64,000 nt of DNA from a virus. A program made the translations under genes and the position numbers. The stretch's first letter is position 1; each line of letters begins with the position of its first letter. This document shows positions 1 to 64,000 of this stretch, piece after piece. The DNA is taken from IMG/VR virus record IMGVR_UViG_3300013005_000002, positions 1 through 64,000 of that record; one strand, given 5' to 3'. The notes beneath the pieces are model-generated. The model was not told where the DNA came from. It worked only from the letters and a program-made list of their open reading frames with translations, and searched no databases.

Positions 1-1754
1 CAATTTGTGAGAATAACTCGGCTATCTTGCTCGATGACCGAAGCTCCTTTTATTTTTCTGTAAGAAAGTAAAGGGTCAGAAACTGTTCCTGCTGATTTTT
101 GAGGTTGAAGTAATGTTATTAAACACACGTCTTTATCCTTAGCTAAATCAGATAAACGAGCAGCATTATAACCTGAGTTAGCTGTTGCATCAGAAAAAGG
201 TCCAATTATTTTTTCAAGGTAATCAACAACTACCATTCTTAATTTTTCTCCTTTTGATTGTTGATATTCTTCAATGGCGTTTCCTAAATCTTCAACCGTT
301 GGACCTGATTGAAAATTAAATCCTACATTTTTAAAATTCTCTTCTACTATTTTAAAAGCTTCTCTTAATTCTTTAGAAGGATTTCTTTTTTTCATCATTT
401 CTAAAATCTGCATCATATCCATATTAACATATTTTTGCAAGAGTCTTGTATATAAAAGAGAATCGTACATATCAAAAGAGCCAAAAAAACAATGATTTCC
501 ATTCAATGCATTGTGTTCAACAATATTAAGAACGTGCGAAGTTTTTCCTGAACTCGGTGCGCCTAACCATCCTACCATCATCCCTGTTGTAAGAACAACA
601 TCATCGTCAATCCTGCCTATTCCAGTCAAAATTCTATTTTTATCAATATTTTCAGCAAAATACGTAAACCTATTAGAAACATCTACAATAGAAGAAACTT
701 TTAAATCTTTTTTCTCGACAGCTTCTAATTTATATTTTTCAATGGTTTTCTTTAACAAATCATTTTCTTTTTCACTGTAAATTGCACCTCTCCATGTTGG
801 AGAATATACAACTTCAATAACATTAATCCAAAGCTCGTCCGTAGATTTAGGTTCTTGTCCTGTGCGTCTAGCTTGCAATCTATTTGTTGCTTTAAGCATA
901 TTGTATGCAAGTTCTTTATTGTATCCAAGAGACTTGTAAGTTGCAGCAAGAATCATATATGCTTCATTGCGCTCACCTGCGTTAAAAAATCCTTCTTGAA
1001 GCACAAATCTAGCAGAAGACATATGCTTTGGTTTATTAGATAGATTTGGTGTATCGTTTAATGATACAGGAATTTCATCCAATGTCTTTTTTTCCTTCTT
1101 AGATAGTGTTTTAAATTGTTTAATAGAATCAGGTAGTTGTACAACATTGTTAGAATACAATTCCACTAAGTCTTGCCATTTTTCCCAGTTGTCATCTACT
1201 TTTTCTGACATAGCTTGAATTGCGTCTATAGGCATAGACGTTAATTGATCGACTGTTAATGGAATTTTAAACTTACCTGTTTCTGGATGTTTTGTAAGAG
1301 CTACTCTAAAAATTCTATTTTCATCTCTTACTTTTTTATCAAATGTTTCCAAATCTCCAGCTAAAGCGTCAATCGTACTGTCAAATTGTTGCTTTGTAAA
1401 TTCATCATTAGTTTTTAGTTCAATGTGAAATCCTTTTGAACCACTATGATATACAGCGATAATATCTTTGTGTAATCCTTTTTGGATTAGTCTTGCTGTA
1501 AGTTCTACTGCATCTTTTCTGGCTTTTTCTAAATCTTCTTTAGAATCAAAATCAAAGATGAGTTTTTTTGTAGTAAGTCCTGTGAGCCCGGCTGCTGACT
1601 TCTTTTCTTCAAATTGCTTTTTATGAGATTCATCATAAGTAAAGATAGACTCATAATATGCATCGTTTGGATTAGCTACATGGCTAGATACGTCTTCAGT
1701 AAAAGGAATCATCTTGCGGTGATTATATCCTTTAGACACAATTTTATACTTCAT
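1..1754 (-). CDS. Bifunctional DNA primase-helicase, 3' end outside window
   Basis: Reading leftwards from the ATG at 1754 (ribosome site GGAGG just upstream), the frame is open to base 1. At least 584 residues are visible and the C-terminus is missing. The N-terminal part resembles archaeo-eukaryotic-type primases: FDFDS (about residues 67-71) would be the metal-binding hDhD motif, and SGSKGFHIEL (104-113) the sxH nucleotide-binding motif. The C-terminal part is a RecA/DnaB-type helicase with Walker A GAPSSGKT (398-405), Walker B VVVDYLE (about 506-512), LLQPQKS, and the DnaB-like stretch GASVIEQDSRV. It would prime and unwind at the phage fork. It is the last gene seen of a leftward group that includes ERF and a PD-(D/E)XK nuclease. 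Family assignment of the helicase is firm; the primase half rests on two motifs. Confidence 0.88.
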   Translation of the reverse strand, partial: MKYKIVSKGYNHRKMIPFTEDVSSHVANPNDAYYESIFTYDESHKKQFEEKKSAAGLTGLTTKKLIFDFDSKEDLEKARKDAVELTARLIQKGLHKDIIAVYHSGSKGFHIELKTNDEFTKQQFDSTIDALAGDLETFDKKVRDENRIFRVALTKHPETGKFKIPLTVDQLTSMPIDAIQAMSEKVDDNWEKWQDLVELYSNNVVQLPDSIKQFKTLSKKEKKTLDEIPVSLNDTPNLSNKPKHMSSARFVLQEGFFNAGERNEAYMILAATYKSLGYNKELAYNMLKATNRLQARRTGQEPKSTDELWINVIEVVYSPTWRGAIYSEKENDLLKKTIEKYKLEAVEKKDLKVSSIVDVSNRFTYFAENIDKNRILTGIGRIDDDVVLTTGMMVGWLGAPSSGKTSHVLNIVEHNALNGNHCFFGSFDMYDSLLYTRLLQKYVNMDMMQILEMMKKRNPSKELREAFKIVEENFKNVGFNFQSGPTVEDLGNAIEEYQQSKGEKLRMVVVDYLEKIIGPFSDATANSGYNAARLSDLAKDKDVCLITLLQPQKSAGTVSDPLLSYRKIKGASVIEQDSRVILTN

Positions 1755-1774
1755 TTTTCCTCCAGATTGTAGCA

Positions 1775-2020
1775 TTAAAATTCCTTCCATTGAGCGTTTC
1801 TAAGACATTCAATATTATCATTATAGTATACAAAATTCTTTATATCAATATTTTCTACTTTACATTTATCAATTACCCAAGATTTTTCAAATCCCATATT
1901 CCAAATAGTTAAATTATATAGATAATCACCATTTAATTTCTTGACATTTGTTACTTCATAACATACGTCTTTTGCTTGCTTGTGTTTGATGTAAAATCCA
2001 ATAAGACATTCTGGTAGCAT
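1775..2020 (-). CDS. Hypothetical protein, 81 aa
   Basis: Product of 81 residues, 20 bases upstream of the primase-helicase and in the same direction. The ATG at 2020 follows GGAGAG with good spacing. It is rich in aromatic and lysine residues, without a membrane segment or a motif I recognise. It comes directly after a leftward terminator (2051-2092), so it is probably the first gene of the transcription unit containing the primase-helicase. Function unknown. Confidence 0.7.
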   Translation of the reverse strand: MLPECLIGFYIKHKQAKDVCYEVTNVKKLNGDYLYNLTIWNMGFEKSWVIDKCKVENIDIKNFVYYNDNIECLRNAQWKEF

Positions 2021-2050
2021 ATAATCACCTCTCTCCTTAGTTTAGCATAT

Positions 2051-2092
2051 AAAAAAAGGCATTGCAACAGTGGAGGAGACTATTACAATGCC
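2051..2092 (-). terminator. Rho-independent terminator, leftward
   Basis: On the minus strand GGCATTG (2092-2086) and CAATGCC (2064-2058) form a stem closing a roughly 21-base loop, followed by seven T (2057-2051). It lies just after the stop of the gene at 2124-2438. The TTGCAA in its right arm could also act as a -35 for the next gene (17 bases before TAAACT), but that is weak. Confidence 0.75.
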
Positions 2093-2123
2093 CCAAGGTT
2101 ATGGCAGCCTTGACATGGAAGAC

Positions 2124-2438
2124 TTATTTAAGTTTTGCTTTAATAAAGGAAACAATTCCCCATTCTTTTTGCTGCTCAAGATTAGCTAGAATCTTTTCTG
2201 CTGTCTCAGATTTAAGCTTGCCTTCTTCAGCTAAAGAATTTACTTTTGCGATTTCATCTTCTACTTTATTTACATAAAGAAATACTCCGGTTTTACCGTT
2301 GTACTCAGAAGTCTCAAATTGAACTTCTTTACCATCCAAGAACATTTTAAGTCCTTTAGCTGGCTTTGCTGTTACACTATTCTTATTCTTTTTAAAAGAA
2401 AAAATAGTTACTGGATAGTTATTGCTCTGTTGTGACAT
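2124..2438 (-). CDS. Hypothetical protein, 104 aa, replication/recombination cluster
   Basis: Product of 104 residues. The first half (about residues 1-55) looks like a small beta-rich domain with FKKNKNSV and FLDGKEVQFE. The second half is a charged helix (KVEDEIAKVNSLAEEGKLKS). It overlaps the upstream gene by 20 bases and ends 32 bases before a terminator, so it is the last gene of the ERF/nuclease operon. Position suggests a role in DNA metabolism. I do not recognise the family. Confidence 0.7.
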   Translation of the reverse strand: MSQQSNNYPVTIFSFKKNKNSVTAKPAKGLKMFLDGKEVQFETSEYNGKTGVFLYVNKVEDEIAKVNSLAEEGKLKSETAEKILANLEQQKEWGIVSFIKAKLK

Positions 2439-2787
2439 TTGTATCTCCTTGGGAATTTTCTTCCTCTTGTTTATTTTGTTTAACTGCTAAAATTGTATTT
2501 CTCATATCTAAAAGCTGTCCTAGATAGCCACCAAACTTGGCTTCTTTTTCATTCACTAATCTAGGGGCTAATCCAGAATCAACTCCAATATCTACAGCAT
2601 TAAACAATCCTCGGATTAGTTCTCTTGCTGATAATGAGTGTGATTCACTAAGAAGCGTCTTATAAAGATTATTGTACTTCATTTCAAATACTTCTGCAAG
2701 CTCTGAAAATTTTACATCTTTGCCTGTAGCTTCTTTAAGTTTTTGTTCTACAATTTGTTCTGTTGTAAGTTTAGATTCTTCAGACAT
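2419..2787 (-). CDS. Hypothetical protein, 122 aa, follows ERF
   Basis: Product of 122 residues, mostly helical and charged, with a low-complexity Glu/Gln/Thr tail (about residues 104-122). Its start overlaps the stop of the ERF gene by one base and its end overlaps the next gene by 20 bases, implying translational coupling. No motif recognised. A recombination accessory role is only an inference from position. Confidence 0.7.
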   Translation of the reverse strand: MSEESKLTTEQIVEQKLKEATGKDVKFSELAEVFEMKYNNLYKTLLSESHSLSARELIRGLFNAVDIGVDSGLAPRLVNEKEAKFGGYLGQLLDMRNTILAVKQNKQEEENSQGDTNVTTEQ

Positions 2788-3359
2788 TAGAATACATCTC
2801 CTTGTGGAGCAGCGGCTGTGGGTTTAGGTTTACGCTTAAATCCTCCTGAAGTAGGTACTGTTGCTTCCTCTTTACTGACAACAGCGACATTTGTCACTGC
2901 TTGTCCGGATACTGATAATGTACCGGAAATTGGAATATTAGTATTAATAGAAGCTGCTGTATTTTGAGGTTTTCTTGCCATATTGCCTTCAGCGTCGTCG
3001 TCAACCGCTCCAACATTAAACATTGATTGTAGTCCATACCGACGAGCATAAGAAATTGCAGAACCGTATGCTTGAGGATCATTTACTTTTGCACAAACAA
3101 CTTCTGTGTCTGCTGTATAATTTTCTCCAGATTCATGCAGAACTGTAGTGCGAATAACCGATTTACCAGAATCCAAAAGAATTACCGGTTGTAATACTGC
3201 TAATTTATTTTTAGTAAGGGCTGGCATAATAGCTTCTCTTACTGCATTTAAATCTGCATACTTTGATTTAAAGAAAGGATTTTTTGCATCTTTAACTGCA
3301 TCTGTCATTTCCGCTTGTGATGATACTAATGCCTTAGCAAGATTAGCTCCGAATGTCAT
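2787..3359 (-). CDS. erf: ERF-family single-strand annealing recombinase
   Basis: The start was set at the ATG at 3359 because AAGGAGA lies just upstream; the product is 190 residues. It has the ERF signature: an N-terminal helical part with NPFFKSKYADLNAV, then DPQAYGSAISYARRYGLQ and an acidic DDDAEG, as in phage ERF annealing proteins. The C-terminal third is Pro/Thr/Ser-rich and probably disordered, ending in GDVF. An acidic or hydrophobic C-terminal tip of this sort often contacts a single-strand binding protein. It would anneal complementary strands in phage recombination, together with the RecB-like nuclease encoded nearby. An HNH gene has inserted immediately upstream. Confidence 0.9.
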   Translation of the reverse strand: MTFGANLAKALVSSQAEMTDAVKDAKNPFFKSKYADLNAVREAIMPALTKNKLAVLQPVILLDSGKSVIRTTVLHESGENYTADTEVVCAKVNDPQAYGSAISYARRYGLQSMFNVGAVDDDAEGNMARKPQNTAASINTNIPISGTLSVSGQAVTNVAVVSKEEATVPTSGGFKRKPKPTAAAPQGDVF

Positions 3360-3927
3360 TTTGTCTCCTTGTTTTGTTTTTAATAAGATTACTAATATAA
3401 GCTCGACAACCGTTAAACTTTTTAGCAATATTTTTTATACTTATACCATTATTATATAAGTTTTTCATAGTGTCAATATCTAAATCGCTATATTTAAAAT
3501 ATCCTAAAGCTGCTGTATTTCTTTTGAAAAGTTTATTATCTCTGGCGTGTTTTAGATTTTCATATCTAGTTAACCATTCTAAATTGTATATAGAATTATC
3601 GTTTTTATTACCATTAATATGATTTGCTTCTAAAAATTGTTGAACCTCATCGTAAAATCCATAAAAAGATTCACAAACTGCTCTAGAAACCATATATGAT
3701 CTACGACCTCTTCCATCGTTAAATACAATATTAGTCATATAATAACCTTGTTTGTTTTTATGCAAAGAATATAATTTATCTGTCAATAATCCTTTAATTC
3801 TACCATAGTTAGAAACTAAAACTGAATCACTACGAGGATGTAGTACCCAAACCTCTTTATCTTTAGAAAAGTGATTGATTGTTGCATTTCTCATTTTCTT
3901 TCTAATTTCTAAATCAGGGAAATACAC
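3343..3927 (-). CDS. HNH homing endonuclease with NUMOD4 domain
   Basis: Product of 194 residues starting at a GTG (3927) that overlaps the upstream stop as TAGTG. Residues about 26-50 match the NUMOD4 DNA-binding module (EVWVLHPRS, VSNYGRIKGL). The middle is an HNH_3-type nuclease core with HINGNKNDNSIYNLEW. The last 45 residues look like a small helix-turn-helix (ISIKNIAKKFN). These are typical free-standing homing endonucleases. The gene sits between a small gene and ERF, and its 3' end overlaps the ERF ribosome site and start by 17 bases. It looks like an inserted selfish gene that kept ERF translation coupled. Confidence 0.88.
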   Translation of the reverse strand: MYFPDLEIRKKMRNATINHFSKDKEVWVLHPRSDSVLVSNYGRIKGLLTDKLYSLHKNKQGYYMTNIVFNDGRGRRSYMVSRAVCESFYGFYDEVQQFLEANHINGNKNDNSIYNLEWLTRYENLKHARDNKLFKRNTAALGYFKYSDLDIDTMKNLYNNGISIKNIAKKFNGCRAYISNLIKNKTRRQNDIRS

Positions 3928-4151
3928 TATTTCTCCTTTAATGATTTTTCTAATAATTGACGTAATTCAATTTCAGCTTTAAGCATAATCTTTAATTTAC
4001 TTGCTGTCAAGCTATCTTTTTTAATTACTTTAGTTTCACCAGTCTCACTTGAATGCTCGACTAGGCTTAGTGTATATTTACCTTTGTTACCAGTAATGAT
4101 AACACCCACTCCATCCATTTCTACTTCTTTTGTTTCTTTACTTTTTTTCAT
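3927..4151 (-). CDS. Hypothetical protein, 74 aa
   Basis: A small charged protein with a central beta-like stretch (GVGVIITGNKGKYTLSLV) and a C-terminal helix (LKIMLKAEIELRQLLEKSL). It starts at ATG 4151, overlaps the end of the nuclease gene by 14 bases and ends in TAGTG shared with the HNH start. Function unknown. Confidence 0.7.
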   Translation of the reverse strand: MKKSKETKEVEMDGVGVIITGNKGKYTLSLVEHSSETGETKVIKKDSLTASKLKIMLKAEIELRQLLEKSLKEK

Positions 4152-4983
4152 AATTTACTTCCTTTAATCCTGTTGTTTTACCTTCGTGACAATAACTATA
4201 ATACTGACACTTGCCATAAATTCCCATACAAGCTTGATGATTTTTATCAAACTGTGCAAGCTTTACGCCCATTAATGTATTATTAAAGTTTTCATGAGTT
4301 TTGTCAATAGTATTCTGTGGAATATTATCAATAATTACTTCAATTTTTACTAATGGTTTCTTCTGTTTATTTACTTTCTTTGGAATAACAATGTATCCAC
4401 AGGCATCCAAGTTGTACTCTTCTTTTAGTGCATCATAGTATATAGCAAGCTGATTGGATTCTTTTACTGAATTTTGGTCATACTTTACGCTGGATGTCTT
4501 GTTATCAAAAAGAATGCGTCTACCATCATGCCATACTGCAATAAAATCAGTTTTAATTACTAGCTCATCCCCTTGGTCATTGTGCATAGATTCATTTATC
4601 TGGACTTTAACTACTTCCTTAATTAAAGGCATAATTTGCTCATGGTACTCAGTGATAAGTATCTCACCCTTTTTAAGCCATGAGTAGTAGCCCCGGTCTG
4701 AGTCTTTTTTAATTTCTATTCCTTCTAGCAAGTGTTCTTCTACATCACTTTTGGAATATATAATATTCCCAGCCTTAGCTACTTCTTGCCATCTTTCTTT
4801 AAACTTTTGAATAGATGTTGGTAAGTCGCGTGTTTCAAGTAAATGATTGAGCCCGCAGTCCACAGCATCGCCAATTTTTAAGGCAGACTTCTCTTCAGTT
4901 GCTCGAAGCTTTAACATATAGTTTAAAAACCATTTGTAGCGGCATTCGAGATAAAGGGAAACTGAAGAATGGGATAATTTCAT
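4138..4983 (-). CDS. PD-(D/E)XK (RecB/Cas4-like) exonuclease with Fe-S cysteines
   Basis: Product of 281 residues. Residues 1-20 carry the opening SHSSVSLYLECRYKW, with the first cluster cysteine. The nuclease core has KTDFIAVW (metal-binding Asp), LFDNKTSS (D-x-K) and QLAIYYDAL (the QxxxY motif of RecB-family nucleases). The C-terminus has CMGIYGKCQYYSYC, giving the remaining cysteines of an AddB/Cas4-type 4Fe-4S cluster. It would resect DNA for the ERF annealing protein of the same operon. The ATG at 4983 overlaps the stop of the small upstream gene as ATGA. Confidence 0.85.
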   Translation of the reverse strand: MKLSHSSVSLYLECRYKWFLNYMLKLRATEEKSALKIGDAVDCGLNHLLETRDLPTSIQKFKERWQEVAKAGNIIYSKSDVEEHLLEGIEIKKDSDRGYYSWLKKGEILITEYHEQIMPLIKEVVKVQINESMHNDQGDELVIKTDFIAVWHDGRRILFDNKTSSVKYDQNSVKESNQLAIYYDALKEEYNLDACGYIVIPKKVNKQKKPLVKIEVIIDNIPQNTIDKTHENFNNTLMGVKLAQFDKNHQACMGIYGKCQYYSYCHEGKTTGLKEVNYEKK

Positions 4984-5123
4984 TTATTTCTCATTTTTTC
5001 TATATTATTATCAATAGAAATTACTCTAGTTGTAATAGTATTTAAACTTTTATTAAGGTTTTGAAGGTCAGAAGCAATACTAAAAAGAAAAATTATAATA
5101 ACATATAAAGCAAAATCTTTCAT
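4980..5123 (-). CDS. Small membrane protein, 47 aa
   Basis: A 47-residue frame bounded on both sides by ATGA stop/start overlaps (5120-5123 and 4980-4983), which is strong evidence that it is translated. It has one hydrophobic segment (about residues 4-17, FALYVIIIFLFSIA) followed by a polar, probably coiled helix. Unknown function; inner-membrane location inferred. Confidence 0.7.
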   Translation of the reverse strand: MKDFALYVIIIFLFSIASDLQNLNKSLNTITTRVISIDNNIEKMRNK

Positions 5124-5686
5124 CCGCTACCCATCCAGTATTTATTAGTTCTTCTGTAATTAGGGAAAGATTCATTTTTATATGCAAAAAATTTATCTTC
5201 CCATAAAATCATGTTATTAGGATATGCTACTAAATGTCCTGTGTCAAGCGCAAATATATTATGTGTTTTATGCTGGCTTGGCTCTTCTGTCAGTCCTTCA
5301 CCAAGATAATCTATTGTAAATAGGTAATTTCCTTGATGTTTTTCTTTACCAATACTAGCTTTAGCATTCTTTAGTAAATCATATGTAATTACGTTTATAT
5401 CGCCTTCTAAGCAAGAAAATGGCTGGGCTTCTTCAATTTCTAATGGAGGAGCATCGTAATTGATTGGATTGAATCTGTCACAGTATATCGCAGTAATAGG
5501 AAGCCCCGACCATGAGGCTCCAGTCTGAAGATATACAGTAAATAATAATGGTCTTCCTGGGATAGATTTTACCGCTACTAAATACGCATCTTCCAATCCA
5601 GACTCCGCTCCGTCTGTAAGATACGTCTTACACACTTTAACATTTATGGATGGAAGATTTTGTATAAACATATTAATTAAATTCAT
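5120..5686 (-). CDS. Conserved phage protein of unknown function, 188 aa
   Basis: Product of 188 residues. It resembles a protein I know from many marine and freshwater phages: an N-terminal part with AYLVAVKSIPGRPLLF, a middle YLFTIDYLGEG, and a C-terminal EHK/QHK-type stretch followed by a PNN motif (AYPNNMILWEDKFF). No enzyme function is established for that family to my knowledge. It overlaps the metallopeptidase lipoprotein gene by 14 bases and is probably co-translated with it. Confidence 0.75.
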   Translation of the reverse strand: MNLINMFIQNLPSINVKVCKTYLTDGAESGLEDAYLVAVKSIPGRPLLFTVYLQTGASWSGLPITAIYCDRFNPINYDAPPLEIEEAQPFSCLEGDINVITYDLLKNAKASIGKEKHQGNYLFTIDYLGEGLTEEPSQHKTHNIFALDTGHLVAYPNNMILWEDKFFAYKNESFPNYRRTNKYWMGSG

Positions 5687-6137
5687 TAGGAATACCTAAG
5701 AACATCTCCCTTATGTAGTTATGCTTAAACATTTGATAAAGATTGCCTGAGAAGTGATACGTATTCATTATTGACACTGGATATCCTTCTGGTGAGTTTA
5801 CTGTATCATTGTGTTTTAATCTCAAAACACAATGACCTAACTCGTGATACACCACTTGTTCTATATCGTAAAATAATTCTTGGCTTACATAATATTGATG
5901 ATAAGATTCATTTATTGTTATAATTGGTGTTTTTGTATATTCACATAATCCTACTAAATTTTTATCTAAATATCCAATTCTTAATATTAAGTTATTAATA
6001 TTTATTATTACTCCTAAAGATGCAGCATCGGAAATAAAAGAATCAACATATGGTTGAAGTCGATAATCAATTGACACTTGATTTTTATGAGCACAAGAAG
6101 AACAAAATAGGATTATAGCTAATAAAATAGTCTTCAT
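5673..6137 (-). CDS. Exported lipoprotein with HExxH metallopeptidase motif
   Basis: Product of 154 residues. Residues 1-14 form a signal peptide ending in FCSSC, a lipobox with the lipidated Cys at 15. Residues 98-109 read HELGHCVLRLKH: H98, E99, H102 and H109 would be the zinc ligands and general base. A later SIMN could serve as a Met-turn. So it is likely a membrane-anchored zinc peptidase of the host envelope. A sigma70-like promoter (6147-6175) lies 9 bases upstream of the ATG, making it the first gene of its operon with almost no leader. Substrate unknown. It is one of several exported phage proteins in this window. Confidence 0.8.
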   Translation of the reverse strand: MKTILLAIILFCSSCAHKNQVSIDYRLQPYVDSFISDAASLGVIININNLILRIGYLDKNLVGLCEYTKTPIITINESYHQYYVSQELFYDIEQVVYHELGHCVLRLKHNDTVNSPEGYPVSIMNTYHFSGNLYQMFKHNYIREMFLGIPNEFN

Positions 6138-6146
6138 TATCTATTT

Positions 6147-6175
6147 ATTGTATATTTATATAAGCGATAAGTCAA
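6147..6175 (-). promoter_or_regulatory. Sigma70-like leftward promoter, near-leaderless
   Basis: On the minus strand TTGACT (6175-6170), a 17-base spacer and TACAAT (6152-6147). The ATG of the lipoprotein gene (6137) is only 9 bases beyond the -10, so the mRNA would begin within two or three bases of the start codon. Confidence 0.65.
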
Positions 6176-6206
6176 ATAAAAAAAGCCTAGTGGTTAGCTA
6201 GGCTTT
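6176..6206 (-). terminator. Rho-independent terminator after nrdJ
   Basis: On the minus strand AAAGCCTAG (6206-6198), a 7-base loop and CTAGGCTTT (6190-6182), followed by TTTTATTT. A perfect 9-bp stem, placed 62 bases after the reductase stop and immediately before the next leftward promoter. Confidence 0.88.
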
Positions 6207-6267
6207 AGTGGGTCAAGGTGTGCGTGTTTAAATATAATATATCAGTAAAAGAGTAATGTCAATAAGA

Positions 6268-8142
6268 TTATACAATCTCACAGGCCCCTCCTGCGCAAGA
6301 AATCGTCTCTATTCTGTTATTAGTGTCTCTTTCTTCTTTAATTTGTCTCAAGTCAACTTCTTTAATAAGCTTTGACATTTCAATAAATTTATCTTCTGTG
6401 CAGTCCTCAAATGGAGCCTGTAAATAAGTTCCACCGTTAAAGGGTAATAAACTAATCCCAGAATAAGAATCTCTATGATTCCACATCTCAAGCTTTAGTT
6501 GGTCCCATTCTTCTTCTTTAACGCTAATAGTTACAGACACATTATGGTGATTATCTCCATAGCGATATCCTTCTTCTACCCAGTTCTTTCTATAAGATAA
6601 GGTTCTGTCTAAAAGCGAGAATGCTGTTTCCTTGTGTCTTGTAATTGCATCTTTTGGAGACATCTGCGGAATACTTAATACAATACCCGTAGAGCTAAAA
6701 ACGTCATCCTCTACTAATTCAGGAATTGTATTTTTAAGATACACAGCAAGTGCGTCATCTTTATTCATTCTAATTCTTCGGATATAGTATTCAGAGTGTC
6801 TGGCATGAATTCCGCTGGAACTGGACAAAACGCATGAGCTAGAGCCTTCAGGTTTAATCGCTGTTGTTCTAGCTGCAAGGTTAATTCCCATCTTTTTAGC
6901 ATACTTTTCATTTACTTCTAAAACAAGCTTAGCTCCTTTTTGTAAAAGCTCTGAAGTAACAATACTTCCAGCATCAGCAATACCAGTAAAGCTTACACCT
7001 AGTAGTGCTTCTTTTTCTGTAGTCTCTCTCCATGATTTTCTTAAGTATCCAAAGTCTGTGTATGATGCTTGGAGTGTACCGATAAGAGATGCAGCGTAAA
7101 CTCTGTTTAAAAAATCCTTTTCTGATTTAATACCAGTTTGATTAATTGTAGTTAAGTTACAAAACTGCATAGAGTTTAGTGATATCTCACAGCATGGATT
7201 TGTACCAAGGTCTAAGTTATTAGTCCAGTAAAATCCAGGCTCTCCACTGCCAGACTTTTGACAAATTTCAAAGATAGAATTAAATTCTTCTTGTGTTACT
7301 TCACCTCTAGGCAATACTGCAGAGTTGTTGGACCTTGCTCTCCATGGAGCATGATTCCACCATTCACCACTCTTTGAATAAAGCATATCTTTATCATCTC
7401 TATCAAATAAACTAATCAACGCTGCTCTTCTGATTCCACCAGCAAGTACTGCATCTGAAATGATACAAATAATATCATGACACTCAATGCTACTAAGTGT
7501 TCTACCTACAGCTACTTTTAGTTTGGATTCTACTAGTTCTAGCATTTTCTTTAATGGTTCAGGACCAGGGGCGCTTGCACCTGTAGTTACTAAGTATGCA
7601 CCTTTAGGTCTAATATTTCCAAAATTAAACTGTGGTTTAATTCTTCCCAAGAAGTATGCATCCATAAGCATATCCAAAGCTTGAGCCCATCCTGAAATAG
7701 AATCATGACATACAAAGTATCCTTCTTCTCTAGGCTTTTGGATTCTTGGTAAATTTTTAATGTGTCTATTTTGTACAGAGAATCCTACACCTACTCCAGA
7801 AAGTAGTAGAAAAAGAATCTCACCAAATACGCGCTCATCTGAAACATTTACAAAAGAACAATTATATTGTCTAGCATTGTTTTTTAGAATAGGGTCTCCA
7901 GAAAACTGTAAGGCTCTCATGCTTGGCATTACTTCTAGCGCATGAACTTTTTGGTATGACTTAACAATATCTTTAGATAGCCCAGGAAATCTATCCAAGT
8001 GCATATTCATATTTCTATTTATAGTTTCAGCTAAAGATTCACGCCTACCTAAATGTGAAATAAATTTAGCATAAGTTCTATATGCTACCGTATCAGATAT
8101 AAGTTTATTAGAAATGGCTTGAAGATTTTTCAAGTCAGACAT
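6268..8142 (-). CDS. nrdJ: Adenosylcobalamin-dependent (class II) ribonucleotide reductase
   Basis: Product of 624 residues, converting ribonucleotides to deoxyribonucleotides for phage DNA synthesis using an adenosylcobalamin radical. The first redox cysteine is in QYNCSFVN (C95). The finger-loop cysteine is in NPCCEI (317-318, unusually two Cys in a row). The stretches GVGVGFSVQ, IRPKGAYLVT, GASAPGPEP and IKPEGSSS are those of monomeric RTPR-type enzymes. The C-terminal shuttle pair is CAGGAC (C616, C621). It is shorter than the roughly 740-residue Lactobacillus-type enzyme but has every catalytic landmark I can check. It has its own promoter (8190-8218) and terminator (6176-6206), so it is transcribed as one gene. 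GGGGGA precedes the ATG. Confidence 0.95.
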   Translation of the reverse strand: MSDLKNLQAISNKLISDTVAYRTYAKFISHLGRRESLAETINRNMNMHLDRFPGLSKDIVKSYQKVHALEVMPSMRALQFSGDPILKNNARQYNCSFVNVSDERVFGEILFLLLSGVGVGFSVQNRHIKNLPRIQKPREEGYFVCHDSISGWAQALDMLMDAYFLGRIKPQFNFGNIRPKGAYLVTTGASAPGPEPLKKMLELVESKLKVAVGRTLSSIECHDIICIISDAVLAGGIRRAALISLFDRDDKDMLYSKSGEWWNHAPWRARSNNSAVLPRGEVTQEEFNSIFEICQKSGSGEPGFYWTNNLDLGTNPCCEISLNSMQFCNLTTINQTGIKSEKDFLNRVYAASLIGTLQASYTDFGYLRKSWRETTEKEALLGVSFTGIADAGSIVTSELLQKGAKLVLEVNEKYAKKMGINLAARTTAIKPEGSSSCVLSSSSGIHARHSEYYIRRIRMNKDDALAVYLKNTIPELVEDDVFSSTGIVLSIPQMSPKDAITRHKETAFSLLDRTLSYRKNWVEEGYRYGDNHHNVSVTISVKEEEWDQLKLEMWNHRDSYSGISLLPFNGGTYLQAPFEDCTEDKFIEMSKLIKEVDLRQIKEERDTNNRIETISCAGGACEIV

Positions 8143-8189
8143 ATTCCCCCTTAAAATGTAATGTTAAAATGTGAACAAGATACCTAAAT

Positions 8190-8218
8190 AATATACACTA
8201 AATCCAATACAAAAGCAA
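8190..8218 (-). promoter_or_regulatory. Sigma70-like promoter of nrdJ
   Basis: On the minus strand TTGCTT (8218-8213), a 17-base spacer and TATATT (8195-8190). The leader to the ATG at 8142 is about 40 bases and contains the GGGGGA ribosome site. Confidence 0.65.
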
Positions 8219-8222
8219 CAAA

Positions 8223-8247
8223 ATAAAAGAAAAACTAATTCTTTTAT
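8223..8247 (-). terminator. Possible AT-only terminator hairpin
   Basis: ATAAAAGAA (8247-8239 on the minus strand) pairs perfectly with TTCTTTTAT (8231-8223) across a 7-base loop, followed by TTTG. It starts 1 base after the stop at 8249. All but two pairs are A-T, so strength is uncertain. Confidence 0.45.
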
Positions 8248-8248
8248 A

Positions 8249-8446
8249 TTAGTCATCAAACACACTATCTGTTGAATTTCTTTGAGGAAATTCAAGTTTT
8301 ACATCAGGCTGTAATATAGACATTACGGCTTCAATCCAAGCTAAAGATACTTGTAGTTCTCCAGGTACATCGTATGTTGTACCATTGCGATAGTTTTGTT
8401 TAGCCATTTCATTAATTTTATTTATTTGTTCATTAGTTATTTTCAT
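8249..8446 (-). CDS. Hypothetical protein, 65 aa
   Basis: The start is placed at ATG 8446 (MKITNEQINKINEM) rather than an in-frame upstream ATG, because the tiny gene upstream ends inside it by a 14-base overlap. It is helical at the N-terminus, with QVSLAWIEAVMSIL in the middle. It resembles small phage proteins that follow a helix-turn-helix-like layout, but I cannot assign a function. It is the last gene of the 8249-11035 chain. Confidence 0.65.
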   Translation of the reverse strand: MKITNEQINKINEMAKQNYRNGTTYDVPGELQVSLAWIEAVMSILQPDVKLEFPQRNSTDSVFDD

Positions 8447-8606
8447 AAAAAACGCTCCAATATATATTAAACGCAATCTGATAATCTAAAATAAGTTCAA
8501 GTGGATAAAAAACTTTAATAAATTCATATGATGTATTTAAATGTGAGTATAAAATAGGTTCATACATGTCATAAAAACCAAAATCAATATTTTTATATTT
8601 TCTCAT
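8433..8606 (-). CDS. MKKY-family tiny protein (MRKYKNI), 57 aa
   Basis: Tiny leftward gene beginning M-R-K-Y-K-N-I. A YP motif followed by a hydrophobic stretch (FYPLELILDY, about residues 33-42) recurs in several other members. It starts in an ATGA overlap with the previous tiny gene and ends in a 14-base overlap with the next. Member of a 23-gene family described in the findings; function unknown. Confidence 0.72.
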   Translation of the reverse strand: MRKYKNIDFGFYDMYEPILYSHLNTSYEFIKVFYPLELILDYQIAFNIYWSVFYENN

Positions 8607-8767
8607 GTAAAAAATCCAAAAAAATGATAAGTATAAAATTCAAAAAGTTTAAAATTTTGTGTTATTTTAAATTTCATTACATCATCCCAATATTTTTTAT
8701 ATAAAATATGTCTAAGATTAGGTGAAGAAATTTTATTAACAGTAAATATTATTTTATATTTTCTCAT
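8603..8767 (-). CDS. MKKY-family tiny protein (MRKYKII), 54 aa
   Basis: Begins M-R-K-Y-K-I-I and ends in a very aromatic tail (residues 42-53, including YTYHFFGFF). The start overlaps the upstream gene by 14 bases; there the leader, read in the shifted frame, supplies the upstream product's last codons. The stop forms ATGA with the next member. Function unknown. Confidence 0.72.
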   Translation of the reverse strand: MRKYKIIFTVNKISSPNLRHILYKKYWDDVMKFKITQNFKLFEFYTYHFFGFFT

Positions 8768-8933
8768 TATTCCACTTTACTTGACACATTTTAAAAGCTT
8801 TATCTTCATCTATCTTCTTCATCGTTTCACTAATCACACAATTATTATAAAAAACCGCGCATTCATATGTCATATTTTTACTTGGTTCATTTAAACATAC
8901 ATTTGCAATAAGTGTAAGTAAAATTTTGCTCAT
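8754..8933 (-). CDS. Small putative exported Cys-containing protein, 59 aa
   Basis: Product of 59 residues with a short hydrophobic N-terminus (MSKILLTLIANVC) that could be an export signal. A region with two cysteines (ECAVFYNNC) and a third Cys near residue 50 suggest an extracytoplasmic protein with disulfides. The start overlaps the previous stop as ATGA and the 3' end overlaps a MKKY-family start by 14 bases. Export is an inference. Confidence 0.55.
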   Translation of the reverse strand: MSKILLTLIANVCLNEPSKNMTYECAVFYNNCVISETMKKIDEDKAFKMCQVKWNNEKI

Positions 8934-9043
8934 TTTTTTATCCTATTGCATATTACTTCTGGCGTATTATATGCATTCCATACAGACATAAACATTAATC
9001 CAAGAATAAATGCACTAGACACTAAAAATGTTTGCTTACTCAT
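8930..9043 (-). CDS. Small single-span membrane protein, 37 aa
   Basis: A 37-residue frame enclosed by ATGA overlaps at both ends (9040-9043 and 8930-8933). One hydrophobic segment (about residues 5-23, FLVSSAFILGLMFMSVW) makes it a likely membrane peptide. Function unknown. Confidence 0.65.
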   Translation of the reverse strand: MSKQTFLVSSAFILGLMFMSVWNAYNTPEVICNRIKK

Positions 9044-9171
9044 AGTTCACCCACTTCAATCCAAGCGTCAGTTAATACCATAAATAATTTCATATCTTCT
9101 TGTATTTTTAAACATACTTTAGTAGTAAGTAAGCCTAGTATATCTTTTTCTGGATTATAGTATATTTTCAA
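9040..9171 (-). CDS. Hypothetical protein, 43 aa, TTG start
   Basis: No ATG is available in frame. A TTG at 9171 with AAGGA 7-8 bases upstream begins MKIYYNPEKDILGLL. The frame ends as CTATGA, overlapping the next ATG. It sits 26 bases downstream of the coiled-coil lipoprotein gene. Unknown function. Confidence 0.55.
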   Translation of the reverse strand: MKIYYNPEKDILGLLTTKVCLKIQEDMKLFMVLTDAWIEVGEL

Positions 9172-9197
9172 AGTGTATTCCTTGGTACAATATTATT

Positions 9198-10010
9198 TTA
9201 ATTACGTTCATTAGAGATGACAGTTCCATTATTACTAATAGTAAAGCGACAATTAGTATTATCTGTTGTTATAAAATTTCCATTAGTTAATATCACAAAT
9301 CTTGTATTTCTACCTTCTATGTTTTCACTGAAACTTGCTAAATATTTTCCATTAGATAATTTTAAAAACACTTCGTTATACGCACCTTGGGCTCCACAAG
9401 GATCATAAATTTCAACAATGTTATTATATCCTTGTAAAATTGCTAGCTGGACTAGAATAGAATTCATTTGGGTTTGTAAGTAAGTAACATTACTTTGGAC
9501 AGACATATTGTTAGATTCCAAAGAGTTTACTTGTAGTTGTAATGCATTTAGTTGAACCTGAGTAATTGAGCTTTGATTGCTTAGACTTGTAAGTATTGTG
9601 TTAGTCATACTCAAATTATTTTGTAAATTATTAATAGACATTAATAAAAGAGACGTATTTTCTTCTGCTGCATTAATTTTACCTTCTAATACTGAAGTTA
9701 CTGACATTGTAGAAGTTATCTGAGAAGAAAGAGAGTCAAGTTGAGATTGTAAATCTACACTGTTGGCATTCAAAGCTAATAAACCAGAATTAATAGTGTC
9801 GATTCTTCCGTTTATATTAGATCCTTGTAAAATTAATGCTTCATCTAAAGCAACTAGTTGTGTCTGAGTGGACATATATTGTGACTCAAGTTGTGTTACT
9901 CTGGATTTTAAATCATCAATTTGATTTTGTAAGTAATTTGGATTAAATTTCTTCTGGCTACATCCCGATAAAATTATAATTATTGATACTAATAGAGATA
10001 TATTTTTCAT
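9198..10010 (-). CDS. Coiled-coil lipoprotein, 270 aa
   Basis: A signal peptide with lipobox ILSGC (Cys about residue 17) predicts a membrane-anchored, envelope-facing protein. Residues about 25-195 form a long heptad-rich coiled coil with Leu/Gln/Asn/Ser repeats (patterns such as LQSQLDSLSSQI and LQLQVNSLESN), like Lpp- or fibre-shaft-type trimers. The last 75 residues are a separate beta-rich globular domain containing two Cys and ending in ISNERN. Its ATG overlaps the stop of the subtilisin gene (ATGA), so the two are coupled. Possible roles are surface exclusion, or an envelope partner or substrate of the protease; both are inference. Confidence 0.75.
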   Translation of the reverse strand: MKNISLLVSIIIILSGCSQKKFNPNYLQNQIDDLKSRVTQLESQYMSTQTQLVALDEALILQGSNINGRIDTINSGLLALNANSVDLQSQLDSLSSQITSTMSVTSVLEGKINAAEENTSLLLMSINNLQNNLSMTNTILTSLSNQSSITQVQLNALQLQVNSLESNNMSVQSNVTYLQTQMNSILVQLAILQGYNNIVEIYDPCGAQGAYNEVFLKLSNGKYLASFSENIEGRNTRFVILTNGNFITTDNTNCRFTISNNGTVISNERN

Positions 10011-10672
10011 TTTTTACATTCCTCCTGTAATAATTCATGAGTTCTTACTGCAGTAGCTTGACTTGTCCCACTCATTGTAACATATCTTTTTTTAATCCCA
10101 AAGGATTTTATCTCTTTACCTTTTCTCCAAATCATATCATTTAATCCATAATTACTATATTTATCTTTATTAAGTAATCCTGAGCCGCTTCCTACTACAT
10201 CGATGTTCTTCATGTTGTAACTAGCTGGATAGTATGGAGTTTTTGTTATATCATTATTATGATTTCCTGCTGCCACTACTACTTTTGTTCTTTGTGTAAG
10301 AACAAGTAATTGTAGGAATTCCGCAATATAGAAATCATTTCCACCAGCCGAGAAGTTTACATATTCCATTCCTAATTCTCTTGCTTTTTTAAAGCATTCA
10401 GCACTTAAATTTACTGGTTCTTTTTTACTATTTGTTGTTAAAAATTTACAAGAATAAAGCTTGACTCTGTTACACACTGGTGTTTTTAAGTCTGGACCAT
10501 ATAGTACAATACCAGCAATGTGTGTTCCGTGGCCGTGGTCATCAGATAAATCTACTTTATCCTGAGATGCTAAATACTTAGCAATTTCAGGTACTTGCGA
10601 CGATACTCCAGTATCTACTACCATTACTTTAATGTCTTGTGCTAATAAGAGTGAAAATAATAAATAAACCAT
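10007..10672 (-). CDS. Compact subtilisin-like serine protease (S8), exported
   Basis: Product of 221 residues with a complete catalytic set: Asp20 in VVDTGV, His48 in HGHGTHIAG, oxyanion Asn in VVAAGN, and Ser204 in SGTSQATA. The first 12 residues (MVYLLFSLLLAQ) look like a short signal peptide. There is no propeptide, so it is about the minimal S8 domain. It is translationally coupled to the coiled-coil lipoprotein gene downstream. Phage-encoded subtilases are uncommon; the substrate could be a host envelope or co-encoded protein. The protease assignment is firm; the role is unknown. Confidence 0.9.
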   Translation of the reverse strand: MVYLLFSLLLAQDIKVMVVDTGVSSQVPEIAKYLASQDKVDLSDDHGHGTHIAGIVLYGPDLKTPVCNRVKLYSCKFLTTNSKKEPVNLSAECFKKARELGMEYVNFSAGGNDFYIAEFLQLLVLTQRTKVVVAAGNHNNDITKTPYYPASYNMKNIDVVGSGSGLLNKDKYSNYGLNDMIWRKGKEIKSFGIKKRYVTMSGTSQATAVRTHELLQEECKK

Positions 10673-10698
10673 AATTAATTGTATACCTTATGTTTAAA

Positions 10699-10866
10699 TT
10701 ATGTCAAATATTTTAATTGTACTTCAGCAATTGTTTTAAGTCTTATAAAAAGAGGATAATAAATAGAATTACTAAGTTTTGATTCTAATTTAATTAAAAT
10801 TGTAATATTAAATTTATACCTTTCATAATTATTTAAATAAATTTTTAGATTTTGATATTTTTTCAT
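10699..10866 (-). CDS. MKKY-family tiny protein (MKKYQNL), 55 aa
   Basis: Starts M-K-K-Y-Q-N-L. It has the family's YYPL motif (residues 37-40) followed by a mixed hydrophobic helix (FIRLKTIAEVQL). The ATG lies one base after the stop of the preceding member. The next gene (subtilisin) begins 26 bases later. Function unknown. Confidence 0.72.
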   Translation of the reverse strand: MKKYQNLKIYLNNYERYKFNITILIKLESKLSNSIYYPLFIRLKTIAEVQLKYLT

Positions 10867-10867
10867 A

Positions 10868-11035
10868 TTAAATCATTCCGAGTAATTTATGTTTATAAAT
10901 AAAAAAGGATTGTTTTATGGTGGGATAAATTGATTCAAAAGCCCATAAATGAAGTTTACTTCTAAGTGAATATATTACTTGTTCATCTATATTAGAATAA
11001 ATCATTTTAGCGCCAATATTTTTATACTTTTTCAC
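10868..11035 (-). CDS. MKKY-family tiny protein (MKKYKNI, GTG start), 55 aa
   Basis: The GTG at 11035 overlaps the stop of the VWA-protein gene (GTGTGA). Encodes M-K-K-Y-K-N-I, with a YP motif near residues 37-38 and a basic, aromatic C-terminal stretch. The use of GTG while keeping K-K-Y shows that the protein start is what is conserved. Function unknown. Confidence 0.72.
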   Translation of the reverse strand: MKKYKNIGAKMIYSNIDEQVIYSLRSKLHLWAFESIYPTIKQSFFIYKHKLLGMI

Positions 11036-12183
11036 ACTAACCTCAATACTTTACCAAAAGTAGCTGGGGGTTCTTGATTACCTACTCCTACCCATAGAAA
11101 TGGTTTTTTTGGGTCTTCTGGCTTATCGGCACAGTCAAAATCCCCAAGATACAATATAGCGTCACAATTTAATCCCAAAGCTTTAGTTATAGCAGGAGAA
11201 TATGCCGTTCCACCCGCGCCAAATCTCTCCATAGGAATTTTATTCTTATTGTCAATTTTGACAACTTTTTGCACAACACAATCCGCATATATTAAATGTG
11301 CTTCACTCACATTTTTACTAATGTCAACAATCTCACTCATAAATGTATTAAACTGTTCATCGCTTATAGACCCAGATGTATCTATGCATACACCAAGTCT
11401 AAGCTGTCTATCTTTTTTCTTACCTGGCACATCAAATCCAAAGCGTCTATTGGATTTTCTTCTTGTACCTATTGTCTTTCTACTAGTTGCATTAGCTACA
11501 AAATTTCTTAGAATTTGTTTCCAGTTATGTTGTGACTCGGGTTTAAGTGATTCTATTGTCTTAATTAAATCAGATGGTACATTGCCGTGACTTGCTTTTA
11601 CTGCATCCTCTGCAATTCTTGACAATATAGCTTTTTCTAATTGTTGCTCAGATTCTGATAATTCACCGTCTTGTTCATTTTTAGAATGGTCATCAACCGT
11701 TGACATACCAGCTACTTTTTGTTTACAAGAATCAGGAGCTTGTTCTATTAAATCATAATAATACTGCGCAGTTTGAAATCCTAATACATTATTATTTTTA
11801 ATAGCTTTTTTAAAAGTTTCTAAGGTTACAATGTTCTCACCAAGTACTTCTATCCCTTTAATGTATTGGTTAATACAACAATCCGTTGCGATATTCCAAT
11901 TATGCATTTCTGCTTTGTTATTAATATCATAGAATGATTTCTTTGTGTGTTTAAACAATTGATGTAATATTTCATGCTTCAGTACCTTAGTTACATTATC
12001 AGGTCCAATCTTTTTTAAGAATTCAGGATTAAACCCTAAAACGCTAGTATTATTTTGGATTGTTGCGTATGCAGTTTCTACTTTACTATCGTAAATAATT
12101 TTAGACATTAAAGTAAAATGAGCATAGAATGGCTCATCTTTTAATAAATTATAGATAGCATTTTCTAAACTGTACACAGACAT
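11032..12183 (-). CDS. VWA-like protein with N-terminal putative metallopeptidase domain
   Basis: Product of 383 residues. The N-terminal half has HEILH (H70, E71, H74), the motif of the DUF2201-type putative metallopeptidase domain. A linker of about 60 polar residues follows. The C-terminal half is a VWA-like domain whose MIDAS motif reads DTSGS, with a later GGTAYSP and the second acidic motif LGDFDC. Such proteins pair with MoxR AAA+ ATPases, and a MoxR gene lies 4 bases upstream here. Together they probably form an ATP-driven chaperone or remodelling machine with an unknown phage-specific client. Confidence 0.85.
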   Translation of the reverse strand: MSVYSLENAIYNLLKDEPFYAHFTLMSKIIYDSKVETAYATIQNNTSVLGFNPEFLKKIGPDNVTKVLKHEILHQLFKHTKKSFYDINNKAEMHNWNIATDCCINQYIKGIEVLGENIVTLETFKKAIKNNNVLGFQTAQYYYDLIEQAPDSCKQKVAGMSTVDDHSKNEQDGELSESEQQLEKAILSRIAEDAVKASHGNVPSDLIKTIESLKPESQHNWKQILRNFVANATSRKTIGTRRKSNRRFGFDVPGKKKDRQLRLGVCIDTSGSISDEQFNTFMSEIVDISKNVSEAHLIYADCVVQKVVKIDNKNKIPMERFGAGGTAYSPAITKALGLNCDAILYLGDFDCADKPEDPKKPFLWVGVGNQEPPATFGKVLRLV

Positions 12184-12187
12184 ATCT

Positions 12188-13240
12188 CTACCTCTTATTA
12201 GCTATTTTATTACAGAATTCAACATCATTCAACAATAAAACTTTAGTAGTAAAATTACATTCACTTAATGTTTTAAATGTTTTTAATGCCAATTCCATTG
12301 GAATATCCAATAAAAATTGCTTTAAATTTGCCAAATCTTTTTCTTTTAAGAACTTTGGATTTGTCTCTATCTTGGATTCTAATTCTTTTAGTGGCTGATT
12401 TAAGTAATCCAGCCGGACTTCTTCTTTTTTTGTCATCATCTCTAAGATTTGCTCTCTTCTTTTAGGATAATTCTGTAAAATATCTTTTAAAGATAAAGTT
12501 TTCTCTTTTTTAAGCTTGAATGAAATAAAACTACTTGCGGCACTTGTCCCGACTAATCCAGCATAAAGCTCAAATCTTTGCTTATCAATAGTTGCTTCAT
12601 TTTCTAATGGATTAATAAAATCCATCCATGCTCTTGGATTAGGTTCTATTTTACTTGTGTCAAACTCTGATTTGCGTTCTTTCACTAACATCTCATGGTG
12701 ATTTCTAATGAAGTCAGCTATAACATCGGCACCTTTGGATTCTGCATATCCAATAAACTCTTCTACTGTCGGTTTAAAGTCAATGTGACAAAATCTTGAC
12801 ACCAAGGCAGAATCAGAGATATCAGTCGTAGAATATGAATTAGAATTATAATTTCCTGCTACAACAATATGCCATCCTTCTGGTAAAGTGTGAGTGTGCA
12901 TTTTGCGTGTTAGGACAAAAGGAAACATAGCTTGTAGTACATCGGGATGTGCTCTGTTAAACTCATCCAAAAAAATGACACCTTTACCTGATGTAGGAAA
13001 CCATTCGGGACGCATGTGGTAACTTGTTTTGCTATCCTGATCTTTATCCATTAAACCAATTAGGTCACCTACTTCTTGAGTAGCCAAGTATAATGGAATA
13101 AATCCAAAATCTTCGCCCAATTCTTTAGTACATTGTCCCACAACTTGTGTTTTACCCAAGCCATGAGAACCATGTAAGTATGGAACAATATTATGTTTTA
13201 AGAGTACAGGAAACACATTTTTAAAGCTTGCAATATTCAT
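12188..13240 (-). CDS. MoxR-type AAA+ ATPase
   Basis: Product of 350 residues. Walker A is GSHGLGKT (24-31), Walker B VIFLDEFN (88-95), sensor 1 Asn in AGNYNS (about 129-133), and SRF (about 148-150) supplies an arginine-finger-like position. The C-terminal region is a helical lid plus a Lys/Leu-rich helical extension. Order MoxR then VWA protein, separated by 4 bases, is the usual partnership. It would hydrolyse ATP to remodel a client presented by the VWA protein. Confidence 0.88.
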   Translation of the reverse strand: MNIASFKNVFPVLLKHNIVPYLHGSHGLGKTQVVGQCTKELGEDFGFIPLYLATQEVGDLIGLMDKDQDSKTSYHMRPEWFPTSGKGVIFLDEFNRAHPDVLQAMFPFVLTRKMHTHTLPEGWHIVVAGNYNSNSYSTTDISDSALVSRFCHIDFKPTVEEFIGYAESKGADVIADFIRNHHEMLVKERKSEFDTSKIEPNPRAWMDFINPLENEATIDKQRFELYAGLVGTSAASSFISFKLKKEKTLSLKDILQNYPKRREQILEMMTKKEEVRLDYLNQPLKELESKIETNPKFLKEKDLANLKQFLLDIPMELALKTFKTLSECNFTTKVLLLNDVEFCNKIANKR

Positions 13241-13270
13241 TTTATCCTCCGATATTGAATATGTTATTAT

Positions 13271-13918
13271 TTATTTCTCGTATTTACCAGCTAAAACTAC
13301 ATCCATGAGTGTTTTTTTAATTTCACCCTCTACTGCATACAAACCTTTACCATCTTTATATTCAATTGCCATGCCATCGGTGCTATGTAATTTTTTATTC
13401 TTTAATTTAATTGCAACTGGTTTTTCTGTGCAGACAACAATTTCATCAAAAGTCCAGTAAATACCACAGTCTTTGATTAAGTCATTAGTTATGTCAACTA
13501 GTGGATCTTTCTCTACTGGCAACTCATAAGCAATGAAAGAATAAAAAGCTACCCAGTAAGCGTCTAGTGATCCATATGATGCAGTTTCAGCTTGCTTTTT
13601 AATTTCATTTTCTGTTAATTCTTTTAAAGGTAAATCACCTACAATATCAGGAGCTACTTTTTGTAATTCTTTTGTTGGCTTACCTTCTGCTAGACTTGCT
13701 GCAATGCGCACACCTTCATATGGACTATCTGCCCAGATGACACGCTTAAACATCGGCAATTTTTGATATTCATAGACCTTAGCTAACGCTGCCTCGGCTT
13801 TTTGTCTATCACAAGGCTCTGTAGATAAACCAATATCCAGATATCTTTTTTCATATTCTGGTAGTTTAGCCTCTTGCTCTGGCGTCAATTTGTCAATTTG
13901 TTTTTTTTCTTTACTCAT
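13271..13918 (-). CDS. DUF6745-like protein, 215 aa
   Basis: Product of 215 residues. The order of features matches what I know of the DUF6745 family: SYGSLDAYWVAFYSFI in the middle, then CGIYWTFDEIVVCTEKP, then a beta-rich LHSTDGMAIEYKDGKGLYAVEG. Those proteins are widespread in bacteria and have no established function. Its ATG follows AAAGGAGATTTT. It is upstream of MoxR in the same direction and may belong to the same transcription unit. Confidence 0.75.
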   Translation of the reverse strand: MSKEKKQIDKLTPEQEAKLPEYEKRYLDIGLSTEPCDRQKAEAALAKVYEYQKLPMFKRVIWADSPYEGVRIAASLAEGKPTKELQKVAPDIVGDLPLKELTENEIKKQAETASYGSLDAYWVAFYSFIAYELPVEKDPLVDITNDLIKDCGIYWTFDEIVVCTEKPVAIKLKNKKLHSTDGMAIEYKDGKGLYAVEGEIKKTLMDVVLAGKYEK

Positions 13919-13928
13919 AAAATCTCCT

Positions 13929-14141
13929 TTAAGTTAAATTTTCTATTAAGTAATTAGTAAAATAATAAGCTTTTCTATAATCAATGTATACCGAATGAAA
14001 ACCAGAGTCTATATCATAATTAATTTTATCTAAAAATTGACCCATTTGATAATTAAGATGGTCACTAAGAAATAAAGATTCAATAGGCCAATTAACTACA
14101 TGTGTTTTTTGTTCAAACTTTAAATTACTGTACTTTTTCAC
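13929..14141 (-). CDS. MKKY-family tiny protein (MKKYSNL, GTG start), 70 aa
   Basis: The longest member. The GTG at 14141 overlaps the upstream stop (GTGA) and gives M-K-K-Y-S-N-L-K-F. Here the conserved Tyr is TAC, whereas the others use TAT. The C-terminus is aromatic (HSVYIDYRKAYYFTNYLI). Function unknown. Confidence 0.75.
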   Translation of the reverse strand: MKKYSNLKFEQKTHVVNWPIESLFLSDHLNYQMGQFLDKINYDIDSGFHSVYIDYRKAYYFTNYLIENLT

Positions 14142-14332
14142 TTAATCAAACCTTTACGTTTTGCCTCAATAAATCGATACATTAATTCATTACCATTCAT
14201 ATATTCACTATCTTTTTTTATCTTAAAAAAATCATAATAAACAGAATATGCATATAAAAACAAACCCATACTCCAAAAAAAGTGAGCAAAATATAATTTA
14301 AAAAAATCCATAAAATCATATAAAAATAACAT
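14138..14332 (-). CDS. Small membrane protein, 64 aa
   Basis: Product of 64 residues whose first 40 are strongly hydrophobic and aromatic (FMDFFKLYFAHFFWSMGLFLY), followed by a charged tail rich in Lys and Glu. Probably one or two membrane spans with a cytoplasmic C-terminus. The ATG (14332) follows directly on the stop of the upstream gene and the end overlaps the next by 4 bases. Confidence 0.65.
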   Translation of the reverse strand: MLFLYDFMDFFKLYFAHFFWSMGLFLYAYSVYYDFFKIKKDSEYMNGNELMYRFIEAKRKGLIK

Positions 14333-14635
14333 TTAATTCTCCCTAGAATATTCATATTGTTTTTCCGCAAGGTATTCCAGCTTGTCACACCATGCATCAT
14401 AAGCCCACGCATCAACTAAGTCATTACATTTTTCTAGGATTGTCTCTTGTTCTTTTATTGGAAAACTAGAAAGCTTTCTTTCTACTTGACTATCGTGGTC
14501 AAATATTGAAGCAATGAAATAATCACAGTTATTTGCTGATGTAGCGTTTAGTTCAAGCTCTACTTCAATTTGTGCGCAATACTCACCATCGGTTGATGTA
14601 AAGTGATCCGACTCAAATAAAAATGTTTTTGTCAT
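14333..14635 (-). CDS. Hypothetical protein, 100 aa
   Basis: Acidic protein of 100 residues with an N-terminal beta-rich part (EYCAQIEVELELNAT) and a C-terminal helix. AAAGGAG lies 8 bases before the ATG. No family recognised. Confidence 0.7.
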   Translation of the reverse strand: MTKTFLFESDHFTSTDGEYCAQIEVELELNATSANNCDYFIASIFDHDSQVERKLSSFPIKEQETILEKCNDLVDAWAYDAWCDKLEYLAEKQYEYSREN

Positions 14636-14661
14636 GTTCTTACTCCTTTAGTTATTATATC

Positions 14662-14880
14662 TTAGTCTTTAGTCCAAAGCAATTTATTTCCGAAGCTGGC
14701 TCTTATTGAGACGCGACCATTCATATACACTACAACTTTACCTTTAAGCATTCCGGCTCTAATAGAATTCTTTCTAAACCTACCAACAATATATTCTATT
14801 TCATCTAGAGATAACCCTGTGATATCACTAGCATATTCTATGTTGTTAGGGTCACTTAGGTAAAAAGATTGCTCAATCAT
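14662..14880 (-). CDS. Hypothetical protein, possible small DNA-binding protein, 72 aa
   Basis: Product of 72 residues. The first half (ASDITGLSLDEIEYIVGRFRKNSIRAG) reads like a degenerate helix-turn-helix and the rest is basic and beta-rich. It overlaps the end of the HTH gene upstream by 8 bases. DNA binding is only suggested. Confidence 0.65.
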   Translation of the reverse strand: MIEQSFYLSDPNNIEYASDITGLSLDEIEYIVGRFRKNSIRAGMLKGKVVVYMNGRVSIRASFGNKLLWTKD

Positions 14881-15124
14881 ATTTTAATCCTACAGGTAAG
14901 ATATAAGTATTTTCTTCTTTTTTGGATTTTGTTTTCTTATATTTATTTTTATAAATAAGATCTAGGTTTTTTCCACTAGACTTTATTTTTAAACTTCGGA
15001 TGATCCAATTAGCTGAGCCTTGTGAAACATTAAACATTTGAGCTAATTTATAATCACTATAATTAAATTTTTTGTAGGTTTCAATTATTTTATTTTTTAA
15101 ATCAACATTCATTTTATTTAACAT
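14873..15124 (-). CDS. Small helix-turn-helix protein, 83 aa
   Basis: Residues about 10-45 fit a helix-turn-helix of the resolvase/Hin type (IIETYKKFNYSDYKLAQMF, then SQGSANWIIRSLKI), followed by a lysine-rich tail. I prefer the ATG at 15124 to the in-frame ATG at 15112 because AAGGA lies 8 bases before it; it overlaps the sigma-like gene by 11 bases. Probably a regulator co-expressed with the sigma-like factor. Confidence 0.65.
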   Translation of the reverse strand: MLNKMNVDLKNKIIETYKKFNYSDYKLAQMFNVSQGSANWIIRSLKIKSSGKNLDLIYKNKYKKTKSKKEENTYILPVGLKYD

Positions 15125-15578
15125 TTTTTAGTTCCTTTCTTAAAATGTCTAATCCTCTTTTAATTGTTGCTTTTGTTGTATCATAATTTAAATTACGTTC
15201 TTTTGCTATTTCGGAAATAGTCATTTCTCCAAATAAATACTCTTTAACACGTTTTTTTGTTTTTCCATTTAATCTTTCTATTTGATTTATAACTTTAACA
15301 AAAAGCTTGTTGTCCGAGTAAATCACTTCATTATAATCTTTAAACATATTTTGATATTCTTTTGCTAATCTAACGCCATTCTTTTGATTAGTATCTACAT
15401 TTAATAGTGCCAATCTAAATCCTTTATGATAGTAAGTATTTAAATTTTCTATTTTAAGTCCTTTGTTTTTTATTAGAAGATTGTGAAATATGTCCTCAAT
15501 CAAATATTCATCACACTTTGGGTTTGTTTTTTTTAAATAAGATTTCACTTGTAAATACTCTTTTTCAGTTAGTTTCAT
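15114..15578 (-). CDS. Sigma-70/ECF-like transcription factor
   Basis: Product of 154 residues with the two-domain layout of small sigma factors. Residues about 18-70 (CDEYLIEDIFHNLLI, then YYHKGFRLALLNV) resemble region 2. Residues about 98-150 resemble region 4, with the HTH core MTISEIAKERNLNYDTTKATIKR split over two helices. An acidic, variable linker lies between. It could direct host RNA polymerase to phage promoters such as the TTAACAAGTTAG sites. The region 2 match is weak, so a region-4-only regulator remains possible. Confidence 0.55.
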   Translation of the reverse strand: MKLTEKEYLQVKSYLKKTNPKCDEYLIEDIFHNLLIKNKGLKIENLNTYYHKGFRLALLNVDTNQKNGVRLAKEYQNMFKDYNEVIYSDNKLFVKVINQIERLNGKTKKRVKEYLFGEMTISEIAKERNLNYDTTKATIKRGLDILRKELKNVK

Positions 15579-15581
15579 TAT

Positions 15582-15713
15582 TTATTCCTTTACCCAGCCA
15601 AAAACCGCACCAATTAAAAAATATACATAAAATACTGGGAATAGTAAATATGTAAACATGCCGATAAGCCCAGGTAAGAATAGCACTGTTAATATTGTTA
15701 AAATTATAATCAT
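15582..15713 (-). CDS. Small membrane protein, 43 aa
   Basis: Almost wholly hydrophobic 43-residue frame with two likely spans (about residues 2-22 and 24-41) separated by GMF. It lies between two translated genes with a 1-base and a 3-base gap. Unknown function. Confidence 0.6.
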   Translation of the reverse strand: MIIILTILTVLFLPGLIGMFTYLLFPVFYVYFLIGAVFGWVKE

Positions 15714-15714
15714 A

Positions 15715-15921
15715 TTAATCCCTAAAATATCCGTAAAAGTTCATATCAGCCTCACAAATCTCATCGGCTAATAAGTCTGTCAACTCTTCTAGTTCATTGT
15801 CGTTTAAATCCTCAAGGTCACCATCAAGATATCCTCCTGAAGAAATGTGAGAGTCACAAGCTGAATGTCTACCTAATTCAATTTCGAGTTCTACAGGTCT
15901 ATTCTTATAAGTTGTTTTCAT
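15715..15921 (-). CDS. Hypothetical acidic protein sharing an N-terminus with its neighbour, 68 aa
   Basis: Begins MKTTYKNRPVE, nearly identical to the first ten residues of the gene just upstream (15918-16115), but the body differs. It is acidic with a conserved-looking DLNDNELEELTDLLADEI stretch like small phage proteins of unknown role. The start overlaps the upstream stop by 4 bases. The shared beginning suggests tandem duplication or recombination at the gene start. Confidence 0.72.
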   Translation of the reverse strand: MKTTYKNRPVELEIELGRHSACDSHISSGGYLDGDLEDLNDNELEELTDLLADEICEADMNFYGYFRD

Positions 15922-16115
15922 TTTACACGTCCTATTCTTTTTACTTCTTTAAGATTAAACCATATTCCAATTTGATATGGATTATTTTGAGTTACAAATA
16001 CATTAACAGATTCTCCGTCTACTCGATTTACAACACCTGTTTTACCTGGTAAGCCTTTTTTAATTCTAACAATATCTTTCGATTCAATAGGTCTATTTTT
16101 ATATGTTGTTTTCAT
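15918..16115 (-). CDS. Small basic protein, possible SH3-like fold, 65 aa
   Basis: The ATG at 16115 is preceded by GGGAGG. Begins MKTTYKNRPIE, then a beta-rich basic body (DIVRIKKGLPGKTGVVNRVDG) that resembles KOW/SH3-like barrels. No catalytic motif. Paired with the next gene through the shared N-terminus. Confidence 0.68.
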   Translation of the reverse strand: MKTTYKNRPIESKDIVRIKKGLPGKTGVVNRVDGESVNVFVTQNNPYQIGIWFNLKEVKRIGRVK

Positions 16116-16116
16116 T

Positions 16117-16299
16117 TTAAATATCCTCCCTAAAATAATCCTCAATTTCATTTTTTGCATCTCTAAAGTCACAGTTCAATAGAATGCTTGCAATTGAACT
16201 CGCCCACATGTATTGTATGTTTTTATAACAATATCTTAAAACATCATCTATTTGTTGTTTATCAAACAAGTCATTCATATTATCACTTGAATTACTCAT
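16117..16299 (-). CDS. Hypothetical protein, 60 aa
   Basis: Helical 60-residue protein (QIDDVLRYCYKNIQYMWASSIASILL). The ATG at 16299 is within an ATGA overlap with the previous membrane peptide, and the next gene starts 2 bases after its stop. Function unknown. Confidence 0.68.
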   Translation of the reverse strand: MSNSSDNMNDLFDKQQIDDVLRYCYKNIQYMWASSIASILLNCDFRDAKNEIEDYFREDI

Positions 16300-16409
16300 T
16301 TAAACATTCCTTTCACTAATGCTTTAAAAATAGCATATATTGGATATAAAATATATAAAGAGTATAATAGTATAAACGGTGAGAATAGGATGAATATTGC
16401 TGTTAACAT
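16296..16409 (-). CDS. Small membrane protein, 37 aa
   Basis: A 37-residue frame, one long hydrophobic segment (about residues 2-29) with a short basic tail. It starts one base after the upstream stop and ends in ATGA. Too short for routine gene finders, but tightly packed between genes. Confidence 0.6.
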   Translation of the reverse strand: MLTAIFILFSPFILLYSLYILYPIYAIFKALVKGMFK

Positions 16410-16745
16410 TTATTCTCCTCCAATTTGTTGTTTTAATTCATTTACAATATAATGATCGTAGTTTAGTGCATTTTCTTGATATTGCCCCACAAATCCCCAA
16501 CATGAGTCGATATGTTCCCAACCTATGTCAACTTCTGGATTCCATTTTTCTAGCACATATCCAAAGACACCGTCATCATTAATTCTTTGAATCATTTTCT
16601 TTTTATCAATTTCTAATTGTTTAGCGTCAATGTCTGGATTAGTCTTTGGACAGTAAGCATCTCCTAATAAATCATTGATTGGGCAACGATCGTCTGGAAT
16701 TTCTACAATGCGATAATTGTTTTGTTGTAAAATGATACGTTTCAT
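16410..16745 (-). CDS. Conserved phage protein, 111 aa
   Basis: Product of 111 residues resembling a phage protein family I know as hypothetical. It has a beta-rich start (IILQQNNYRIVEIPDD), a DLLGDAYCPKTNPDI segment, and a C-terminal WEHIDSCWGFVGQY. Probably a small takeover or metabolic accessory protein. No function established. Confidence 0.72.
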   Translation of the reverse strand: MKRIILQQNNYRIVEIPDDRCPINDLLGDAYCPKTNPDIDAKQLEIDKKKMIQRINDDGVFGYVLEKWNPEVDIGWEHIDSCWGFVGQYQENALNYDHYIVNELKQQIGGE

Positions 16746-16747
16746 AA

Positions 16748-16981
16748 CTATGTCCTTTCACTTAAAGATTCATTTAAGTCATAAATAATTGAATTTACTA
16801 GGTTATTTCTTTCTTGATCTGTCATCTTGTATTTATTGATGCAATCCCCTGCATAGCTGGATAAAACGTCAATCAATAGTCTAGTACCTTGTCTTGACAG
16901 AATTTCATTTAAAACTTTAACATCATTCTTTACTTGGTCAACATCACCATAATTTGTTGTAATACTTGAAACATAACTCAT
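16748..16981 (-). CDS. Hypothetical helical protein, 77 aa
   Basis: The start is set at ATG 16981 (MSYVSSITT), which has AAGGAGA at the right distance; an earlier in-frame ATG lacks one. The protein is all-helical with polar surfaces (QVKNDVKVLNEILSRQG). Function unknown. Confidence 0.65.
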   Translation of the reverse strand: MSYVSSITTNYGDVDQVKNDVKVLNEILSRQGTRLLIDVLSSYAGDCINKYKMTDQERNNLVNSIIYDLNESLSERT

Positions 16982-16994
16982 AAAATCTCCTTTA

Positions 16995-17285
16995 TTAAAA
17001 TGATTTATAAATAATTGTTTCGTCGTCAACTTGGATTACTGTCGTGTTGTCTTGTAAATCCTCCAAAGACTCGCACCCAGTCTCGCGCTCTATATCTTTG
17101 ACATCAATCTCGCTGTAGTCACAGCATAGTGCAATAACGTCAAGCTCTAATTCCATGTCGCAGTCTTGCTCAAGCTGCTCCAAGTGCTCAAATAACGCTC
17201 TTAATCCTGCCCGGCTGAACTGGTCTTGTCTGCCATAAGCTGTGAATGCTCTGATAAAGTCTGATTCATCGATTGTTTGTTTCAT
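16995..17285 (-). CDS. Conserved phage protein, 96 aa
   Basis: Acidic, helical 96-residue protein whose pattern (SDFIRAFTAYGR, LRALFEHLEQLEQD, ELELDVIALCCDYSE) I recognise from small hypotheticals in many phages infecting unrelated hosts. The ribosome site GGAGGG lies inside the preceding small gene. An early takeover or anti-restriction role is possible but unproven. Confidence 0.75.
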   Translation of the reverse strand: MKQTIDESDFIRAFTAYGRQDQFSRAGLRALFEHLEQLEQDCDMELELDVIALCCDYSEIDVKDIERETGCESLEDLQDNTTVIQVDDETIIYKSF

Positions 17286-17286
17286 T

Positions 17287-17412
17287 TTACTTCCCTCCGT
17301 TTGATTGTTTAATAATACACATTAAAAACACAACAACACAAATTAAATATCCATATTGGCCTAAAGTGATATTAGCTACAGAACATAAGGATATTAATTT
17401 TACTGTTTCCAT
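17287..17412 (-). CDS. Small membrane protein, 41 aa, first gene of leftward operon
   Basis: A 41-residue frame starting at ATG 17412, with a hydrophobic span (about residues 18-35, LGQYGYLICVVVFLMCII). It is the promoter-proximal gene of the long leftward cluster; a TATAAT box lies 55 bases upstream. Its last codons contain the next gene's ribosome site. Confidence 0.6.
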   Translation of the reverse strand: METVKLISLCSVANITLGQYGYLICVVVFLMCIIKQSNGGK

Positions 17413-17466
17413 TGTCGCCTCGCTTGTACATATATCTATTGCAATCGTTCGGCCACCCTTGAATCA

Positions 17467-17472
17467 ATTATA
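17467..17472 (-). promoter_or_regulatory. Leftward promoter, extended -10
   Basis: TATAAT on the minus strand preceded by TGT (an extended -10). TTGACA lies 23 bases upstream, too far for a standard -35, so either the extended -10 suffices or an activator is used. It would drive the 17412-to-left operon. Confidence 0.5.
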
Positions 17473-17530
17473 ACACTTACTCGCACCACCCACACTGTCA
17501 AAAAATCATACAATTTATCAGTTTACCCGG

Positions 17531-17540
17531 CTAACCTGTT
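17531..17540 (-). promoter_or_regulatory. Single-mismatch copy of the phage motif, leftward
   Basis: The minus strand reads AACAGGTTAG, one base different from AACAAGTTAG. It is the only close leftward copy I found. It lies about 120 bases before the first leftward gene. Could be a leftward promoter of the same class or chance. Confidence 0.3.
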
Positions 17541-17610
17541 GATTTTACGTGCATTTCGCCACTGTAAAACTTACATGCATTTTAAAAAACTTATACGCAT
17601 CAAAATTAGA

Positions 17611-17640
17611 TTGACAAAATAACAAGTTAGAGTGTATCAT
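17611..17640 (+). promoter_or_regulatory. Strong rightward promoter overlapping the AACAAGTTAG motif
   Basis: TTGACA (17611-17616), 18-base spacer, TATCAT (17635-17640) preceded by TG. The phage motif AACAAGTTAG (17621-17630) lies exactly inside the spacer. A host-type promoter and the phage motif on the same site would allow the transcript downstream to be made early and late. No protein gene follows; the structured region does. Confidence 0.65.
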
Positions 17641-18060
17641 AATGAGAACAACTGGTTGACAAGGTAATAGCTGCAAAATCAAGGCCTTAGTCAATTTGAT
17701 ACAGGTAATAGCTCGGATGGCACAAGGGTATTCTTCCCTTGAGTAAGTGGATGAACCTCAAGACTTATAAACTTGAGGTGGCATTAAATAGGCTTTACTC
17801 ATAACCTGTATTGACGCTCACTAGAATAGCGAGACACTCTAGCCACTTCTAAATAACGTCTCAATCCGAGACAAATTATATCCTCACTGGATAGTTAGTG
17901 AATATTGTCTCAAAACAAAGCACATTTGCTGTTTTAGCTTGAACCTTAGAGTGAAGCCGAAACAAAGTGAAAGGCTGAACGCTTCAAGCGTAAAACCACA
18001 TCCCAAAATGATACGTCACGGATTAGTGGATTTTATTAAAAATCGGTGTATTAAATCGGG
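17641..18060 (+). ncRNA. Candidate large structured non-coding RNA
   Basis: There is no usable frame here (the first ATG is stopped after five codons), yet the stretch is full of complementary segments. A long-range helix pairs 17690-17706 with 17804-17815 and encloses hairpins 17723-17728/17736-17741 and 17755-17762/17772-17779 (8 bp). GAGTAA 17741-17746 can pair with 17795-17800. Then follow hairpins 17821-17825/17838-17842, 17858-17862/17868-17872, 17884-17888/17897-17901 and 17912-17922/17927-17935. A 7-bp helix 17937-17943/17983-17989 encloses AGCC/GGCT, and a final hairpin is 18029-18034/18039-18044. A strong promoter lies directly upstream. GGTAATAGCT occurs twice (near 17662 and 17703). 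I cannot match it to a named RNA class; an untranslated regulatory or replication region is the alternative. Confidence 0.55.
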
Positions 18061-18070
18061 ACTACCCCAA

Positions 18071-18289
18071 TTAGTTTAAAAATTCATTGTTTTCATTGGA
18101 TATAATCTCAAAATGAATCAAGTCTAAAAATGAAAAATCATCCATTTCTACAATTTTAAAATCATAATCTGGAAAGTCATGAGACAATTGAAACATTTTA
18201 ATTTGAGACTCGGCATAATTATTGCAAGTGTTCTCAATTGAAGATACTTCTTTGTTATTTAATAGTTTAATACCTTTAATTTTCACCAT
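18071..18289 (-). CDS. Hypothetical protein, 72 aa
   Basis: Product of 72 residues with AAGGAG before the ATG-type start at 18289. Mixed helical and acidic (FPDYDFKIVEMDDFSFLDLIHFEIIS). It is isolated from its upstream neighbour by 205 bases and faces the putative RNA tail to tail. Function unknown. Confidence 0.68.
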   Translation of the reverse strand: MVKIKGIKLLNNKEVSSIENTCNNYAESQIKMFQLSHDFPDYDFKIVEMDDFSFLDLIHFEIISNENNEFLN

Positions 18290-18494
18290 AAAATGAACTC
18301 CTTATATCCAATAAGCGTTATAACTTGCCACTACCTTATTATAATGGCATATAATCCAAACATGAAGTGTATAATGTAGTATGTATCATATTGCTACATA
18401 TATAGACAAAGCATGAGTGTAGTAATTTGAGACATAATCCAGAAAGAGTGTATTAAACTGAGATTGGAATTATTCTCATCAATTTTCAATTCAA
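18290..18494. other. Non-coding gap with possible leftward promoter
   Basis: A 205-base gap. On the minus strand a TATAAT lies near 18336-18341, 17 bases after a weak TTCATG, and further on GGCAAGTTAT is a diverged copy of the phage motif. TGTAG/CTACA (near 18376 and 18395) can form a small hairpin. No gene seen. Confidence 0.35.
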
Positions 18495-18626
18495 TCATTT
18501 TCTGTTTACACTCCACTCAACAACACTATCAATATTCTGTCTACTTGTTGGCATAATTCTTGCAAACTCTAATGCTATTGCAAGTATCATACCAATGAGT
18601 ACTAATCCTATTATTTTTTCAAACAT
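18495..18626 (-). CDS. Small membrane protein, 43 aa
   Basis: AAGGAGA lies 7 bases before the ATG at 18626. One membrane span (about residues 4-21, KIIGLVLIGMILAIALEF) and a polar tail with SRQNIDSVVEW. The ribosome-site context is nearly the same as that of the gene starting at 20032. Function unknown. Confidence 0.62.
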   Translation of the reverse strand: MFEKIIGLVLIGMILAIALEFARIMPTSRQNIDSVVEWSVNRK

Positions 18627-18689
18627 ATATTCTCCTTTTGAGATAAATAAAAATCCATCCTGTTAACCCCCCGATTGCGTTTCCCCCCC

Positions 18690-18893
18690 TTAAGCTTCTA
18701 TCCACTGTAACAATGCCTCTATCGTCTTGTTGTGAATACCATTGAACCCCATGTCTCTTAGTACTTCGAACATGGCAAAGTCCATGTATCGAGGGCTACA
18801 ACTATACTTAGACTGCCACGTGACATTGAACTGCTCTGCCAGTCTTGTCTTGTCAACATGTTGTTTTATATCTTTGAACTTCATATCATCCAA
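18690..18893 (-). CDS. Hypothetical protein, 67 aa
   Basis: Product of 67 residues, helical (HVDKTRLAEQFNVTWQSKY, then YMDFAMFEVLRDMGFNG). It overlaps the upstream gene by 8 bases. From here to about 20030 the base composition is visibly richer in G+C than the surrounding genome, suggesting a different origin for this block. Between its stop and the next gene lie two G-runs on the minus strand. Confidence 0.68.
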   Translation of the reverse strand: MDDMKFKDIKQHVDKTRLAEQFNVTWQSKYSCSPRYMDFAMFEVLRDMGFNGIHNKTIEALLQWIEA

Positions 18894-19137
18894 CCTTTGG
18901 AAGTATGAAGATTAACTCATAGACGTTATCCACGCAATTGTAGCCATAAGTCTCGCACAAGTTGATAACATGTCTATCAATTTGACTGATGTACTTCTTT
19001 GACTTGCGCTTAGACCTGACAATGCTGCTTGCAAGTTCTGTGCCAGAATAATGTTGTTGCAATTGTACCAGTCTTTGTGAGATGATATAGGATTCCGGAT
19101 TCTGGTTTGAATATTCTAGACCTAGTTGTTGTTTCAT
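18886..19137 (-). CDS. Hypothetical protein, 83 aa
   Basis: Product of 83 residues, with a basic patch (SIVRSKRKSKKYISQID) and a final hydrophobic strand (VYELIFILPKVG). The start ATG 19137 is in an ATGA overlap with the previous frame. Function unknown. Confidence 0.68.
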   Translation of the reverse strand: MKQQLGLEYSNQNPESYIISQRLVQLQQHYSGTELASSIVRSKRKSKKYISQIDRHVINLCETYGYNCVDNVYELIFILPKVG

Positions 19138-19283
19138 ATAATCATCCTTTCCTGTTTACGTAAACGTGTCACTGTTGGCTTTGGTTGAATTTTTTTAGTC
19201 CGTTGGGGTTTAGTCACCCCATCGGCGTAACCGGGTTTGCAGACAACATAGAGCGCATTCATTGAGCCGACTGGTAGTTTCAC
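19134..19283 (-). CDS. Hypothetical basic peptide, 49 aa, GTG start
   Basis: A frame of 49 residues that begins at a GTG overlapping the upstream stop (GTGA, 19283-19280) and ends overlapping the next ATG (ATGA, 19137-19134). Such double coupling supports translation. The C-terminal half is strongly basic (KPQRTKKIQPKPTVTRLRK). Function unknown; nucleic acid binding possible. Confidence 0.58.
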   Translation of the reverse strand: MKLPVGSMNALYVVCKPGYADGVTKPQRTKKIQPKPTVTRLRKQERMII

Positions 19284-19621
19284 TTGACACCCCCCTCTTG
19301 AATAGACATAGATCTGAATTCAAAGGGCAGGAACCCTTGACGGTCAACGGTGGACCCGTGAGCCTTGCAGATCTGCAGTCGGTAGGGTTCCAGGTCTTGC
19401 CATGAAAGATACAGCCTTAAGACTGAAGACTTGCCCTTGCCTCGGTATTCTGGTGGGAACTGATATCTGAAGCCAAGCCTATAGACATAGTTGCCTAGGT
19501 CTAGGGCCATGAGGCCTTTGTCCTTTGGAGTCTTGCCTAGGTGAATCTCTATGAAAGCCGGACACCCTGTTGGGCTGGTGTCGTGAGATACAAGGTTGAT
19601 TTTTAAAGTTTTAAAGTCCAC
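19280..19621 (-). CDS. Hypothetical protein, 113 aa, GC-rich
   Basis: The GTG at 19621 is chosen because GGGGAGGAG lies at the right distance, although the frame is open further upstream through the previous gene. The product is beta-rich with PTGCPAFIEIHLGKTP and a basic middle (PPEYRGKGKSSVLRLYLSW). A 60-base line inside it (19321-19380) has 36 G+C, against 15 in a typical line such as 15121-15180. Function unknown. Confidence 0.65.
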   Translation of the reverse strand: MDFKTLKINLVSHDTSPTGCPAFIEIHLGKTPKDKGLMALDLGNYVYRLGFRYQFPPEYRGKGKSSVLRLYLSWQDLEPYRLQICKAHGSTVDRQGFLPFEFRSMSIQEGGVK

Positions 19622-19622
19622 G

Positions 19623-19841
19623 TTACTCCTCCCCATTGTAGCAAGTTTCATTCTGCAAAGTATCACTGATGTCCCACCCATTCTGAACTTGATCGTACAG
19701 GAAACTGATAGGGACATCGATGATAGACTCTGAACTTGAAGCTCTGAATGTATCGTTGTCTAGGGTTTCAATTTTGAGTTCATTCTCGACTGCGTATTGT
19801 ATACATAGAGCCTTAATTTGGATTGCATGTACTTGTTTCAT
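19623..19841 (-). CDS. Hypothetical protein, 72 aa
   Basis: Product of 72 residues, helical start (MKQVHAIQIKALCIQYAV) then acidic. The last codons (GGG GAG GAG) serve as the ribosome site of the next gene, which begins 1 base after its stop. Function unknown. Confidence 0.68.
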   Translation of the reverse strand: MKQVHAIQIKALCIQYAVENELKIETLDNDTFRASSSESIIDVPISFLYDQVQNGWDISDTLQNETCYNGEE

Positions 19842-19885
19842 TTTTTTTCTCCTTTGTTTGCGACCTATAAAATTTATCGGTTAAT

Positions 19886-20032
19886 CTAAAAAAAACTTGA
19901 GTACTTTCTTAATTTATTTTTTTTCTCGGAACGGTACACTTGTTTCCGGTCTGAGTCAAACATTAAACCGTAGAGTCCCACAAGTAGAGATACACCCACC
20001 ATTATATTAGTTGTAACGTCGGGATTCAACAT
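19886..20032 (-). CDS. Small membrane protein, 48 aa
   Basis: The start at ATG 20032 is fixed by AAGGAGA 6 bases upstream. One span (about residues 8-24, TNIMVGVSLLVGLYGLM) and a very basic C-terminal tail. It is the first gene of the leftward block, with a TATAAT box at 20058-20063. Confidence 0.65.
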   Translation of the reverse strand: MLNPDVTTNIMVGVSLLVGLYGLMFDSDRKQVYRSEKKNKLRKYSSFF

Positions 20033-20368
20033 ACTGTCTCCTTTTGAGATGCGTATCATTATAGGATTTGTATACTGCATATGCTGTGCCAATGTCTAGA
20101 TGGGTTTTATTTGATCTGGAGTGGTGTCGGTGTCAACTGGATGAGCGTATCATTGTGGGATAGCTGAATGATTACATGGAGTTAGGTTGCAGGTGTTAGG
20201 ATGCTGACATGTCAATAAGTTATGCGTTTCATTTGATACGGGGGTATAGCGGTTCTGTGGGTCTTGATATGTGCAAATATAGCCACACAGCAAACGGACC
20301 ATTTTTTCATATTTTTTGCTAAATACATGTGTCCAAAATAACAAGTTAGATAAACCCCTGGAGTTAGT
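20033..20368. other. Non-coding divergent regulatory region with 17-base repeats
   Basis: This 336-base gap separates leftward genes from the rightward HNH gene. Leftward: TATAAT at 20063-20058. It overlaps a 17-base element (20051-20067, minus strand ATCCTATAATGATACGC), repeated at 20145-20161 (ATCCCACAATGATACGC); a similar sequence is at 18000-18016 on the + strand. Rightward: the phage motif at 20340. Open frames seen leftward across 20150-20412 run antisense into the HNH gene and are not credible. The repeats may be operator sites. Confidence 0.5.
20340..20349 (+). promoter_or_regulatory. Phage promoter-like motif AACAAGTTAG
   Basis: Exact AACAAGTTAG preceded by CCAAAAT, 20 bases before the ATG of the HNH gene. 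One of nine + strand copies. Confidence 0.55.
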
Positions 20369-21112
20369 ATGAAGATAATGTCTAGCACGTGTAAATGTTG
20401 CAAACAAACCAAAACAAAGATAGCTAAAAAAGAAGGAAATAAATTTAATTATGTTGATGAAAATAATACACTCTGGAAAGGTAGGTATTGCCCTTCCTGT
20501 AAAAAAGAATATACAGCAAGTTACAATAAACTAAAGCCCCGGCCATCCGCCTACAAAAAATCAACTAAACCTCTTTTGGATAAAACTTGTACTGTTTGCA
20601 AAACAGAGTTTAAAACAAAAAATCCAAGACAAGGACTATGTTCTAAGGAATGCAGAAGACAAGTTAAAAATTTAAAACGTAGAAAACCTCTATCTCCTAA
20701 AAAAGTAAAAGAACCAAAAATTGTACATCCTAAAAATTGTCTGACATGCAGTAAAAGCTTTTTACCTAAAAACTCACGAGGTAACTATTGTCAAAAAAAA
20801 TGTATGCCTAGTGAAATTAAGTATCGCAAGAAAAGTAATCATACCGCTGCTGCCAAAAAACTAAGAAAACAACGAAAGCTTGTGCAAAAGTTTAAACAAC
20901 CTATATCAAAGAAGTTTAAAAAAGAAATATTAGAAATATACGCTAGTAAACCTGAAGGATACGAGATAGACCACATTGTGCCTATAAACCATCCTGACGT
21001 ATGTGGATTACATGTGCCTTGGAATTTAAAAGTTTTAGCTAAAGAAGATAATTTAAAAAAGTCTAATAAGTTTGATGGTACTAATGAAAATAATAATTGG
21101 GCTATCCTATAA
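20369..21112 (+). CDS. HNH endonuclease with zinc-finger repeats
   Basis: Product of 247 residues. Three Cys-rich segments (CKCCKQ with CPSC, CTVC with CSKEC, CLTC with CQKKC) look like successive zinc ribbons. A basic linker follows, and the C-terminus is an HNH core: EIDHIVPINHPDVCGLHVPWNL, then NLKKSNKFD. TGGAG precedes the ATG at 20369. It is the only gene of its short rightward unit, bounded by leftward genes on both sides, as expected of a mobile homing-type endonuclease. Its 3' end overlaps a tiny leftward gene by 11 bases. Confidence 0.85.
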   Translation: MKIMSSTCKCCKQTKTKIAKKEGNKFNYVDENNTLWKGRYCPSCKKEYTASYNKLKPRPSAYKKSTKPLLDKTCTVCKTEFKTKNPRQGLCSKECRRQVKNLKRRKPLSPKKVKEPKIVHPKNCLTCSKSFLPKNSRGNYCQKKCMPSEIKYRKKSNHTAAAKKLRKQRKLVQKFKQPISKKFKKEILEIYASKPEGYEIDHIVPINHPDVCGLHVPWNLKVLAKEDNLKKSNKFDGTNENNNWAIL

Positions 21113-21269
21113 ATAGTACACTATTCTTCATTACTCTCCAATACAACTTGCTATACAGGGATAAGGATAGTCCTGTATAAATGTTAGACCTTAAATCAAT
21201 TGGCATTGAAAGCACGTTAATTGTTCTATCTAAATTAAACACTATTACTACCCTATTATATTTTCTCAT
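21102..21269 (-). CDS. MKKY-family tiny protein (MRKYNRV), 55 aa
   Basis: Last member of the main array. Begins M-R-K-Y-N-R-V and ends in a hydrophobic, aromatic helix (LSLSLYSKLYWRVMKN). The start is in a TAATG overlap with the preceding member. Its 3' end overlaps the convergent HNH gene by 11 bases. Function unknown. Confidence 0.7.
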   Translation of the reverse strand: MRKYNRVVIVFNLDRTINVLSMPIDLRSNIYTGLSLSLYSKLYWRVMKNSVLFIG

Positions 21270-21418
21270 TAATAATACACTTTCCGCATAATAGCTAGAT
21301 ACACCATAAAATACTGAGGACCACTTTCTGCAATTATAGTTTCTACGCTTGGTGACAATAATCCTATGTATTTAAATTTATAAACATTAGTTACTTCTAT
21401 GTTTTTATACTTTCTCAT
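21269..21418 (-). CDS. MKKY-family tiny protein (MRKYKNI), 49 aa
   Basis: C-terminal half is a clear paralog of the product of 21569-21721: both contain PQYFMV followed by LA-hydrophobic-MRKV and two terminal aromatic residues. The start overlaps the upstream stop by 14 bases and the end forms TAATG. Function unknown. Confidence 0.75.
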   Translation of the reverse strand: MRKYKNIEVTNVYKFKYIGLLSPSVETIIAESGPQYFMVYLAIMRKVYY

Positions 21419-21569
21419 AAAGAGAATCTCTCATATTTTTAAACAACTGATTATAGTCACTAAAGTCTAACAAAGAAAATCTTCTTTCTGTTATAAGAAG
21501 TATATTATAACATATATCGTTACTCATTTGAAAAGATAAATTCATTTCAATTATTTTATATTTCTTCAT
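21405..21569 (-). CDS. MKKY-family tiny protein (MKKYKII), 54 aa
   Basis: Begins M-K-K-Y-K-I-I. Two hydrophobic strands (ICYNILLIT and FSLLDF) are followed by a polar helix. Its last codons read Y-E-K-V-stop, created by the next member's start site in a shifted frame. The start is in a TAATG overlap. Function unknown. Confidence 0.7.
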   Translation of the reverse strand: MKKYKIIEMNLSFQMSNDICYNILLITERRFSLLDFSDYNQLFKNMRDSLYEKV

Positions 21570-21721
21570 TAATAAAACACTTTTCTCATCACAGCAAGTC
21601 TCACCATAAAATACTGAGGTAAAGCCCCTGCAATTAAAGTTTGAAGATTAGGCGCTATTTGTTGATACATTCTATTTCTACCATTAATATTGTTTATTAC
21701 TATTCTATTATACTTCTTCAT
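21569..21721 (-). CDS. MKKY-family tiny protein (MKKYNRI), 50 aa
   Basis: Begins M-K-K-Y-N-R-I. The C-terminal 24 residues (around ALPQYFMVRLAVMRKVFY) are shared with the product of 21269-21418, showing duplication within the array; the N-terminal middle differs. ATGA overlap at the start, TAATG at the end. Confidence 0.75.
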   Translation of the reverse strand: MKKYNRIVINNINGRNRMYQQIAPNLQTLIAGALPQYFMVRLAVMRKVFY

Positions 21722-21861
21722 ACCTTACCTATATACTTTGCATTCATATATAATGCCAAAAGTGGATAATAGTCACATACAGTCAAATCAAGTTCTCGGG
21801 CTAAGCGGTCATACGCTATCATTGGAATAAAATCTATACTTACTAAATTATATTTTTTCAT
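21718..21861 (-). CDS. MKKY-family tiny protein (MKKYNLV), 47 aa
   Basis: The shortest member. Carries the YYPL motif (residues 31-34) followed by a hydrophobic helix (LALYMNAKYIGK). The start overlaps the upstream stop by 14 bases and the stop overlaps the next ATG (ATGA). Function unknown. Confidence 0.72.
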   Translation of the reverse strand: MKKYNLVSIDFIPMIAYDRLARELDLTVCDYYPLLALYMNAKYIGKV

Positions 21862-22018
21862 CATATCCCATTACCTTACTTATACTTAACATAGCAAAGA
21901 AATAAAACATTGCTATTCTAAGATTCCATACTGGCTTTAATTCTACAAGAGTATTATATTGTATAGAACGACGTAAGCTTTCTTTAATACGTAAATCTAA
22001 ATTGTTATATTTTTTCAT
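21848..22018 (-). CDS. MKKY-family tiny protein (MKKYNNL), 56 aa
   Basis: Begins M-K-K-Y-N-N-L. It contains KPVWNLRIAMFYFFAML (about residues 28-44), which could be a membrane-interacting helix. Ends Y-D-E-K-I-stop across a 14-base overlap with the next member. Confidence 0.72.
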   Translation of the reverse strand: MKKYNNLDLRIKESLRRSIQYNTLVELKPVWNLRIAMFYFFAMLSISKVMGYDEKI

Positions 22019-22021
22019 GTT

Positions 22022-22171
22022 TTACCAAAATAAAGGATACATTGGAATAAATATAAAACCACTTATAATTGTATGAATACGTAGTTCAGTTGCGTAATTT
22101 ACTTCATACTTGAGTCCTTCTATTTTATTTAGAGTTAACCCCTTTATTTTTATGCATTTATATTTTTTCAT
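22022..22171 (-). CDS. MKKY-family tiny protein, duplicate A (MKKYKCI), 49 aa
   Basis: Nearly a copy of the product of 22332-22487: both share M-K-K-Y, CIK, GLTLNKIE, KYEV and the pattern Y-x-T-E-L-x-I-H over the first 33 residues, then diverge in a hydrophobic tail (here FIFIPMYPLFW). Clear recent duplication. The ATG forms ATGA with the upstream stop. Confidence 0.78.
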   Translation of the reverse strand: MKKYKCIKIKGLTLNKIEGLKYEVNYATELRIHTIISGFIFIPMYPLFW

Positions 22172-22335
22172 ATATTTTCTTTTAAAGCATAACACACTCT
22201 AGCATAAACCTGAAATCCAAAAGGTAAAAGAATTTCTTTAGACAGTTTATAATAAAATAAAACTTCAATTTGCGTTTTAAATACAGAGTTAAGATGACTG
22301 GATACTCCAGTATGTATATTTTTATATTTTCTCAT
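22168..22335 (-). CDS. MKKY-family tiny protein (MRKYKNI), 55 aa
   Basis: Lies between the two duplicate members. Begins M-R-K-Y-K-N-I. A strand-like TQIEVLFYYKL is followed by LLPFGFQVYARVCYAL, matching the family's strand, Pro, hydrophobic helix order. ATGA overlaps on both sides. Confidence 0.74.
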   Translation of the reverse strand: MRKYKNIHTGVSSHLNSVFKTQIEVLFYYKLSKEILLPFGFQVYARVCYALKENI

Positions 22336-22487
22336 ATTTCACCAAAAAGAAACCACACAGGAAGATATGGAAACTGTCCTAGTATTATGTGGATATACAA
22401 TTCAGTTTTATAATCTACCTCATACTTATAGCTTTCTATTTTATTAAGAGTTAGTCCCCTCATTTTTATGCACTCATACTTCTTCAT
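22332..22487 (-). CDS. MKKY-family tiny protein, duplicate B (MKKYECI), 51 aa
   Basis: Paralog of 22022-22171 (see there). Its tail is FPYLPVWFLFGEI. The start overlaps the previous stop by 14 bases, so the previous product ends Y-E-E-V. Function unknown. Confidence 0.78.
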   Translation of the reverse strand: MKKYECIKMRGLTLNKIESYKYEVDYKTELYIHIILGQFPYLPVWFLFGEI

Positions 22488-22635
22488 AATATAATGCTTC
22501 ATTTCTTAATTTACACATTATTTGCCAAAATCCTTGGTCAAAGACCACATCTATTTGATGCGTAGTTTCAAAATTAAAACTCCGACATTGATATAAATTT
22601 TTATAGTACAGGTATATTCTATTATATTTCTTCAT
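22474..22635 (-). CDS. MKKY-family tiny protein (MKKYNRI), 53 aa
   Basis: Begins M-K-K-Y-N-R-I. Contains THQIDVVFDQGFWQIMCKL (residues 25-43), similar in pattern to other members. The start lies in a 14-base overlap with the preceding member. Function unknown. Confidence 0.72.
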   Translation of the reverse strand: MKKYNRIYLYYKNLYQCRSFNFETTHQIDVVFDQGFWQIMCKLRNEALYYEEV

Positions 22636-22792
22636 AAATATAATGTTTCACTTTAAATTTTATTTGATGAGCAGTATGATGTGCACCTGTCGATAAAGCA
22701 GGAAATTTTATATATTTTGTCTGGTTTAAAAACAGTACACTTAACTGGTATCTTAAGCTAAACCATAAACTATAATTATGATATTTTCTCAT
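22622..22792 (-). CDS. MKKY-family tiny protein (MRKYHNY), 56 aa, first of array
   Basis: First of eleven consecutive members (22792 down to 21102). The ATG at 22792 overlaps the stop of the PDZ protein gene as ATGA. Begins M-R-K-Y-H-N-Y; the C-terminus is His-rich (GAHHTAHQIKFKVKHY) and ends Y-E-E-I. Function unknown. Confidence 0.72.
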   Translation of the reverse strand: MRKYHNYSLWFSLRYQLSVLFLNQTKYIKFPALSTGAHHTAHQIKFKVKHYIYEEI

Positions 22793-23202
22793 TTAACACA
22801 TATCACTTCTCTAATTAAAACTATAATCCAAGTTTTATCTCCCCTAGTTACTGTAATCTCTACTTTAGTACCAGGCTTACCCCTGATCTCTTCATTAGAG
22901 TGTATAACATCCCCGGCTTTAAGTCCAGCTTTAAATGCTGGGTATCCTTCATATACAGATTCAATTAAGGGAAATCCAGAAAGACCTATACCACCAAATG
23001 TATCCACACAGGCTTCACCTGGATTATCTCCTTTAGGAATAATAATGGTTTCTTCAAGTCCCCCTTTTGGATGATCGCCGCTACCTAATTCCTGCAAATC
23101 AACGGTGATTGATTTAGGCTGCTGAGGGGAGATGAAAATAAGCGACACCAATCCAAAATGGATAAGAGTACTAGCTATAAAAAATTTTATATCTCTAAAC
23201 AT
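22789..23202 (-). CDS. Membrane-anchored PDZ-domain protein, 137 aa
   Basis: Residues about 8-25 form a single span (FIASTLIHFGLVSLIFI) followed by PQQPKSITVDL, reminiscent of the TonB N-terminal anchor. A Gly-rich linker follows. Residues about 62-135 look like a PDZ domain: GIGLSGFPLIESVYEGYPAFKAGL split by the carboxylate loop, then GDVIHSNEEIRG and a final strand. It would bind protein C-termini at the inner membrane. Phage proteins of this type are unusual; a link to envelope protease control is inference. Confidence 0.75.
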   Translation of the reverse strand: MFRDIKFFIASTLIHFGLVSLIFISPQQPKSITVDLQELGSGDHPKGGLEETIIIPKGDNPGEACVDTFGGIGLSGFPLIESVYEGYPAFKAGLKAGDVIHSNEEIRGKPGTKVEITVTRGDKTWIIVLIREVICVK

Positions 23203-23368
23203 TTTTTAATACACCACTGGATATCTTATAATTAAATACTAACGAAATAAATAGTTTGGATATTTTATTCTCCACCATGTACCCAGCATTTTTTCTAATA
23301 TAGCCGAGGTAGTGATAATACACTTGGTCATATACTTGACCTATGTGTACTGGTTTATATTTTTTCAA
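23195..23368 (-). CDS. MKKY-family tiny protein (TTG start, LKKYKPV), 57 aa
   Basis: The TTG at 23368 overlaps the upstream stop (TTGA) and encodes initiator Met then K-K-Y-K-P-V. The middle is Tyr-rich (VYDQVYYHYLGYIRK). The 3' end overlaps the PDZ gene start by 8 bases. Keeping the family N-terminus with a rare start codon supports its coding nature. Confidence 0.7.
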   Translation of the reverse strand: MKKYKPVHIGQVYDQVYYHYLGYIRKNAGYMVENKISKLFISLVFNYKISSGVLKNV

Positions 23369-23820
23369 GCTTTAGTCCAGTATTTATCTTGGATAGTTTT
23401 TCCACATACATTACCAAAGATTCCTGGCTTTACAAACTCAATACCATCTAAAGACGACACAAGTTCATCGGTAATTTCAGGATAGATTTTGCACATACGT
23501 TGTATGGCAAAATTATACACTTGCTTCTGATACCATAATCCAAGTTTGTGTAGTCCTGTGTATTTAGTAAAAGGTTTAGTAACGTGCCAATCAAAATTAT
23601 AAAGAAGAGGCCACTTTATCCAAACATAGCCTGGGTACAATAGTGAGTGTAACCCGCCATCCCAGAAATATGGATGGTCGCGGAATGTGCCATACTTTTC
23701 TTTTCCATGAGTACCAATTCTACCATAGGTTTTCCATGTACGCATAATATAACTAATAGCAATATCTAGCTTATCTCCATGTTCTTCAAACCATGTATCA
23801 CCCCACTGATGACTTGGCAT
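23365..23820 (-). CDS. Conserved phage protein, 151 aa
   Basis: Trp- and Tyr-rich protein of 151 residues. The opening SHQWGDTWFEEHG and the segment GKEKYGTFRDHPYFWDGGLHSL remind me of a hypothetical protein seen in several large phages. No motif for an enzyme is apparent to me. It overlaps the upstream gene by 23 bases. Confidence 0.72.
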   Translation of the reverse strand: MPSHQWGDTWFEEHGDKLDIAISYIMRTWKTYGRIGTHGKEKYGTFRDHPYFWDGGLHSLLYPGYVWIKWPLLYNFDWHVTKPFTKYTGLHKLGLWYQKQVYNFAIQRMCKIYPEITDELVSSLDGIEFVKPGIFGNVCGKTIQDKYWTKA

Positions 23821-24175
23821 ATTTTCTCCTTTTTTTAGGTTTATATTTTTCTAATTTATAGAAAGAATTTTCTGTTTCTATTTGGTATCCGCCCTTAACT
23901 TTAATGCAACTTACAATAGGGGAGGATCTAAACCAACCAAATGCATTAGTAAGATAAATCCAAATAGATGTGCCTTTAGCAATAACCTGTACTTTAGATG
24001 CAGTCATAACTAGGTTTTTAACTTCATATAAAGCTTCTCTTCTATCCTTAGTTCCTATTTTAGTTAATGAATACATAGACTTATAATCAATTAGATCTAG
24101 TCCAGTGCTCTTAGCTAGCTTTATAGTTTCTTTTTTACTTAGTGGACTGTCTGGATATATTTTAATAGTGCCCAT
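23798..24175 (-). CDS. Hypothetical protein, 125 aa
   Basis: Product of 125 residues. Basic and beta-rich, with IKVKGGYQIETENSFYKL near the end and a lysine/arginine-rich tail (KPKKRRKYAK). It starts at 24175, 3 bases after the zinc-ribbon gene. Function unknown. Confidence 0.7.
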   Translation of the reverse strand: MGTIKIYPDSPLSKKETIKLAKSTGLDLIDYKSMYSLTKIGTKDRREALYEVKNLVMTASKVQVIAKGTSIWIYLTNAFGWFRSSPIVSCIKVKGGYQIETENSFYKLEKYKPKKRRKYAKSSVG

Positions 24176-24178
24176 ATA

Positions 24179-24406
24179 TTACACTTTTTCTCCACAATCA
24201 GGACATTTATAGTAGGCAGTTCTATCTGTCTCATAGTCATAGTGTCCGATTTCTCTTCCCCAACGATTAGCTAATCCGTGCTGCTTCCAGCCAGCGTAGT
24301 TTTTAGAAATACTAAGAGCTTTTTTTTCAGTATAACCTTGATCCAGAAAGGTCTGATAAATGAGTTCCCCATCTAAGTTTGTTCCGCAATGTTTACAAGG
24401 TCTCAT
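24179..24406 (-). CDS. Small zinc-ribbon protein, 75 aa
   Basis: CKHC at residues 4-7 and CPDC near residue 69-72 flank a helical middle (YQTFLDQGYTEKKALSIS), an obvious four-Cys zinc site. AGGAAAGGA precedes the ATG. A cytoplasmic nucleic-acid or protein binding role is likely; identity unknown. Confidence 0.72.
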   Translation of the reverse strand: MRPCKHCGTNLDGELIYQTFLDQGYTEKKALSISKNYAGWKQHGLANRWGREIGHYDYETDRTAYYKCPDCGEKV

Positions 24407-24483
24407 CTTATTTTTTTCCTTTCCTATAAATCAATACGTTTGAGCTGATATAGTAGTTTTAGTGTTTTTTTCAACGATAATTA

Positions 24484-24705
24484 TTAGTATAGGCAATTAT
24501 GTGCCTTCATAGCTTTTAAACAAAATTTATATAATTCTTGAGGTACGGTAAAAATTGCTTCTTCACCCTCTTGAAAAGTGTATAACTTCCCGTCATCCTT
24601 TTTGTATTGCATTACTTTTTTATTGATTTTTCTAGCTGCCCGGAAATGTTCAACAAATACTTTGTAGCCGGATTTTGTTTTTACTATGTTTTGGAATTCT
24701 ACCAT
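24484..24705 (-). CDS. Hypothetical protein, 73 aa
   Basis: The ATG at 24705 is preferred to a GTG six bases upstream because AGAGG lies 5 bases before it. A small beta-rich, basic protein (VKTKSGYKVFVEHFRAARK) with a C-terminal helix containing KFCLKAMKAHN. Function unknown. Confidence 0.65.
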   Translation of the reverse strand: MVEFQNIVKTKSGYKVFVEHFRAARKINKKVMQYKKDDGKLYTFQEGEEAIFTVPQELYKFCLKAMKAHNCLY

Positions 24706-24735
24706 ATGCACCTCTGGATTAGTTTAAAATATAAT

Positions 24736-24945
24736 TTAGGACAAGTCAATATATAATACACTATTTATAAAAAAAGTGCTATCTAGAATATTATCCCATA
24801 GCCACCCCGGATTTTTTAAATCTTCAGGAGAATCTTTAGTCCATCTAGTAATGTATTCACTTATCTCATATCTTGGATCATCCATAAAATATTCTTTTAA
24901 TATTTCAAAGCCTTTATTAAATTCTACATTACGATATTTTCTCAT
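24736..24945 (-). CDS. MKKY-family tiny protein (MRKYRNV), 69 aa
   Basis: Second of two consecutive members. Begins M-R-K-Y-R-N-V. Acidic middle, then PGWLWDNILDSTFFINSVLY, the Pro/Gly plus hydrophobic helix seen in relatives. ATGA overlap with the upstream member. Function unknown. Confidence 0.72.
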   Translation of the reverse strand: MRKYRNVEFNKGFEILKEYFMDDPRYEISEYITRWTKDSPEDLKNPGWLWDNILDSTFFINSVLYIDLS

Positions 24946-25121
24946 AAAAATAGATTATTATTCCAAAGCAATCGGTTTAATAGAAGTTCTTCTATTAATC
25001 TTACTTCAAGAAAATTAATACTTTTTAATGTTGTGTACATATGATCACTAATGTAGCGTCTATATTGTGTATGAATTTCAAATACTTCGTATACAAGCAC
25101 TGTTTTTTTATACTTTCTCAT
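24942..25121 (-). CDS. MKKY-family tiny protein (MRKYKKT), 59 aa, promoter-proximal
   Basis: The first gene of the 25121-to-21102 leftward unit. Begins M-R-K-Y-K-K-T and ends in a Leu-rich helix (FLEVRLIEELLLNRLL). A -10 box ends 6 bases before its ATG, so the mRNA would be leaderless. Function unknown. Confidence 0.72.
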   Translation of the reverse strand: MRKYKKTVLVYEVFEIHTQYRRYISDHMYTTLKSINFLEVRLIEELLLNRLLWNNNLFL

Positions 25122-25127
25122 TTAAAT

Positions 25128-25155
25128 ATAATACACTTTTATTTAAATTAATCAA
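25128..25155 (-). promoter_or_regulatory. Leftward promoter of the tiny-gene array, leaderless
   Basis: On the minus strand TTGATT (25155-25150), 16-base spacer, TATTAT (25133-25128). The ATG at 25121 is 6 bases beyond the -10, where transcription itself would start. Confidence 0.55.
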
Positions 25156-25170
25156 GGAAAATATGATGTT

Positions 25171-25180
25171 AACAAGTTTA
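25171..25180 (+). promoter_or_regulatory. Variant phage motif (TTAACAAGTTTA)
   Basis: GTTAACAAGTTTA differs from the consensus at the last two positions. It lies 20 bases before the ATG at 25200 and back-to-back with the leftward promoter. Confidence 0.45.
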
Positions 25181-25199
25181 ATTAGAGGTAGATAAGATT

Positions 25200-25463
25200 A
25201 TGTCAGATAAATCCCCGGCCAAAGGTAAAAGATTTAGTAAGCTGTTTAAGAATCCTGAGACTGGTAGGATGAATAAGGTATCTTATGGACAAGCTGGTAA
25301 AGCTTCTGACGGTGGAGATAGGATTAGGCCGGGCACAGATAAAGCTGCGGCTTACTGCGCTAGGAGTAACAAGATTAAAGGTGACTGGAGAAGTGACCCC
25401 AATAGTCCTAATAATTTAAGCAGACGTAAGTGGAAGTGTGTAGGGGATAAGTCTAGGAAGTAA
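25200..25463 (+). CDS. Basic phage protein, 87 aa
   Basis: Lysine- and arginine-rich 87-residue protein with GRMNKVSYGQAG, a PGTDKAAAYCARS stretch and SRRKWKC. It has the look of small conserved virion-associated phage proteins that accompany structural genes. AGAGGT is placed before the ATG. Shares the phrase RFSKLFK with the next rightward gene. Function unknown; DNA or virion binding possible. Confidence 0.72.
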   Translation: MSDKSPAKGKRFSKLFKNPETGRMNKVSYGQAGKASDGGDRIRPGTDKAAAYCARSNKIKGDWRSDPNSPNNLSRRKWKCVGDKSRK

Positions 25464-25470
25464 ATCTCTA

Positions 25471-25506
25471 GCAAGCAGAGCTTGCGGTGATTTTCGGTAG
25501 AAAATC
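25471..25506 (+). other. Two adjacent perfect hairpins between basic-protein genes
   Basis: GCAAGC-AGA-GCTTGC (25471-25485) is followed by GATTTTC-GGTA-GAAAATC (25489-25506). Neither is followed by a T-run, so simple termination is unlikely. RNA processing, pausing or mRNA stabilisation are options. Confidence 0.5.
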
Positions 25507-25534
25507 TATTGTGTAGTAGTCAAAGGAAGCGCGA

Positions 25535-25711
25535 ATGAAAAAAATGTTAAAAAGAGAAGATGGTAGTAAATCACAAAAAGGTCTCTGGGATAATATCCGA
25601 GCTAAGCGTGAACGTGGTGAACCTAAAGCTAAACCAGGAAGTAAAGACTATCCTGAGAAAAAAGCTTTTGCTAAAGCTAGTGGTAGATTTAAAAAACTAT
25701 TTAAAAAGTAA
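25535..25711 (+). CDS. Very basic small protein, 58 aa
   Basis: A 58-residue frame with CAAAGGAAG before its ATG. More than a third of the residues are Lys or Arg, and the end reads SGRFKKLFKK. It abuts the convergent gene at 25712 with no gap. Probably binds nucleic acid; may be an internal virion or DNA-packing protein. Function unknown. Confidence 0.62.
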   Translation: MKKMLKREDGSKSQKGLWDNIRAKRERGEPKAKPGSKDYPEKKAFAKASGRFKKLFKK

Positions 25712-26020
25712 TTAGTTACCTTTAAAATATTTACTAATATCTATTGTAAATCCTTTAGGTAAATTTATAACACAATCCATACTGCTATCGGTGCTATCAT
25801 CAAAATAATAAGCATCACTAGAACTAGTATACGGACTAAATCCATATTGTTTAGGGTCCCAGTTTGATCCACCAAAAAGAGTAGGCGCAACTTCAGGTTC
25901 TGTATATGTGGGCTCTTTCTTACAAGACCTACAGAACCAAAACTCAGACCTACCCCATACTTGTTTAGCGATATCTAAACTATTACAATGATTACATTTA
26001 CTTGGCTCTTTTTTGTCCAT
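25712..26020 (-). CDS. Zinc-ribbon protein, 102 aa
   Basis: CNHC (about residues 9-12) and CRSC (about 30-33) form a zinc ribbon; the rest is acidic and Tyr/Ser-rich, probably disordered, ending FTIDISKYFKGN. It overlaps the upstream gene by 23 bases. Possibly a transcription or nucleic-acid factor. Confidence 0.7.
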   Translation of the reverse strand: MDKKEPSKCNHCNSLDIAKQVWGRSEFWFCRSCKKEPTYTEPEVAPTLFGGSNWDPKQYGFSPYTSSSDAYYFDDSTDSSMDCVINLPKGFTIDISKYFKGN

Positions 26021-26291
26021 TTTTGTTTTTCCTAAAAACGACAGTTCCTGTCGCTTTATTAAAATAGATTTTCATATTTAATAGTAATAAAAATTGATTA
26101 AAAACAAAAGACTTTAATCCTGATTCGGCTAAATAAATGTCGTAAGACAAATCCCATGAGTTTGTTTTAAAATGTGATTTTATATCATTAGCCATTAACT
26201 TTAACTTTGGATTAGTTTTTAATTCATCTTTTGCTTTTTTATTCATATTGGATACAAAGTTTTTTCTTAATTCTGCTATTTGTTTACTCAT
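25998..26291 (-). CDS. Hypothetical basic protein, 97 aa
   Basis: Helical, lysine-rich start (NFVSNMNKKAKDELKTN), a middle with HFKTNSWDLSYDIYLAESG, and a last strand IYFNKATGTVVFRKNKNG. The start follows the previous stop by 0-1 bases. Function unknown. Confidence 0.68.
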   Translation of the reverse strand: MSKQIAELRKNFVSNMNKKAKDELKTNPKLKLMANDIKSHFKTNSWDLSYDIYLAESGLKSFVFNQFLLLLNMKIYFNKATGTVVFRKNKNGQKRAK

Positions 26292-26453
26292 TTATTTCCC
26301 CAATGTTTCAATTTCATCAATTGTTATTGTAACTACTTTATAATCTTTATCAATACATACAAAAATAATATCAGGCTTACCTATTGTTTTAGGAATACCT
26401 AATATACTTACTACTTTTAAGTTTAGTCCGGATTTAGTCTTTAATAATTGCAT
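26292..26453 (-). CDS. Hypothetical protein, 53 aa
   Basis: A 53-residue beta-rich frame (LLKTKSGLNLKVVSILGIP, then IIFVCIDKDYKVVTITIDEI). The ATG is within a TAATG overlap with the upstream stop. Function unknown. Confidence 0.62.
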   Translation of the reverse strand: MQLLKTKSGLNLKVVSILGIPKTIGKPDIIFVCIDKDYKVVTITIDEIETLGK

Positions 26454-26680
26454 TATAGTTCTCCTAAAAAAACAATTTCTTTTTCAAAATTAGTTAGCAA
26501 TTCATTAACCATTGTTTCTCTTGTTTTTTCTTCCCACCAAAAATCATCGATTTTAGCCGAGTGTTTATTAATAAGCCAAATAGCAAAGCTATTATGTATT
26601 TTTTTTGGCACAAAACTAATATGATCCGTTAATGGAAAATAGTACACATACTCTTTATCCACGGTCACGTCTTTGTGCAA
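26453..26680 (-). CDS. Hypothetical protein, 75 aa
   Basis: Product of 75 residues, overlapping the upstream gene by 26 bases. Aromatic start (YVYYFPLTDHISFVPKK) and a helical, acidic C-terminus. The most likely start is GTG or ATG within that overlap. Function unknown. Confidence 0.6.
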   Translation of the reverse strand: MHKDVTVDKEYVYYFPLTDHISFVPKKIHNSFAIWLINKHSAKIDDFWWEEKTRETMVNELLTNFEKEIVFLGEL

Positions 26681-26843
26681 TAAGTTCTTCTTTAACTAAA
26701 GTAAAATTATACAATTGATTCAATGTGATAAAACCATAAGCTTCATTGACATTGTCAAAAAAGCGCACATCCCACATTGAACTGGAATCTTCTTTAGGCA
26801 TAAGATATTCTAATCTATACTCTATTCTTTTTTCTTTTTCCAT
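26655..26843 (-). CDS. Hypothetical protein, 62 aa
   Basis: The ATG at 26843 is chosen for its AAGGAAGG ribosome site; a longer frame starting upstream would lie within the previous gene. Residues SSMWDVRFFDNVNEAYGFI and a C-terminal helix are visible. Function unknown. Confidence 0.62.
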   Translation of the reverse strand: MEKEKRIEYRLEYLMPKEDSSSMWDVRFFDNVNEAYGFITLNQLYNFTLVKEELIAQRRDRG

Positions 26844-27048
26844 ATATACCTTCCTTTGGTCCATAATAATATAAAGGTTTAGATCCGTCAAGATATTCTT
26901 CAATAGATTCGGGATTATGTACTTCAATGTGTGCTTTTACTAAAGCCAGTATATCACCTAGTTGTAATTCCTGGTTTATACACATTTCATCAATAATACA
27001 CTCTAAATCTAATAAAATCTTACCCATTGACCGAGTTTTTTTATCCAT
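26815..27048 (-). CDS. Hypothetical protein, 77 aa, promoter-proximal
   Basis: The start is set at ATG 27048, the first after a good leftward promoter (27058-27086). The longer upstream frame would begin before the promoter. Helical acidic middle (ILLDLECIIDEMCINQELQL) and a basic tail. The gap of 9 bases to the -10 leaves almost no leader. Function unknown. Confidence 0.65.
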   Translation of the reverse strand: MDKKTRSMGKILLDLECIIDEMCINQELQLGDILALVKAHIEVHNPESIEEYLDGSKPLYYYGPKEGIYGKRKKNRV

Positions 27049-27057
27049 GGTAAGTAT

Positions 27058-27086
27058 ATAATACAACGAATTAAATATAAAAGCAA
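27058..27086 (-). promoter_or_regulatory. Leftward sigma70-like promoter, near-leaderless
   Basis: On the minus strand TTGCTT (27086-27081), 17 bases, TATTAT (27063-27058). It is back-to-back with the rightward motif at 27095. Confidence 0.65.
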
Positions 27087-27094
27087 GGTATATT

Positions 27095-27104
27095 AACAAG
27101 TTAG
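27095..27104 (+). promoter_or_regulatory. Phage promoter-like motif (TTAACAAGTTAG)
   Basis: Located 14 bases before the TTG start of the first structural gene of the rightward block. The upstream sequence TATAAAAGCAAG is also found before the 35168 copy, and in both cases its complement is the leftward -35. Confidence 0.6.
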
Positions 27105-27118
27105 GAAGTGAGGTGTAA

Positions 27119-27121
27119 TTG
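27119..27121 (+). promoter_or_regulatory. TTG start codon with GAAGTGAGGTG ribosome site
   Basis: No ATG or GTG fits the frame near this position. AGGTG 5-8 bases upstream of TTG defines the start of the 325-residue virion gene, which therefore has a leader of about 15-20 bases after the motif. Confidence 0.55.
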
Positions 27122-28096
27122 GCTGGTATTAATACAAAACTAGATGCTAACCAAGTTCTTAAACAGGCTTATGATGAGCCTAATCAAAGACTTAGAGTAG
27201 ATGCAACGCTAAGTGCAACTATTGGTGACGTAATAATTAAGGACGCTGACGGCGATGAATTGGCCGTTAATCCTGATGGAAGCATCAATGTACAGATTGC
27301 TGGAGGTGGGCTCCAGGTAGAAATTAGTGCAGCAGATGGTGATAATATTGCCATCTCAGATGGTACTAATACTGCTTCAGTAAATCCAGACGGTAGTCTA
27401 AATGTAAATTTAGTGGGAACTAGTGAAGTTAAAATTACTGACGGAACTGATGATTTAGCAATCAACGCCGATGGAAGTATTAATTCTATAGTAACTGCAA
27501 CAGATTTAGATATTAGAAATTTACAATTTTCTACGGACAAAGTAGATATTACTGGTTCTAACGTAGGAATACAAGGAACCGTTACAGTTCAGGCTACCGA
27601 TTTAGATATTAGAAATTTACAGTTTACTCAAGATAAAGTTGACGTAAGTGGTTCTTCTGTAACCGAAGTAAATAGTTCTGGTATATTAACTGAATTACAA
27701 TCTATTGATTCTAAGCTTCCTTCTCTTGGACAACAAACTGCTGCTAATTCAATAAGCGTTACTTTAGCTAGTGACATTGGTCCTCTAGTAGCTAATGTAG
27801 AATTAAATGCTTTTACTAATACAAATCCAGACAATGTCCAATTAGTTGGAAGTATTAATGGAACTGCTACTGGAACTAAATACGGTATTGTTAATAATCT
27901 GCGTTTACAAATTTTAGATGCTCATGATAGAATTGCTAATTTTATTTATGCAGATTTTGGTACAAAAAATCAAAGAATTATACAAGTAAATTATATCAGT
28001 GCTACGTTTTTAGGAACTACTGTTCAAAGAGTTTTTTCTTATACATTAGTTGGAAATAATTATAGGCGCGATAATGAAACTTGGACTATAGTTTAA
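27119..28096 (+). CDS. Beta-repeat virion/fibre-type protein, 325 aa
   Basis: Residues about 20-190 are built from short repeats: the unit I-x-DG-T-x-x-L/A-x-N-x-DGS-I/L occurs at least four times, and ATDLDIRNLQF-x-x-DKVD occurs twice, 32 codons apart (27503 and 27599). The C-terminal 100 residues form a different beta domain. The composition (Ser, Thr, Asn, Asp, no Cys) and its place ahead of other virion-like genes suggest a tail-fibre or decoration protein. Specific role unknown. Confidence 0.65.
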   Translation: MAGINTKLDANQVLKQAYDEPNQRLRVDATLSATIGDVIIKDADGDELAVNPDGSINVQIAGGGLQVEISAADGDNIAISDGTNTASVNPDGSLNVNLVGTSEVKITDGTDDLAINADGSINSIVTATDLDIRNLQFSTDKVDITGSNVGIQGTVTVQATDLDIRNLQFTQDKVDVSGSSVTEVNSSGILTELQSIDSKLPSLGQQTAANSISVTLASDIGPLVANVELNAFTNTNPDNVQLVGSINGTATGTKYGIVNNLRLQILDAHDRIANFIYADFGTKNQRIIQVNYISATFLGTTVQRVFSYTLVGNNYRRDNETWTIV

Positions 28097-28106
28097 GGAG
28101 AATAAA

Positions 28107-30449
28107 ATGAAATTGCTAGATGTAAAATTATTGGAAAGTGTTAATGGGACGTATGACCAAACGAGAACCACAACTCAAGGTCGTGTAACCCAGAGAACAA
28201 TTGACTCCAAGCCAGTGCTGGGACCATCACCCACTCGATTTCTTGATGTGTTTTCTGATACTGCTGGCGCATTCACACCTACGACCACATTGTTTGCGAC
28301 TGATAATGGACGAATCTTTATGATCGGTGCCATTGCCGCTGGTGCCATTCCTGTTGTTTGTTATGAAATCAACCAAACTACAGGCGTTCATACCTATGTT
28401 GGTCGTATCAATATTTCTGTTCCTTCATCCCCTGCGATTGTTCACACTATTCGTTCGATTAAAGTAATTGATAACGGAACTTCAGGATGGAAAATTTACA
28501 TTATTGCGACCGGTACTTTATTAGTCGGTGGATCAGGTGTATTGCTTGCGAACAACATTGCACGAGCGGATTTTTCGCAGGTTTCTCCACCCGTCATTCC
28601 ATTTGCAACAGGTAACAACCAAAAAGCTGTTTATCAGCTTGGGAAACTTGCATCATTAAATTCAAGATCAATGACTATTACTCTGGGAACTCCAGTAAAA
28701 TTTAACTTTGTTGGTCATGGTTTTCAAAACAACGATCAAGTCTATTTTACATCGCAAGTTGGTTCTGCTTGGACAACTTCAACATTCGCAATTAACGTTA
28801 AGTATTTCGTGAGAAATGCCTCCGCCAATGACTTTGAACTGTCAGCTTCATTTAACGGCGCTTCAATTGGCGCTGCTGCTGGTCCAACTTCTGTTGTCAT
28901 GCAACCACTAAATCAAGAGATTGATGCCTTTGGTGCTATCATCGACGTTGCAGCAAACAGGCTTTATACGCACGTAGGAACAGCCGCCAATCCACAATAC
29001 TTTGTACGAGACACATCGGTTGCGCCAACTTATTCAACTCAGACAGCGGCTATTGTGGCTGGAACTCCAGGAAAAATCCAAATCAATGCTCATGGATTAA
29101 CTGAAAACGAACCAATTAAGTTTTTAGCTGGATCGTTGCCAGTGGCTTTTGCTCTCAATACGACTTATTTTGTTCGTAATTTGACAGTCAATGATTTTGA
29201 ACTCTCTGCAACAGCAGGCGGTGCTTCAATTACCGTTGTTGGTAGCGCAACAGGCGTAACAGTCGGCAAGTCTTTTGGTTACACTGACTCTCAGTGGTTA
29301 CATCAAACAAGCATCATGCCAGCTATAACTGGTACTCTACTTGCCTCAACTGACGTTGAAGCAATTGCTACACCCGTAAATGCTCCACTCAACGGACCAC
29401 TTCTTAATGGTCAAAAATGTGCTTTCTTTGCGACATCTTCAAACCTTTACCTCGGAAGACTTGACGAGCTTACTGCTGGTGCAACCACATGGCCTTCATT
29501 GACCACGTCTAATATGCTAGGACTGCCTTCTCAGATTGTTACTCCGATTGTGTTAAGTGCCTCATGGTCAGATTCTCTTGATCATGCCATTGTGTTGATT
29601 GGTCAAACCTCAACTAACGCATATAGGTTTATGCTTAAGAAGGTTGAAAATAATAAATTAACAGCTCTTTTTGGTGATATGTGTATGGATTTTTATGAAA
29701 CAACTACTAGAGAGGCATATGAGCTAAGACCAGCATTGCAATATATTAACTTCACAAATCACGCAGGTTGGTTGTTTGCTCTATCTTCAGCAGTAGGACA
29801 AAGAGGTGTTTTTGCAGCAGATTTAAGATCGGATACACTTGCAGATCAAAGTTATATTGTTTCTAAAGTCGTAGATTTTCCAGACAATGCTGTTTTAAAA
29901 AACATTCAAGTTATGAAAGAGCTTGTAAAAACTGGAGGAGAGGTTAAAGTTGAATATAGAACCAGTGGATTTGCTTCTATTTCAGGAGGTTGGTTAGAAT
30001 TAGACCCTGATCAGGAGCTGTCTATTCCTGTAGCAGATAAAATTCAATTTAAATTATCATTTAAAACTTTTTCTTTTGACAGAACTAGCCATGTTCAGAT
30101 TTCTGATATTTTTATTGGGTATGAAGCACAGGAAGATTTATCTGATAACTGGGAATATAGCTACGATGACTCTTCTTCTGGTTCTCCAACTCGTATTGGG
30201 TTCCGTTTAAAACAAACATATGTAACGTCTGTGCCGTCTACACTTAAGTTTCAAGCAGCCGATCTTAGTGGATTAATTCTTGTAAGTCAAACAATTACAA
30301 CAAATCCTTCTAATTTCCAGTATTCTACAGATGGTGGAACAACATGGATTGCTCTTGGAACAATTCCAAACACAGTTGGAACGCTTGTAAGATACACATT
30401 TACAAGTCCTCCAGGAACAGATATTCGTCCGAGTTTAAAGGATAGCTAA
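28107..30449 (+). CDS. Large virion protein with duplicated domain, 780 aa
   Basis: GGAGA precedes the ATG. The middle carries two copies of a domain of roughly 60 residues: both have a GHG/AHG turn, then NxxYFVRN followed by xNDFELSA and GGASI-type ends (around residues 198-265 and 325-390). Such repeats are common in tail fibre and baseplate proteins. The first part, to about base 29640, is clearly richer in G+C (27 of 60 in line 28141) than the rest (15 of 60 in line 29641), so the gene looks like a mosaic. Confidence 0.68.
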   Translation: MKLLDVKLLESVNGTYDQTRTTTQGRVTQRTIDSKPVLGPSPTRFLDVFSDTAGAFTPTTTLFATDNGRIFMIGAIAAGAIPVVCYEINQTTGVHTYVGRINISVPSSPAIVHTIRSIKVIDNGTSGWKIYIIATGTLLVGGSGVLLANNIARADFSQVSPPVIPFATGNNQKAVYQLGKLASLNSRSMTITLGTPVKFNFVGHGFQNNDQVYFTSQVGSAWTTSTFAINVKYFVRNASANDFELSASFNGASIGAAAGPTSVVMQPLNQEIDAFGAIIDVAANRLYTHVGTAANPQYFVRDTSVAPTYSTQTAAIVAGTPGKIQINAHGLTENEPIKFLAGSLPVAFALNTTYFVRNLTVNDFELSATAGGASITVVGSATGVTVGKSFGYTDSQWLHQTSIMPAITGTLLASTDVEAIATPVNAPLNGPLLNGQKCAFFATSSNLYLGRLDELTAGATTWPSLTTSNMLGLPSQIVTPIVLSASWSDSLDHAIVLIGQTSTNAYRFMLKKVENNKLTALFGDMCMDFYETTTREAYELRPALQYINFTNHAGWLFALSSAVGQRGVFAADLRSDTLADQSYIVSKVVDFPDNAVLKNIQVMKELVKTGGEVKVEYRTSGFASISGGWLELDPDQELSIPVADKIQFKLSFKTFSFDRTSHVQISDIFIGYEAQEDLSDNWEYSYDDSSSGSPTRIGFRLKQTYVTSVPSTLKFQAADLSGLILVSQTITTNPSNFQYSTDGGTTWIALGTIPNTVGTLVRYTFTSPPGTDIRPSLKDS

Positions 30450-31537
30450 TGTCTAATTTACTTTTTGCCGGGGGGGCTATCGTACAAGGTACAACCCTTG
30501 GTGCTATATTTGGTAACCAGCTTGTGACAGGAGGAGCGTTTCAGCCCTCCTCACAGGCTTGTATTGTAGATCTAACTCCACCCATTTTTGGAGGAATTAC
30601 CTTTCTTACTAGAGGGGCTTTAGGTCAACTTAGAGCGTCTTGGGCAGCAGCTACCGATCTATCGTCTCCTATCAAATACGAAGTTTATGTACAAGCAGAA
30701 ACAAGTTTAAATTTATTTAATGTTGTAAATATTGCATTTATTACTCCTAACTTACAAGCAGATATATTTTCTTTAGCTAATGGAACTCTTTTGCTATCTG
30801 GAGTTAGATATTATGTTGGAGTTAGAGCGGTAGATTCTATTGGCAATAGAGATAACAATACAATAAATTTCTTTCAAACAACTCCTGGGATTACCGGAGC
30901 AACAAATGCAGAAATCAATGGAGTATTTGCAGTAAATACAAACAATCAACTTATTGCTAGTTTTTGGGTTAATGATAATGATGGCGTTATAAATAATCCT
31001 AGTAGATTAGGGTTAGCTAGTTATGTAATTTACGATCAAAACGGTAATCTTGTGCCTAGCATGGCTCAAAATAATATTACAGCAGACGCTGAGGGATTTT
31101 ACGAAATTACTCCTGTAAATTCTGTTTTAAGTTTAGATAATACATTTTACACAGTTAAAGTAACTATTTATGTTGATGGTATTGCTATTGTTTATAATCT
31201 ACCAATCAGCTATGCTGAAGCTGGTCAGCAATATGAACCAAGAGCAGTGTTCTCTATTGATGCAGCAAATCAGTTACAAGCTACTATTTGGATTACTAAA
31301 AATGGAGAACAGATTAGTAGTAATTTAGGAACTGCTTCTTACGCAGTTTATAACAAAGAAGGAACAGCTTTAGGAATATCTCAATCGGGAATTATTGCAG
31401 ACGTTAATGGTCTATATAAAACAACTCCAGTATTAGCAACAGCTTTAACAGACTTGACGCATTATACTGTACTATTTAACATAACAGCAGATGGTGCAGT
31501 AAGAAAAGGCGCAATTGGTATCACGGTGGCCGACTAA
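30449..31537 (+). CDS. Fibre-like protein with fibronectin-type region, 362 aa
   Basis: The start is in a TAATG overlap with the preceding gene. Residues about 40-140 look like a fibronectin-III-type beta sandwich (LRASWAAATDLSSPIKYEVYV, YYVGVRAVDSIGNRD). After it come two similar blocks of about 95 residues, each with INGVFAVNTNNQLIASFWV- or AVFSIDAANQLQATIWI-like openings. Likely a virion surface protein that touches the host; exact role unknown. Confidence 0.65.
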   Translation: MSNLLFAGGAIVQGTTLGAIFGNQLVTGGAFQPSSQACIVDLTPPIFGGITFLTRGALGQLRASWAAATDLSSPIKYEVYVQAETSLNLFNVVNIAFITPNLQADIFSLANGTLLLSGVRYYVGVRAVDSIGNRDNNTINFFQTTPGITGATNAEINGVFAVNTNNQLIASFWVNDNDGVINNPSRLGLASYVIYDQNGNLVPSMAQNNITADAEGFYEITPVNSVLSLDNTFYTVKVTIYVDGIAIVYNLPISYAEAGQQYEPRAVFSIDAANQLQATIWITKNGEQISSNLGTASYAVYNKEGTALGISQSGIIADVNGLYKTTPVLATALTDLTHYTVLFNITADGAVRKGAIGITVAD

Positions 31538-32082
31538 TGGCTAGTAGAAGAGTAATGATGCTTACTAATAATGAATATATACAACCACTTAAGTTGTCAT
31601 TTAATAATAAAAAAGTTATTACACCAAATGCTGCATATAATTCTATTATAACAAAAATTAGTTTTGAAAGACCACAAAATAAAGAGTATCGAGTAAAAGC
31701 CTGGTTGCGATTTAATTCAAACACATTTAATGGTGTACAAATGGTAGGCTCTCTTTTTAGAGGTAAAACGGCTAAAACAATTGCTAGTTGTACATTTAAA
31801 ATATACTCAATAGATGTTACTGATAATTGGACAGAAACTTTGCTTGTAACAACATCAGGAACAGCAGTTAATCAAAATAAGTTTACAGCAAGTTCACCTG
31901 AGTCGGCTTTGGCTCCTGCATTTCTGACTGGTGAATTAACTTATAAAATGGAAGTTGAAATTACAAGATTTAGTAAAACTTATTCTGATATATTTTATTT
32001 TAATCACTTGGGTATTTACGATAGTTTTATTCGACTTAAAAATGATGTAGAGTTTTTAGATATAACTAAAAAAGATTTATAA
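31537..32082 (+). CDS. Hypothetical virion-associated protein, 181 aa
   Basis: TAATG overlap with the gene upstream. All-beta appearance with KIYSIDVTDNWTETLLVT, like phage proteins that form collar or fibre-tip beta sandwiches. It closes the rightward 27119 block. Function unknown. Confidence 0.62.
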   Translation: MASRRVMMLTNNEYIQPLKLSFNNKKVITPNAAYNSIITKISFERPQNKEYRVKAWLRFNSNTFNGVQMVGSLFRGKTAKTIASCTFKIYSIDVTDNWTETLLVTTSGTAVNQNKFTASSPESALAPAFLTGELTYKMEVEITRFSKTYSDIFYFNHLGIYDSFIRLKNDVEFLDITKKDL

Positions 32083-32091
32083 GGTAAAAAA

Positions 32092-32241
32092 ATGGCTAGA
32101 ATTACAGCTAAAGAAGCACCTAAAAAATTAACTAAAAAAATATCTATAAAAAGAATTATGGATTTATTGCAGTTTGTAGCTATTTGCTATCTAGTTCTGG
32201 AACAGAGCAAGCTCCTCGATAAGATCCTTTTATTGTTTTAA
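32092..32241 (+). CDS. Possible small amphipathic protein, 49 aa
   Basis: A frame of 49 residues with AAGGT before its ATG, directly following the block. The first 20 residues are strongly basic, then a hydrophobic stretch (IMDLLQFVAICYLVL). It would overlap the convergent leftward gene by 62 bases, so it may be chance. Confidence 0.4.
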   Translation: MARITAKEAPKKLTKKISIKRIMDLLQFVAICYLVLEQSKLLDKILLLF

Positions 32242-32395
32242 AAAATTCAACAACACAAGGTTTTCTTATTCCTATACAATACATTTTTAGTTCCGAAAAT
32301 CCAGCAATGTCTTCCTTAGACCAAGGAGGACTAACGTTAGTTTTCATTGGTTTACAAGTAGCAGATAATACAGTAAATAATAATAAATTTATCAA
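32180..32395 (-). CDS. Small exported or lipoprotein-like protein, 71 aa, TTG start
   Basis: Starts at TTG 32395 in a TTGA overlap. The first 13 residues (MINLLLFTVLSATC) look like a short signal peptide with a lipobox-like LSATC. Three more cysteines occur (about residues 40, 47, 63), suggesting an extracytoplasmic disulfide-linked protein. Function unknown. Envelope location inferred. Confidence 0.58.
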   Translation of the reverse strand: MINLLLFTVLSATCKPMKTNVSPPWSKEDIAGFSELKMYCIGIRKPCVVEFFKTIKGSYRGACSVPELDSK

Positions 32396-32571
32396 AATGT
32401 ATCCTCATATTTTCTAATTTCTTTATTACAATAACAACAATGACTTGTAATTTTTGTTATCCTTTTATTTTTAAAAGAATAAAAATGTATTTCAGTTATT
32501 TTAAATTTATGCTTACATAAATCAAATAAATCTACTAAATTAGTGTAAATTTGTTTTATTTTTTTTATCAT
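32392..32571 (-). CDS. Small protein with C-terminal CxxC motif, 59 aa
   Basis: A frame of 59 residues, lysine-rich, with HCCYC near residues 44-48 that could hold zinc together with an earlier Cys/His. Start ATG 32571 overlaps the upstream gene by 32 bases; stop forms TTGA with the next start. Function unknown. Confidence 0.58.
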   Translation of the reverse strand: MIKKIKQIYTNLVDLFDLCKHKFKITEIHFYSFKNKRITKITSHCCYCNKEIRKYEDTF

Positions 32572-32785
32572 TACTATCTTCTATTGATTCAATTTTTTCT
32601 ACTTCCATGCCAGTACTTTCTACGGCATCCATAACGAATTGTTCTGTTCCAACGATAAGACCATGCACGTTGTCTTCTTCAGATTCAACAATAGGAATAC
32701 CAATAATCCACCCAAGCTCTTCTACAATTTCAGTTAAAGCTTGAATTAATTCTTGTTGACGTTCTGTTGATAGTTCAGTTTTCAA
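32540..32785 (-). CDS. Hypothetical acidic protein, 81 aa
   Basis: Begins ELSTERQQELIQALTEIVEE (one helix), then GIPIVESEED and a Glu-rich C-terminus. Overlaps the upstream gene by 11 bases. No known family recognised. Confidence 0.68.
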   Translation of the reverse strand: MKTELSTERQQELIQALTEIVEELGWIIGIPIVESEEDNVHGLIVGTEQFVMDAVESTGMEVEKIESIEDSNDKKNKTNLH

Positions 32786-32975
32786 GCTTTACCTCCTGGT
32801 AAATTACTTCTTCAATATCTCCACTTGTTTTACTAAATGATACGTTTACAAACTTAGTATTTATAATACTAGGATTAACATAATAGCCAGTCATTGACAT
32901 AAAATCAAAAACTTTATTTATATCTGATTCAATAAAAGATCCATCTAATCTTAGAATTTTAATTCTATACGTCAT
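32775..32975 (-). CDS. Hypothetical protein, 66 aa
   Basis: Small beta-rich protein (TYRIKILRLDGSFIESDINK, FVNVSFSKTSGD). Start overlaps the upstream stop by 11 bases. Function unknown. Confidence 0.68.
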   Translation of the reverse strand: MTYRIKILRLDGSFIESDINKVFDFMSMTGYYVNPSIINTKFVNVSFSKTSGDIEEVIYQEVKLEN

Positions 32976-33189
32976 CTTTTAACCTCACTGATTTAGTCAA
33001 TTCTGGAAATTTACTTACAGATTCGGGGTGTACGTGTATTGTTACAAATTCACTTTTTAAATTACTAGCTTTAAGTGTTAGTTTAGATTCATTAGGTTCG
33101 ATGTATATATCTACACTACTCCCTGGACATTTCTTAGTTAAATACTCAGTAATTTCTTTTACATCACTTGCGCTTATTTTAAATCCCAT
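32965..33189 (-). CDS. Hypothetical protein, 74 aa
   Basis: Helix (ASDVKEITEYLTKKCPG) then beta strands (VDIYIEPNESKLTLKAS). Begins in a TAATG overlap with the upstream gene. Unknown. Confidence 0.68.
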   Translation of the reverse strand: MGFKISASDVKEITEYLTKKCPGSSVDIYIEPNESKLTLKASNLKSEFVTIHVHPESVSKFPELTKSVRLKDDV

Positions 33190-33440
33190 TAAAACTCCAT
33201 TTTATATGTTATTCTTTTATCAACAATTACGCTATACATTGTTCCAAAAAAAGGTATATACTTTTCATACTGTTTAGGTAATATTTCTTTTTGGATTCTT
33301 CTAAAAACTTCTTCTCCTAAAGCATCTACTCCATAAAATTTAGCAACAGCATCAATAGTTTTTTTTTGCATCTGCTCTTCTGTATAAGTTTGAGCATTGC
33401 AAATACTAGTTAAAAGACTTAGGATTAGTAATATTTTCAT
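33189..33440 (-). CDS. Small exported protein, 83 aa
   Basis: The ATG at 33440 is preferred to 33449 because it gives a clean signal peptide (MKILLILSLLTSICNAQT, cleavage expected after the NA). The mature part is helical with EVFRRIQKEILPKQYEKY and ends YKMEF. Probably periplasmic. Overlaps the upstream gene by 35 bases. Confidence 0.65.
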   Translation of the reverse strand: MKILLILSLLTSICNAQTYTEEQMQKKTIDAVAKFYGVDALGEEVFRRIQKEILPKQYEKYIPFFGTMYSVIVDKRITYKMEF

Positions 33441-34764
33441 ATATCTCATCTTCTAATAGTACCATAACTGCAAGCTCACTTAAACCACTAAATACTCTAT
33501 CTCCTGTATTTAATTGATTGTATTGGTCTAATTTATCTCCATAAGCAAATTCTGAGTGCTTTAGTAATCCTAGAGGAATTGGAGTTGTATTAGTTTTAAG
33601 TCCAATAGAATTATCATAGGTCCAGGTTAATGGATCTTCTTCATACATATATTCTTTAGCTTCTTCTAAGTACTTAGCGGTAATCATGTCTGGTGCTACT
33701 TCTTTAATTAATCCAACAAAATACAAGTTATACCAGGATTTACTTAAGTTAAAGATATATCTAAGCGCAAATCTATACACAAACTTTTCAACCTTAGTGT
33801 CAGCAAGCTTTAAAAGGATGTAAAGCGCATGAACACAATTGGCATCATTGAAATATCCACGTCTATCTGGTAAATATGCGGTAGGTAATAATGATAACAA
33901 TGAATAACCTTTTTTATAGAAAAGATTCCAATATTCTTTTTCACTGCTTTTGGATTTATTCTTTTTAGCGTTAGTTTTAAGTGCTGCCAGAATTGTTAAA
34001 GCTTGTGCTCCTACAGTTTCTAGTCCAGGTTGAAACATTGCCCGACTGGATTTCATTCTTACTGCCTCTGGTCTTAAACTAGCTTCTTTTAATCGTTTAT
34101 TCCATAGAGTTTTATATGGTTCATCTGGTGGTTCTTGTGCTTCAAGTATAGAATAATCAAACTCTATGATATTACTAACTAATTGGTCATATTTTTCAAG
34201 AAGCAGTTCTTGAGATGAATTTTGTAAATTAGTATCAAGCATAGCTAAAGATAAACCTAAAAGCATATCACCTGATGTAGATTTCATATTAAATATAAAT
34301 TTATTCTCTGTGTAATCCCACTTGTAGCCGCGAGCTAAGTAGTTACCTTGCATACACTGAGTAAGAGCATAATCCATCTGAGCATTTCTTTTGCCTAGTT
34401 TAGACATTAAAAATACATACTGACCATGTCTCAATAGCTGATGGTCCGGACTGTGGTTTGCTCCGTTTAAAACATCAATAAGCTTATTTCTAGGTAAGTA
34501 TAGCTCATAGAATTCATTCTTAAGTACAGGAAGAAATTTAAGGATTTTTTGCATCCGTTGAGTCTTTTGCGTTTTATTTAAACGCCTAGCGACAGGAGGA
34601 CGTTTTTTATATTTAAATTTATTGTATAAAATACCGTAGATGCCTAAACATCCAATAAGTAATAGTTTAATTGGAAGACTAATCCAATGTAAAGTATCTC
34701 TAATAATATTTTTAAATGTATTGGTTTTAACATCAGTAACAATTTCTAAATATTTATTTAACAC
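33406..34764 (-). CDS. Membrane-anchored helical phage protein, 452 aa
   Basis: Starts at GTG 34764. One membrane span (about residues 28-47, LPIKLLLIGCLGIYGILY) is followed by a basic stop-transfer. A long alpha-helical region follows, with HQLLRHGQYVFLMSKLGKRN and many Leu/Tyr helices, reminiscent of alpha/alpha toroids but with no catalytic residues I can name. Found between tiny genes in a leftward unit driven by the promoter at 35132-35160. Function unknown. Confidence 0.7.
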   Translation of the reverse strand: MLNKYLEIVTDVKTNTFKNIIRDTLHWISLPIKLLLIGCLGIYGILYNKFKYKKRPPVARRLNKTQKTQRMQKILKFLPVLKNEFYELYLPRNKLIDVLNGANHSPDHQLLRHGQYVFLMSKLGKRNAQMDYALTQCMQGNYLARGYKWDYTENKFIFNMKSTSGDMLLGLSLAMLDTNLQNSSQELLLEKYDQLVSNIIEFDYSILEAQEPPDEPYKTLWNKRLKEASLRPEAVRMKSSRAMFQPGLETVGAQALTILAALKTNAKKNKSKSSEKEYWNLFYKKGYSLLSLLPTAYLPDRRGYFNDANCVHALYILLKLADTKVEKFVYRFALRYIFNLSKSWYNLYFVGLIKEVAPDMITAKYLEEAKEYMYEEDPLTWTYDNSIGLKTNTTPIPLGLLKHSEFAYGDKLDQYNQLNTGDRVFSGLSELAVMVLLEDEIYENITNPKSFN

Positions 34765-34922
34765 AAATAATCTCCTAAATTAAAAAATTCATCTTCTCTA
34801 AGAATATCTACAGTATCAACTAATTTAGTAGTATATTTAATAAAAAAGTTATCCCTAAAAAATGGGTATTTTTTAGCTAATATACCAGGAGTGTCTACCT
34901 CTATTTTTTGATATCTTTTCAT
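34758..34922 (-). CDS. MKKY-family tiny protein (MKRYQKI), 54 aa
   Basis: The only member with R at position 3: M-K-R-Y-Q-K-I. YPFF (residues 19-22) lies earlier than in most members, and the C-terminus is acidic. ATGA overlap with the upstream gene and a 7-base overlap with the large membrane protein gene downstream. Confidence 0.65.
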   Translation of the reverse strand: MKRYQKIEVDTPGILAKKYPFFRDNFFIKYTTKLVDTVDILREDEFFNLGDYLC

Positions 34923-35125
34923 AGTTCCCATAACTTTTCATACCATTTAATTAGCGCGTCTTCTGCTTGATGTTTTTTCTTAGTCTCATTGTAGTACGCG
35001 GCTAAATCCATTTCAAGAGAAAAAAGACATTGCTTAAATAAAGTTTTGTTTCTTCTATTATAAGCTTCAGCCAAAGCGTCTATATCGTTTAATACACTTT
35101 TATTTAATCTAATTTCTTTAAACAT
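34919..35125 (-). CDS. Hypothetical helical protein, 68 aa
   Basis: The ATG at 35125 is taken because it lies 6 bases past a -10 box; an in-frame ATG further up would be before the promoter. Starts FKEIRLNKSVLNDIDALAEA and is helical throughout. Possibly a small regulator or ribbon-helix-helix-like protein; not certain. Confidence 0.62.
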   Translation of the reverse strand: MFKEIRLNKSVLNDIDALAEAYNRRNKTLFKQCLFSLEMDLAAYYNETKKKHQAEDALIKWYEKLWEL

Positions 35126-35131
35126 ATTAGT

Positions 35132-35160
35132 AGCATAGCACATCTTGGGTATAAAAGCAA
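35132..35160 (-). promoter_or_regulatory. Leftward sigma70-like promoter, leaderless
   Basis: On the minus strand TTGCTT (35160-35155), 17-base spacer, TATGCT (35137-35132). The ATG at 35125 follows 6 bases after. Confidence 0.6.
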
Positions 35161-35167
35161 GAAGATT

Positions 35168-35177
35168 AACAAGTTAG
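35168..35177 (+). promoter_or_regulatory. Phage promoter-like motif (TTAACAAGTTAG)
   Basis: Back-to-back with a leftward promoter, about 105 bases before the first gene of the packaging block. The upstream TATAAAAGCAAG is shared with the 27095 copy. Confidence 0.6.
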
Positions 35178-35281
35178 ACTGTAAACCTTTGATTTCATAC
35201 AAACGGCATAGTGGTGTTTCCACAATATAAATATAGGCCATGACGTACAAATCATTGTTTTTACTAAAGAAAAGGTAATAT

Positions 35282-35569
35282 ATGAATAAGATGAATGAAT
35301 TCTTATCAAAACTACCAGAGATGGCGTTTTTGATTTTTTCAATAAGACTTGCCATATTAGGCGCATCTATTGGTGACGCTTTAGCTCTAATCTCAGTTGT
35401 TGCTTATATTGCATATAAACAATTTATTGAGGCTGGAGTAGTTAAAAAGTCAGACGAAGTTAACATTCGGTTGGAAGAATTAGAAAAATCTATTTCTGCA
35501 TTAAAAATGGACAAAGTGATTCAGAGAGGTCCACAACCAAATGAGCAAAAAACAAAAAGATACTTCTAA
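35282..35569 (+). CDS. Small membrane protein with coiled coil, holin candidate, 95 aa
   Basis: AAGGT precedes the ATG. Residues about 14-45 are hydrophobic (MAFLIFSIRLAILGASIGDALALISVVAYIAY in two halves, one or two spans), followed by a charged coiled coil. Position just before the terminase genes and the size fit a holin or holin-like protein, but no diagnostic feature proves it. Confidence 0.55.
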   Translation: MNKMNEFLSKLPEMAFLIFSIRLAILGASIGDALALISVVAYIAYKQFIEAGVVKKSDEVNIRLEELEKSISALKMDKVIQRGPQPNEQKTKRYF

Positions 35570-36005
35570 GACAGAAGTAGCAACAATTCATGAACTTGCT
35601 GAAAAATTTGTTCAAACTACAGTTGTAGAAAAATTTGAACAGGACAATGTCTCTTTAGCTCAAGAGATTATTAATTTAAAACAACAATTATCAGAAAAAA
35701 CTAAACATATTCAACACTTAGAAGATATACTAAAACATACAGTATCTTCCTATTCCCCTGTTTTTAATGAAGTAACAGATGAGGAAATGATTGCATTAAA
35801 GCAATTAGAGCGCCTTAAAGAAGCAGCACAAATTAGACCATTAAGTCTAGAAGAAGTGCGCATATACGATTTATTAGTAAAAAATAAAAGATTAGCACAA
35901 GGTAAAGAAACTGGGATTATTGACACAGTTAAATTACCACAAGATAAAAAAGAATTAATTAAAATTGCAGCTAAAAAGATTCAAGTAGTAGACCAAGATG
36001 AATAA
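35541..36005 (+). CDS. Putative small terminase subunit, 154 aa
   Basis: Directly upstream of the large terminase with an 8-base overlap. An N-terminal coiled coil (residues about 25-65) is followed by a helical segment EVTDEEMIALKQLERLKEA and KPLSLEEVR-like LSLEEVRIYDLLVKNKRLAQGK, which I associate with proteins at this place in other phages. No clear HTH. Assignment rests mainly on position. Confidence 0.5.
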   Translation: MSKKQKDTSKTEVATIHELAEKFVQTTVVEKFEQDNVSLAQEIINLKQQLSEKTKHIQHLEDILKHTVSSYSPVFNEVTDEEMIALKQLERLKEAAQIRPLSLEEVRIYDLLVKNKRLAQGKETGIIDTVKLPQDKKELIKIAAKKIQVVDQDE

Positions 36006-37497
36006 AAAGGGAATCTCTCTTAAAGAAAAAGAGATTCAAAAGAAAGCCAGGGAACAACTCTGGCGTGAAGGTATACTAGAGTGGAAATTACATCCTTCTC
36101 AAAAGGATATGTATGATTTTTTCCACGGTAAAAAAGATAAAACTATAATCTTTAATTGCTCTCGACGGCTAGGTAAATCCTGGCTTTTACTATTGATAGC
36201 AATTGAAGTTTGTCTTAAAAAAAAATCAACAGTTAAATTTGTACTTCCTGAAACTGGATGGGCTAGGAAAGTAATTAAGCCTGTAATGCAAAAAATATTA
36301 GAAGACTGTCCAAATGAATTAATCCCTACGTTTAAAACTCAAGATAACATGTATGTTTTTGCTAATGGCTCAGAAATCCAGTTAGCAGGAACAGATAATG
36401 GTAATTATGAGAAGTTGCGTGGAGGAGATGCCGACCTTTGTCTAGTGGATGAGGCTGGATTTTGCTCTGATCTAAATCACATCATTTCATCCATTCTTAT
36501 TCCTACTACTTTACTTACAAAAGGTAGAATCATTCTTTCCTCTACAACCCCCGACAATCCAAATCATGAATTTATCCAACAGATGAAAATGGCAGCTAGT
36601 GATAAGCGTATGATAGTTAAGACTTTATACGATGGACTTGAAGATAGCAAAAGGTCTGACTCTCCACACATTACCCCAGAGATTATTGAAGAGATTATCT
36701 TAGGTATTCCTGGTGGAGTAGACTCAGATGCATTTAAAACTGAGTTTTTATGTCAACTTATTTCAGATAGCGATAAATCCGTTGTCCCTGAATTTTCTAG
36801 ACATGAAGAGGATGTAGTGTCTGATTGGCGTATGCCTAATTTTTGCGACAAATACGTTTCTATGGATATAGGATTTAAAGACTTAACTGCTGTACTATTT
36901 GCTTATTATGATTTTGAAAATGCAGTCCTTGTAGTCCAAGATGAAGTTATTATAAATGGACCAGAGCTTACCACTAAAAAACTTGCTGATGAAATCCAAA
37001 TAAAAGAATCTAAGCTTTGGACTAGTCCTTTGACTGGTGAGCAGGATAAGCCTTATTTAAGGGTATCAGACAATAACCTTTTAGTTATCAATGACTTAGC
37101 TAAGCTACATGGCATCTATTTTAGCCCTACTGAGAAGCAAAACAAGGACGCAGCTATTAATCAGGTCAGAATGATGATAGACGAGGGTCAAATCAAAATT
37201 AACCCTAAATGTGTTCATTTAATAGACCATATAAAGCTTGCTACGTGGGGACCTAATAAAAAAGATTACGCTAGAGTTAGCGGACATCACTACGATGCCT
37301 TAGACGCTTTTATCTATTTAGTAAGAAACGTGAGCTTTACACACAATCCTTTTCCAAAAGGTTATAGATATCAAGGACTTGGGAGCCGTGATAACGTGTT
37401 TTTTAAGGAATCAGCTTATGAGCCCACCACAGACATAGAAAAACATCTGTCTGAACAATTTAAGCCAAGAACCACATATCGTAGAAAATCCAATTAA
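35998..37497 (+). CDS. terL: Large terminase subunit
   Basis: Product of 499 residues. The ATPase has Walker A SRRLGKSW (about 55-62), Walker B LCLVDEAG, and the coupling motif STTPDNP. The C-terminal RNase H-like nuclease has VSMDIGFKDLTA (first metal Asp), the acidic VVQDEV, and HHYDALDAFIYL (final Asp). It translocates DNA into the procapsid and cuts the concatemer. The phage motif at 37501 lies 3 bases after its stop. Confidence 0.95.
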   Translation: MNKKGISLKEKEIQKKAREQLWREGILEWKLHPSQKDMYDFFHGKKDKTIIFNCSRRLGKSWLLLLIAIEVCLKKKSTVKFVLPETGWARKVIKPVMQKILEDCPNELIPTFKTQDNMYVFANGSEIQLAGTDNGNYEKLRGGDADLCLVDEAGFCSDLNHIISSILIPTTLLTKGRIILSSTTPDNPNHEFIQQMKMAASDKRMIVKTLYDGLEDSKRSDSPHITPEIIEEIILGIPGGVDSDAFKTEFLCQLISDSDKSVVPEFSRHEEDVVSDWRMPNFCDKYVSMDIGFKDLTAVLFAYYDFENAVLVVQDEVIINGPELTTKKLADEIQIKESKLWTSPLTGEQDKPYLRVSDNNLLVINDLAKLHGIYFSPTEKQNKDAAINQVRMMIDEGQIKINPKCVHLIDHIKLATWGPNKKDYARVSGHHYDALDAFIYLVRNVSFTHNPFPKGYRYQGLGSRDNVFFKESAYEPTTDIEKHLSEQFKPRTTYRRKSN

Positions 37498-37500
37498 TTT

Positions 37501-37510
37501 AACAAGTTAG
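37501..37510 (+). promoter_or_regulatory. Phage promoter-like motif (TTAACAAGTTAG)
   Basis: Lies between terL and portal inside a rightward gene block, 22 bases before the portal ATG. It provides an internal promoter for capsid genes. Confidence 0.58.
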
Positions 37511-37532
37511 TGTATCCGGGAGAACACAATAA

Positions 37533-39602
37533 ATGTCTGATAATCAATATTTTGCAGCTAAAGACGGTAAAGAAACCGCTAATATTGTTCTTCAAAAAGC
37601 TAATATGTGGTTTAACGGATTAGATGCCAATGGCTATCTTGATCAATTGCGCGCTATGTATGCTGCTTATTATGGAGCTTACTATACCGACAACGGAAAT
37701 GCTAATTCTATTACATTCTCCGGTGAGCAAGGTGAGCTAGTAAATATTGCTGTAAATCATTTAAATAACTTAGCGTTACATATGCTTAACATGATTACAA
37801 GTGTTAGACCTACAATGCAAGCAAGATCTGTAAATACTGATTATAAATCAATGACTCAAACTAAGCTTGCTAATGGAATTCTTGATTACTACATGCGTGA
37901 AAAACGTTTAGAGTATTATATTAAAACTGCCACAGAAATGGCAATAGTTTTAGGTTCTGGATATATCAAAATTGAATGGAATGCTACTAGTGGTGAAGTT
38001 TACGATTATTCAGAAGAAACAGATAATGAAATTTATGAAGGAGATATTGAAGTTTCAAATCTTTCTCCATTTGATGTAATTTTTGACATCAGCAGAGAAG
38101 ACCAAAAACATGACTGGATTCTAACTCGGTCATGGAAAAATAAATATGACATTGCAGCAAAATTTCCCGAACTTGAAGAAAAAATTAAACAACTTGAAAC
38201 TAAAACACAACTATCTAATCTTTATCTTGATTCTTTCTTTGGTGATGATACAGATTTAGTTCCCGTATATGAGTTTTATCATAAAAAAACAGAAAGCATG
38301 CCACAAGGTAGATACTTAATGTTTTGTTCTGATGACGTAGTTCTTATGGATAGTCCTATGCCATACAGAAATTTACCAGTATATAGAATTGCTCCTAGTA
38401 ATATTATGGGTACGCCTTTTGGATATTCTCCGCTTTTTGGTATTTTACCAATACAAGATGCAGTAAATGCTCTTCATTCTACAGTACTTACTAATCAAAC
38501 AGCGTTTGGTGTTCAAAGTGTTGTTGGTCCTAAAGGTGGAGATATTTCTGTTTCTGAACTTTCAAGTGGTCTTACTTACATCGAAGTAGATGAAACTAAG
38601 GGTCAGCTCAGACCTTTAAACTTAACACAAACTCCAGAAGAAATATTTAAATACATGCAAATGCTTGAAAAAGCTATGGAAACTATTTCTGGTGTAAACT
38701 CTGTTGCACGGGGAAATCCAGATCCTAATTTACGTTCTGGTAACGCTCTTGCTCTAGTACAATCTATGACTTTGCAATTTATGTCTGGTCTTCAACAATC
38801 ATACGTTGCGTTAATTGAAGATTTGGGTACTGGTATCATTAACATTCTTAAAGACTACGCTGCAGTTCCTAGAATGGCGGCTATTGTTGGTAAATCTAAT
38901 CGTACATACATGAAAGAGTTTACTGGAGATGATTTATCTTCAATCAACAGAGTTGTTGTTGAGCTTGGTAACGCACTTTCACGTACTACTGCTGGACGTG
39001 TTGAAATGGCAGAACAGTTATTACAAATGGGTTTAATTAAAACTCCACAACAATATTTTTCTGTTATGAACACAGGAAATCTGGATGTTATGACTGAAGA
39101 TGAGCAAGCACAATTATTTTTAGTTAAAGGTGAAAATGAATTTTTAATTGAAGGTAAACCAGTAATTGCAATCTTTACTGATGACCATAATCTTCATATT
39201 AAAGAACATTCTGCAGTTCTTGCTGATCCTGAAATGCGTTTTGACCCTGAATTAGTACAAAGAACTTTGACTCATATTAATGAGCATATTGCTTTACTTA
39301 ATGGTTCAAGTATGGCACCAAAGCCTGAAAGCAATCCAGATTATTTAACTATTAATAATCAACAACCTTTAGCTCCCGTAGGCGGAATGCCAGCAAATCA
39401 ACCGCAACAAAATGTACCAGATGCTAGTATGACAGGACAAGCTATTCCCCAGGCACTTGATGCATCACAACAACTTGATCCTCAAGCTCAACTTAATGTA
39501 AATATTCCTCAACCTGCTCAACCTCCAGCAATAAATGGAATTCCTCAACCGACTACACCAGAACAAGTTTTAGCATCTAGTGGAGGGATTTCTGTTGGAT
39601 AA
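37533..39602 (+). CDS. Portal protein
   Basis: Product of 689 residues, preceded by GGGAGA. The central segment has FGYSPLFGILPIQDAVNALHSTVL and the C-terminal half is long and helical, followed by a Pro/Gln-rich tail (about residues 585-689). Size and order (terL, portal, scaffold, capsid) fit the 12-mer portal of short-tailed phages with large portals. I see no clear motif beyond that. Confidence 0.85.
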   Translation: MSDNQYFAAKDGKETANIVLQKANMWFNGLDANGYLDQLRAMYAAYYGAYYTDNGNANSITFSGEQGELVNIAVNHLNNLALHMLNMITSVRPTMQARSVNTDYKSMTQTKLANGILDYYMREKRLEYYIKTATEMAIVLGSGYIKIEWNATSGEVYDYSEETDNEIYEGDIEVSNLSPFDVIFDISREDQKHDWILTRSWKNKYDIAAKFPELEEKIKQLETKTQLSNLYLDSFFGDDTDLVPVYEFYHKKTESMPQGRYLMFCSDDVVLMDSPMPYRNLPVYRIAPSNIMGTPFGYSPLFGILPIQDAVNALHSTVLTNQTAFGVQSVVGPKGGDISVSELSSGLTYIEVDETKGQLRPLNLTQTPEEIFKYMQMLEKAMETISGVNSVARGNPDPNLRSGNALALVQSMTLQFMSGLQQSYVALIEDLGTGIINILKDYAAVPRMAAIVGKSNRTYMKEFTGDDLSSINRVVVELGNALSRTTAGRVEMAEQLLQMGLIKTPQQYFSVMNTGNLDVMTEDEQAQLFLVKGENEFLIEGKPVIAIFTDDHNLHIKEHSAVLADPEMRFDPELVQRTLTHINEHIALLNGSSMAPKPESNPDYLTINNQQPLAPVGGMPANQPQQNVPDASMTGQAIPQALDASQQLDPQAQLNVNIPQPAQPPAINGIPQPTTPEQVLASSGGISVG

Positions 39603-40269
39603 GGTTAAAGCTTTAGCTAAAGAAAAACTAAAGGAATTTGAAGGCTCTTTAAATGAAGTGCATCAAGATAGCAAAGGTATTGACACTATTGGTTCAGGGA
39701 TGGCTTTGCGAAGTCCTGCAACTAAAAACGCTTTTGCTAATTTAGGATATGATACTGAAAAAATTAGAACAGGTGAAACTTCCGTACCACAAAAAGATTT
39801 AGATTCAGCTATGGATAAAGTTCTTAATGAAAAGTATGATCTTTTAAATAACATTAAAGAACGTTCTTTTCCTCAAAAAAACTTAAATGAGCAACAACAA
39901 GCTGCTCTATTATCTATGGTTTATAATAGTCCAGAACTTCTTGGACCTAATATTAGACAATATTTAAATGAAGATAAAGACGTAGATGTAATGCGTGAGA
40001 TTGTTTTAAATAGTAATAAAGATAAGTCTCCTGGAGTTCTTTTTAGAAGATTACAAGAAGCCGAGCTTTATGGTGGAGATATGGGCTTTAGTGACATGCT
40101 TTCTACTATGTCAGAACAAGAAAAAAATTATATTTTTAATACATTAAATGAAACTAAAAATGAGCAACAAAAACAAAAGATGATAGAGAAGTATCCACAA
40201 TTTGCTCCATCTTATGTACCTACTGAAGCTCCTAAGTTTAACAAAGTACTTAAACTATTTAAAGGATAA
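39595..40269 (+). CDS. Lysozyme-like (GH24-type) protein in the capsid module, TTG start
   Basis: The TTG at 39595 has GGAGG at 8 bases; the portal stop overlaps it. Product is 224 residues. KEFEGSLNEVHQDSKGIDTIGSGMAL (split here as KEFEG, then SKGIDTIGSGM) has the Glu, Asp and Thr spacing of T4-type lysozymes, and LNEQQQAALLSMVYN is typical of the second half of the fold. It probably cleaves peptidoglycan as a virion-associated enzyme or serves as a structural relic. The lytic endolysin is separate (44975). Confidence 0.78.
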   Translation: MDKVKALAKEKLKEFEGSLNEVHQDSKGIDTIGSGMALRSPATKNAFANLGYDTEKIRTGETSVPQKDLDSAMDKVLNEKYDLLNNIKERSFPQKNLNEQQQAALLSMVYNSPELLGPNIRQYLNEDKDVDVMREIVLNSNKDKSPGVLFRRLQEAELYGGDMGFSDMLSTMSEQEKNYIFNTLNETKNEQQKQKMIEKYPQFAPSYVPTEAPKFNKVLKLFKG

Positions 40270-40272
40270 TAA

Positions 40273-40680
40273 ATGGCTGATGAAAGATTTCCACTATTAA
40301 AAAAAGCTTACAAGGCAGTAAAGGAAGCTACAGAACCTGCAACTGAGTATGAGCAAGGTATGGCTAATGCATACGATGAAATGCAAGGATTGCACAATTT
40401 AAAACAAATATTTGGTGGATCAGAAATAGAACAAAGAAAACCTATTAAAAATATTGAACGAACCACTCCTCCTCCATATGGCACTAACTATATGTCTGGA
40501 GACTATGGAAAAAGCAAAAATCCAATGAGTTTAGAAGAAGCAGATAGTAGATTAAATGATGCATATAAAATGCAACAAATGAAACAATTAGAAGATTTGG
40601 AGCAAATTGGGGAATTTGAAGAACCAGATTCTGAAGCTAATTTACGTGCTGCTAAATTGAGGGCTTTACTCGGTAAGTAA
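40273..40680 (+). CDS. Hypothetical capsid-module protein, 135 aa
   Basis: Follows the lysozyme-like gene by 3 bases. A Lys/Glu-rich, mostly helical 135-residue protein (KKAYKAVKEATEPATEYEQG, then KMQQMKQLEDLEQIGEFEEP). May be a head assembly or scaffold-accessory protein. Unknown. Confidence 0.65.
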   Translation: MADERFPLLKKAYKAVKEATEPATEYEQGMANAYDEMQGLHNLKQIFGGSEIEQRKPIKNIERTTPPPYGTNYMSGDYGKSKNPMSLEEADSRLNDAYKMQQMKQLEDLEQIGEFEEPDSEANLRAAKLRALLGK

Positions 40681-40754
40681 TTAAATTATATAAAATTGAC
40701 ACTATTTAAAACTACCTATCTCAATTAAGAGACGGTATATAACAAGGAGAATAT

Positions 40755-41714
40755 ATGTCAGACGCACAACCAGCAGCAGTAGCTGCGGAAACAGCACCAG
40801 TTGAATCGACTGGTCAAGCAGTAGAATCACTAGATACAGGCTCTGCGCCTGTAGAAGCACAAGCTGATGCAATCGATCAAGCTGAAGCTTCAGGTGAAAT
40901 TACTAAAAAAGAAGCACAATCTTTAAAAAAACAACTAAAGATTAAAATTGATGGTGTTGAAGAGACTATTGATTTGGATTTGTCTAATGATGAAGAATTA
41001 AAAAGACACATTCAAAAAGGCAGAGCTTTTGATAAACGCGCTAAAGAATATGCATCATTAAAAAATACAGTAGAAGGCTTTATTCAACAACTAACTTCTG
41101 GTGATGAATCCGCAGAAAAAGCATTAGCTCAACTTGGAATGAATCCTGAAGAATTTGCTGTAAAATTAATGGAGCGCAAGATTAAAGAACTTGAGAAATC
41201 TCCAGAGCAAGTTGAACGTGAAAAAATGCAAAAAGAGCTTGAAGAGCTTCGCAATGAAAAAAAACGTGCTGAAGAAGAAAAACAACAGATGCAAATGGAA
41301 AAGCTCAGAAATCAATATGCTGCTGAAATTGAAAATGAGATTGAATCTGGACTTAATGATGCTAAATCAAAGCTTCCTAAAGGTAACCCTAGAGTAATTA
41401 AACGTATTGCTCAAACTATGCTTCATGCTATGGAAAATGGATATAATGACGTAACTGTACGTGATGTTATTCCTGTTGTAGAAAAAGAGTGGCAAGAAGA
41501 ATTACGTTCTTACTTTGATACATCTGCTGAAGATTTATTAGAAGAATTAGTTGGTAAGCACAATTTGGATAGAGTTAGAAAGAAGCGTTTAGGTTCACGT
41601 CCAAATGCACCTAAGACAAGTGCTAGTTCTATTAAAGATACAGGCTCTAGCAAAATCCAAGAAGATGTTGAAAGACCTAAGAAAAGTTTAAAATCATTTT
41701 TAAGAGATGACTAA
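40755..41714 (+). CDS. Scaffold protein
   Basis: Product of 319 residues between portal and capsid, with GGAGA before the ATG. Ala/Glu/Gln-rich opening, long coiled coil (about residues 130-190, EREKMQKELEELRNEKKR) and a basic C-terminus (KRLGSRPNAPK, KKSLKSFLRDD), all typical of scaffolds that template capsid assembly. A preceding 74-base gap contains TTGACA (40697-40702) but I see no matching -10. Confidence 0.8.
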   Translation: MSDAQPAAVAAETAPVESTGQAVESLDTGSAPVEAQADAIDQAEASGEITKKEAQSLKKQLKIKIDGVEETIDLDLSNDEELKRHIQKGRAFDKRAKEYASLKNTVEGFIQQLTSGDESAEKALAQLGMNPEEFAVKLMERKIKELEKSPEQVEREKMQKELEELRNEKKRAEEEKQQMQMEKLRNQYAAEIENEIESGLNDAKSKLPKGNPRVIKRIAQTMLHAMENGYNDVTVRDVIPVVEKEWQEELRSYFDTSAEDLLEELVGKHNLDRVRKKRLGSRPNAPKTSASSIKDTGSSKIQEDVERPKKSLKSFLRDD

Positions 41715-41725
41715 ACGGAGATAAT

Positions 41726-42007
41726 ATGAAAGTACATCATACAAGAATCAGATATGAAGACTCGGGGATCTCTAAACAGATCCTTACTCCTCATGGAATG
41801 ATGCAAATAAAATTAAATAAAGAAGAAGGCAGCTTTAGTATTACAAATCATGTTGGATATGAAGTTGCTAATGGTAAGTCAAAAAGTTTAGCCGGACTTA
41901 AAAAGAAAGCCAAAAGTGTATTATGTAAGCTTACTGGCATTCAGTTTAAGAAAGAAGCTAAACCTAGTAGACAAGGCAAGCGTATTGGTGGAATTATTTC
42001 TAAATAG
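41726..42007 (+). CDS. Hypothetical basic protein, 93 aa
   Basis: GGAGATAAT precedes the ATG. Beta-rich N-terminus (VHHTRIRYEDSGISKQI) then a Lys-rich second half (KGLKKKAKSVLCK-like). Sits between scaffold and capsid, so a minor capsid or decoration protein is possible. Unknown. Confidence 0.65.
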   Translation: MKVHHTRIRYEDSGISKQILTPHGMMQIKLNKEEGSFSITNHVGYEVANGKSKSLAGLKKKAKSVLCKLTGIQFKKEAKPSRQGKRIGGIISK

Positions 42008-42030
42008 TACACTAGCTAAGTATATAAATT

Positions 42031-42040
42031 AACAAGTTAA
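42031..42040 (+). promoter_or_regulatory. Phage promoter-like motif (TTAACAAGTTAA) before the capsid gene
   Basis: The last base differs from the consensus. The mRNA would have a leader of roughly 130 bases to the capsid start, containing two imperfect copies of GTAATTTTTAAGATTCA-like sequence (near 42061 and 42120). A long leader for the most highly expressed gene is worth noting. Confidence 0.55.
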
Positions 42041-42175
42041 ATCGAAGGAATAAATTTATAAGTAATTTTTAAGATTCATTAATACCCGTAAAAGGATTTA
42101 ATGATACCAAGATTATAAAAGTAATATTTAAAAATTCACTAAATAAAATATAAAAAACTATAAAAGGAAAATAAA

Positions 42176-43384
42176 ATGGCTGTAGCAAATACACTAGACA
42201 CATTAAATGGTCTATTCAAACAAGTTTATGCAGATCAACTGCAAGACTTAATCCCCGATGGCGTAAAACTATTAACAATGATCGATTTCTCTAAAAGAGA
42301 CAGCATCGGTCAAGCTTATAACCAACCCGTAGTTCTTGGAATGGAACATGGCGTTACTTTTGCTGGTCCTACTGAAGATGCATTTACTTTGCAAGACGCA
42401 GTTGCTGGTCAAATCAAAAATGCTGAAGTTAAATCTTCTCAGTTACTTTTGAAATCATTACTTGGTTATGCTTCTGCTTCACGATCTGCTGAAGGCGGAG
42501 CTAAAGCTTTTAAATCTGCTACTAAGTTCCTAGTTGGAAACATGCTCCGATCAGTAACTAAGAAGCTTGAAATTGAAATGCTTTATGGACAAGTTGGATA
42601 TGCTACTCTTGCAGCGGCTGCTTCAAGCGTAACTATTGCTATCCCTGCTTCTGAATGGGCTCCTGGAATCTGGGCTGGTGCTGAAAACATGCCTATCGAT
42701 ATCCGTGACTCTGTTGGTGGTAACTCACGTCTACGCACAGTAACTGCTGTTAACTTTGAGACACGTTCAATCACTGTTGATTCTGCTGTAGTTATTGCTT
42801 TGAATGACGTAATTTATCACAAAGGCGCTTTCGGAAAGCAATTTGCTGGTATTCACAAAATCATCACTAACACTGGTCTTTTGTTTGGTATCAATGCTTC
42901 TGAATACTCTCTCTGGAAGGGTAACACATACGACGCAGGAGCTGCTCCTTTGTCTTTCCAAAAACTTCAAGAGGCAGTTGCTAAAGCTGTTGAAAAAGGT
43001 TTGGATTCTGATGTTAAAGTTATCGTAAATCCAGACGTATGGGCTGATCTTTTGACAGACCAAGCTGCTCTCCGAATGTACGATTCTTCTTACTCTCCTG
43101 CTAAGATGGAAAATGGTTCTAAAGAAATCAAGTTCCACGGTCAGAATGGTATGATTGAAATCGTTCCTTCAATCTATTGCAAGCGTGGCTTTGCTTACGT
43201 ATTGTCAATGGACGAGTGGTTACGTATCGGTTCTACTGAGGTTACTTTCCGACGACCTGGTCGTGGTGATGAGTTTTTCCGCGATGTAGAAAATGCCGCG
43301 GCATATGAGCTGCGTTGCTACACGGATCAGTGCGTTTTTAGTCATGCTCCTGGTAAGAACGTTTTGATTCTTAATATTGCTTAA
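42176..43384 (+). CDS. Major capsid protein
   Basis: Product of 402 residues with AAAGGAAAA before ATG 42176. Its place after the scaffold, its length, and segments such as QPVVLGMEHGVTFAG, VKVIVNPDVWADLLTDQAAL and RPGRGDEFFRDVENAAAYEL fit a HK97-type capsid protein. Codon choice is visibly different from the neighbours (more C in third positions), as expected for a very highly expressed gene. It is followed by the strongest terminator of the window. Confidence 0.88.
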   Translation: MAVANTLDTLNGLFKQVYADQLQDLIPDGVKLLTMIDFSKRDSIGQAYNQPVVLGMEHGVTFAGPTEDAFTLQDAVAGQIKNAEVKSSQLLLKSLLGYASASRSAEGGAKAFKSATKFLVGNMLRSVTKKLEIEMLYGQVGYATLAAAASSVTIAIPASEWAPGIWAGAENMPIDIRDSVGGNSRLRTVTAVNFETRSITVDSAVVIALNDVIYHKGAFGKQFAGIHKIITNTGLLFGINASEYSLWKGNTYDAGAAPLSFQKLQEAVAKAVEKGLDSDVKVIVNPDVWADLLTDQAALRMYDSSYSPAKMENGSKEIKFHGQNGMIEIVPSIYCKRGFAYVLSMDEWLRIGSTEVTFRRPGRGDEFFRDVENAAAYELRCYTDQCVFSHAPGKNVLILNIA

Positions 43385-43410
43385 TAATATCATATAGATA
43401 GCAAGTAGAG

Positions 43411-43446
43411 AGCCCTGGGGAAGCCCGGGGTTTTTTATTTTTTAAT
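43411..43446 (+). terminator. Strong rho-independent terminator after the capsid gene
   Basis: CCCTGGG (43413-43419), loop GAAG, CCCGGGG (43424-43430), then TTTTTTATTTTTT. A 7-bp G/C stem with one G-U pair. Confidence 0.92.
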
Positions 43447-43450
43447 TACT

Positions 43451-43497
43451 TGTATTTTTTAGAGATTATCCTTGACTTTTATGTATTTTTTAGAGAT
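43451..43497 (+). repeat. Two 16-base direct repeats around a promoter
   Basis: TGTATTTTTTAGAGAT at 43451-43466 and again at 43482-43497, 31 bases apart. Between and within them lie TTGACT (43472-43477), a 17-base spacer and GATAAT (43495-43500), a good sigma70 promoter for the HNH fusion gene. The second repeat covers the spacer and -10, so the pair could be an operator for a repressor. Confidence 0.6.
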
Positions 43498-43500
43498 AAT
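43472..43500 (+). promoter_or_regulatory. Sigma70-like promoter for the HNH-Mom-like gene
   Basis: TTGACT, 17 bases, GATAAT, about 22 bases before the GTG start at 43522. The only rightward gene here with a host-type promoter rather than the phage motif. Confidence 0.6.
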
Positions 43501-43521
43501 AATTTACATAGGAGTTTTTCA

Positions 43522-44985
43522 GTGACAAAAAAATGTAGTAAATGTAATTTAGAAAAAACTTTAGATTTATTTCCTAATTTAAAAAGGTCTAAAGACGGCA
43601 AGTATCCTCAATGTAAAGAATGTAAATCAAGTATAGATAAACAATATTATAGTTTTAATTCCGATAAAGTTAAAAATAATGCAAAAAATTATTATTCTAA
43701 TAATAAAGAAAACATTCTTCAAAATATAAACAAAGAAGCTAAGTCTCTATATAGAAAACAATATTACGAAAAAAATAAACATATTGAATTAGAAAACGGC
43801 AAGCAATATAAAGAACACAATAAAGAGTTTCTTTCTAAAAAAAGATCAGAGTATCGTAAAGAAAATAGAAATAAAATTAATGAATATACTAGAAATCGTA
43901 AAAAAGTAGACCCGTTGTTTAGACTAGGTATTAATTTAAGAAAAAGACTTGGTGAAGTATTAAGAAATAAAGATATCATTAAAACCCAAAAACTTAATGA
44001 TTATATAGGATGTTCTAAAGATGAACTAATTAAACACATAGAATCTCAATTTAAATCTAATATGAATTGGGAAAATTACGGAACTGTTTGGAATATAGAC
44101 CACATAATCCCTTTGTCTGCTGGCAAAACAGAAAACCATCTATATCAGCTTTCACATTATAAAAATTTACGCCCATTAGACTGTATGGAAAATTTTAAAA
44201 AGAATAATAAAATTGAAGTGTGTTGGCAAAAATTTCAAAGAGATAAAAACTTAGATAATGATATTAAAAGTGGATTTAATTTTAATTTAACTCCTTCTGA
44301 TTTCATTCTTTCTATAGAAAAGCTTTCATTAGAGCATAGAAAATTTATTCAAAAATATGAATGGTTAGGTACAATTGGATTTGGGGTTAAGTGGGTATTT
44401 ACCGCTAGATATAAGGACGATTTGGCTGGGGTTGTTATGGTATCCGAACCTAATTCATACCATTTTGGTAAGGAAGAGGCTTTGATCCAAAGAGGAGCGG
44501 TATCTAGTTGGGCTCCTAAAAATTTAAATAGTAAATTAGTTATGTTTGCTTGTAGATGGATGGTTAGAAATACAGAAAAAAGAATTTTTACTGCTTATTC
44601 TGACGTTGAAGCTGGTGAAATAGGAACTATCTATCAAGCTTGTAATTTTGATTACTTAGGGCAAGGATTTGGTGCGTCGGTTTACTATAAATTAGCTGAT
44701 GGTAGAGTGAAAGGATCTAGATATTTTACTAGAACTTCTGCTATGAAAAAATGGGCTAAGGAGTTAAACATTGAATGGAAATCAGAATGGTGTAAGGCAA
44801 ATGGGTTTCAAGACGTAGCTAAAATCCCTCAAATCATAAAAGATTATGCTAAAGAAAAGATGAAAGAATGTGAAAAAGTACAACAATTGTCCAAACACAA
44901 GTATGCATTATTATTAAATTATGGTAAAAATAAAATTAATAAGCAATGGATACCTAAACCATATCCAAAAAGGATTAAGGATTAA
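43522..44985 (+). CDS. HNH endonuclease fused to a Mom-like acyltransferase domain
   Basis: The GTG at 43522 follows GGAG at 8 bases; 487 residues. The N-terminus has a zinc finger (CSKCNLEK, then CKECK), a lysine-rich helical linker, and an HNH core (WNIDHIIPLSAGK, YKNLRPLDCMENFKKNNK). From about residue 260 a second domain begins: YEWLGTIGFGVKWVFTARYKDDLAGVVM, then AYSDVEAGEIGTIYQACNFDYLG. It recalls the GNAT-fold Mom-type DNA-modifying proteins of phages. Nuclease plus modification in one chain could act as a homing or self-protection unit. The second domain is the less certain part. Confidence 0.7.
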   Translation: MTKKCSKCNLEKTLDLFPNLKRSKDGKYPQCKECKSSIDKQYYSFNSDKVKNNAKNYYSNNKENILQNINKEAKSLYRKQYYEKNKHIELENGKQYKEHNKEFLSKKRSEYRKENRNKINEYTRNRKKVDPLFRLGINLRKRLGEVLRNKDIIKTQKLNDYIGCSKDELIKHIESQFKSNMNWENYGTVWNIDHIIPLSAGKTENHLYQLSHYKNLRPLDCMENFKKNNKIEVCWQKFQRDKNLDNDIKSGFNFNLTPSDFILSIEKLSLEHRKFIQKYEWLGTIGFGVKWVFTARYKDDLAGVVMVSEPNSYHFGKEEALIQRGAVSSWAPKNLNSKLVMFACRWMVRNTEKRIFTAYSDVEAGEIGTIYQACNFDYLGQGFGASVYYKLADGRVKGSRYFTRTSAMKKWAKELNIEWKSEWCKANGFQDVAKIPQIIKDYAKEKMKECEKVQQLSKHKYALLLNYGKNKINKQWIPKPYPKRIKD

Positions 44986-45400
44986 ACATCCTACTCTTTC
45001 TATCAGTTCTCACACCTAAGTCAAGGTGAACCCACGTCGTGACCTTACCTTTAGTAAAATCAGGATTTTCCAACCACAGCTCATATTTCTTTAGTACCTC
45101 AGGCTTCCCTTTCAGTATCCCCGCTATACTCTGCTTACTATCATCCAAAATGTCCACAGCTAAGCACTGTGTATGCAAGCTCTTCTTAGCAGCATTTGCA
45201 ATCTGCGCATTTACAGCACTTGGTCTAAATCCTGAACTCACCTTAAGCTTAGTTGTATCAATCCCGCACTCAGCCAAACAAGCATTTACAGCTTTAAGCA
45301 ACTTTGCTGCATTATCCAAATATTCTTGCGTAAGTTCCTTATTTTTTTCTCTGTCTGGATATGCTCCGCTTGCTGTCAAATATTCACGTAAATCAATCAT
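44975..45400 (-). CDS. M15-type L-alanyl-D-glutamate/D-Ala peptidase endolysin
   Basis: Product of 141 residues. VSSGFRPSAVNAQI, then SLHTQCLAVDI (zinc His and Asp) and TTWVHLDLG (third zinc ligand His) make the Peptidase_M15 core with nothing extra. Leftward, overlapping the convergent HNH gene by 11 bases. It would cut peptidoglycan peptides at lysis. Unusually it sits alone among tiny leftward genes, away from the rightward structural block, so its expression timing may be controlled separately. Confidence 0.85.
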   Translation of the reverse strand: MIDLREYLTASGAYPDREKNKELTQEYLDNAAKLLKAVNACLAECGIDTTKLKVSSGFRPSAVNAQIANAAKKSLHTQCLAVDILDDSKQSIAGILKGKPEVLKKYELWLENPDFTKGKVTTWVHLDLGVRTDRKSRMFNP

Positions 45401-45557
45401 AAATTTCCTCTATTGATGTTATAATATGGTGTATTTCTTGTCTAGTACTAATTATTTTCCAAAATAACCATCCATAATTAGTGCGATAAGTCATGTCAGA
45501 AAGAAATCTAGAAATTCTAAACGTGTCTCTACTCAATACGTTATTATATTTTTTCAT
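45393..45557 (-). CDS. MKKY-family tiny protein (MKKYNNV), 54 aa
   Basis: Begins M-K-K-Y-N-N-V. GWLFWKIISTRQEIHHI follows a Tyr/Asn turn, fitting the family pattern. Its 3' end overlaps the endolysin start by 8 bases, so endolysin translation is coupled to it. Confidence 0.72.
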   Translation of the reverse strand: MKKYNNVLSRDTFRISRFLSDMTYRTNYGWLFWKIISTRQEIHHIITSIEEIYD

Positions 45558-45736
45558 ATTAAATTATCTCCCGATAAATCATTACACAAAAAATATAGTA
45601 AATTATAAACATTAAAATCCATAAATAATCCATGAAAAAATATACTACCATAATAAGCTACTCCTAATTGTATAAACAAAAAAGGAGCCATTTTTGCGTT
45701 AGAATCTGTTCTTAAAACTGCATTATACTTTCTCAT
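45554..45736 (-). CDS. MKKY-family tiny protein (MRKYNAV), 60 aa
   Basis: The start is set at the ATG at 45736, giving M-R-K-Y-N-A-V. The upstream in-frame ATG would add three residues and lose the family start. The middle is hydrophobic and aromatic (FLFIQLGVAYYGSIFFHGLF). 14-base overlap with the preceding gene, ATGA with the next member. Confidence 0.72.
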   Translation of the reverse strand: MRKYNAVLRTDSNAKMAPFLFIQLGVAYYGSIFFHGLFMDFNVYNLLYFLCNDLSGDNLI

Positions 45737-45923
45737 CTGCTTCAACTACATTACCTTTTTTATCATAAAATTTTAAAATCAAGCATTGCTCGTGAGTATC
45801 ACCATCCATAGTAGTTTCCAGCGTATATTTCTTAACTTTACTAATATCTACAATATCAGCAAAATCCTCTAAGTCCAAGTAACAATTACCTTTTTTATCT
45901 TTTTTCACTTTAATATTTTTCAT
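45723..45923 (-). CDS. Hypothetical protein, 66 aa
   Basis: Basic and acidic, beta-rich (YLDLEDFADIVDISKVKKYTL, CLILKFYDKKGNVVE). Ends A-D-E-K-V-stop because of the overlapping start of the next MKKY member. Start in an ATGA overlap. Unknown function. Confidence 0.68.
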   Translation of the reverse strand: MKNIKVKKDKKGNCYLDLEDFADIVDISKVKKYTLETTMDGDTHEQCLILKFYDKKGNVVEADEKV

Positions 45924-46177
45924 AACTTTACCTCATATTCATTAAATAATTCATATAGTTGCTCTCTTACTGCCTCAAGTACTGCTACTGTAATCTCTGG
46001 ATGTGTCTTTAATAACTCAGCAAGTTTAGGATCACTCGATGATTCATACTTTAATGCTGATCGTAAATATGTCATGTCTAGTTCCCATAAAATACAGTGC
46101 ATGGCTCCGGCTTTGCAAGTAGTTTCATATTCTTCTCTTTCTTCTGGTAAGTTAAATTCTAGTATAGCTTTTGGCAT
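45920..46177 (-). CDS. Conserved phage protein, 85 aa
   Basis: MPKAILEFNLPEEREEYE and the following WELDMTYLRSALKY are a pattern I have seen in small hypothetical proteins of many phages. All helical, acidic. Overlaps the upstream MKKY gene by 19 bases. No function known. Confidence 0.76.
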   Translation of the reverse strand: MPKAILEFNLPEEREEYETTCKAGAMHCILWELDMTYLRSALKYESSSDPKLAELLKTHPEITVAVLEAVREQLYELFNEYEVKL

Positions 46178-46332
46178 ATTACACTTCCTGTCTTATTTAG
46201 TACGTCTAGTTTTACCCACCAACGTTCTAGTTTAGCCGGGCGTTTCACATAAGTTACACCTAGCTGCATCCATAACACAAATCCAAAACGCAGAGGGTAT
46301 TTGTAATTAGAAATAGGTTGATATTTTCTCAT
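46159..46332 (-). CDS. MKKY-family tiny protein (MRKYQPI), 57 aa, promoter-proximal
   Basis: First gene of the endolysin unit. Begins M-R-K-Y-Q-P-I. The YPL motif (residues 12-14) is followed by RFGFVLWMQLGVTYV, then a basic, Trp-containing second half. GAGGA precedes the ATG. Function unknown. Confidence 0.72.
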   Translation of the reverse strand: MRKYQPISNYKYPLRFGFVLWMQLGVTYVKRPAKLERWWVKLDVLNKTGSVICQKLY

Positions 46333-46352
46333 TTTTCCTCAATATTTACATA

Positions 46353-46381
46353 ACTTTACCATAGTGTACTATATATGTCAA
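46353..46381 (-). promoter_or_regulatory. Leftward sigma70-like promoter of the endolysin unit
   Basis: On the minus strand TTGACA (46381-46376), 17-base spacer, TAAAGT (46358-46353), with a short leader containing GAGGA. Confidence 0.6.
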
Positions 46382-46406
46382 GTTCTTTGTAAAAATCAAT
46401 AAAATT

Positions 46407-46416
46407 AACAAGTTAG
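46407..46416 (+). promoter_or_regulatory. Phage promoter-like motif (TTAACAAGTTAG)
   Basis: Opposite to the 46353-46381 promoter and 29 bases before the TTG start of the first fibre-type gene. Confidence 0.6.
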
Positions 46417-46445
46417 ATTGTCAGCCCTTATAAGGAGCATTTTCA

Positions 46446-46937
46446 TTGAGTAGACCATTAATAGTCAATAATAAGACATTTAATTATCCAGATCCAGGTG
46501 AAGATCCTTCTTGGGGTGGTGAGGCAAGTGACTGGGCAAGTGAAGTAACTGAAGTCTTAAATACTATTCTTGCTCCTGGTGATATATTAGCTACAGCATT
46601 TGACATAAATGATAACACCACAGTTCCTACAAATATCCAAGGACTAGCATTTGATTCATCTTTAGCTAGATCCGCTAAAATTGTATATTCAGTTTATCGT
46701 ACATCTACAAATACACCAAGTGGTAATGCTGAAACTGGTGAAATGGACATAATTTATGATAATGGCGCACCCGTAAATACAAAATGGAAAATGACACAAA
46801 ATAAAAATGGTGATGCTGGAATTGTTTTTAGTATTAATGACTTAGGTCAATTTACGTACACAACTACACAAATAGATTTAGGTGCTGGTGGATATGTTGG
46901 AATTTTAAAATTCTCAGCAAAATCTACAGCAATTTAA
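46446..46937 (+). CDS. Virion protein sharing a C-terminal domain with the 597-aa fibre, 163 aa, TTG start
   Basis: TTG at 46446 with AAGGAG about 8 bases upstream. The C-terminal 110 residues match in pattern those of the product of 51288-53081: both have NN-x-T/A-x-P-x-N-V/I-x-GLAF, a basic RS pair, then DGD-like AGIVFSI/SGVVFSI, GQ and a last GLIKF-type strand. Probably the same beta-sandwich knob or head domain on different fibres. Confidence 0.68.
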   Translation: MSRPLIVNNKTFNYPDPGEDPSWGGEASDWASEVTEVLNTILAPGDILATAFDINDNTTVPTNIQGLAFDSSLARSAKIVYSVYRTSTNTPSGNAETGEMDIIYDNGAPVNTKWKMTQNKNGDAGIVFSINDLGQFTYTTTQIDLGAGGYVGILKFSAKSTAI

Positions 46938-46950
46938 GGAGTATTTTTAC

Positions 46951-49900
46951 ATGGCTTTTAATCCCTTCACAATTATTAAATCTTTATTAATTAAAGAAGA
47001 AAATGTTTTAAATCCAAAACAAATTGAAATTGTTCCTGGCGGTACAGCAAATACTAAAACAACACTAGTCGGTTCACAAACTACTGACAAAACTCTTACT
47101 TTACCAAATGCTACTGACACTTTGACAGCAAATGCCGCAACTCAGTCTTTAACAAATAAAACAATTGATGCAGATTTAAATACAATTACTAATATTGAAA
47201 ATGCCGATATTAAAGTAGGAGCAGCTATCGACGCTGCTAAAATCCATAATGGTTCCGTTTCTAACACAGAATTTGGATACCTTGATGGTGTTACGTCAAG
47301 CATACAGACACAATTAAATACTAATGCTACAAATATTGCTGATCATATTTCTGATGCAGTTGGTGCTCATGCTGCAAGTGCTATTTCAAATACACCTGCA
47401 GGTACAATTGCTGCTACTGATCTTCAAGCTGCTGTAAATGAACTTGATGGTGATATTCAAGCGCATATTAATGATACAGTAGGAGCCCACGGTGCTGGTG
47501 CTATTTCAAACACTCCTTCTGGTAATTTAGTTGCTACCGATGTTCAAGGTGCATTAAATGAAATCCAGACAGAATTAGATGCTGCTGTTATTGTTGGCAA
47601 TAATGCTGCTACTAGAACTTTAAATAACTTAACTACTACTTCTCTTAACGCGGATCTTCTTCCTTCTGGAGCTGGTGCAAGAAATTTAGGCTCTAGCTCT
47701 TTACCTTTTGGAACAACTAATACAGAAACACTTACTCGTCAAACTGTTGGAAATTTAACAATTTCTACAAGTTCTGGATCTTTACTTTTAAATCCTTCTA
47801 CAATTATTGATGTTAATAATAAATTAGTATCTAATGTTGCTGCTCCTGTTTCTGCTGGCGATGCTGTAAACAAAGAATACGCAGACAGTATTGCTGCAGG
47901 ATTTGATCCTAAAGCCGCTGTACGTGTTGCAACTACTGCTTCTCTTGGCGGTTCTTATGCTGCTACTCCTAGTAACGGAAGATTCACAGGCGCAGCTACT
48001 GTAGTTGATGGTGTTACTTTAGCAGCTAATGATCGAGTATTAGTTAAAGATCAAGTTGATTTAAAACAAAACGGTATTTACGTCTACGATGGTGCTGGTC
48101 AATATACTAGAGCTGCAGATTCCGATGGAACTCCTGCTGCTGAAGTATCCAGCGGTAATTTTACTTTTGCCACACAAGGAACTATAAATTCTGCTGCAGG
48201 ATTTGTTCTTCTTGGTAATGGAATTTTAACATTAAATACTGATAATCTTGCATGGACACAAAGCTCTGGTGGTTCAGGCGGAGCTTCTAGATTCTTAGAT
48301 AATCTTTTATCTCCTGTAGCTATTAATCAAGATTTATTGCCTGGAGCAACAAATTCTAGAGATTTAGGTTCTAGTTCATTACGTTTTAAAGATGCACATT
48401 TACAAGGAAATTTAAATTTTAATGGTTCTTTAATAGGAACAAATATTTCAGGATTAACGAATGATGTAACAACATCTAGTGTTAACAGCGTTCTTGAATC
48501 TCCAACATTAAATTTACGTAGTGGTAATAATTCAGGAGCTGGTGGGAGCGGAAATGTTATTTTAGACCCCGGTACAGCAGGAGGAACTAGAGGTTCTACT
48601 TTATTAAGAGGTAACAGAATTTCTGTTGAATCTACTTTAAATTTAGTTCAAGGTCAAAATGCAATTCCTTTGTCTGGTCAGCAATCTTTAACTATTCCAT
48701 CTAATAGTAACGCTGAAGGATTAGTTACGCTTACAGCAAGCGATTCTACTACAAGAAATATTTTAACTGCTGCGTCTACTGGACTTCCTCAAGCTCCAAA
48801 TTTAATTATTAATGGAGATGCTGAAGGAAAACTTGTCAGTTCTACATCAATTTTTATACCTTATGCTGATGCTGCAGGAACATCTCCCGTAGATGGTATT
48901 GGTGGCTCTCCTAACGTTACATCCTCAGTAACAGCAACTACACCATTATCTGGTTCTAAATCTTATTTACTTACAAAAGATGCAGTAAATAGACAAGGTC
49001 AAGGCTGGTCTATTTTAGACGTAGCTGTTCCTCAAGCAATGCGAGCAAGAGTGTTATCAATTAAATTTGATTATATTGTAAACTCTGGAACATTTAATGC
49101 TGGTACTTCTTCTGCAGATTCAGATGTAACAATTTGGATTTATGATATTGGTAATCTAAGATTAATTCAACCAAGTTCATACAAATTATTATCTAATTCA
49201 ACGACAGTTGTAGACCAATTCCAAGCTGAATTTCAAACACCAATTGACATGTCTTCTTTTAGACTTATTGCTCACATTGGTACTACAAATGCTTCTGCAT
49301 ATACTTTGGAATTAGACAACATTGTTGTATCTCCTAGTGAATATGTATTTGGTACACCAATTTCTGACTGGGCAGATTTTCCTAGTGTTGCTGCGGGAAC
49401 ATTAATTAAAGGAACTACAACAAATCCTACTTATGGAACAGTTTTAAGAAATCAGGCTAGATACCGAAGAGTTGGTAGTGATTTAGAAATTAGATGGGAT
49501 TACGCTCAAACTTCAGCAGGAAGTGCTGGTTCAGGCGAAATGCTTTTTGACATTAGTCAATTAGGTTTAGCAATTGATACAACTAAAGTTCCAGCAAGTA
49601 CTAGTCCTTTTATTTACACAAGAGCAAATGGAGTTGGAGTTTTTTCTGGAAGTGACACATCAAATGCACACACTGGAGCAGTTGGAGTTTATGATTCTAC
49701 TAGATTAGTTGCTTATGGAAATTTTACTGGAGCTTCTCAAGGTGTAACTACTTGGAATTCTACAGGAGTTGCTCGATTTAATATTGCAACTGTCTCTATG
49801 TCCTTAAATGCAAAAGTACCTATTGCTGGTTGGTCTTCTTCTGTCCAAATGGCAGACCAAACTTCAACTAGAATTGTTGCTGCTAGGTATACAACGGCTT

Positions 49901-50682
49901 CAGCCACGGCGTACTCAAATTCTGCTCCGCTAAATTTTGCTACACAAGTTTATGATACGCATAGCGCGGTTACGGTTGGTGCGGCATGGAAGTTTACTGC
50001 TCCGGTCCCTGGAATCTACCGAGTTGTGGCAGGAACAAGAAACAATGCTTTTTCTGGTGGCGACAGATTGTCCCTTTATAAAAATGGAACAGCATTTGCT
50101 AACGCAAATACTCCAAGCAGCGACGGAGCGTCTTTTACTGGGGGAGGTACATTAAGTGCTGAAGTCCAGTTAAATGTTGGCGACTTTATTGATATTAGAA
50201 ACTCAACTGCGACCTCTAGAACCACAATTGCTGACGCATTAGAAACTCATGTTGAAATAAACAGAATCTCCGGCCCGAGCCAAATTGCTGCTTCAGAAAA
50301 AGTTTTATTCTCTGGATATGTTTCTACTAACCAAGCGTTAACTGCAAACGTAACTAATTTACCAGTACTCGCAGTTAAAGATACACATGCGGCTTGGAAT
50401 GGGAGTTTATTTACATGTCCGTTGCCTGGCGATTACCAATTAAATTTAGTTGCATTTGCATCTAGTGGTGGAGCCTCTATGAAAATTTATAGAAATGGTT
50501 CTTTGTACGGAGTCCTTCAGGGGATTGGTATTGTTGCATGGACTGGCGGAGTAGTTGTTGTAGAGAATTGTTTAGCAGGTGACACAATTTCAGTAAGAGG
50601 CGATAGCGCAGTTACTGTAGTTGGTGGAGCAAGTACTGCGGGTTCTAAATTATCTATTGCTAGAATTCCTGGGAGTAACTAA
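46951..50682 (+). CDS. Large tail fibre, 1243 aa
   Basis: The first 250 residues contain repeated modules of the kind ISNTPAGTIAATDLQAAVNELD, ISNTPSGNLVATDVQGALNEI (three copies), then a PKAAVRVATTASL block with LVKDQ. A central lectin-like region has NLIINGDAEG and LDNIVVSP. The C-terminus (from about residue 975) is a C1q/TNF-like jelly roll (PVPGIYRVVAGTR, DFIDIRNSTA). The C-terminal part has higher G+C (26 of 60 in line 49921) than the middle (13 of 60 in line 49141), a sign of module exchange at the receptor-binding end. Confidence 0.82.
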   Translation: MAFNPFTIIKSLLIKEENVLNPKQIEIVPGGTANTKTTLVGSQTTDKTLTLPNATDTLTANAATQSLTNKTIDADLNTITNIENADIKVGAAIDAAKIHNGSVSNTEFGYLDGVTSSIQTQLNTNATNIADHISDAVGAHAASAISNTPAGTIAATDLQAAVNELDGDIQAHINDTVGAHGAGAISNTPSGNLVATDVQGALNEIQTELDAAVIVGNNAATRTLNNLTTTSLNADLLPSGAGARNLGSSSLPFGTTNTETLTRQTVGNLTISTSSGSLLLNPSTIIDVNNKLVSNVAAPVSAGDAVNKEYADSIAAGFDPKAAVRVATTASLGGSYAATPSNGRFTGAATVVDGVTLAANDRVLVKDQVDLKQNGIYVYDGAGQYTRAADSDGTPAAEVSSGNFTFATQGTINSAAGFVLLGNGILTLNTDNLAWTQSSGGSGGASRFLDNLLSPVAINQDLLPGATNSRDLGSSSLRFKDAHLQGNLNFNGSLIGTNISGLTNDVTTSSVNSVLESPTLNLRSGNNSGAGGSGNVILDPGTAGGTRGSTLLRGNRISVESTLNLVQGQNAIPLSGQQSLTIPSNSNAEGLVTLTASDSTTRNILTAASTGLPQAPNLIINGDAEGKLVSSTSIFIPYADAAGTSPVDGIGGSPNVTSSVTATTPLSGSKSYLLTKDAVNRQGQGWSILDVAVPQAMRARVLSIKFDYIVNSGTFNAGTSSADSDVTIWIYDIGNLRLIQPSSYKLLSNSTTVVDQFQAEFQTPIDMSSFRLIAHIGTTNASAYTLELDNIVVSPSEYVFGTPISDWADFPSVAAGTLIKGTTTNPTYGTVLRNQARYRRVGSDLEIRWDYAQTSAGSAGSGEMLFDISQLGLAIDTTKVPASTSPFIYTRANGVGVFSGSDTSNAHTGAVGVYDSTRLVAYGNFTGASQGVTTWNSTGVARFNIATVSMSLNAKVPIAGWSSSVQMADQTSTRIVAARYTTASATAYSNSAPLNFATQVYDTHSAVTVGAAWKFTAPVPGIYRVVAGTRNNAFSGGDRLSLYKNGTAFANANTPSSDGASFTGGGTLSAEVQLNVGDFIDIRNSTATSRTTIADALETHVEINRISGPSQIAASEKVLFSGYVSTNQALTANVTNLPVLAVKDTHAAWNGSLFTCPLPGDYQLNLVAFASSGGASMKIYRNGSLYGVLQGIGIVAWTGGVVVVENCLAGDTISVRGDSAVTVVGGASTAGSKLSIARIPGSN

Positions 50683-50939
50683 TGGCAAATTTAGTTAAAG
50701 AAAGAACAAAATTAGATCATCAACAAGTTCAGGAGTTTTCTTTTAACGACGTAGACAAGTCAGTTACTGTTGCTGGATTTATTTCTTCTAAAGTAGGAAA
50801 TAAAATTGAAAGAACTCCAGTAAGTTCTAGTATTGATGATTACAGTTATTTTGATGGAACTAACTTGCTTTATACATTACGAGTTACATATTCATCTTCA
50901 TCAAAAGATCAAGTTAATTCTGTAGAAAGAATTGCTTAA
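50682..50939 (+). CDS. Small fibre-associated protein, 85 aa
   Basis: Starts in a TAATG overlap. Beta-rich, ending RVTYSSSSKDQVNSVERIA. Probably a chaperone or cap for the fibre. Unknown. Confidence 0.65.
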   Translation: MANLVKERTKLDHQQVQEFSFNDVDKSVTVAGFISSKVGNKIERTPVSSSIDDYSYFDGTNLLYTLRVTYSSSSKDQVNSVERIA

Positions 50940-51274
50940 TGGGAACAACCTTTAATCCATTAAATCCGTTTTTTTTGGATTTTACAGGTTCTGGAGGCTC
51001 AGGGCCTGCTAGTGGTCCCGCTGAAAGATTTACTGATACATTTAATAATACAACAGATTGGGGCTCTCCTTCTTCTGGATTGTATTCTTTATCTGTTACA
51101 GCTCTTGTTCATGGAAAAGGCACTAATCCAAATGTTCAAGTGTATGAATTAGTTAGTGGAAGTTACGAGCAAGTGCAACCAAATTCAATAGTAATTAATA
51201 TGTCTGGAGATATTACTATTAGCGCGCTACAAACTCCAGACACAAGATTTACTGGTTTAATTTTAATATTATAA
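50939..51274 (+). CDS. Small fibre-associated protein, 111 aa
   Basis: TAATG start. A Gly/Ser-rich linker (GSGGSGPASGP) then a beta domain with VQVYELVSGSYEQVQPNSIVI, typical of phage fibre tips. Function unknown. Confidence 0.65.
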   Translation: MGTTFNPLNPFFLDFTGSGGSGPASGPAERFTDTFNNTTDWGSPSSGLYSLSVTALVHGKGTNPNVQVYELVSGSYEQVQPNSIVINMSGDITISALQTPDTRFTGLILIL

Positions 51275-51287
51275 TAGGAGCAGAGAG

Positions 51288-53081
51288 ATGTCATTTAAAA
51301 TAAAAGGTTCAGCAGAAATTAGTGGTAAACTAAAACTAAATCCAGAAGCAATTAATAGAGCTTTGACTGTTGATGCAAATGGAGAACTTACTTCTTCTAC
51401 TGTTACATCTACTGAGCTTGGACAATTGTCTGGCGTTACAGGCCCTATCCAAACGCAATTAACAAACAATGGTACAGCAATTACTGACCATATTAATGAC
51501 GCTACAGACGCACATGACGCTTCTGCTATTAGCAATGTTCCTTCTGGAAACTTAGCAGCTACAGACGTTCAAGGCGCTTTAAATGAGCTACAAACTGACA
51601 TTAACTCTAGAGCACTAGATGCTGATGTAATTAAAAAAGATGGTTCTGTTGCTTTTACTGCAGATCAATCAATGGGTGGAAATCAGCTTACTAACGTAGG
51701 CGCTCCTTCTGCTTCTAACGATGCTGCTACTAAATCCTATGTTGACTCTGTTGCTGAAGGTCTTAAACCTAAAGCTGCAGCACGTGTTGCAACTACTGCT
51801 AATATTACTTTATCTGCCCCTCAAACAATTGACGGTGTAGCTGTTGTTGCAGGAAATAGAGTATTAGTAAAAGATCAAACATTAGTTGAAAATAATGGTA
51901 TATACATTGTTGCCGCTGGCGCTTGGTCAAGGTCATTAGATTTTGACTCCCTTACTCCTGTTGATGAAGTAAACGGAGCAATGGTAGCAGTACAAGAAGG
52001 AACATCTAATGCCGGAAAAGTTTTTGTTCAATCCGGAGTTGTTGCAACAATTGGTACCGACCCTATTAATTTTGTATTCTTTAATTCTTCCGCTTCTCTC
52101 GTAGGCGGAGATGGTATAACTGTTTCTGGTTCTAATATTTCTGTTGATCATGACGGTGAAGGTCTTACTTTTGTTGCTACGCAATTAGCATTAGAGCTTG
52201 ATGGTACAACTCTTACTAAATCGGCTTCTGGATTAAAACTTTCTAATACAGCAGTAACTCCAGCAACTGTTGGATCTGCTACACAAACTGTGACATTGAC
52301 TGTAGACCAACAAGGTCGATTGACTGCTGCTTCTCAACAAGCTATTGCAATTCCTGCTTCTCAAGTCACTGATTTTAATGAAGCAGCCCAAGATGCTATA
52401 GGAAACATTTTTACAGACTCTGCGTCTGTTGATTTTACTTATGACGACGCATTAAACACAGTTAGTGCTGCAGTTTTACCTGCTGGCGTAAATCATAATG
52501 CTTTACAAAATTACGTAGCAAATCAACATGTTGACCACTCTGCTGTTCAGATTACTACTATTGCTGACTCTGGTCTTACAGGCGGCGGAGATATCACTAC
52601 TACTAGAGCATTAAGTGTTGATATTAATGGCACTACTGCTGAAACTGTACCATCTAATCTAGATAAAATTCTTATTTACGATGCTTCAGCTACAGCATTA
52701 AAGAGCATGACAAGAGGAAACTTTTTATCTGGACTTCCTGTTAGCTCTACTGGCGACATTAACGAGACAAGTTTTTCATTAGCTAATAATCAAGCAACAC
52801 CAGCTAATGTGACAGGACTTGCTTTTGCTGCAGGTGTAGTTAGAAGTTTTGAAGCTTTAGTAAGTGTTGAAATCGACGCTACTGCTGATTTATTTGAAGT
52901 ATTTACATTAAGAGGAATCCAAAAAAATGGATCTTTTGACATGTCAATTACTGCAAATGGTGATGATTCTGGAGTTGTTTTTAGTATTACAAATGCTGGC
53001 CAGGTTCAATACCTTTCTAGTAATAATGCGGGTTTTGTTTCTGGATTAATTAAATTCCGCGCACAAACATTGTCGGTATAA
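51288..53081 (+). CDS. Tail fibre, 597 aa, paralogous modules
   Basis: Ribosome site GGAG before the ATG. The N-terminus (GELTSSTVTSTELGQLSGVTGPIQTQL) and ISNVPSGNLAATDVQGALNEL repeat resemble the 1243-residue fibre, as does PKAAARVATTAN with LVKDQ. The C-terminus shares its domain with the 163-residue protein at 46446. So three neighbouring genes were assembled from a common pool of modules. Confidence 0.8.
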   Translation: MSFKIKGSAEISGKLKLNPEAINRALTVDANGELTSSTVTSTELGQLSGVTGPIQTQLTNNGTAITDHINDATDAHDASAISNVPSGNLAATDVQGALNELQTDINSRALDADVIKKDGSVAFTADQSMGGNQLTNVGAPSASNDAATKSYVDSVAEGLKPKAAARVATTANITLSAPQTIDGVAVVAGNRVLVKDQTLVENNGIYIVAAGAWSRSLDFDSLTPVDEVNGAMVAVQEGTSNAGKVFVQSGVVATIGTDPINFVFFNSSASLVGGDGITVSGSNISVDHDGEGLTFVATQLALELDGTTLTKSASGLKLSNTAVTPATVGSATQTVTLTVDQQGRLTAASQQAIAIPASQVTDFNEAAQDAIGNIFTDSASVDFTYDDALNTVSAAVLPAGVNHNALQNYVANQHVDHSAVQITTIADSGLTGGGDITTTRALSVDINGTTAETVPSNLDKILIYDASATALKSMTRGNFLSGLPVSSTGDINETSFSLANNQATPANVTGLAFAAGVVRSFEALVSVEIDATADLFEVFTLRGIQKNGSFDMSITANGDDSGVVFSITNAGQVQYLSSNNAGFVSGLIKFRAQTLSV

Positions 53082-53090
53082 AGGTGATTT

Positions 53091-53474
53091 ATGAGTAATT
53101 TAGTAAGAAGTAAATATGATGCTAACACAGTTCTTGGATTTGTCCTTGATGAGGAGCGCGGAGCCCTTATTACTGTTCCACATGAAAATCAAGAGTTTGC
53201 AATAGAGCTTAGTCATCAAGATGGAGATAGCGTTCTTTCTGTACTTCCTACTATAGAACTCCAAGGAAATCAAGAAAAACCTTGCATTGGTATTAAAAAT
53301 GTGGTACTATATGTAGTAAAAGGTATAGCAAAAGTTGAAGTTTCTCCTCTTTCTGAGGGTGATCTATTTTTTGAGTTAAATCTTCTACACATGATTCCTA
53401 AAGACATTTGTGCTAAAAGAATCCGTTTAACTGTAGATGAAAATAGTGAAGCTTACATTTGCGGACAGGGCTAA
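53091..53474 (+). CDS. Hypothetical virion protein, 127 aa
   Basis: Beta-rich product (FALDEERGALITVPHEN-like start, CIGIKNVVLYVVKG later), with Gly at the end. AGGTGATTT precedes ATG. Neck or fibre accessory role inferred only from position. Confidence 0.65.
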   Translation: MSNLVRSKYDANTVLGFVLDEERGALITVPHENQEFAIELSHQDGDSVLSVLPTIELQGNQEKPCIGIKNVVLYVVKGIAKVEVSPLSEGDLFFELNLLHMIPKDICAKRIRLTVDENSEAYICGQG

Positions 53475-54019
53475 TGGGAAAAGTAAAAGTTACTATAGAT
53501 AAAAATAAAGAATATAAAGCTGTAGAAAAACAATCTACAAGTGAAATTATTTATTTAGAAAAACCAATAGAAACAATTATTGAAAAAATAGTTGAAGTTC
53601 CAGGCATATGTCAATGTAAGTGTGAAAAAGCTAAACCTGACACTAAGCTTAGAAATTACGCAAAAGCATTAAGAAAAGAAAATGATAAAACACAAAGATT
53701 GTGTTCAATTCTTTTTGAAAAAGCTGATGAAACTATGCAAGGATTTGATGAAATGCATAAACAAATCCAAGAGCTTGAAAATAAAATTTTAAGTCAATCT
53801 AGTTTTTGTAAAGTACAAAATGAGGATATTCAACGTTTAAGTAAAGAACAAGATAAGTTGACTCATCATTTAGAATTAATTGATGAAGATTTAAAAGTAA
53901 AGCCTGTTAGTATTAAAACTGAAAAAGTTATACACACGTTTGACCATAAGTTAGTTGTATTTAATATTTTAATGTTATTTTTAAATGTAGTATTTTTACT
54001 ACAAATATTATCCAATTAA
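53474..54019 (+). CDS. Coiled-coil membrane-anchored protein, 181 aa
   Basis: The ATG at 53474 overlaps the upstream stop (TAATG). Cys-rich CQCKCEK near residue 45, a long coiled coil (about 60-140), and a C-terminal membrane span (about 158-178, LVVFNILMLFLNVVFLLQIL). Could be a virion protein that inserts in the host envelope or a spanin-type lysis protein; uncertain. Confidence 0.65.
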   Translation: MGKVKVTIDKNKEYKAVEKQSTSEIIYLEKPIETIIEKIVEVPGICQCKCEKAKPDTKLRNYAKALRKENDKTQRLCSILFEKADETMQGFDEMHKQIQELENKILSQSSFCKVQNEDIQRLSKEQDKLTHHLELIDEDLKVKPVSIKTEKVIHTFDHKLVVFNILMLFLNVVFLLQILSN

Positions 54020-54030
54020 GGGGAGATAGA

Positions 54031-54432
54031 ATGAAAAAGGGAATGAGAGAGATGATGGAGGAAATGAATCCTTCTAAAAAGATGGGTAAAGAGGATATGT
54101 CCGCTAAAATGGACGTACTTAAAGAATTACTCCAAATGGCAGAATCTGAGCTTAAAGGCCGTTCTAAAATGGGACTTGATGGAGCCAAGGCTATGAAGGT
54201 TTCTGTAATGGCTAAAGATAAAGAAAGTCTTAAAGAAGGCTTAGAAAAAGCTGAAGACGTTCTTGAATCTGAAATGATGCCAGAAGAAATGTCTGAAGAA
54301 TCTGAAGATGAAATGTCTGATGAGTCTGAGGATGAAATGGAAGAAATGCCTAAAAAAATGATGGCTGATTCTTCTATGGTTGATGAAGAGGAAGAAGAGC
54401 CTAGTTTCTTTAAGAAAAAGAAAAAAGTTTAA
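54031..54432 (+). CDS. Highly acidic Met-rich protein, 133 aa
   Basis: GGGGAGAT precedes the ATG. Helical and Met-rich start, then long runs of Glu/Asp with ESEDEMSDESEDEMEE and a lysine end (KKKKKV). Looks like an assembly chaperone or DNA-mimic; unknown. Confidence 0.65.
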   Translation: MKKGMREMMEEMNPSKKMGKEDMSAKMDVLKELLQMAESELKGRSKMGLDGAKAMKVSVMAKDKESLKEGLEKAEDVLESEMMPEEMSEESEDEMSDESEDEMEEMPKKMMADSSMVDEEEEEPSFFKKKKKV

Positions 54433-54461
54433 TTCTTGTCTCTAAATATTAAGGAAGTAAA

Positions 54462-55412
54462 ATGAAGTTACCTTATTTCACTACAGATGAATTAATTAAA
54501 GCGATTAAAAGAAACGTCACTGTACCTGTTTCACAAAAAACATTCCAGGACGAGGATTTTATTGCTTTTCTTAATGAGGAAATGTCTTTAGGACTTGTTC
54601 CTCAAATCATGAAAATGAAAGAAGACTATCTTCTTACTATTGTAAATATTCCTATCCAAGCAGGATTACGTGAGTATGAAATTCCTGCTAGAGCTGTAGG
54701 AAATAAACTAAAAGAACTAGCATATGTTGATGGAAACGGTAACATATGCGAAATGACTAAAGTTGATATTGGCGATCTTCCTTTTTGGAATAATGAACAA
54801 AGAAATAACTCTGTTCCTTACGCATATTTTATTGCAAACAATGTAATAAATTTAATATCCACTTTTAATGTTGCTTCTGGATTTTTACAGTTTACTTATT
54901 ATATGCGTCCTAACCAGTTAGTACTTTTAAAAGAAGTTGGTATTGTTCAAAGTATTGATACTATCACAGGTCAAGTCTTTTTGGATAAGATTCCTACAGA
55001 TTTTAATGTTAATAAACAGTACGATGTTGTTCAGCAAATATCTCCCCATAAATGCTTGACGATTGATTTAACAATTACTGGACTTAACACTGTAAATAAA
55101 TCTGTTACTTTTGCTACAGTTCCTAATGGTCTTAAAATTGGAGACCATTTAACTTTAGCTCAACAAAGTGCTATACCTCAAATACCTTCTGATATGCATC
55201 CTATCCTTGGTCATAGAGCTGGCCGCAGATGTGTGTCTTCTCAAGGTGACACTGAAGCAGTACAAGTAACTACTGGTATGGTAAATGAATTTCAAGAAAA
55301 CTCAATGAATATTATATCCGATAGAGTTGAAGATTCACCTAAGAAAATCGTAGGTAATCGCAATCTTATCCGTACAGGAATCTCTAGAAAACGCTATAGA
55401 TTTAGAGGTTAA
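54462..55412 (+). CDS. Neck/head-tail connector-like protein, 316 aa
   Basis: Segments DEDFIAFLNEEMSLGLVPQI, GLREYEIPARAVGNKLKELAY and YYMRPNQLVLL agree with a protein that I associate with the neck region of short-tailed environmental phages, near the tube-like protein. Proposed to join portal and tail. No experimental function known to me. Confidence 0.7.
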   Translation: MKLPYFTTDELIKAIKRNVTVPVSQKTFQDEDFIAFLNEEMSLGLVPQIMKMKEDYLLTIVNIPIQAGLREYEIPARAVGNKLKELAYVDGNGNICEMTKVDIGDLPFWNNEQRNNSVPYAYFIANNVINLISTFNVASGFLQFTYYMRPNQLVLLKEVGIVQSIDTITGQVFLDKIPTDFNVNKQYDVVQQISPHKCLTIDLTITGLNTVNKSVTFATVPNGLKIGDHLTLAQQSAIPQIPSDMHPILGHRAGRRCVSSQGDTEAVQVTTGMVNEFQENSMNIISDRVEDSPKKIVGNRNLIRTGISRKRYRFRG

Positions 55413-55414
55413 TT

Positions 55415-58400
55415 ATGTCTTCACAAAATGTTGTACTTAAAGCCTCGGGCCTAAATACATTTCAAAATTATTTTAATGTTGCACCAGGAACATTAATTGA
55501 AGCTCTTAATGTTAATATTGATAGAGATCAAATTATTGAGCCGCGCAGAGGCTATCCCCAATATGGAAATACTTTTGGTGGAGTAAATGACCGCTGCAAA
55601 CAACTATTATCCTATAAAAATACAGTATTAAGACACGTTCTTACTAAGCTACAATATGACAATGGTAATGGTCAGTTTTTAGACATCGCAGGATTAGTCA
55701 ACGAAGTAAGTGAAGGTCTTAGGATTAAATCTATTGAACAAAATGGTAATCTTTATTTAACTACAAAAGATGGTATACAAAAAATATCTATAGCTAATTC
55801 CACACAGTTTGGTACAGCTTCTGTTGTTCCTGCTGGCGGAGTTAAAGCTTTAAATTTAACAGCTAATGTTGACTATTCTACTAATGGATTTTTACTTCCT
55901 AAACATAAAGTAGCGTATAGATTAGTGTGGGGAATTACAGATCCAAATGACAATTTAATATTAGGTACACCTAGTAATAGGATTGTTCTTGAAAACGTCT
56001 CTGGATCTAGTGCTGTTGTAGAACTTAGTTTTCCTGTACCTAGTGATGTTACTAATATTAGTTATTTTTATCAAATATATAGAACTGCAATTTTTGATAA
56101 TAGTACTACGGAGATAGACCCTGGAGATGAGATGTATCTTGTCTTTGAGGAATTTGTTACTCCCGCTGAACTTATTTCAAAACAAGTTGGTCCTATTGTA
56201 GATATAACTCCAGAAGACATCAGGTCTGGTGGAGCTTTACTTTATACTAATCCCACAAGTGGTGAAGGTATTGAGCAAGCTAATGATAAGCCTCCTTTTG
56301 CTAGAGACATAGATAATTATAAAGGATATACGTTTTATTCTAATACATCTACAGTACAAAGATTAAATTTATCAGTATTGGCAATAGATGATTTTGTAAG
56401 TGGTACTTCTAATATTACTATTACAAATGGAACTACTTCTAATACATATACGTTTAGAGGAACAAATGCTTCTGCAACATTAACTTTTACTGGCAATAAA
56501 AATGATTATCATAATGCTTCCCCAGGAATAGCTAAATACTTCACTTTAAATTCTAGTTCTAATGAAAGAGAATATTTATTTTGGTTTAATCATAATCCAA
56601 CTCATGATTTAGAACCTAGTGTTACTGGTAAAATAAATATAGAGCTTGATGTTTCAGCAGCAAGTAATGTTGCTCAAATTCAAGCTATTGTTGATCAAGC
56701 TTTAGTAAATACTACCGATTTTAATGTAATTTCTTCTGTATCTACTTTAAATATTTCTTGGTCAAATAATGGATCTGTTGCTGCAAATGGTGGATATTTA
56801 GATACAGTAGGAACGTCGTTAAATATTAGCGCATTTGTAAATGGTACAGGAGAAAATTCGGCTAGTAACTTAATATTTTTACCTAGAGTTCCTGGGCTTG
56901 GTGAAGTGGGATTAACTCCATCACAACAGATTGAACAATTTGCGTTATCTTTAGTTAATGTTGTAAATTCAAAAGACACTTTAGTAAATGTTTACTATCT
57001 TTCTGGATTTAATGATGTTCCTGGACAATTACTTTTTGAAAATAGATTAGTTACTGGTCCCGCTTTTTACTTATACGCAAATTCTGTTGCCTCTGGATCA
57101 GAATTTAGTCCATCTTTACCAGCAACTAATACACAACTTGTAATATCAACAAATGAAGTAAGACCCAACAGATTATATTATTCTAAATTCCAACAACCTG
57201 ATGCTGTACCTTTAGTTAATTTTCTAGATGTAGGCCCTAAAGATAAAGGTATTACTAGGATTGTTGCTTTAACTGATAGTTTATTTATTTTTAAAGAAGA
57301 TGAAATTTATAGACTTTCCGGTGATAGTATTCCTTTTCAAGTTACCTCATTTGATAAATCTGTGTATTTAACTGCTCCAGATTCTGCTGCAGTTTTAAAC
57401 AATCAGATATATGCTTTAACTACACAAGGTATTGTTGCAGTAACTGAAGGCGGAGTACAAGTAGTTTCCCGTCCTATTGAAAATTTAATTTTAGGAGTTC
57501 AGCGTTTTGGAAACAAATATCAAACTATATCTTTTGGCGTATCGTATGAGTCAGATAGAGCTTACCATATTTGGACTTTATCTAATCAAAACGACACTGT
57601 AGCTACTCAATGCTTTAGATACAATACTTTCACTAGTTCTTGGACTAGATGGGATGTTTCAGCTACTTGTGGATTTGTAAATTTTACTGACACTAAGATG
57701 TATCTTGGTGCAGGTGATGATAACATTATCCTTCAAGAAAGAAAAACTTTAACAAGGCTTGACCATGCCGATAGACAGTATGATTTAAATTTATTATTAA
57801 ATCAAGTTAATGAAAATGTGATTAAATTAAGTTCTATTGGTTTGTCCGATATTGGAGACAGAGTAATCCAAAAACAATATTTAACTATTGGCCAGTACAA
57901 TAGATTACTTAAAATGATTGATAGAGATGTATTTATTAATCAATTTAGCACATCTAATTATTTCTCGACACTAGAAGCTTTACCTGGAAATAATGTTAGA
58001 TCTAAACTTGTACAGTTAGCTACAAAGTTAGATATAGATCCTCAAGTTAATTTTACTAATTATTTATCTTCAATAAATACAGTAACTTATCCAATACTTT
58101 CTACAACTCATACTTTAAATCAAGTTGTTATTAATGTAACTGCCAATACTATTCCTGTAGGTAGATATATTAGTATTACTGGTTTAAATACAGTCCCTGC
58201 TATATCAGGAGTTTATGAAGTTGTTGCTTCTAGTGCAACTAGCTTAACTATTAATGCTAAAATTAATACTAATGGTAACACTGGAACATTAATTACTGCA
58301 GACCAAGACTTTAGAGATGCACAAGCTTGTTTTAATATTATTACAAATAAAATGAATCTTGATGATGGTCTTTTCTTTTCTAATTATTTTCAATCTACAG

Positions 58401-58888
58401 GAAGCGTAGATGAAGAAGATGTTATTTTAGATTTTGATTCTGTAAACAATACATTAACACTTCAGTATTCTTTACCTTACTTCCAAGGTACAATTACTCT
58501 TTATAAAGCAATTGAAACAGAAGTAGTATATTCTCCTCAGTTTTTTGGTGACCCTTCAATGACTAAGCAAGTTAGTGAAGGAACTATGATGTTTGAAAAT
58601 TCTAACTTTTCAAATGTAAGTTTATCTTATTCCTCGGATTTATCTCCTGCTTTTGAGACTATTGAGTTTGAAGGTCAGGGATTGGGAGACTTTGGTCAAT
58701 TTCCTTGGAGTAATCAAAACTGGGGTGGAATTGGCGCTGCTATTCCATTACGTACATACATACCTCGTCAAAAACAAAGATGTCGATTTTTAAATGTAAT
58801 GTTTAAACATAAAGCAGCTTTTGAGAAATTTAGTATATACGGTATGAGCTTAAGCTTTAGAATTATAAGTAATCGTGGGTATAAATAA
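55415..58888 (+). CDS. Large tail-tube/stabilisation-like protein, 1157 aa
   Basis: Opening NTFQNYFNVAPGTLIEALNVN then RRGYPQYGN is the kind of start found in tail tubular or stabilisation proteins, and the rest is beta-rich with propeller-like repeats (YLTAPDSAAVLNNQIYALTT, TRWDVSATCGFVN). It follows the neck-type gene by 2 bases. A short-tail tube or injection role is probable. Confidence 0.7.
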   Translation: MSSQNVVLKASGLNTFQNYFNVAPGTLIEALNVNIDRDQIIEPRRGYPQYGNTFGGVNDRCKQLLSYKNTVLRHVLTKLQYDNGNGQFLDIAGLVNEVSEGLRIKSIEQNGNLYLTTKDGIQKISIANSTQFGTASVVPAGGVKALNLTANVDYSTNGFLLPKHKVAYRLVWGITDPNDNLILGTPSNRIVLENVSGSSAVVELSFPVPSDVTNISYFYQIYRTAIFDNSTTEIDPGDEMYLVFEEFVTPAELISKQVGPIVDITPEDIRSGGALLYTNPTSGEGIEQANDKPPFARDIDNYKGYTFYSNTSTVQRLNLSVLAIDDFVSGTSNITITNGTTSNTYTFRGTNASATLTFTGNKNDYHNASPGIAKYFTLNSSSNEREYLFWFNHNPTHDLEPSVTGKINIELDVSAASNVAQIQAIVDQALVNTTDFNVISSVSTLNISWSNNGSVAANGGYLDTVGTSLNISAFVNGTGENSASNLIFLPRVPGLGEVGLTPSQQIEQFALSLVNVVNSKDTLVNVYYLSGFNDVPGQLLFENRLVTGPAFYLYANSVASGSEFSPSLPATNTQLVISTNEVRPNRLYYSKFQQPDAVPLVNFLDVGPKDKGITRIVALTDSLFIFKEDEIYRLSGDSIPFQVTSFDKSVYLTAPDSAAVLNNQIYALTTQGIVAVTEGGVQVVSRPIENLILGVQRFGNKYQTISFGVSYESDRAYHIWTLSNQNDTVATQCFRYNTFTSSWTRWDVSATCGFVNFTDTKMYLGAGDDNIILQERKTLTRLDHADRQYDLNLLLNQVNENVIKLSSIGLSDIGDRVIQKQYLTIGQYNRLLKMIDRDVFINQFSTSNYFSTLEALPGNNVRSKLVQLATKLDIDPQVNFTNYLSSINTVTYPILSTTHTLNQVVINVTANTIPVGRYISITGLNTVPAISGVYEVVASSATSLTINAKINTNGNTGTLITADQDFRDAQACFNIITNKMNLDDGLFFSNYFQSTGSVDEEDVILDFDSVNNTLTLQYSLPYFQGTITLYKAIETEVVYSPQFFGDPSMTKQVSEGTMMFENSNFSNVSLSYSSDLSPAFETIEFEGQGLGDFGQFPWSNQNWGGIGAAIPLRTYIPRQKQRCRFLNVMFKHKAAFEKFSIYGMSLSFRIISNRGYK

Positions 58889-59298
58889 TGGCTAAAATTG
58901 AAATCCCCAGTAAGATTAGAGCTGAGAACTTTAAAGAAGATGAGCGTGGAGTAGCTTCTGGTATAGGGGCTATTTACAATCAATTTGTAGATCAAATCTA
59001 TTTTTTAGTTAATGGTGGTCTGGATTTTGAAAATCTTAATAGGCAATTAGTTACTGTTATAGTTACTATGGATAGTACTGGAAAAGTGGTAAATTCTCCA
59101 GCAGTACGCTATAGTCTAAGAACTAGGGTACAAGGTGTAAATTGCGTTAAAGCTGTGTGTTTATCTAGTAATACCCTTACGCCGTTAAGCCAACCGTTCA
59201 TAACCTTTGGTTTAAACCTAAATACGCTCATTATAACGAATATAACGGGGTTACAGGCAGATACTCAGTATGAATTAACCCTGGAGTTGATAGGTTAA
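58888..59298 (+). CDS. Hypothetical virion protein, 136 aa
   Basis: TAATG start. The first part (IPSKIRAENFKEDERGVASG) is followed by a beta domain (LVTVIVTMDSTGKVV, LNTLIITNITGLQADTQYEL) resembling a small beta-sandwich. Probably neck or tail. Unknown. Confidence 0.66.
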   Translation: MAKIEIPSKIRAENFKEDERGVASGIGAIYNQFVDQIYFLVNGGLDFENLNRQLVTVIVTMDSTGKVVNSPAVRYSLRTRVQGVNCVKAVCLSSNTLTPLSQPFITFGLNLNTLIITNITGLQADTQYELTLELIG

Positions 59299-59312
59299 AC
59301 CTGAGTTAAATT

Positions 59313-59322
59313 AACAAGTTAG
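59313..59322 (+). promoter_or_regulatory. Phage promoter-like motif (TTAACAAGTTAG)
   Basis: In the 42-base gap between the tail gene and the internal-protein operon, 18 bases before the ATG at 59341. Confidence 0.6.
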
Positions 59323-59340
59323 GATACAGGATACAACATA

Positions 59341-61113
59341 ATGGCTTTTATATCAAATCAACAGACTAATCCAAATGATCCTCAAGCTAATCAGGCTCCG
59401 TCTGCTCAGCCGTCTGTTACTGCACCAAATCTTGCTCAAACCTCTAGTCCTGCTGCTAATACTCCACAACAAAAAGGTTCTGGACGTTTTACTAATATCC
59501 AAAAATATATAAGTGCTAATCAAGGAGCAGGTGAAAGACTTGCTAGTGGTGTTGGTAAAAAAATTGAGTCTCAAATTAATCCACAAGCTACTCAGGCTCA
59601 ACAACAAGCTCAATCTGTTAGAGAAGGTATTCAGTCCGCTGAAAGTCAACTTCAACAAGGTCAGCAATTAAGGTCGCAAGCAGAACAACAAAATTTTGAT
59701 GCTGCTGGATTTGTTGCTAATCAAGACAATTTAAATAAGTTTACACAATTTAGAACTGGTCAAGGAATTGATGAGAAAGCTTTACAACAAAGCGCAATTG
59801 CTAACCAACAAAATGCTCTAGCTGCACAACAAGCAGCTCAAGGCTTTGGTCAGCAATTAGGAACAGAGCAAGGTAGACAACAGTTACTGAAGCAAACATT
59901 TAGTCCTACTAAAAATTATAGTGCAGGACAGCAACGTTTGGATAATTTGTTTTTATCTCAAGCTAATCCTCAGCTTCAAGGTATCCAAGGTAATTTAAAT
60001 ACTACTAGTCAAAACTTAGGTACATTGATAAATGAAAATCAAGTTAAACAACAAAAGATTCAAGATTTAACTAACCAAGAACAAGAATTATCTCAAGGTT
60101 TAAACAAAGCTATCCAAGATAGAGATGTAGAATTAGAGCAGCAATTAACTCAAAGAATTGGTGAAGTTAATGCTCAGCGTGATTTAGAGCGTAAAAAATA
60201 TACAGATTTTACTGATTCATTGTTAAAATCAGGTCAGGGTCAGAAAATTGAAACTCCTTTAGATGAGAGTCTTATTTCTGAAGCAGGACTTAATTTAGGT
60301 CAGCAAACATTTAATGTATTTAAAAATCCAGCACTTGCTTCAAATGAATTATTAAACTTATCTACTAGACAAGCACAAGGAATTCAAGACGTAGCACAAC
60401 AATCTGATGTAGATAGATACAGAGCACTTGCCGCATTAGGTGGAATAGAGCCGAGTAAATTAACTCAAGCAGGACAATTAGAACGTGCTGCTGGATTTAG
60501 AACTGGTGAAGGTTCTATCCAAAATAGAATTCAAGATGCTAAAATGAAATTTTTAGAAGACGCAATTAAGCAGAATCTTGTTGGTTCTGGTGCACAAAAT
60601 TGGAAGTCTAAAGATACATTTAGGGGTAAAAAAGGAACAGAAACTGCTTCTGCTACATTAAATTTGGCTGATGTTTTAGGTGGAGATTATCAAACAGCTA
60701 TAAATAATGCTTCTGCGTCTAAAGCTGGAACTTTAGCGCAACAATCTTTTCAAAATGATTTAGGTGATTTTTCAAATAATTTAGGAGCAATTCCTATCGG
60801 AATTGCAAATGCTCCTGGGGCTTTTCTTGGTAGAACTCTTAGTGCTGTTGCCAACGCTCTTCCTGGAGTTTTTGGAGACCCTAATGCAGGAAAGCAATCT
60901 AGAGCCAGGACTGCTGCTCAATCTCAAGCAAATCAAGATGTTATGAATAAGTTAAATGCTTACTTGCAACAAGCAGGATTTGACCAGTATTTAGGTAGCC
61001 AAGGTATTGCTTCTGGCACTACTAAACTAGAAGATTATGGATACGGTGCTACTACTGATAAAACTAATCAAGGTAGATTTAATATGTTAAAAAAGCTACC
61101 AAAGGTTGAATAG
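59341..61113 (+). CDS. Gln-rich internal/ejection-type protein, 590 aa
   Basis: Residues 1-50 are Pro/Gln/Ala-rich; the body is coiled-coil and Gln-rich (QAQQQAQSVREG, LQQGQQLRSQAEQQ). A hydrophobic Ala/Gly helix occurs about residues 485-510 (IPIGIANAPGAFLGRTLSA). Such proteins lie in the head and are injected with DNA in podoviruses. Confidence 0.68.
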   Translation: MAFISNQQTNPNDPQANQAPSAQPSVTAPNLAQTSSPAANTPQQKGSGRFTNIQKYISANQGAGERLASGVGKKIESQINPQATQAQQQAQSVREGIQSAESQLQQGQQLRSQAEQQNFDAAGFVANQDNLNKFTQFRTGQGIDEKALQQSAIANQQNALAAQQAAQGFGQQLGTEQGRQQLLKQTFSPTKNYSAGQQRLDNLFLSQANPQLQGIQGNLNTTSQNLGTLINENQVKQQKIQDLTNQEQELSQGLNKAIQDRDVELEQQLTQRIGEVNAQRDLERKKYTDFTDSLLKSGQGQKIETPLDESLISEAGLNLGQQTFNVFKNPALASNELLNLSTRQAQGIQDVAQQSDVDRYRALAALGGIEPSKLTQAGQLERAAGFRTGEGSIQNRIQDAKMKFLEDAIKQNLVGSGAQNWKSKDTFRGKKGTETASATLNLADVLGGDYQTAINNASASKAGTLAQQSFQNDLGDFSNNLGAIPIGIANAPGAFLGRTLSAVANALPGVFGDPNAGKQSRARTAAQSQANQDVMNKLNAYLQQAGFDQYLGSQGIASGTTKLEDYGYGATTDKTNQGRFNMLKKLPKVE

Positions 61114-61502
61114 TGAATTTAAAAAAATATAAACTCTCAGATTATTCAGAACTTACTCAATGGTGGAAAGCACACAATCATCCAGTAATGAATGAATCTG
61201 CTATACCGTCAGAAGGTATAATTGTTTCTGAAAATGGTCTTAATGTTTGTATGGGGTTTATATATTTAGCCAGTAACGCTAATCTTGCTCAGATTGCTTG
61301 GATAACTACAAATCCAGAAATATCTTTGAGAAAACGGTATAATGCTGTAAACTTATTTATGGATGGTTGTGTTAGTTATATCAATAGTTTAAATGTAAAA
61401 AATGTAATGTGCTTTACCGACAGTTATGCTATGGCTAAAATGTTTAATCGCAAAGGTTTTAGAGTTGGCAATTCACATAATCTTTGTATTGGGAGTTTTT
61501 AA
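61113..61502 (+). CDS. GNAT-like acetyltransferase, 129 aa, GTG start
   Basis: GTG at 61113 overlaps the upstream stop. GNAT-type pattern: EGIIVSENGLNVCMGFIYL, then IAWITTNPE, AVNLFMDGCVSYI and an end AMAKMFNRKGF. Similar small GNAT proteins are encoded among virion genes of other phages with unknown substrate. Coenzyme A-binding residues are not obvious, so activity is uncertain. Confidence 0.62.
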   Translation: MNLKKYKLSDYSELTQWWKAHNHPVMNESAIPSEGIIVSENGLNVCMGFIYLASNANLAQIAWITTNPEISLRKRYNAVNLFMDGCVSYINSLNVKNVMCFTDSYAMAKMFNRKGFRVGNSHNLCIGSF

Positions 61503-62404
61503 TGGGTGCTGGAAATAGAGAAGCAAAAAAATCTAGGAATATTCTACGTGAAAACGTTGCTCAAGTTGATGCATTAAAACTGCCTGAACTTCAACAGCTT
61601 TATTTAGAGCAGTTACAGAGCGCAGGGAACTTGACTCCAGATATGGAGCAAGCTATTCTTCAACAAGCTTCTGCAATGGGAGAAATCTCAGTTGACCCTA
61701 GACTTAAGAGTCAACAAATGTCTGCTTTAGAGCAGCTTGCTGGTATTGCAGAAACTGGTATGTCTCCTGCAGACCAAGCAGCTTTTGAACTAGCTAGACG
61801 TGGTGCTGCTCAAGAAGAACAAGCACGCCAAGGACAAATCTTGCAAGAAATGCAAGCCCGTGGTCAAGGTGGTTCTGGAATAGAATTAATTTCTAGACTT
61901 AAATCTAATCAGTCTGCTGCTGATAGATTACAAGAAGCGCAGCTTCAACAAGCGCAAGCACAACAACAAGCTCGTATGCAAGCATTAGGTCAAGTGGGTA
62001 ATTTATCTTCTCAAGTACGTGAACAAGATTTTGGTGAGCAAGCAAGAATTGCTCAAGCTACTGATATGATTAATCAATTTAATGCTCAAAATCAACAAGG
62101 TGTGCAGTCGCGTAATGTTGGTTCTAAAAATCAAGCACAAATGGCTAATTTACAAAATCAACAGAATATTCTGAATCAGAATGTTGGATTACGTAATCAG
62201 CAACAGCAATTTAATAAAGGTTTAAGTCAGCAACAGTTTCAAAATGAGATTACTAAACAGGGTTTAAAGAGTGGTGCTAATTTACAATTAGGTAGTAACT
62301 ATGCTCAGTCTGCTGCCAATGCTGCTGCTATGGAAGGTCAATTACTTGGGGCTGCTATTGGTGCTGGAGCTACAGCATTCACTGGTGGAGCCAAAGGGGG
62401 CTAA
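61502..62404 (+). CDS. Gln-rich internal virion (ejection-type) protein, 300 aa
   Basis: Start at ATG 61502 (MGAGNREAKKSR) with GGGAG at 6 bases. Almost wholly alpha-helical and Gln-rich (QEMQARGQGGSG, EQARIAQATDMIN), with a final Ala/Gly hydrophobic segment (AAAMEGQLLGAAIGAGATAF) like other phage DNA-injection proteins that make a channel. Confidence 0.68.
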   Translation: MGAGNREAKKSRNILRENVAQVDALKLPELQQLYLEQLQSAGNLTPDMEQAILQQASAMGEISVDPRLKSQQMSALEQLAGIAETGMSPADQAAFELARRGAAQEEQARQGQILQEMQARGQGGSGIELISRLKSNQSAADRLQEAQLQQAQAQQQARMQALGQVGNLSSQVREQDFGEQARIAQATDMINQFNAQNQQGVQSRNVGSKNQAQMANLQNQQNILNQNVGLRNQQQQFNKGLSQQQFQNEITKQGLKSGANLQLGSNYAQSAANAAAMEGQLLGAAIGAGATAFTGGAKGG

Positions 62405-62406
62405 TT

Positions 62407-63744
62407 ATGCGTAAATTTGATTTACCAGAATTAGAAGATGAAGAAAAAAATCAATTTGAGACTAGTCTTTTAATGGATGAACTTGCTCGTCAACAAGCTC
62501 CTACTACAGACATTCCTGATATGTCTCAAGACATAGTTGAGCGTGAAGTTTCTGCTGCTGATGAAATTTCTAGTGAATCTCAAGATTTACAAGATAAACA
62601 GCCAGACCAAAAACAACAATATGAACAAATGCTTTCTCAATTTTCTAAACTTAAACCTAAAGAACAATCAGCAGTTCAAGATGATTTAAAGGCTTTGCAA
62701 GAAGAATCAAGAAAAAAATCAAGTAATTTAAACTGGTTTAGACTTGGTGATAAAATTGCACAGGCATATGGTCAGCGTCATGGTGGTAAGGTTGCTGGAT
62801 TTCAAGACATTTATGATAGTCTAGAAAAGCAAGCACAACAGCCTGTTCTGGATTATAAGAATTTACAAAAAAATGAATTAGATAAATTAGGACTTCAATT
62901 ACAACAAGAACAAATTGACCCTAACTCTCCTCTAGCTAAGACTCAAAGAGATATAAATACTCAACTAGCTAAAGAAGCAGGTATTAACTTGCAAGATTAT
63001 GGTGACATGAGTGCCAAATCTCAAGAACAGCAAATGCGTTCTTTGGCGTATATATTAGGTAATCGTAGACAAGCAGAGCAGTCTGAACTAAATCGATTAC
63101 AACGAAATCAAGATATATTAATGCGGATGAATGAAGCAAGAGAAGCTCGTAAAGATAAAAAAGAAGCTCAAGATGTTGCTAAATTAGATAAAAAAGTAGA
63201 AACTATTTCTAAAAGAATAGAAACAGACCAAGTTATTCCTAAGAATAATGCTCTAGAAAACATTAATAGTTATTTAGACCGTAAATTTAATGTTAATTTA
63301 AATTCTAATGAAAAAGATTTAAAAAAAGTAGATATTGAAGGTATCGGATTTTTAGGAGCTATGCGTCCTGACTTTCTTACTAATAAAGAAGATGTTGAAT
63401 TTAGACAGCAAGTTTCATCTTTAGCTAATGCATTATTAAAATCACGTTCAGGTGCTGCAGTAACGGACCAAGAATATGGTAGATTTTTGAAAGAAGTAGG
63501 TTCTGGTAATTTTTCAACTGAATCAAACTTACTCTCTGGTCTAAAGAAAATGCAAAGAGATATTGAAGACCAAAATAAAAATATCGGTAAGATTTATGGT
63601 AAGGATGTTTTAGATGAGTATCAGTCTAGAACTGGTATTCAGTTAAAAACTGAGCCTACTCCTAGTCCAGAATCCGGAAGTGGGCTTACTCCAGAGCAAA
63701 GAAAAAAAAGAATACAAGAACTAAAAGCTAAGCAAGGTAAATAA
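62407..63744 (+). CDS. Hypothetical internal virion protein, 445 aa
   Basis: Charged, helical, Gln/Lys-rich. The N-terminal third is acidic; the middle has coiled coil (EKKEAQDVAKLDKKVETIS-like). Residues about 315-350 (FLGAMRPDFLTNKEDVEF, then KSRSGAAVTDQEYGRF) recall a motif found in phage structural proteins close to the lytic domain. Ends with a Lys-rich tail. Unknown. Confidence 0.66.
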   Translation: MRKFDLPELEDEEKNQFETSLLMDELARQQAPTTDIPDMSQDIVEREVSAADEISSESQDLQDKQPDQKQQYEQMLSQFSKLKPKEQSAVQDDLKALQEESRKKSSNLNWFRLGDKIAQAYGQRHGGKVAGFQDIYDSLEKQAQQPVLDYKNLQKNELDKLGLQLQQEQIDPNSPLAKTQRDINTQLAKEAGINLQDYGDMSAKSQEQQMRSLAYILGNRRQAEQSELNRLQRNQDILMRMNEAREARKDKKEAQDVAKLDKKVETISKRIETDQVIPKNNALENINSYLDRKFNVNLNSNEKDLKKVDIEGIGFLGAMRPDFLTNKEDVEFRQQVSSLANALLKSRSGAAVTDQEYGRFLKEVGSGNFSTESNLLSGLKKMQRDIEDQNKNIGKIYGKDVLDEYQSRTGIQLKTEPTPSPESGSGLTPEQRKKRIQELKAKQGK

Positions 63745-63745
63745 A

Positions 63746-64000
63746 ATGGCACTAACTGAAAAAGAAGAGCTAGAACTTTTAGAGCTAGAAGAGGCTGAGT
63801 ATCAGGATTCTTTAAAAGCTCAAAAAAATACAGAACCTTTTGTTGCAGATACTGCCGTTGGTAGTGCTTTACAGGGTGCTACTTTTGGATTTGGTGATGA
63901 ACTCACTGCTGCTGGTGCTGCCCTTACTGACATAGCTGTAGGTGACCCTAAGCTTAATGATTACAAAGATTTATATAATAAGTATTTACAAGATGAGCGC
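63746..64000 (+). CDS. Large internal virion protein, N-terminal 85 aa only
   Basis: ATG 63746 lies 2 bases after the upstream stop; the frame runs off the window. The visible part has an acidic coiled start (EKEELELLELEEAEYQD) and then GSALQGATFGFGDELTAAGAAL, a pattern familiar from very large phage internal or ejection proteins. The rest is outside the window. Confidence 0.7.
   Translation, partial: MALTEKEELELLELEEAEYQDSLKAQKNTEPFVADTAVGSALQGATFGFGDELTAAGAALTDIAVGDPKLNDYKDLYNKYLQDER

Follow-up and report, generated by a model that had tools for sequence, protein, structure and literature searches.

A shared start module on 23 tiny genes of an environmental tailed phage, apparently joined to mostly unrelated bodies

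The window analysed here is a 64,000-nucleotide stretch at the start of a 79,790-bp record from a tailed phage whose source is solely environmental DNA. On its minus strand lie 23 tiny ORFs of 47–70 codons, every one beginning M-[K/R]-[K/R]-Y and every one found where the sequence-only reading had placed it (23/23), with ATG (20), GTG (2) and TTG (1) all serving as start codons, as that reading had also held. Counting ORFs of at least 47 codons that begin [ATG/GTG/TTG]-[KR]-[KR]-[Y] over the entire 79,790-bp record gave 23 on the minus strand and 0 on the plus strand, against a chance expectation for both strands of 0.15 on average and 1 at most (60 second-order Markov simulations). Positions 64,001–79,790 of the record held no additional family member; an MKKY at 73,660 was considered as a 24th and rejected, being an internal Met within a conserved 274-aa gene. 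The members and adjoining features are as follows, with counterparts in the related strains L013 and L010; "motif" denotes the shared start.

8433..8606, minus strand: m8433, 57 aa, MRKYKNIDF; overlaps m8603 by 4 nt
8603..8767, minus strand: m8603, 54 aa, MRKYKIIFT; the upstream ORF's stop is a TAA within the motif (14-nt overlap)
10699..10866, minus strand: m10699, 55 aa, MKKYQNLKI; L013 has an identical start and another body here
10868..11035, minus strand: m10868, 55 aa, GTG start; overlaps the conserved gene 11032-12183 by 4 nt; differences from the L013 orthologue lie mostly immediately behind the motif
13929..14141, minus strand: m13929, 70 aa, GTG start
21102..22792, minus strand: eleven-gene tandem array, its junctions 14-, 4- or 1-nt overlaps and one 3-nt gap
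21102..21269, minus strand: m21102, 55 aa, MRKYNRVVI; orthologue L013:4679-4840, 51% identity
21269..21418, minus strand: m21269, 49 aa; m21569 is a recent paralogue; not in L013
21405..21569, minus strand: m21405, 54 aa, MKKYKIIEM; L013:4524 shares the start, the body differs
21569..21721, minus strand: m21569, 50 aa; orthologue L013:4372-4524
21718..21861, minus strand: m21718, 47 aa; orthologue L013:4232-4375
21848..22018, minus strand: m21848, 56 aa; orthologue L013:4075-4245
22022..22171, minus strand: m22022, 49 aa; paralogue m22332; orthologue L013:3922-4071
22168..22335, minus strand: m22168, 55 aa; not in L013
22332..22487, minus strand: m22332, 51 aa; not in L013
22474..22635, minus strand: m22474, 53 aa; not in L013
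22622..22792, minus strand: m22622, 56 aa; not in L013; overlaps 22789-23202 by 4 nt
22172..22792, minus strand: four-gene block without counterpart in L013; the junction runs from one start-motif copy to another
22789..23202, minus strand: array-adjoining gene, hydrophobic N-terminus and a weak PDZ-domain match (Pfam PF17820/PF13180, E 2e-5, under the curated cut-off)
23195..23368, minus strand: m23195, 57 aa, TTG start; overlaps 23365-23820 by 4 nt
24736..24945, minus strand: m24736, 69 aa; the L013 orthologue starts MRKCYNVEF, Tyr4 lost
24942..25121, minus strand: m24942, 59 aa
34758..34922, minus strand: m34758, 54 aa, MKRY; precisely missing in L010, flanks 98% identical
45393..45557, minus strand: m45393, 54 aa
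45554..45736, minus strand: m45554, 60 aa
46159..46332, minus strand: m46159, 57 aa; no stop of an upstream ORF found near the start

The common segment extends through residue 9 as M-[K/R]-K-Y-[K/N/Q]-x-[I/V/L]-x-[hydrophobic], with residue 7 hydrophobic in 22 of 23 members and residue 9 in 17 of 23. Across the 23 starts conservation begins at the start codon itself, the columns upstream of it not being conserved. Behind the nine-residue start lie bodies of 38–61 residues, and past that start just two pairs, the recent duplicates 22022/22332 and 21269/21569, outscore all shuffles. A later pattern common to many members (a strand, Y/F-P, a hydrophobic helix) had been proposed and proved weak, YP being seen in 7 bodies where 2.6 were expected (p = 0.009, the pattern having been picked post hoc). 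Judged from the letters, the family appears to be a constant start on diverse, mostly unrelated bodies.

The shared N-terminus serves also as a start/stop junction, a point the earlier reader overlooked. The DNA of the start module, ATGARRAARTATAA, holds stop codons in both other frames, a TGA at bases 2–4 and usually a TAA at bases 12–14. At 17 of the 23 tiny genes the upstream ORF stops within the motif, 11 of them showing a 4-nt overlap and 6 a 14-nt overlap; 4- or 14-nt overlaps were found at 2 of 29 core genes (p = 8e-7). For some members, such as m8603 and m45554, the upstream ORF is a putative gene. Two further starts of the 23 show 1-nt overlaps, and at 21 of 23 the upstream stop lies no more than 3 nt ahead of the gene or 14 nt inside it. 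Shine-Dalgarno matches 4 nt or longer were present at 6 of 23 tiny genes versus 22 of 29 core genes (p = 6e-4). We looked for unusually unstructured RNA at the tiny-gene starts, finding no difference from core genes, and a promoter scan returned a number of sites not above shuffles. Overlaps of 4 and 1 nt have been reported to couple translation via termination-reinitiation (PMC6728339, PMC10666635), and in E. coli gene pairs removal of the Shine-Dalgarno site usually cut reinitiation strongly (PMC6728339), a point against restarts lacking such a site.

Codon scores were best in the predicted frame for 22 of the 23 tiny genes. Between strains, seven close orthologue pairs have 25 nonsynonymous changes and 19 synonymous ones, against 8.3 synonymous expected under neutrality (p = 2e-4); the frame-neutral substitution that the sequence-only reading had named as counting against it is not what the strains show. 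These pairs gave a pN/pS of 0.31, and nine genes of the neighbourhood gave 0.086 (p = 6e-5). Among paralogues, 22022/22332 gave pN 0.24 and pS 0.64 (p = 0.002), and the synonymous excess of 21269/21569 was not significant (p = 0.21). The m13929 orthologue pair stands at pN/pS 1.11, its differences clustering at residues 14–30. By these measures the tiny ORFs are genuine, apparently expressed genes under purifying, protein-level selection, evolving faster than their neighbours. Such selection had previously been argued from the exchange of Lys and Arg codons at positions 2–3; the selection stands, on strain and paralogue pN/pS, but the argument is weaker than supposed, since Arg is always AGA and the alternation consists of A/G changes only.

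Comparing strains, we found that L010 is missing precisely one of the tiny genes, m34758, coupling being preserved with and without this gene, and that L013 lacks the four-gene block 22172..22792, cut from motif to motif. At m21405/L013:4524 and m10699/L013:14013 the motif is unchanged and the body directly behind it is swapped. Strains thus gain, lose and swap whole cassettes, with breakpoints at the start module. Selection for intact genes would alone place surviving breakpoints near gene starts, and therefore the motif need not cause the exchange. This motif-anchored gain, loss and body exchange among strains had also escaped the earlier reader.

Profiles from PHROGs, Pfam and PADLOC gave no consistent or significant match to any member, in keeping with the earlier reader, who knew of no described family, and a literature search for a family of this kind returned only analogues. 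The sequence-only reading had looked to related phages for the same tiny-gene arrays; the array was absent from all 30 related phage records searched. Paired-start scans of IMG/VR found the family in L013 only, and a tblastn search of 50,697 phage records with two members as queries gave no match. A pattern scan for three successive starts in 84,980 prokaryote genomes produced nine matches, none of them the family (repeats, signal peptides, chance). Ten related phages held no parallel start-sharing families, an MRGF signal in one (G004) and an MN[QKE]AVN signal in another (G002) being rejected as tandem repeats. Among 18 further relatives, MKKY ORFs were scattered singles, and in several the MKKY was an internal Met of an apparent 73541-74365 homologue. 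Structure prediction, earlier put forward as a way to compare the products, did not show a common fold: AlphaFold2 models of two members with family alignments reached pLDDT 58 and 63, with no usable fold.

We weighed three other explanations. The shared start might be mainly a nucleic-acid element, recognised by a regulator of phage or host, the ribosome or recombination machinery, with the bodies being unrelated ORFans that captured it, which we regard as unlikely. Codon choice in the motif fits such an element, Arg2/3 being AGA in 11/11 cases (p 0.004–0.024) and Tyr4 TAT in 22/23 (p 0.005–0.08; m13929, with TAC, is the sole exception), both more uniform than codon usage predicts; so do the unrelated bodies, the breakpoints at the motif and the start-associated repeats known from numerous small genes in Cluster K mycobacteriophages (PMC3203893). 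The stop codons built into the motif, however, explain the AGA and TAT bias. Hydrophobicity persists at residues 7 and 9 despite varying first and third codon bases, the K3-Y4 plus hydrophobic pattern is kept where only the TGA at bases 2–4 is used, and no motif-started ORF outside the tiny-gene class was found.

It is improbable, in our estimate, that the tiny proteins come together in a single heteromeric complex or a small number of them, with coupled translation setting their order and the N-terminal strand as interface. Genes for complex subunits are enriched in tight overlaps (PMC10666635), the N-terminal segment is constant while bodies vary, a probably membrane-anchored PDZ-like protein is encoded in the same operon, and 10 of 23 products end in I or V (p = 8e-4). 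Yet the PDZ match is below the Pfam cut-off, the overlapping RTATGA or RTATAA accounts for part of the terminal I/V, and members spread across 38 kb and vary among strains, down to the missing four-gene block, unlike a fixed complex. Fast turnover, unrelated bodies and absence from all sister phages examined would suit a tandem array of decaying duplicates, neutral or selfish and without useful product; pN/pS speaks against this, as do 23 intact ORFs, the significant synonymous excess and the coding-frame codon usage (22/23), leaving it highly improbable.

On balance we lean towards a library of accessory small proteins, specific to this lineage and coupled in translation, which may act on changing host targets. 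Taken alone, the host-target step (host takeover or counter-defence, as the earlier reader had suggested) is tentative; because neither a fold nor a family match was found, we infer function from context only. In such a library, each cassette would join the nine-residue constant start module to a fast-evolving body that is for the most part unrelated to the others. In either other frame an upstream ORF would meet a stop no later than 14 nt into the module, and a ribosome finishing there may reinitiate at the tiny-gene ATG without a Shine-Dalgarno site; given both, a cassette could be inserted harmlessly behind almost any operon gene. Exchange of cassettes between strains would break at the start module, the constant N-terminus may be a shared docking or folding segment, and the products would act on changing host targets in takeover or counter-defence. 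A bolder version, which we think rather doubtful, has the 14-nt coding sequence act at once as restart site, two-frame terminator, homology anchor for body swaps and constant docking peptide, making a refreshable effector library inside operons.

Nothing in phage genomes is understood less well than the small genes, which are also rich in host-directed proteins; as a rule they are unrelated singletons, which prevents study at the family level. Here one start module marks the entire set, making its members findable, comparable across strains and jointly testable. If functional, the start/stop module would show how a dense operon can take up new genes and leave the neighbours intact.

Accessory regions of large lytic phages such as T4 likewise group small genes that vary between strains and lack relatives in databases, and some of those T4-type genes are host-directed. 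To our knowledge, T4-type accessory small genes have no single N-terminal segment common to unrelated bodies. Integron gene cassettes differ in being separated by attC recombination sites: neighbouring tiny-gene cassettes overlap or abut, with no space for an attC. Diversity-generating retroelements use a reverse transcriptase to put adenine-directed changes into a variable repeat copied from a template repeat; the variation seen among members consists of whole-body exchange and ordinary substitutions. Polymorphic toxins draw their diversity from a constant N-terminus combined with alternative C-terminal bodies (PMC3482391), a layout that the tiny genes appear to share; unlike those toxins, the products have about 55 residues and no large trafficking domain, and no toxin/immunity pairing was seen. 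The 4- and 1-nt overlaps at 11 and 2 of 23 starts are like the ATGA and TAATG overlaps of termination-reinitiation (PMC6728339, PMC10666635), whereas the repeated 14-nt cassette start, the stops in both frames, the 14-nt overlap class and the general lack of a Shine-Dalgarno site set the tiny genes apart from such pairs. In Cluster K phages, SAS/ESAS are repeated, oriented elements of unknown function, conserved across subclusters and standing at the starts of many genes of different phamilies within one genome (PMC3203893), and here too one oriented element stands at many unrelated gene starts, 23 on one strand. SAS (GGGATAGGAGCCC) lies immediately upstream of the start codon, whereas the tiny-gene element has the start codon as its first part, is predicted to be translated and tied to a conserved peptide, and holds the stops of upstream genes.

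All 23 of the tiny leftward ORFs counted in the sequence-only reading are present as it stated, with 23 on the minus strand and none on the plus strand against a chance expectation of 0.15 for both strands together. The window covers bases 1-64,000 of a 79,790-bp IMG/VR virus record, which is probably a complete genome because it ends in a 123-bp direct repeat, and the 15.8 kb past the window hold no additional tiny gene; an MKKY ORF at 73,541 was rejected as an extra member because it forms the terminal part of a longer, conserved gene. Past the ninth codon, codon usage points to the predicted frame for 22 of the 23 genes, which we name by left coordinate. The loci discussed here include the following (window positions):
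10007-10672, minus strand, S8 (subtilase-family) protease gene, immediately downstream of m10868 and m10699, both tiny genes
13929-14141, minus strand, tiny gene m13929
21102-22792, minus strand, array of eleven tandem tiny genes
22789-23202, minus strand, gene for a small protein, between tiny genes and beside the array

The products share a constant segment, M-[K/R]-K-Y-[K/N/Q]-x-[I/V/L]-x-[hydrophobic]. Beyond residue 9, only the pairs 22022/22332 and 21269/21569 scored above every shuffle, with all remaining pairs near the shuffled distribution. Because similarity between bodies is limited to these two pairs, the sequences argue for a family in which one start is combined with many bodies, and against a single protein that exists in 23 recognisable versions; the bodies may descend from one ancestor, very deeply diverged. 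The YP pattern proposed from sequence alone does occur in more bodies than expected (7 versus 2.6), but it was picked post hoc.

The start module also supplies stop codons. ATGARRAARTATAA contains two of them: TGA at bases 2-4 and, in the 16/23 tiny genes whose fifth codon begins with AA, TAA at bases 12-14. The upstream ORF terminates on a motif stop in 17/23 cases, 11 times on the TGA, giving a 4-nt overlap, and 6 times at bases 12-14, giving one of 14 nt; at two further genes each it ends on TAATG or within 4 nt before the start. Only 2/29 larger genes have a 4- or 14-nt overlap (p = 8e-7). These stops explain two codon preferences: arginine in the motif is AGA every time, never CGN, because CGN would destroy the TGA, and tyrosine is TAT with a single exception, in a member using the TGA. 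They do not account for K3, Y4 and the hydrophobic residues 7 and 9 being conserved in members whose stop requires no more than base 4; for this, a further, putative role of the motif at the protein level (or another at the RNA level) must be added. A Shine-Dalgarno (SD) match of at least 4 bases precedes 6/23 tiny genes versus 22/29 core genes (p = 6e-4). Overlaps of 4 and 1 nt couple translation through termination-reinitiation, and in E. coli SD loss usually weakens this coupling (PMC6728339, PMC10666635). RNA folding at tiny-gene starts showed nothing unusual.

L013, a 14.1-kb contig from a related strain with 81-96% identity along most of its sequence, has ten full-length tiny-gene relatives plus the first part of an eleventh; it also holds the m24736 orthologue, but with a start reading MRKC. 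Seven closely similar orthologue pairs differ by 19 synonymous and 25 nonsynonymous changes; had these been neutral, 8.3 of them should be synonymous (p = 2e-4). Their pN/pS was 0.31, compared with 0.66 for three divergent pairs and 0.086 for nine neighbouring genes, indicating that the tiny proteins are under constraint, yet evolve several times faster than those of their neighbours. For m13929, pN/pS reached 1.11 with differences mostly at residues 14-30, suggesting local diversification or gene conversion, and those in m10868 fall mainly on residues 8-17, just after the constant segment.

Whole cassettes, each a start module with its body, also differ between strains. L010, a second related contig (98% identical), lacks exactly m34758, and the flanking genes are coupled in both states, through ATGA with the cassette and TAATG without it. 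A four-gene block (22,172-22,792) is missing from L013, where the junction joins one motif copy to another, and at m21405 and m10699 this contig has the same upstream sequence and motif followed by a different body, with one gene occupying the place of two at the m21405 site. Although these contigs are metagenomic, assembly error is an unlikely source of the differences because the motif copies have too few exact bases in common to be collapsed. Breakpoints close to gene starts would also be expected if selection did no more than keep genes intact, so the motif is only a candidate cause of the exchange.

Searches of PHROGs, Pfam and PADLOC gave no match for the tiny-gene products, no isolate-phage relatives were found for the two members searched, and no reliable fold was predicted. 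Accessory proteins directed at host targets that change would be consistent with the rapid turnover of the genes, their small size, their coupling within operons and the lack of the array in sister phages. The small protein encoded at 22789-23202 begins with a hydrophobic segment and matches a PDZ domain weakly (E 2e-5), with no protease domain found, and 10/23 tiny proteins end in I or V, an excess (p = 8e-4). Together, these features might point to a common partner, but the C-termini are in part dictated by the start sequence that overlaps them.

The phage's identifiable terminase, portal, major head protein and ribonucleotide reductase have relatives across many metagenomic phages; ~25 contigs carry portal homologues of 50-60% identity, and the closest isolate match, from a Silvanigrella phage, is 29% identical. 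All thirty related records reached via the portal and reductase, many of them 70-85 kb long, lack the array. Scanning 2.9 million viral contigs with three successive starts, and with pairs of starts, returned L013 as the sole carrier of the family beyond the phage itself. These scans argue that the library is special to one lineage and recent at the scale of the clade. No other start-sharing families were found in ten relatives, and repeats in two related phages, G004:C1:1-750 (MRGF[ML].VR..) and G002:C1:38611-38820 (MN[QKE]AVN..), were set aside as low-complexity tandem repeats.

In another phage type (L024:5062-5475, L026:5448-5861 and L029:9371-9784, minus strand), two adjacent genes have their first ten residues, MKKYIHINQH, in common and differ in their bodies (53 and 83 aa). 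Phages of Pelagibacter, Methylophilales and Agrobacterium carry relatives of the longer one, and none were found for the shorter. A five-ORF array in Alphaproteobacteria MAG_CA1 (L020:1381-3092, plus strand; 38-40 residues each), in which the N-termini resemble signal peptides (MKKYLA...ALAVAGGVVA) and the ends contain Cys, is unrelated to the tiny genes and unusual in itself.

We class the present case as a variant, in which a start module that is translated and bears stops heads the members of a small-protein library differing between strains. The nearest published parallel that we found is the set of Start-Associated Sequences of Cluster K mycobacteriophages, whose function is unknown; in both cases an oriented element recurs at the starts of many genes, but the mycobacteriophage sequences lie upstream and are untranslated, whereas the tiny-gene element begins at the start codon (PMC3203893).
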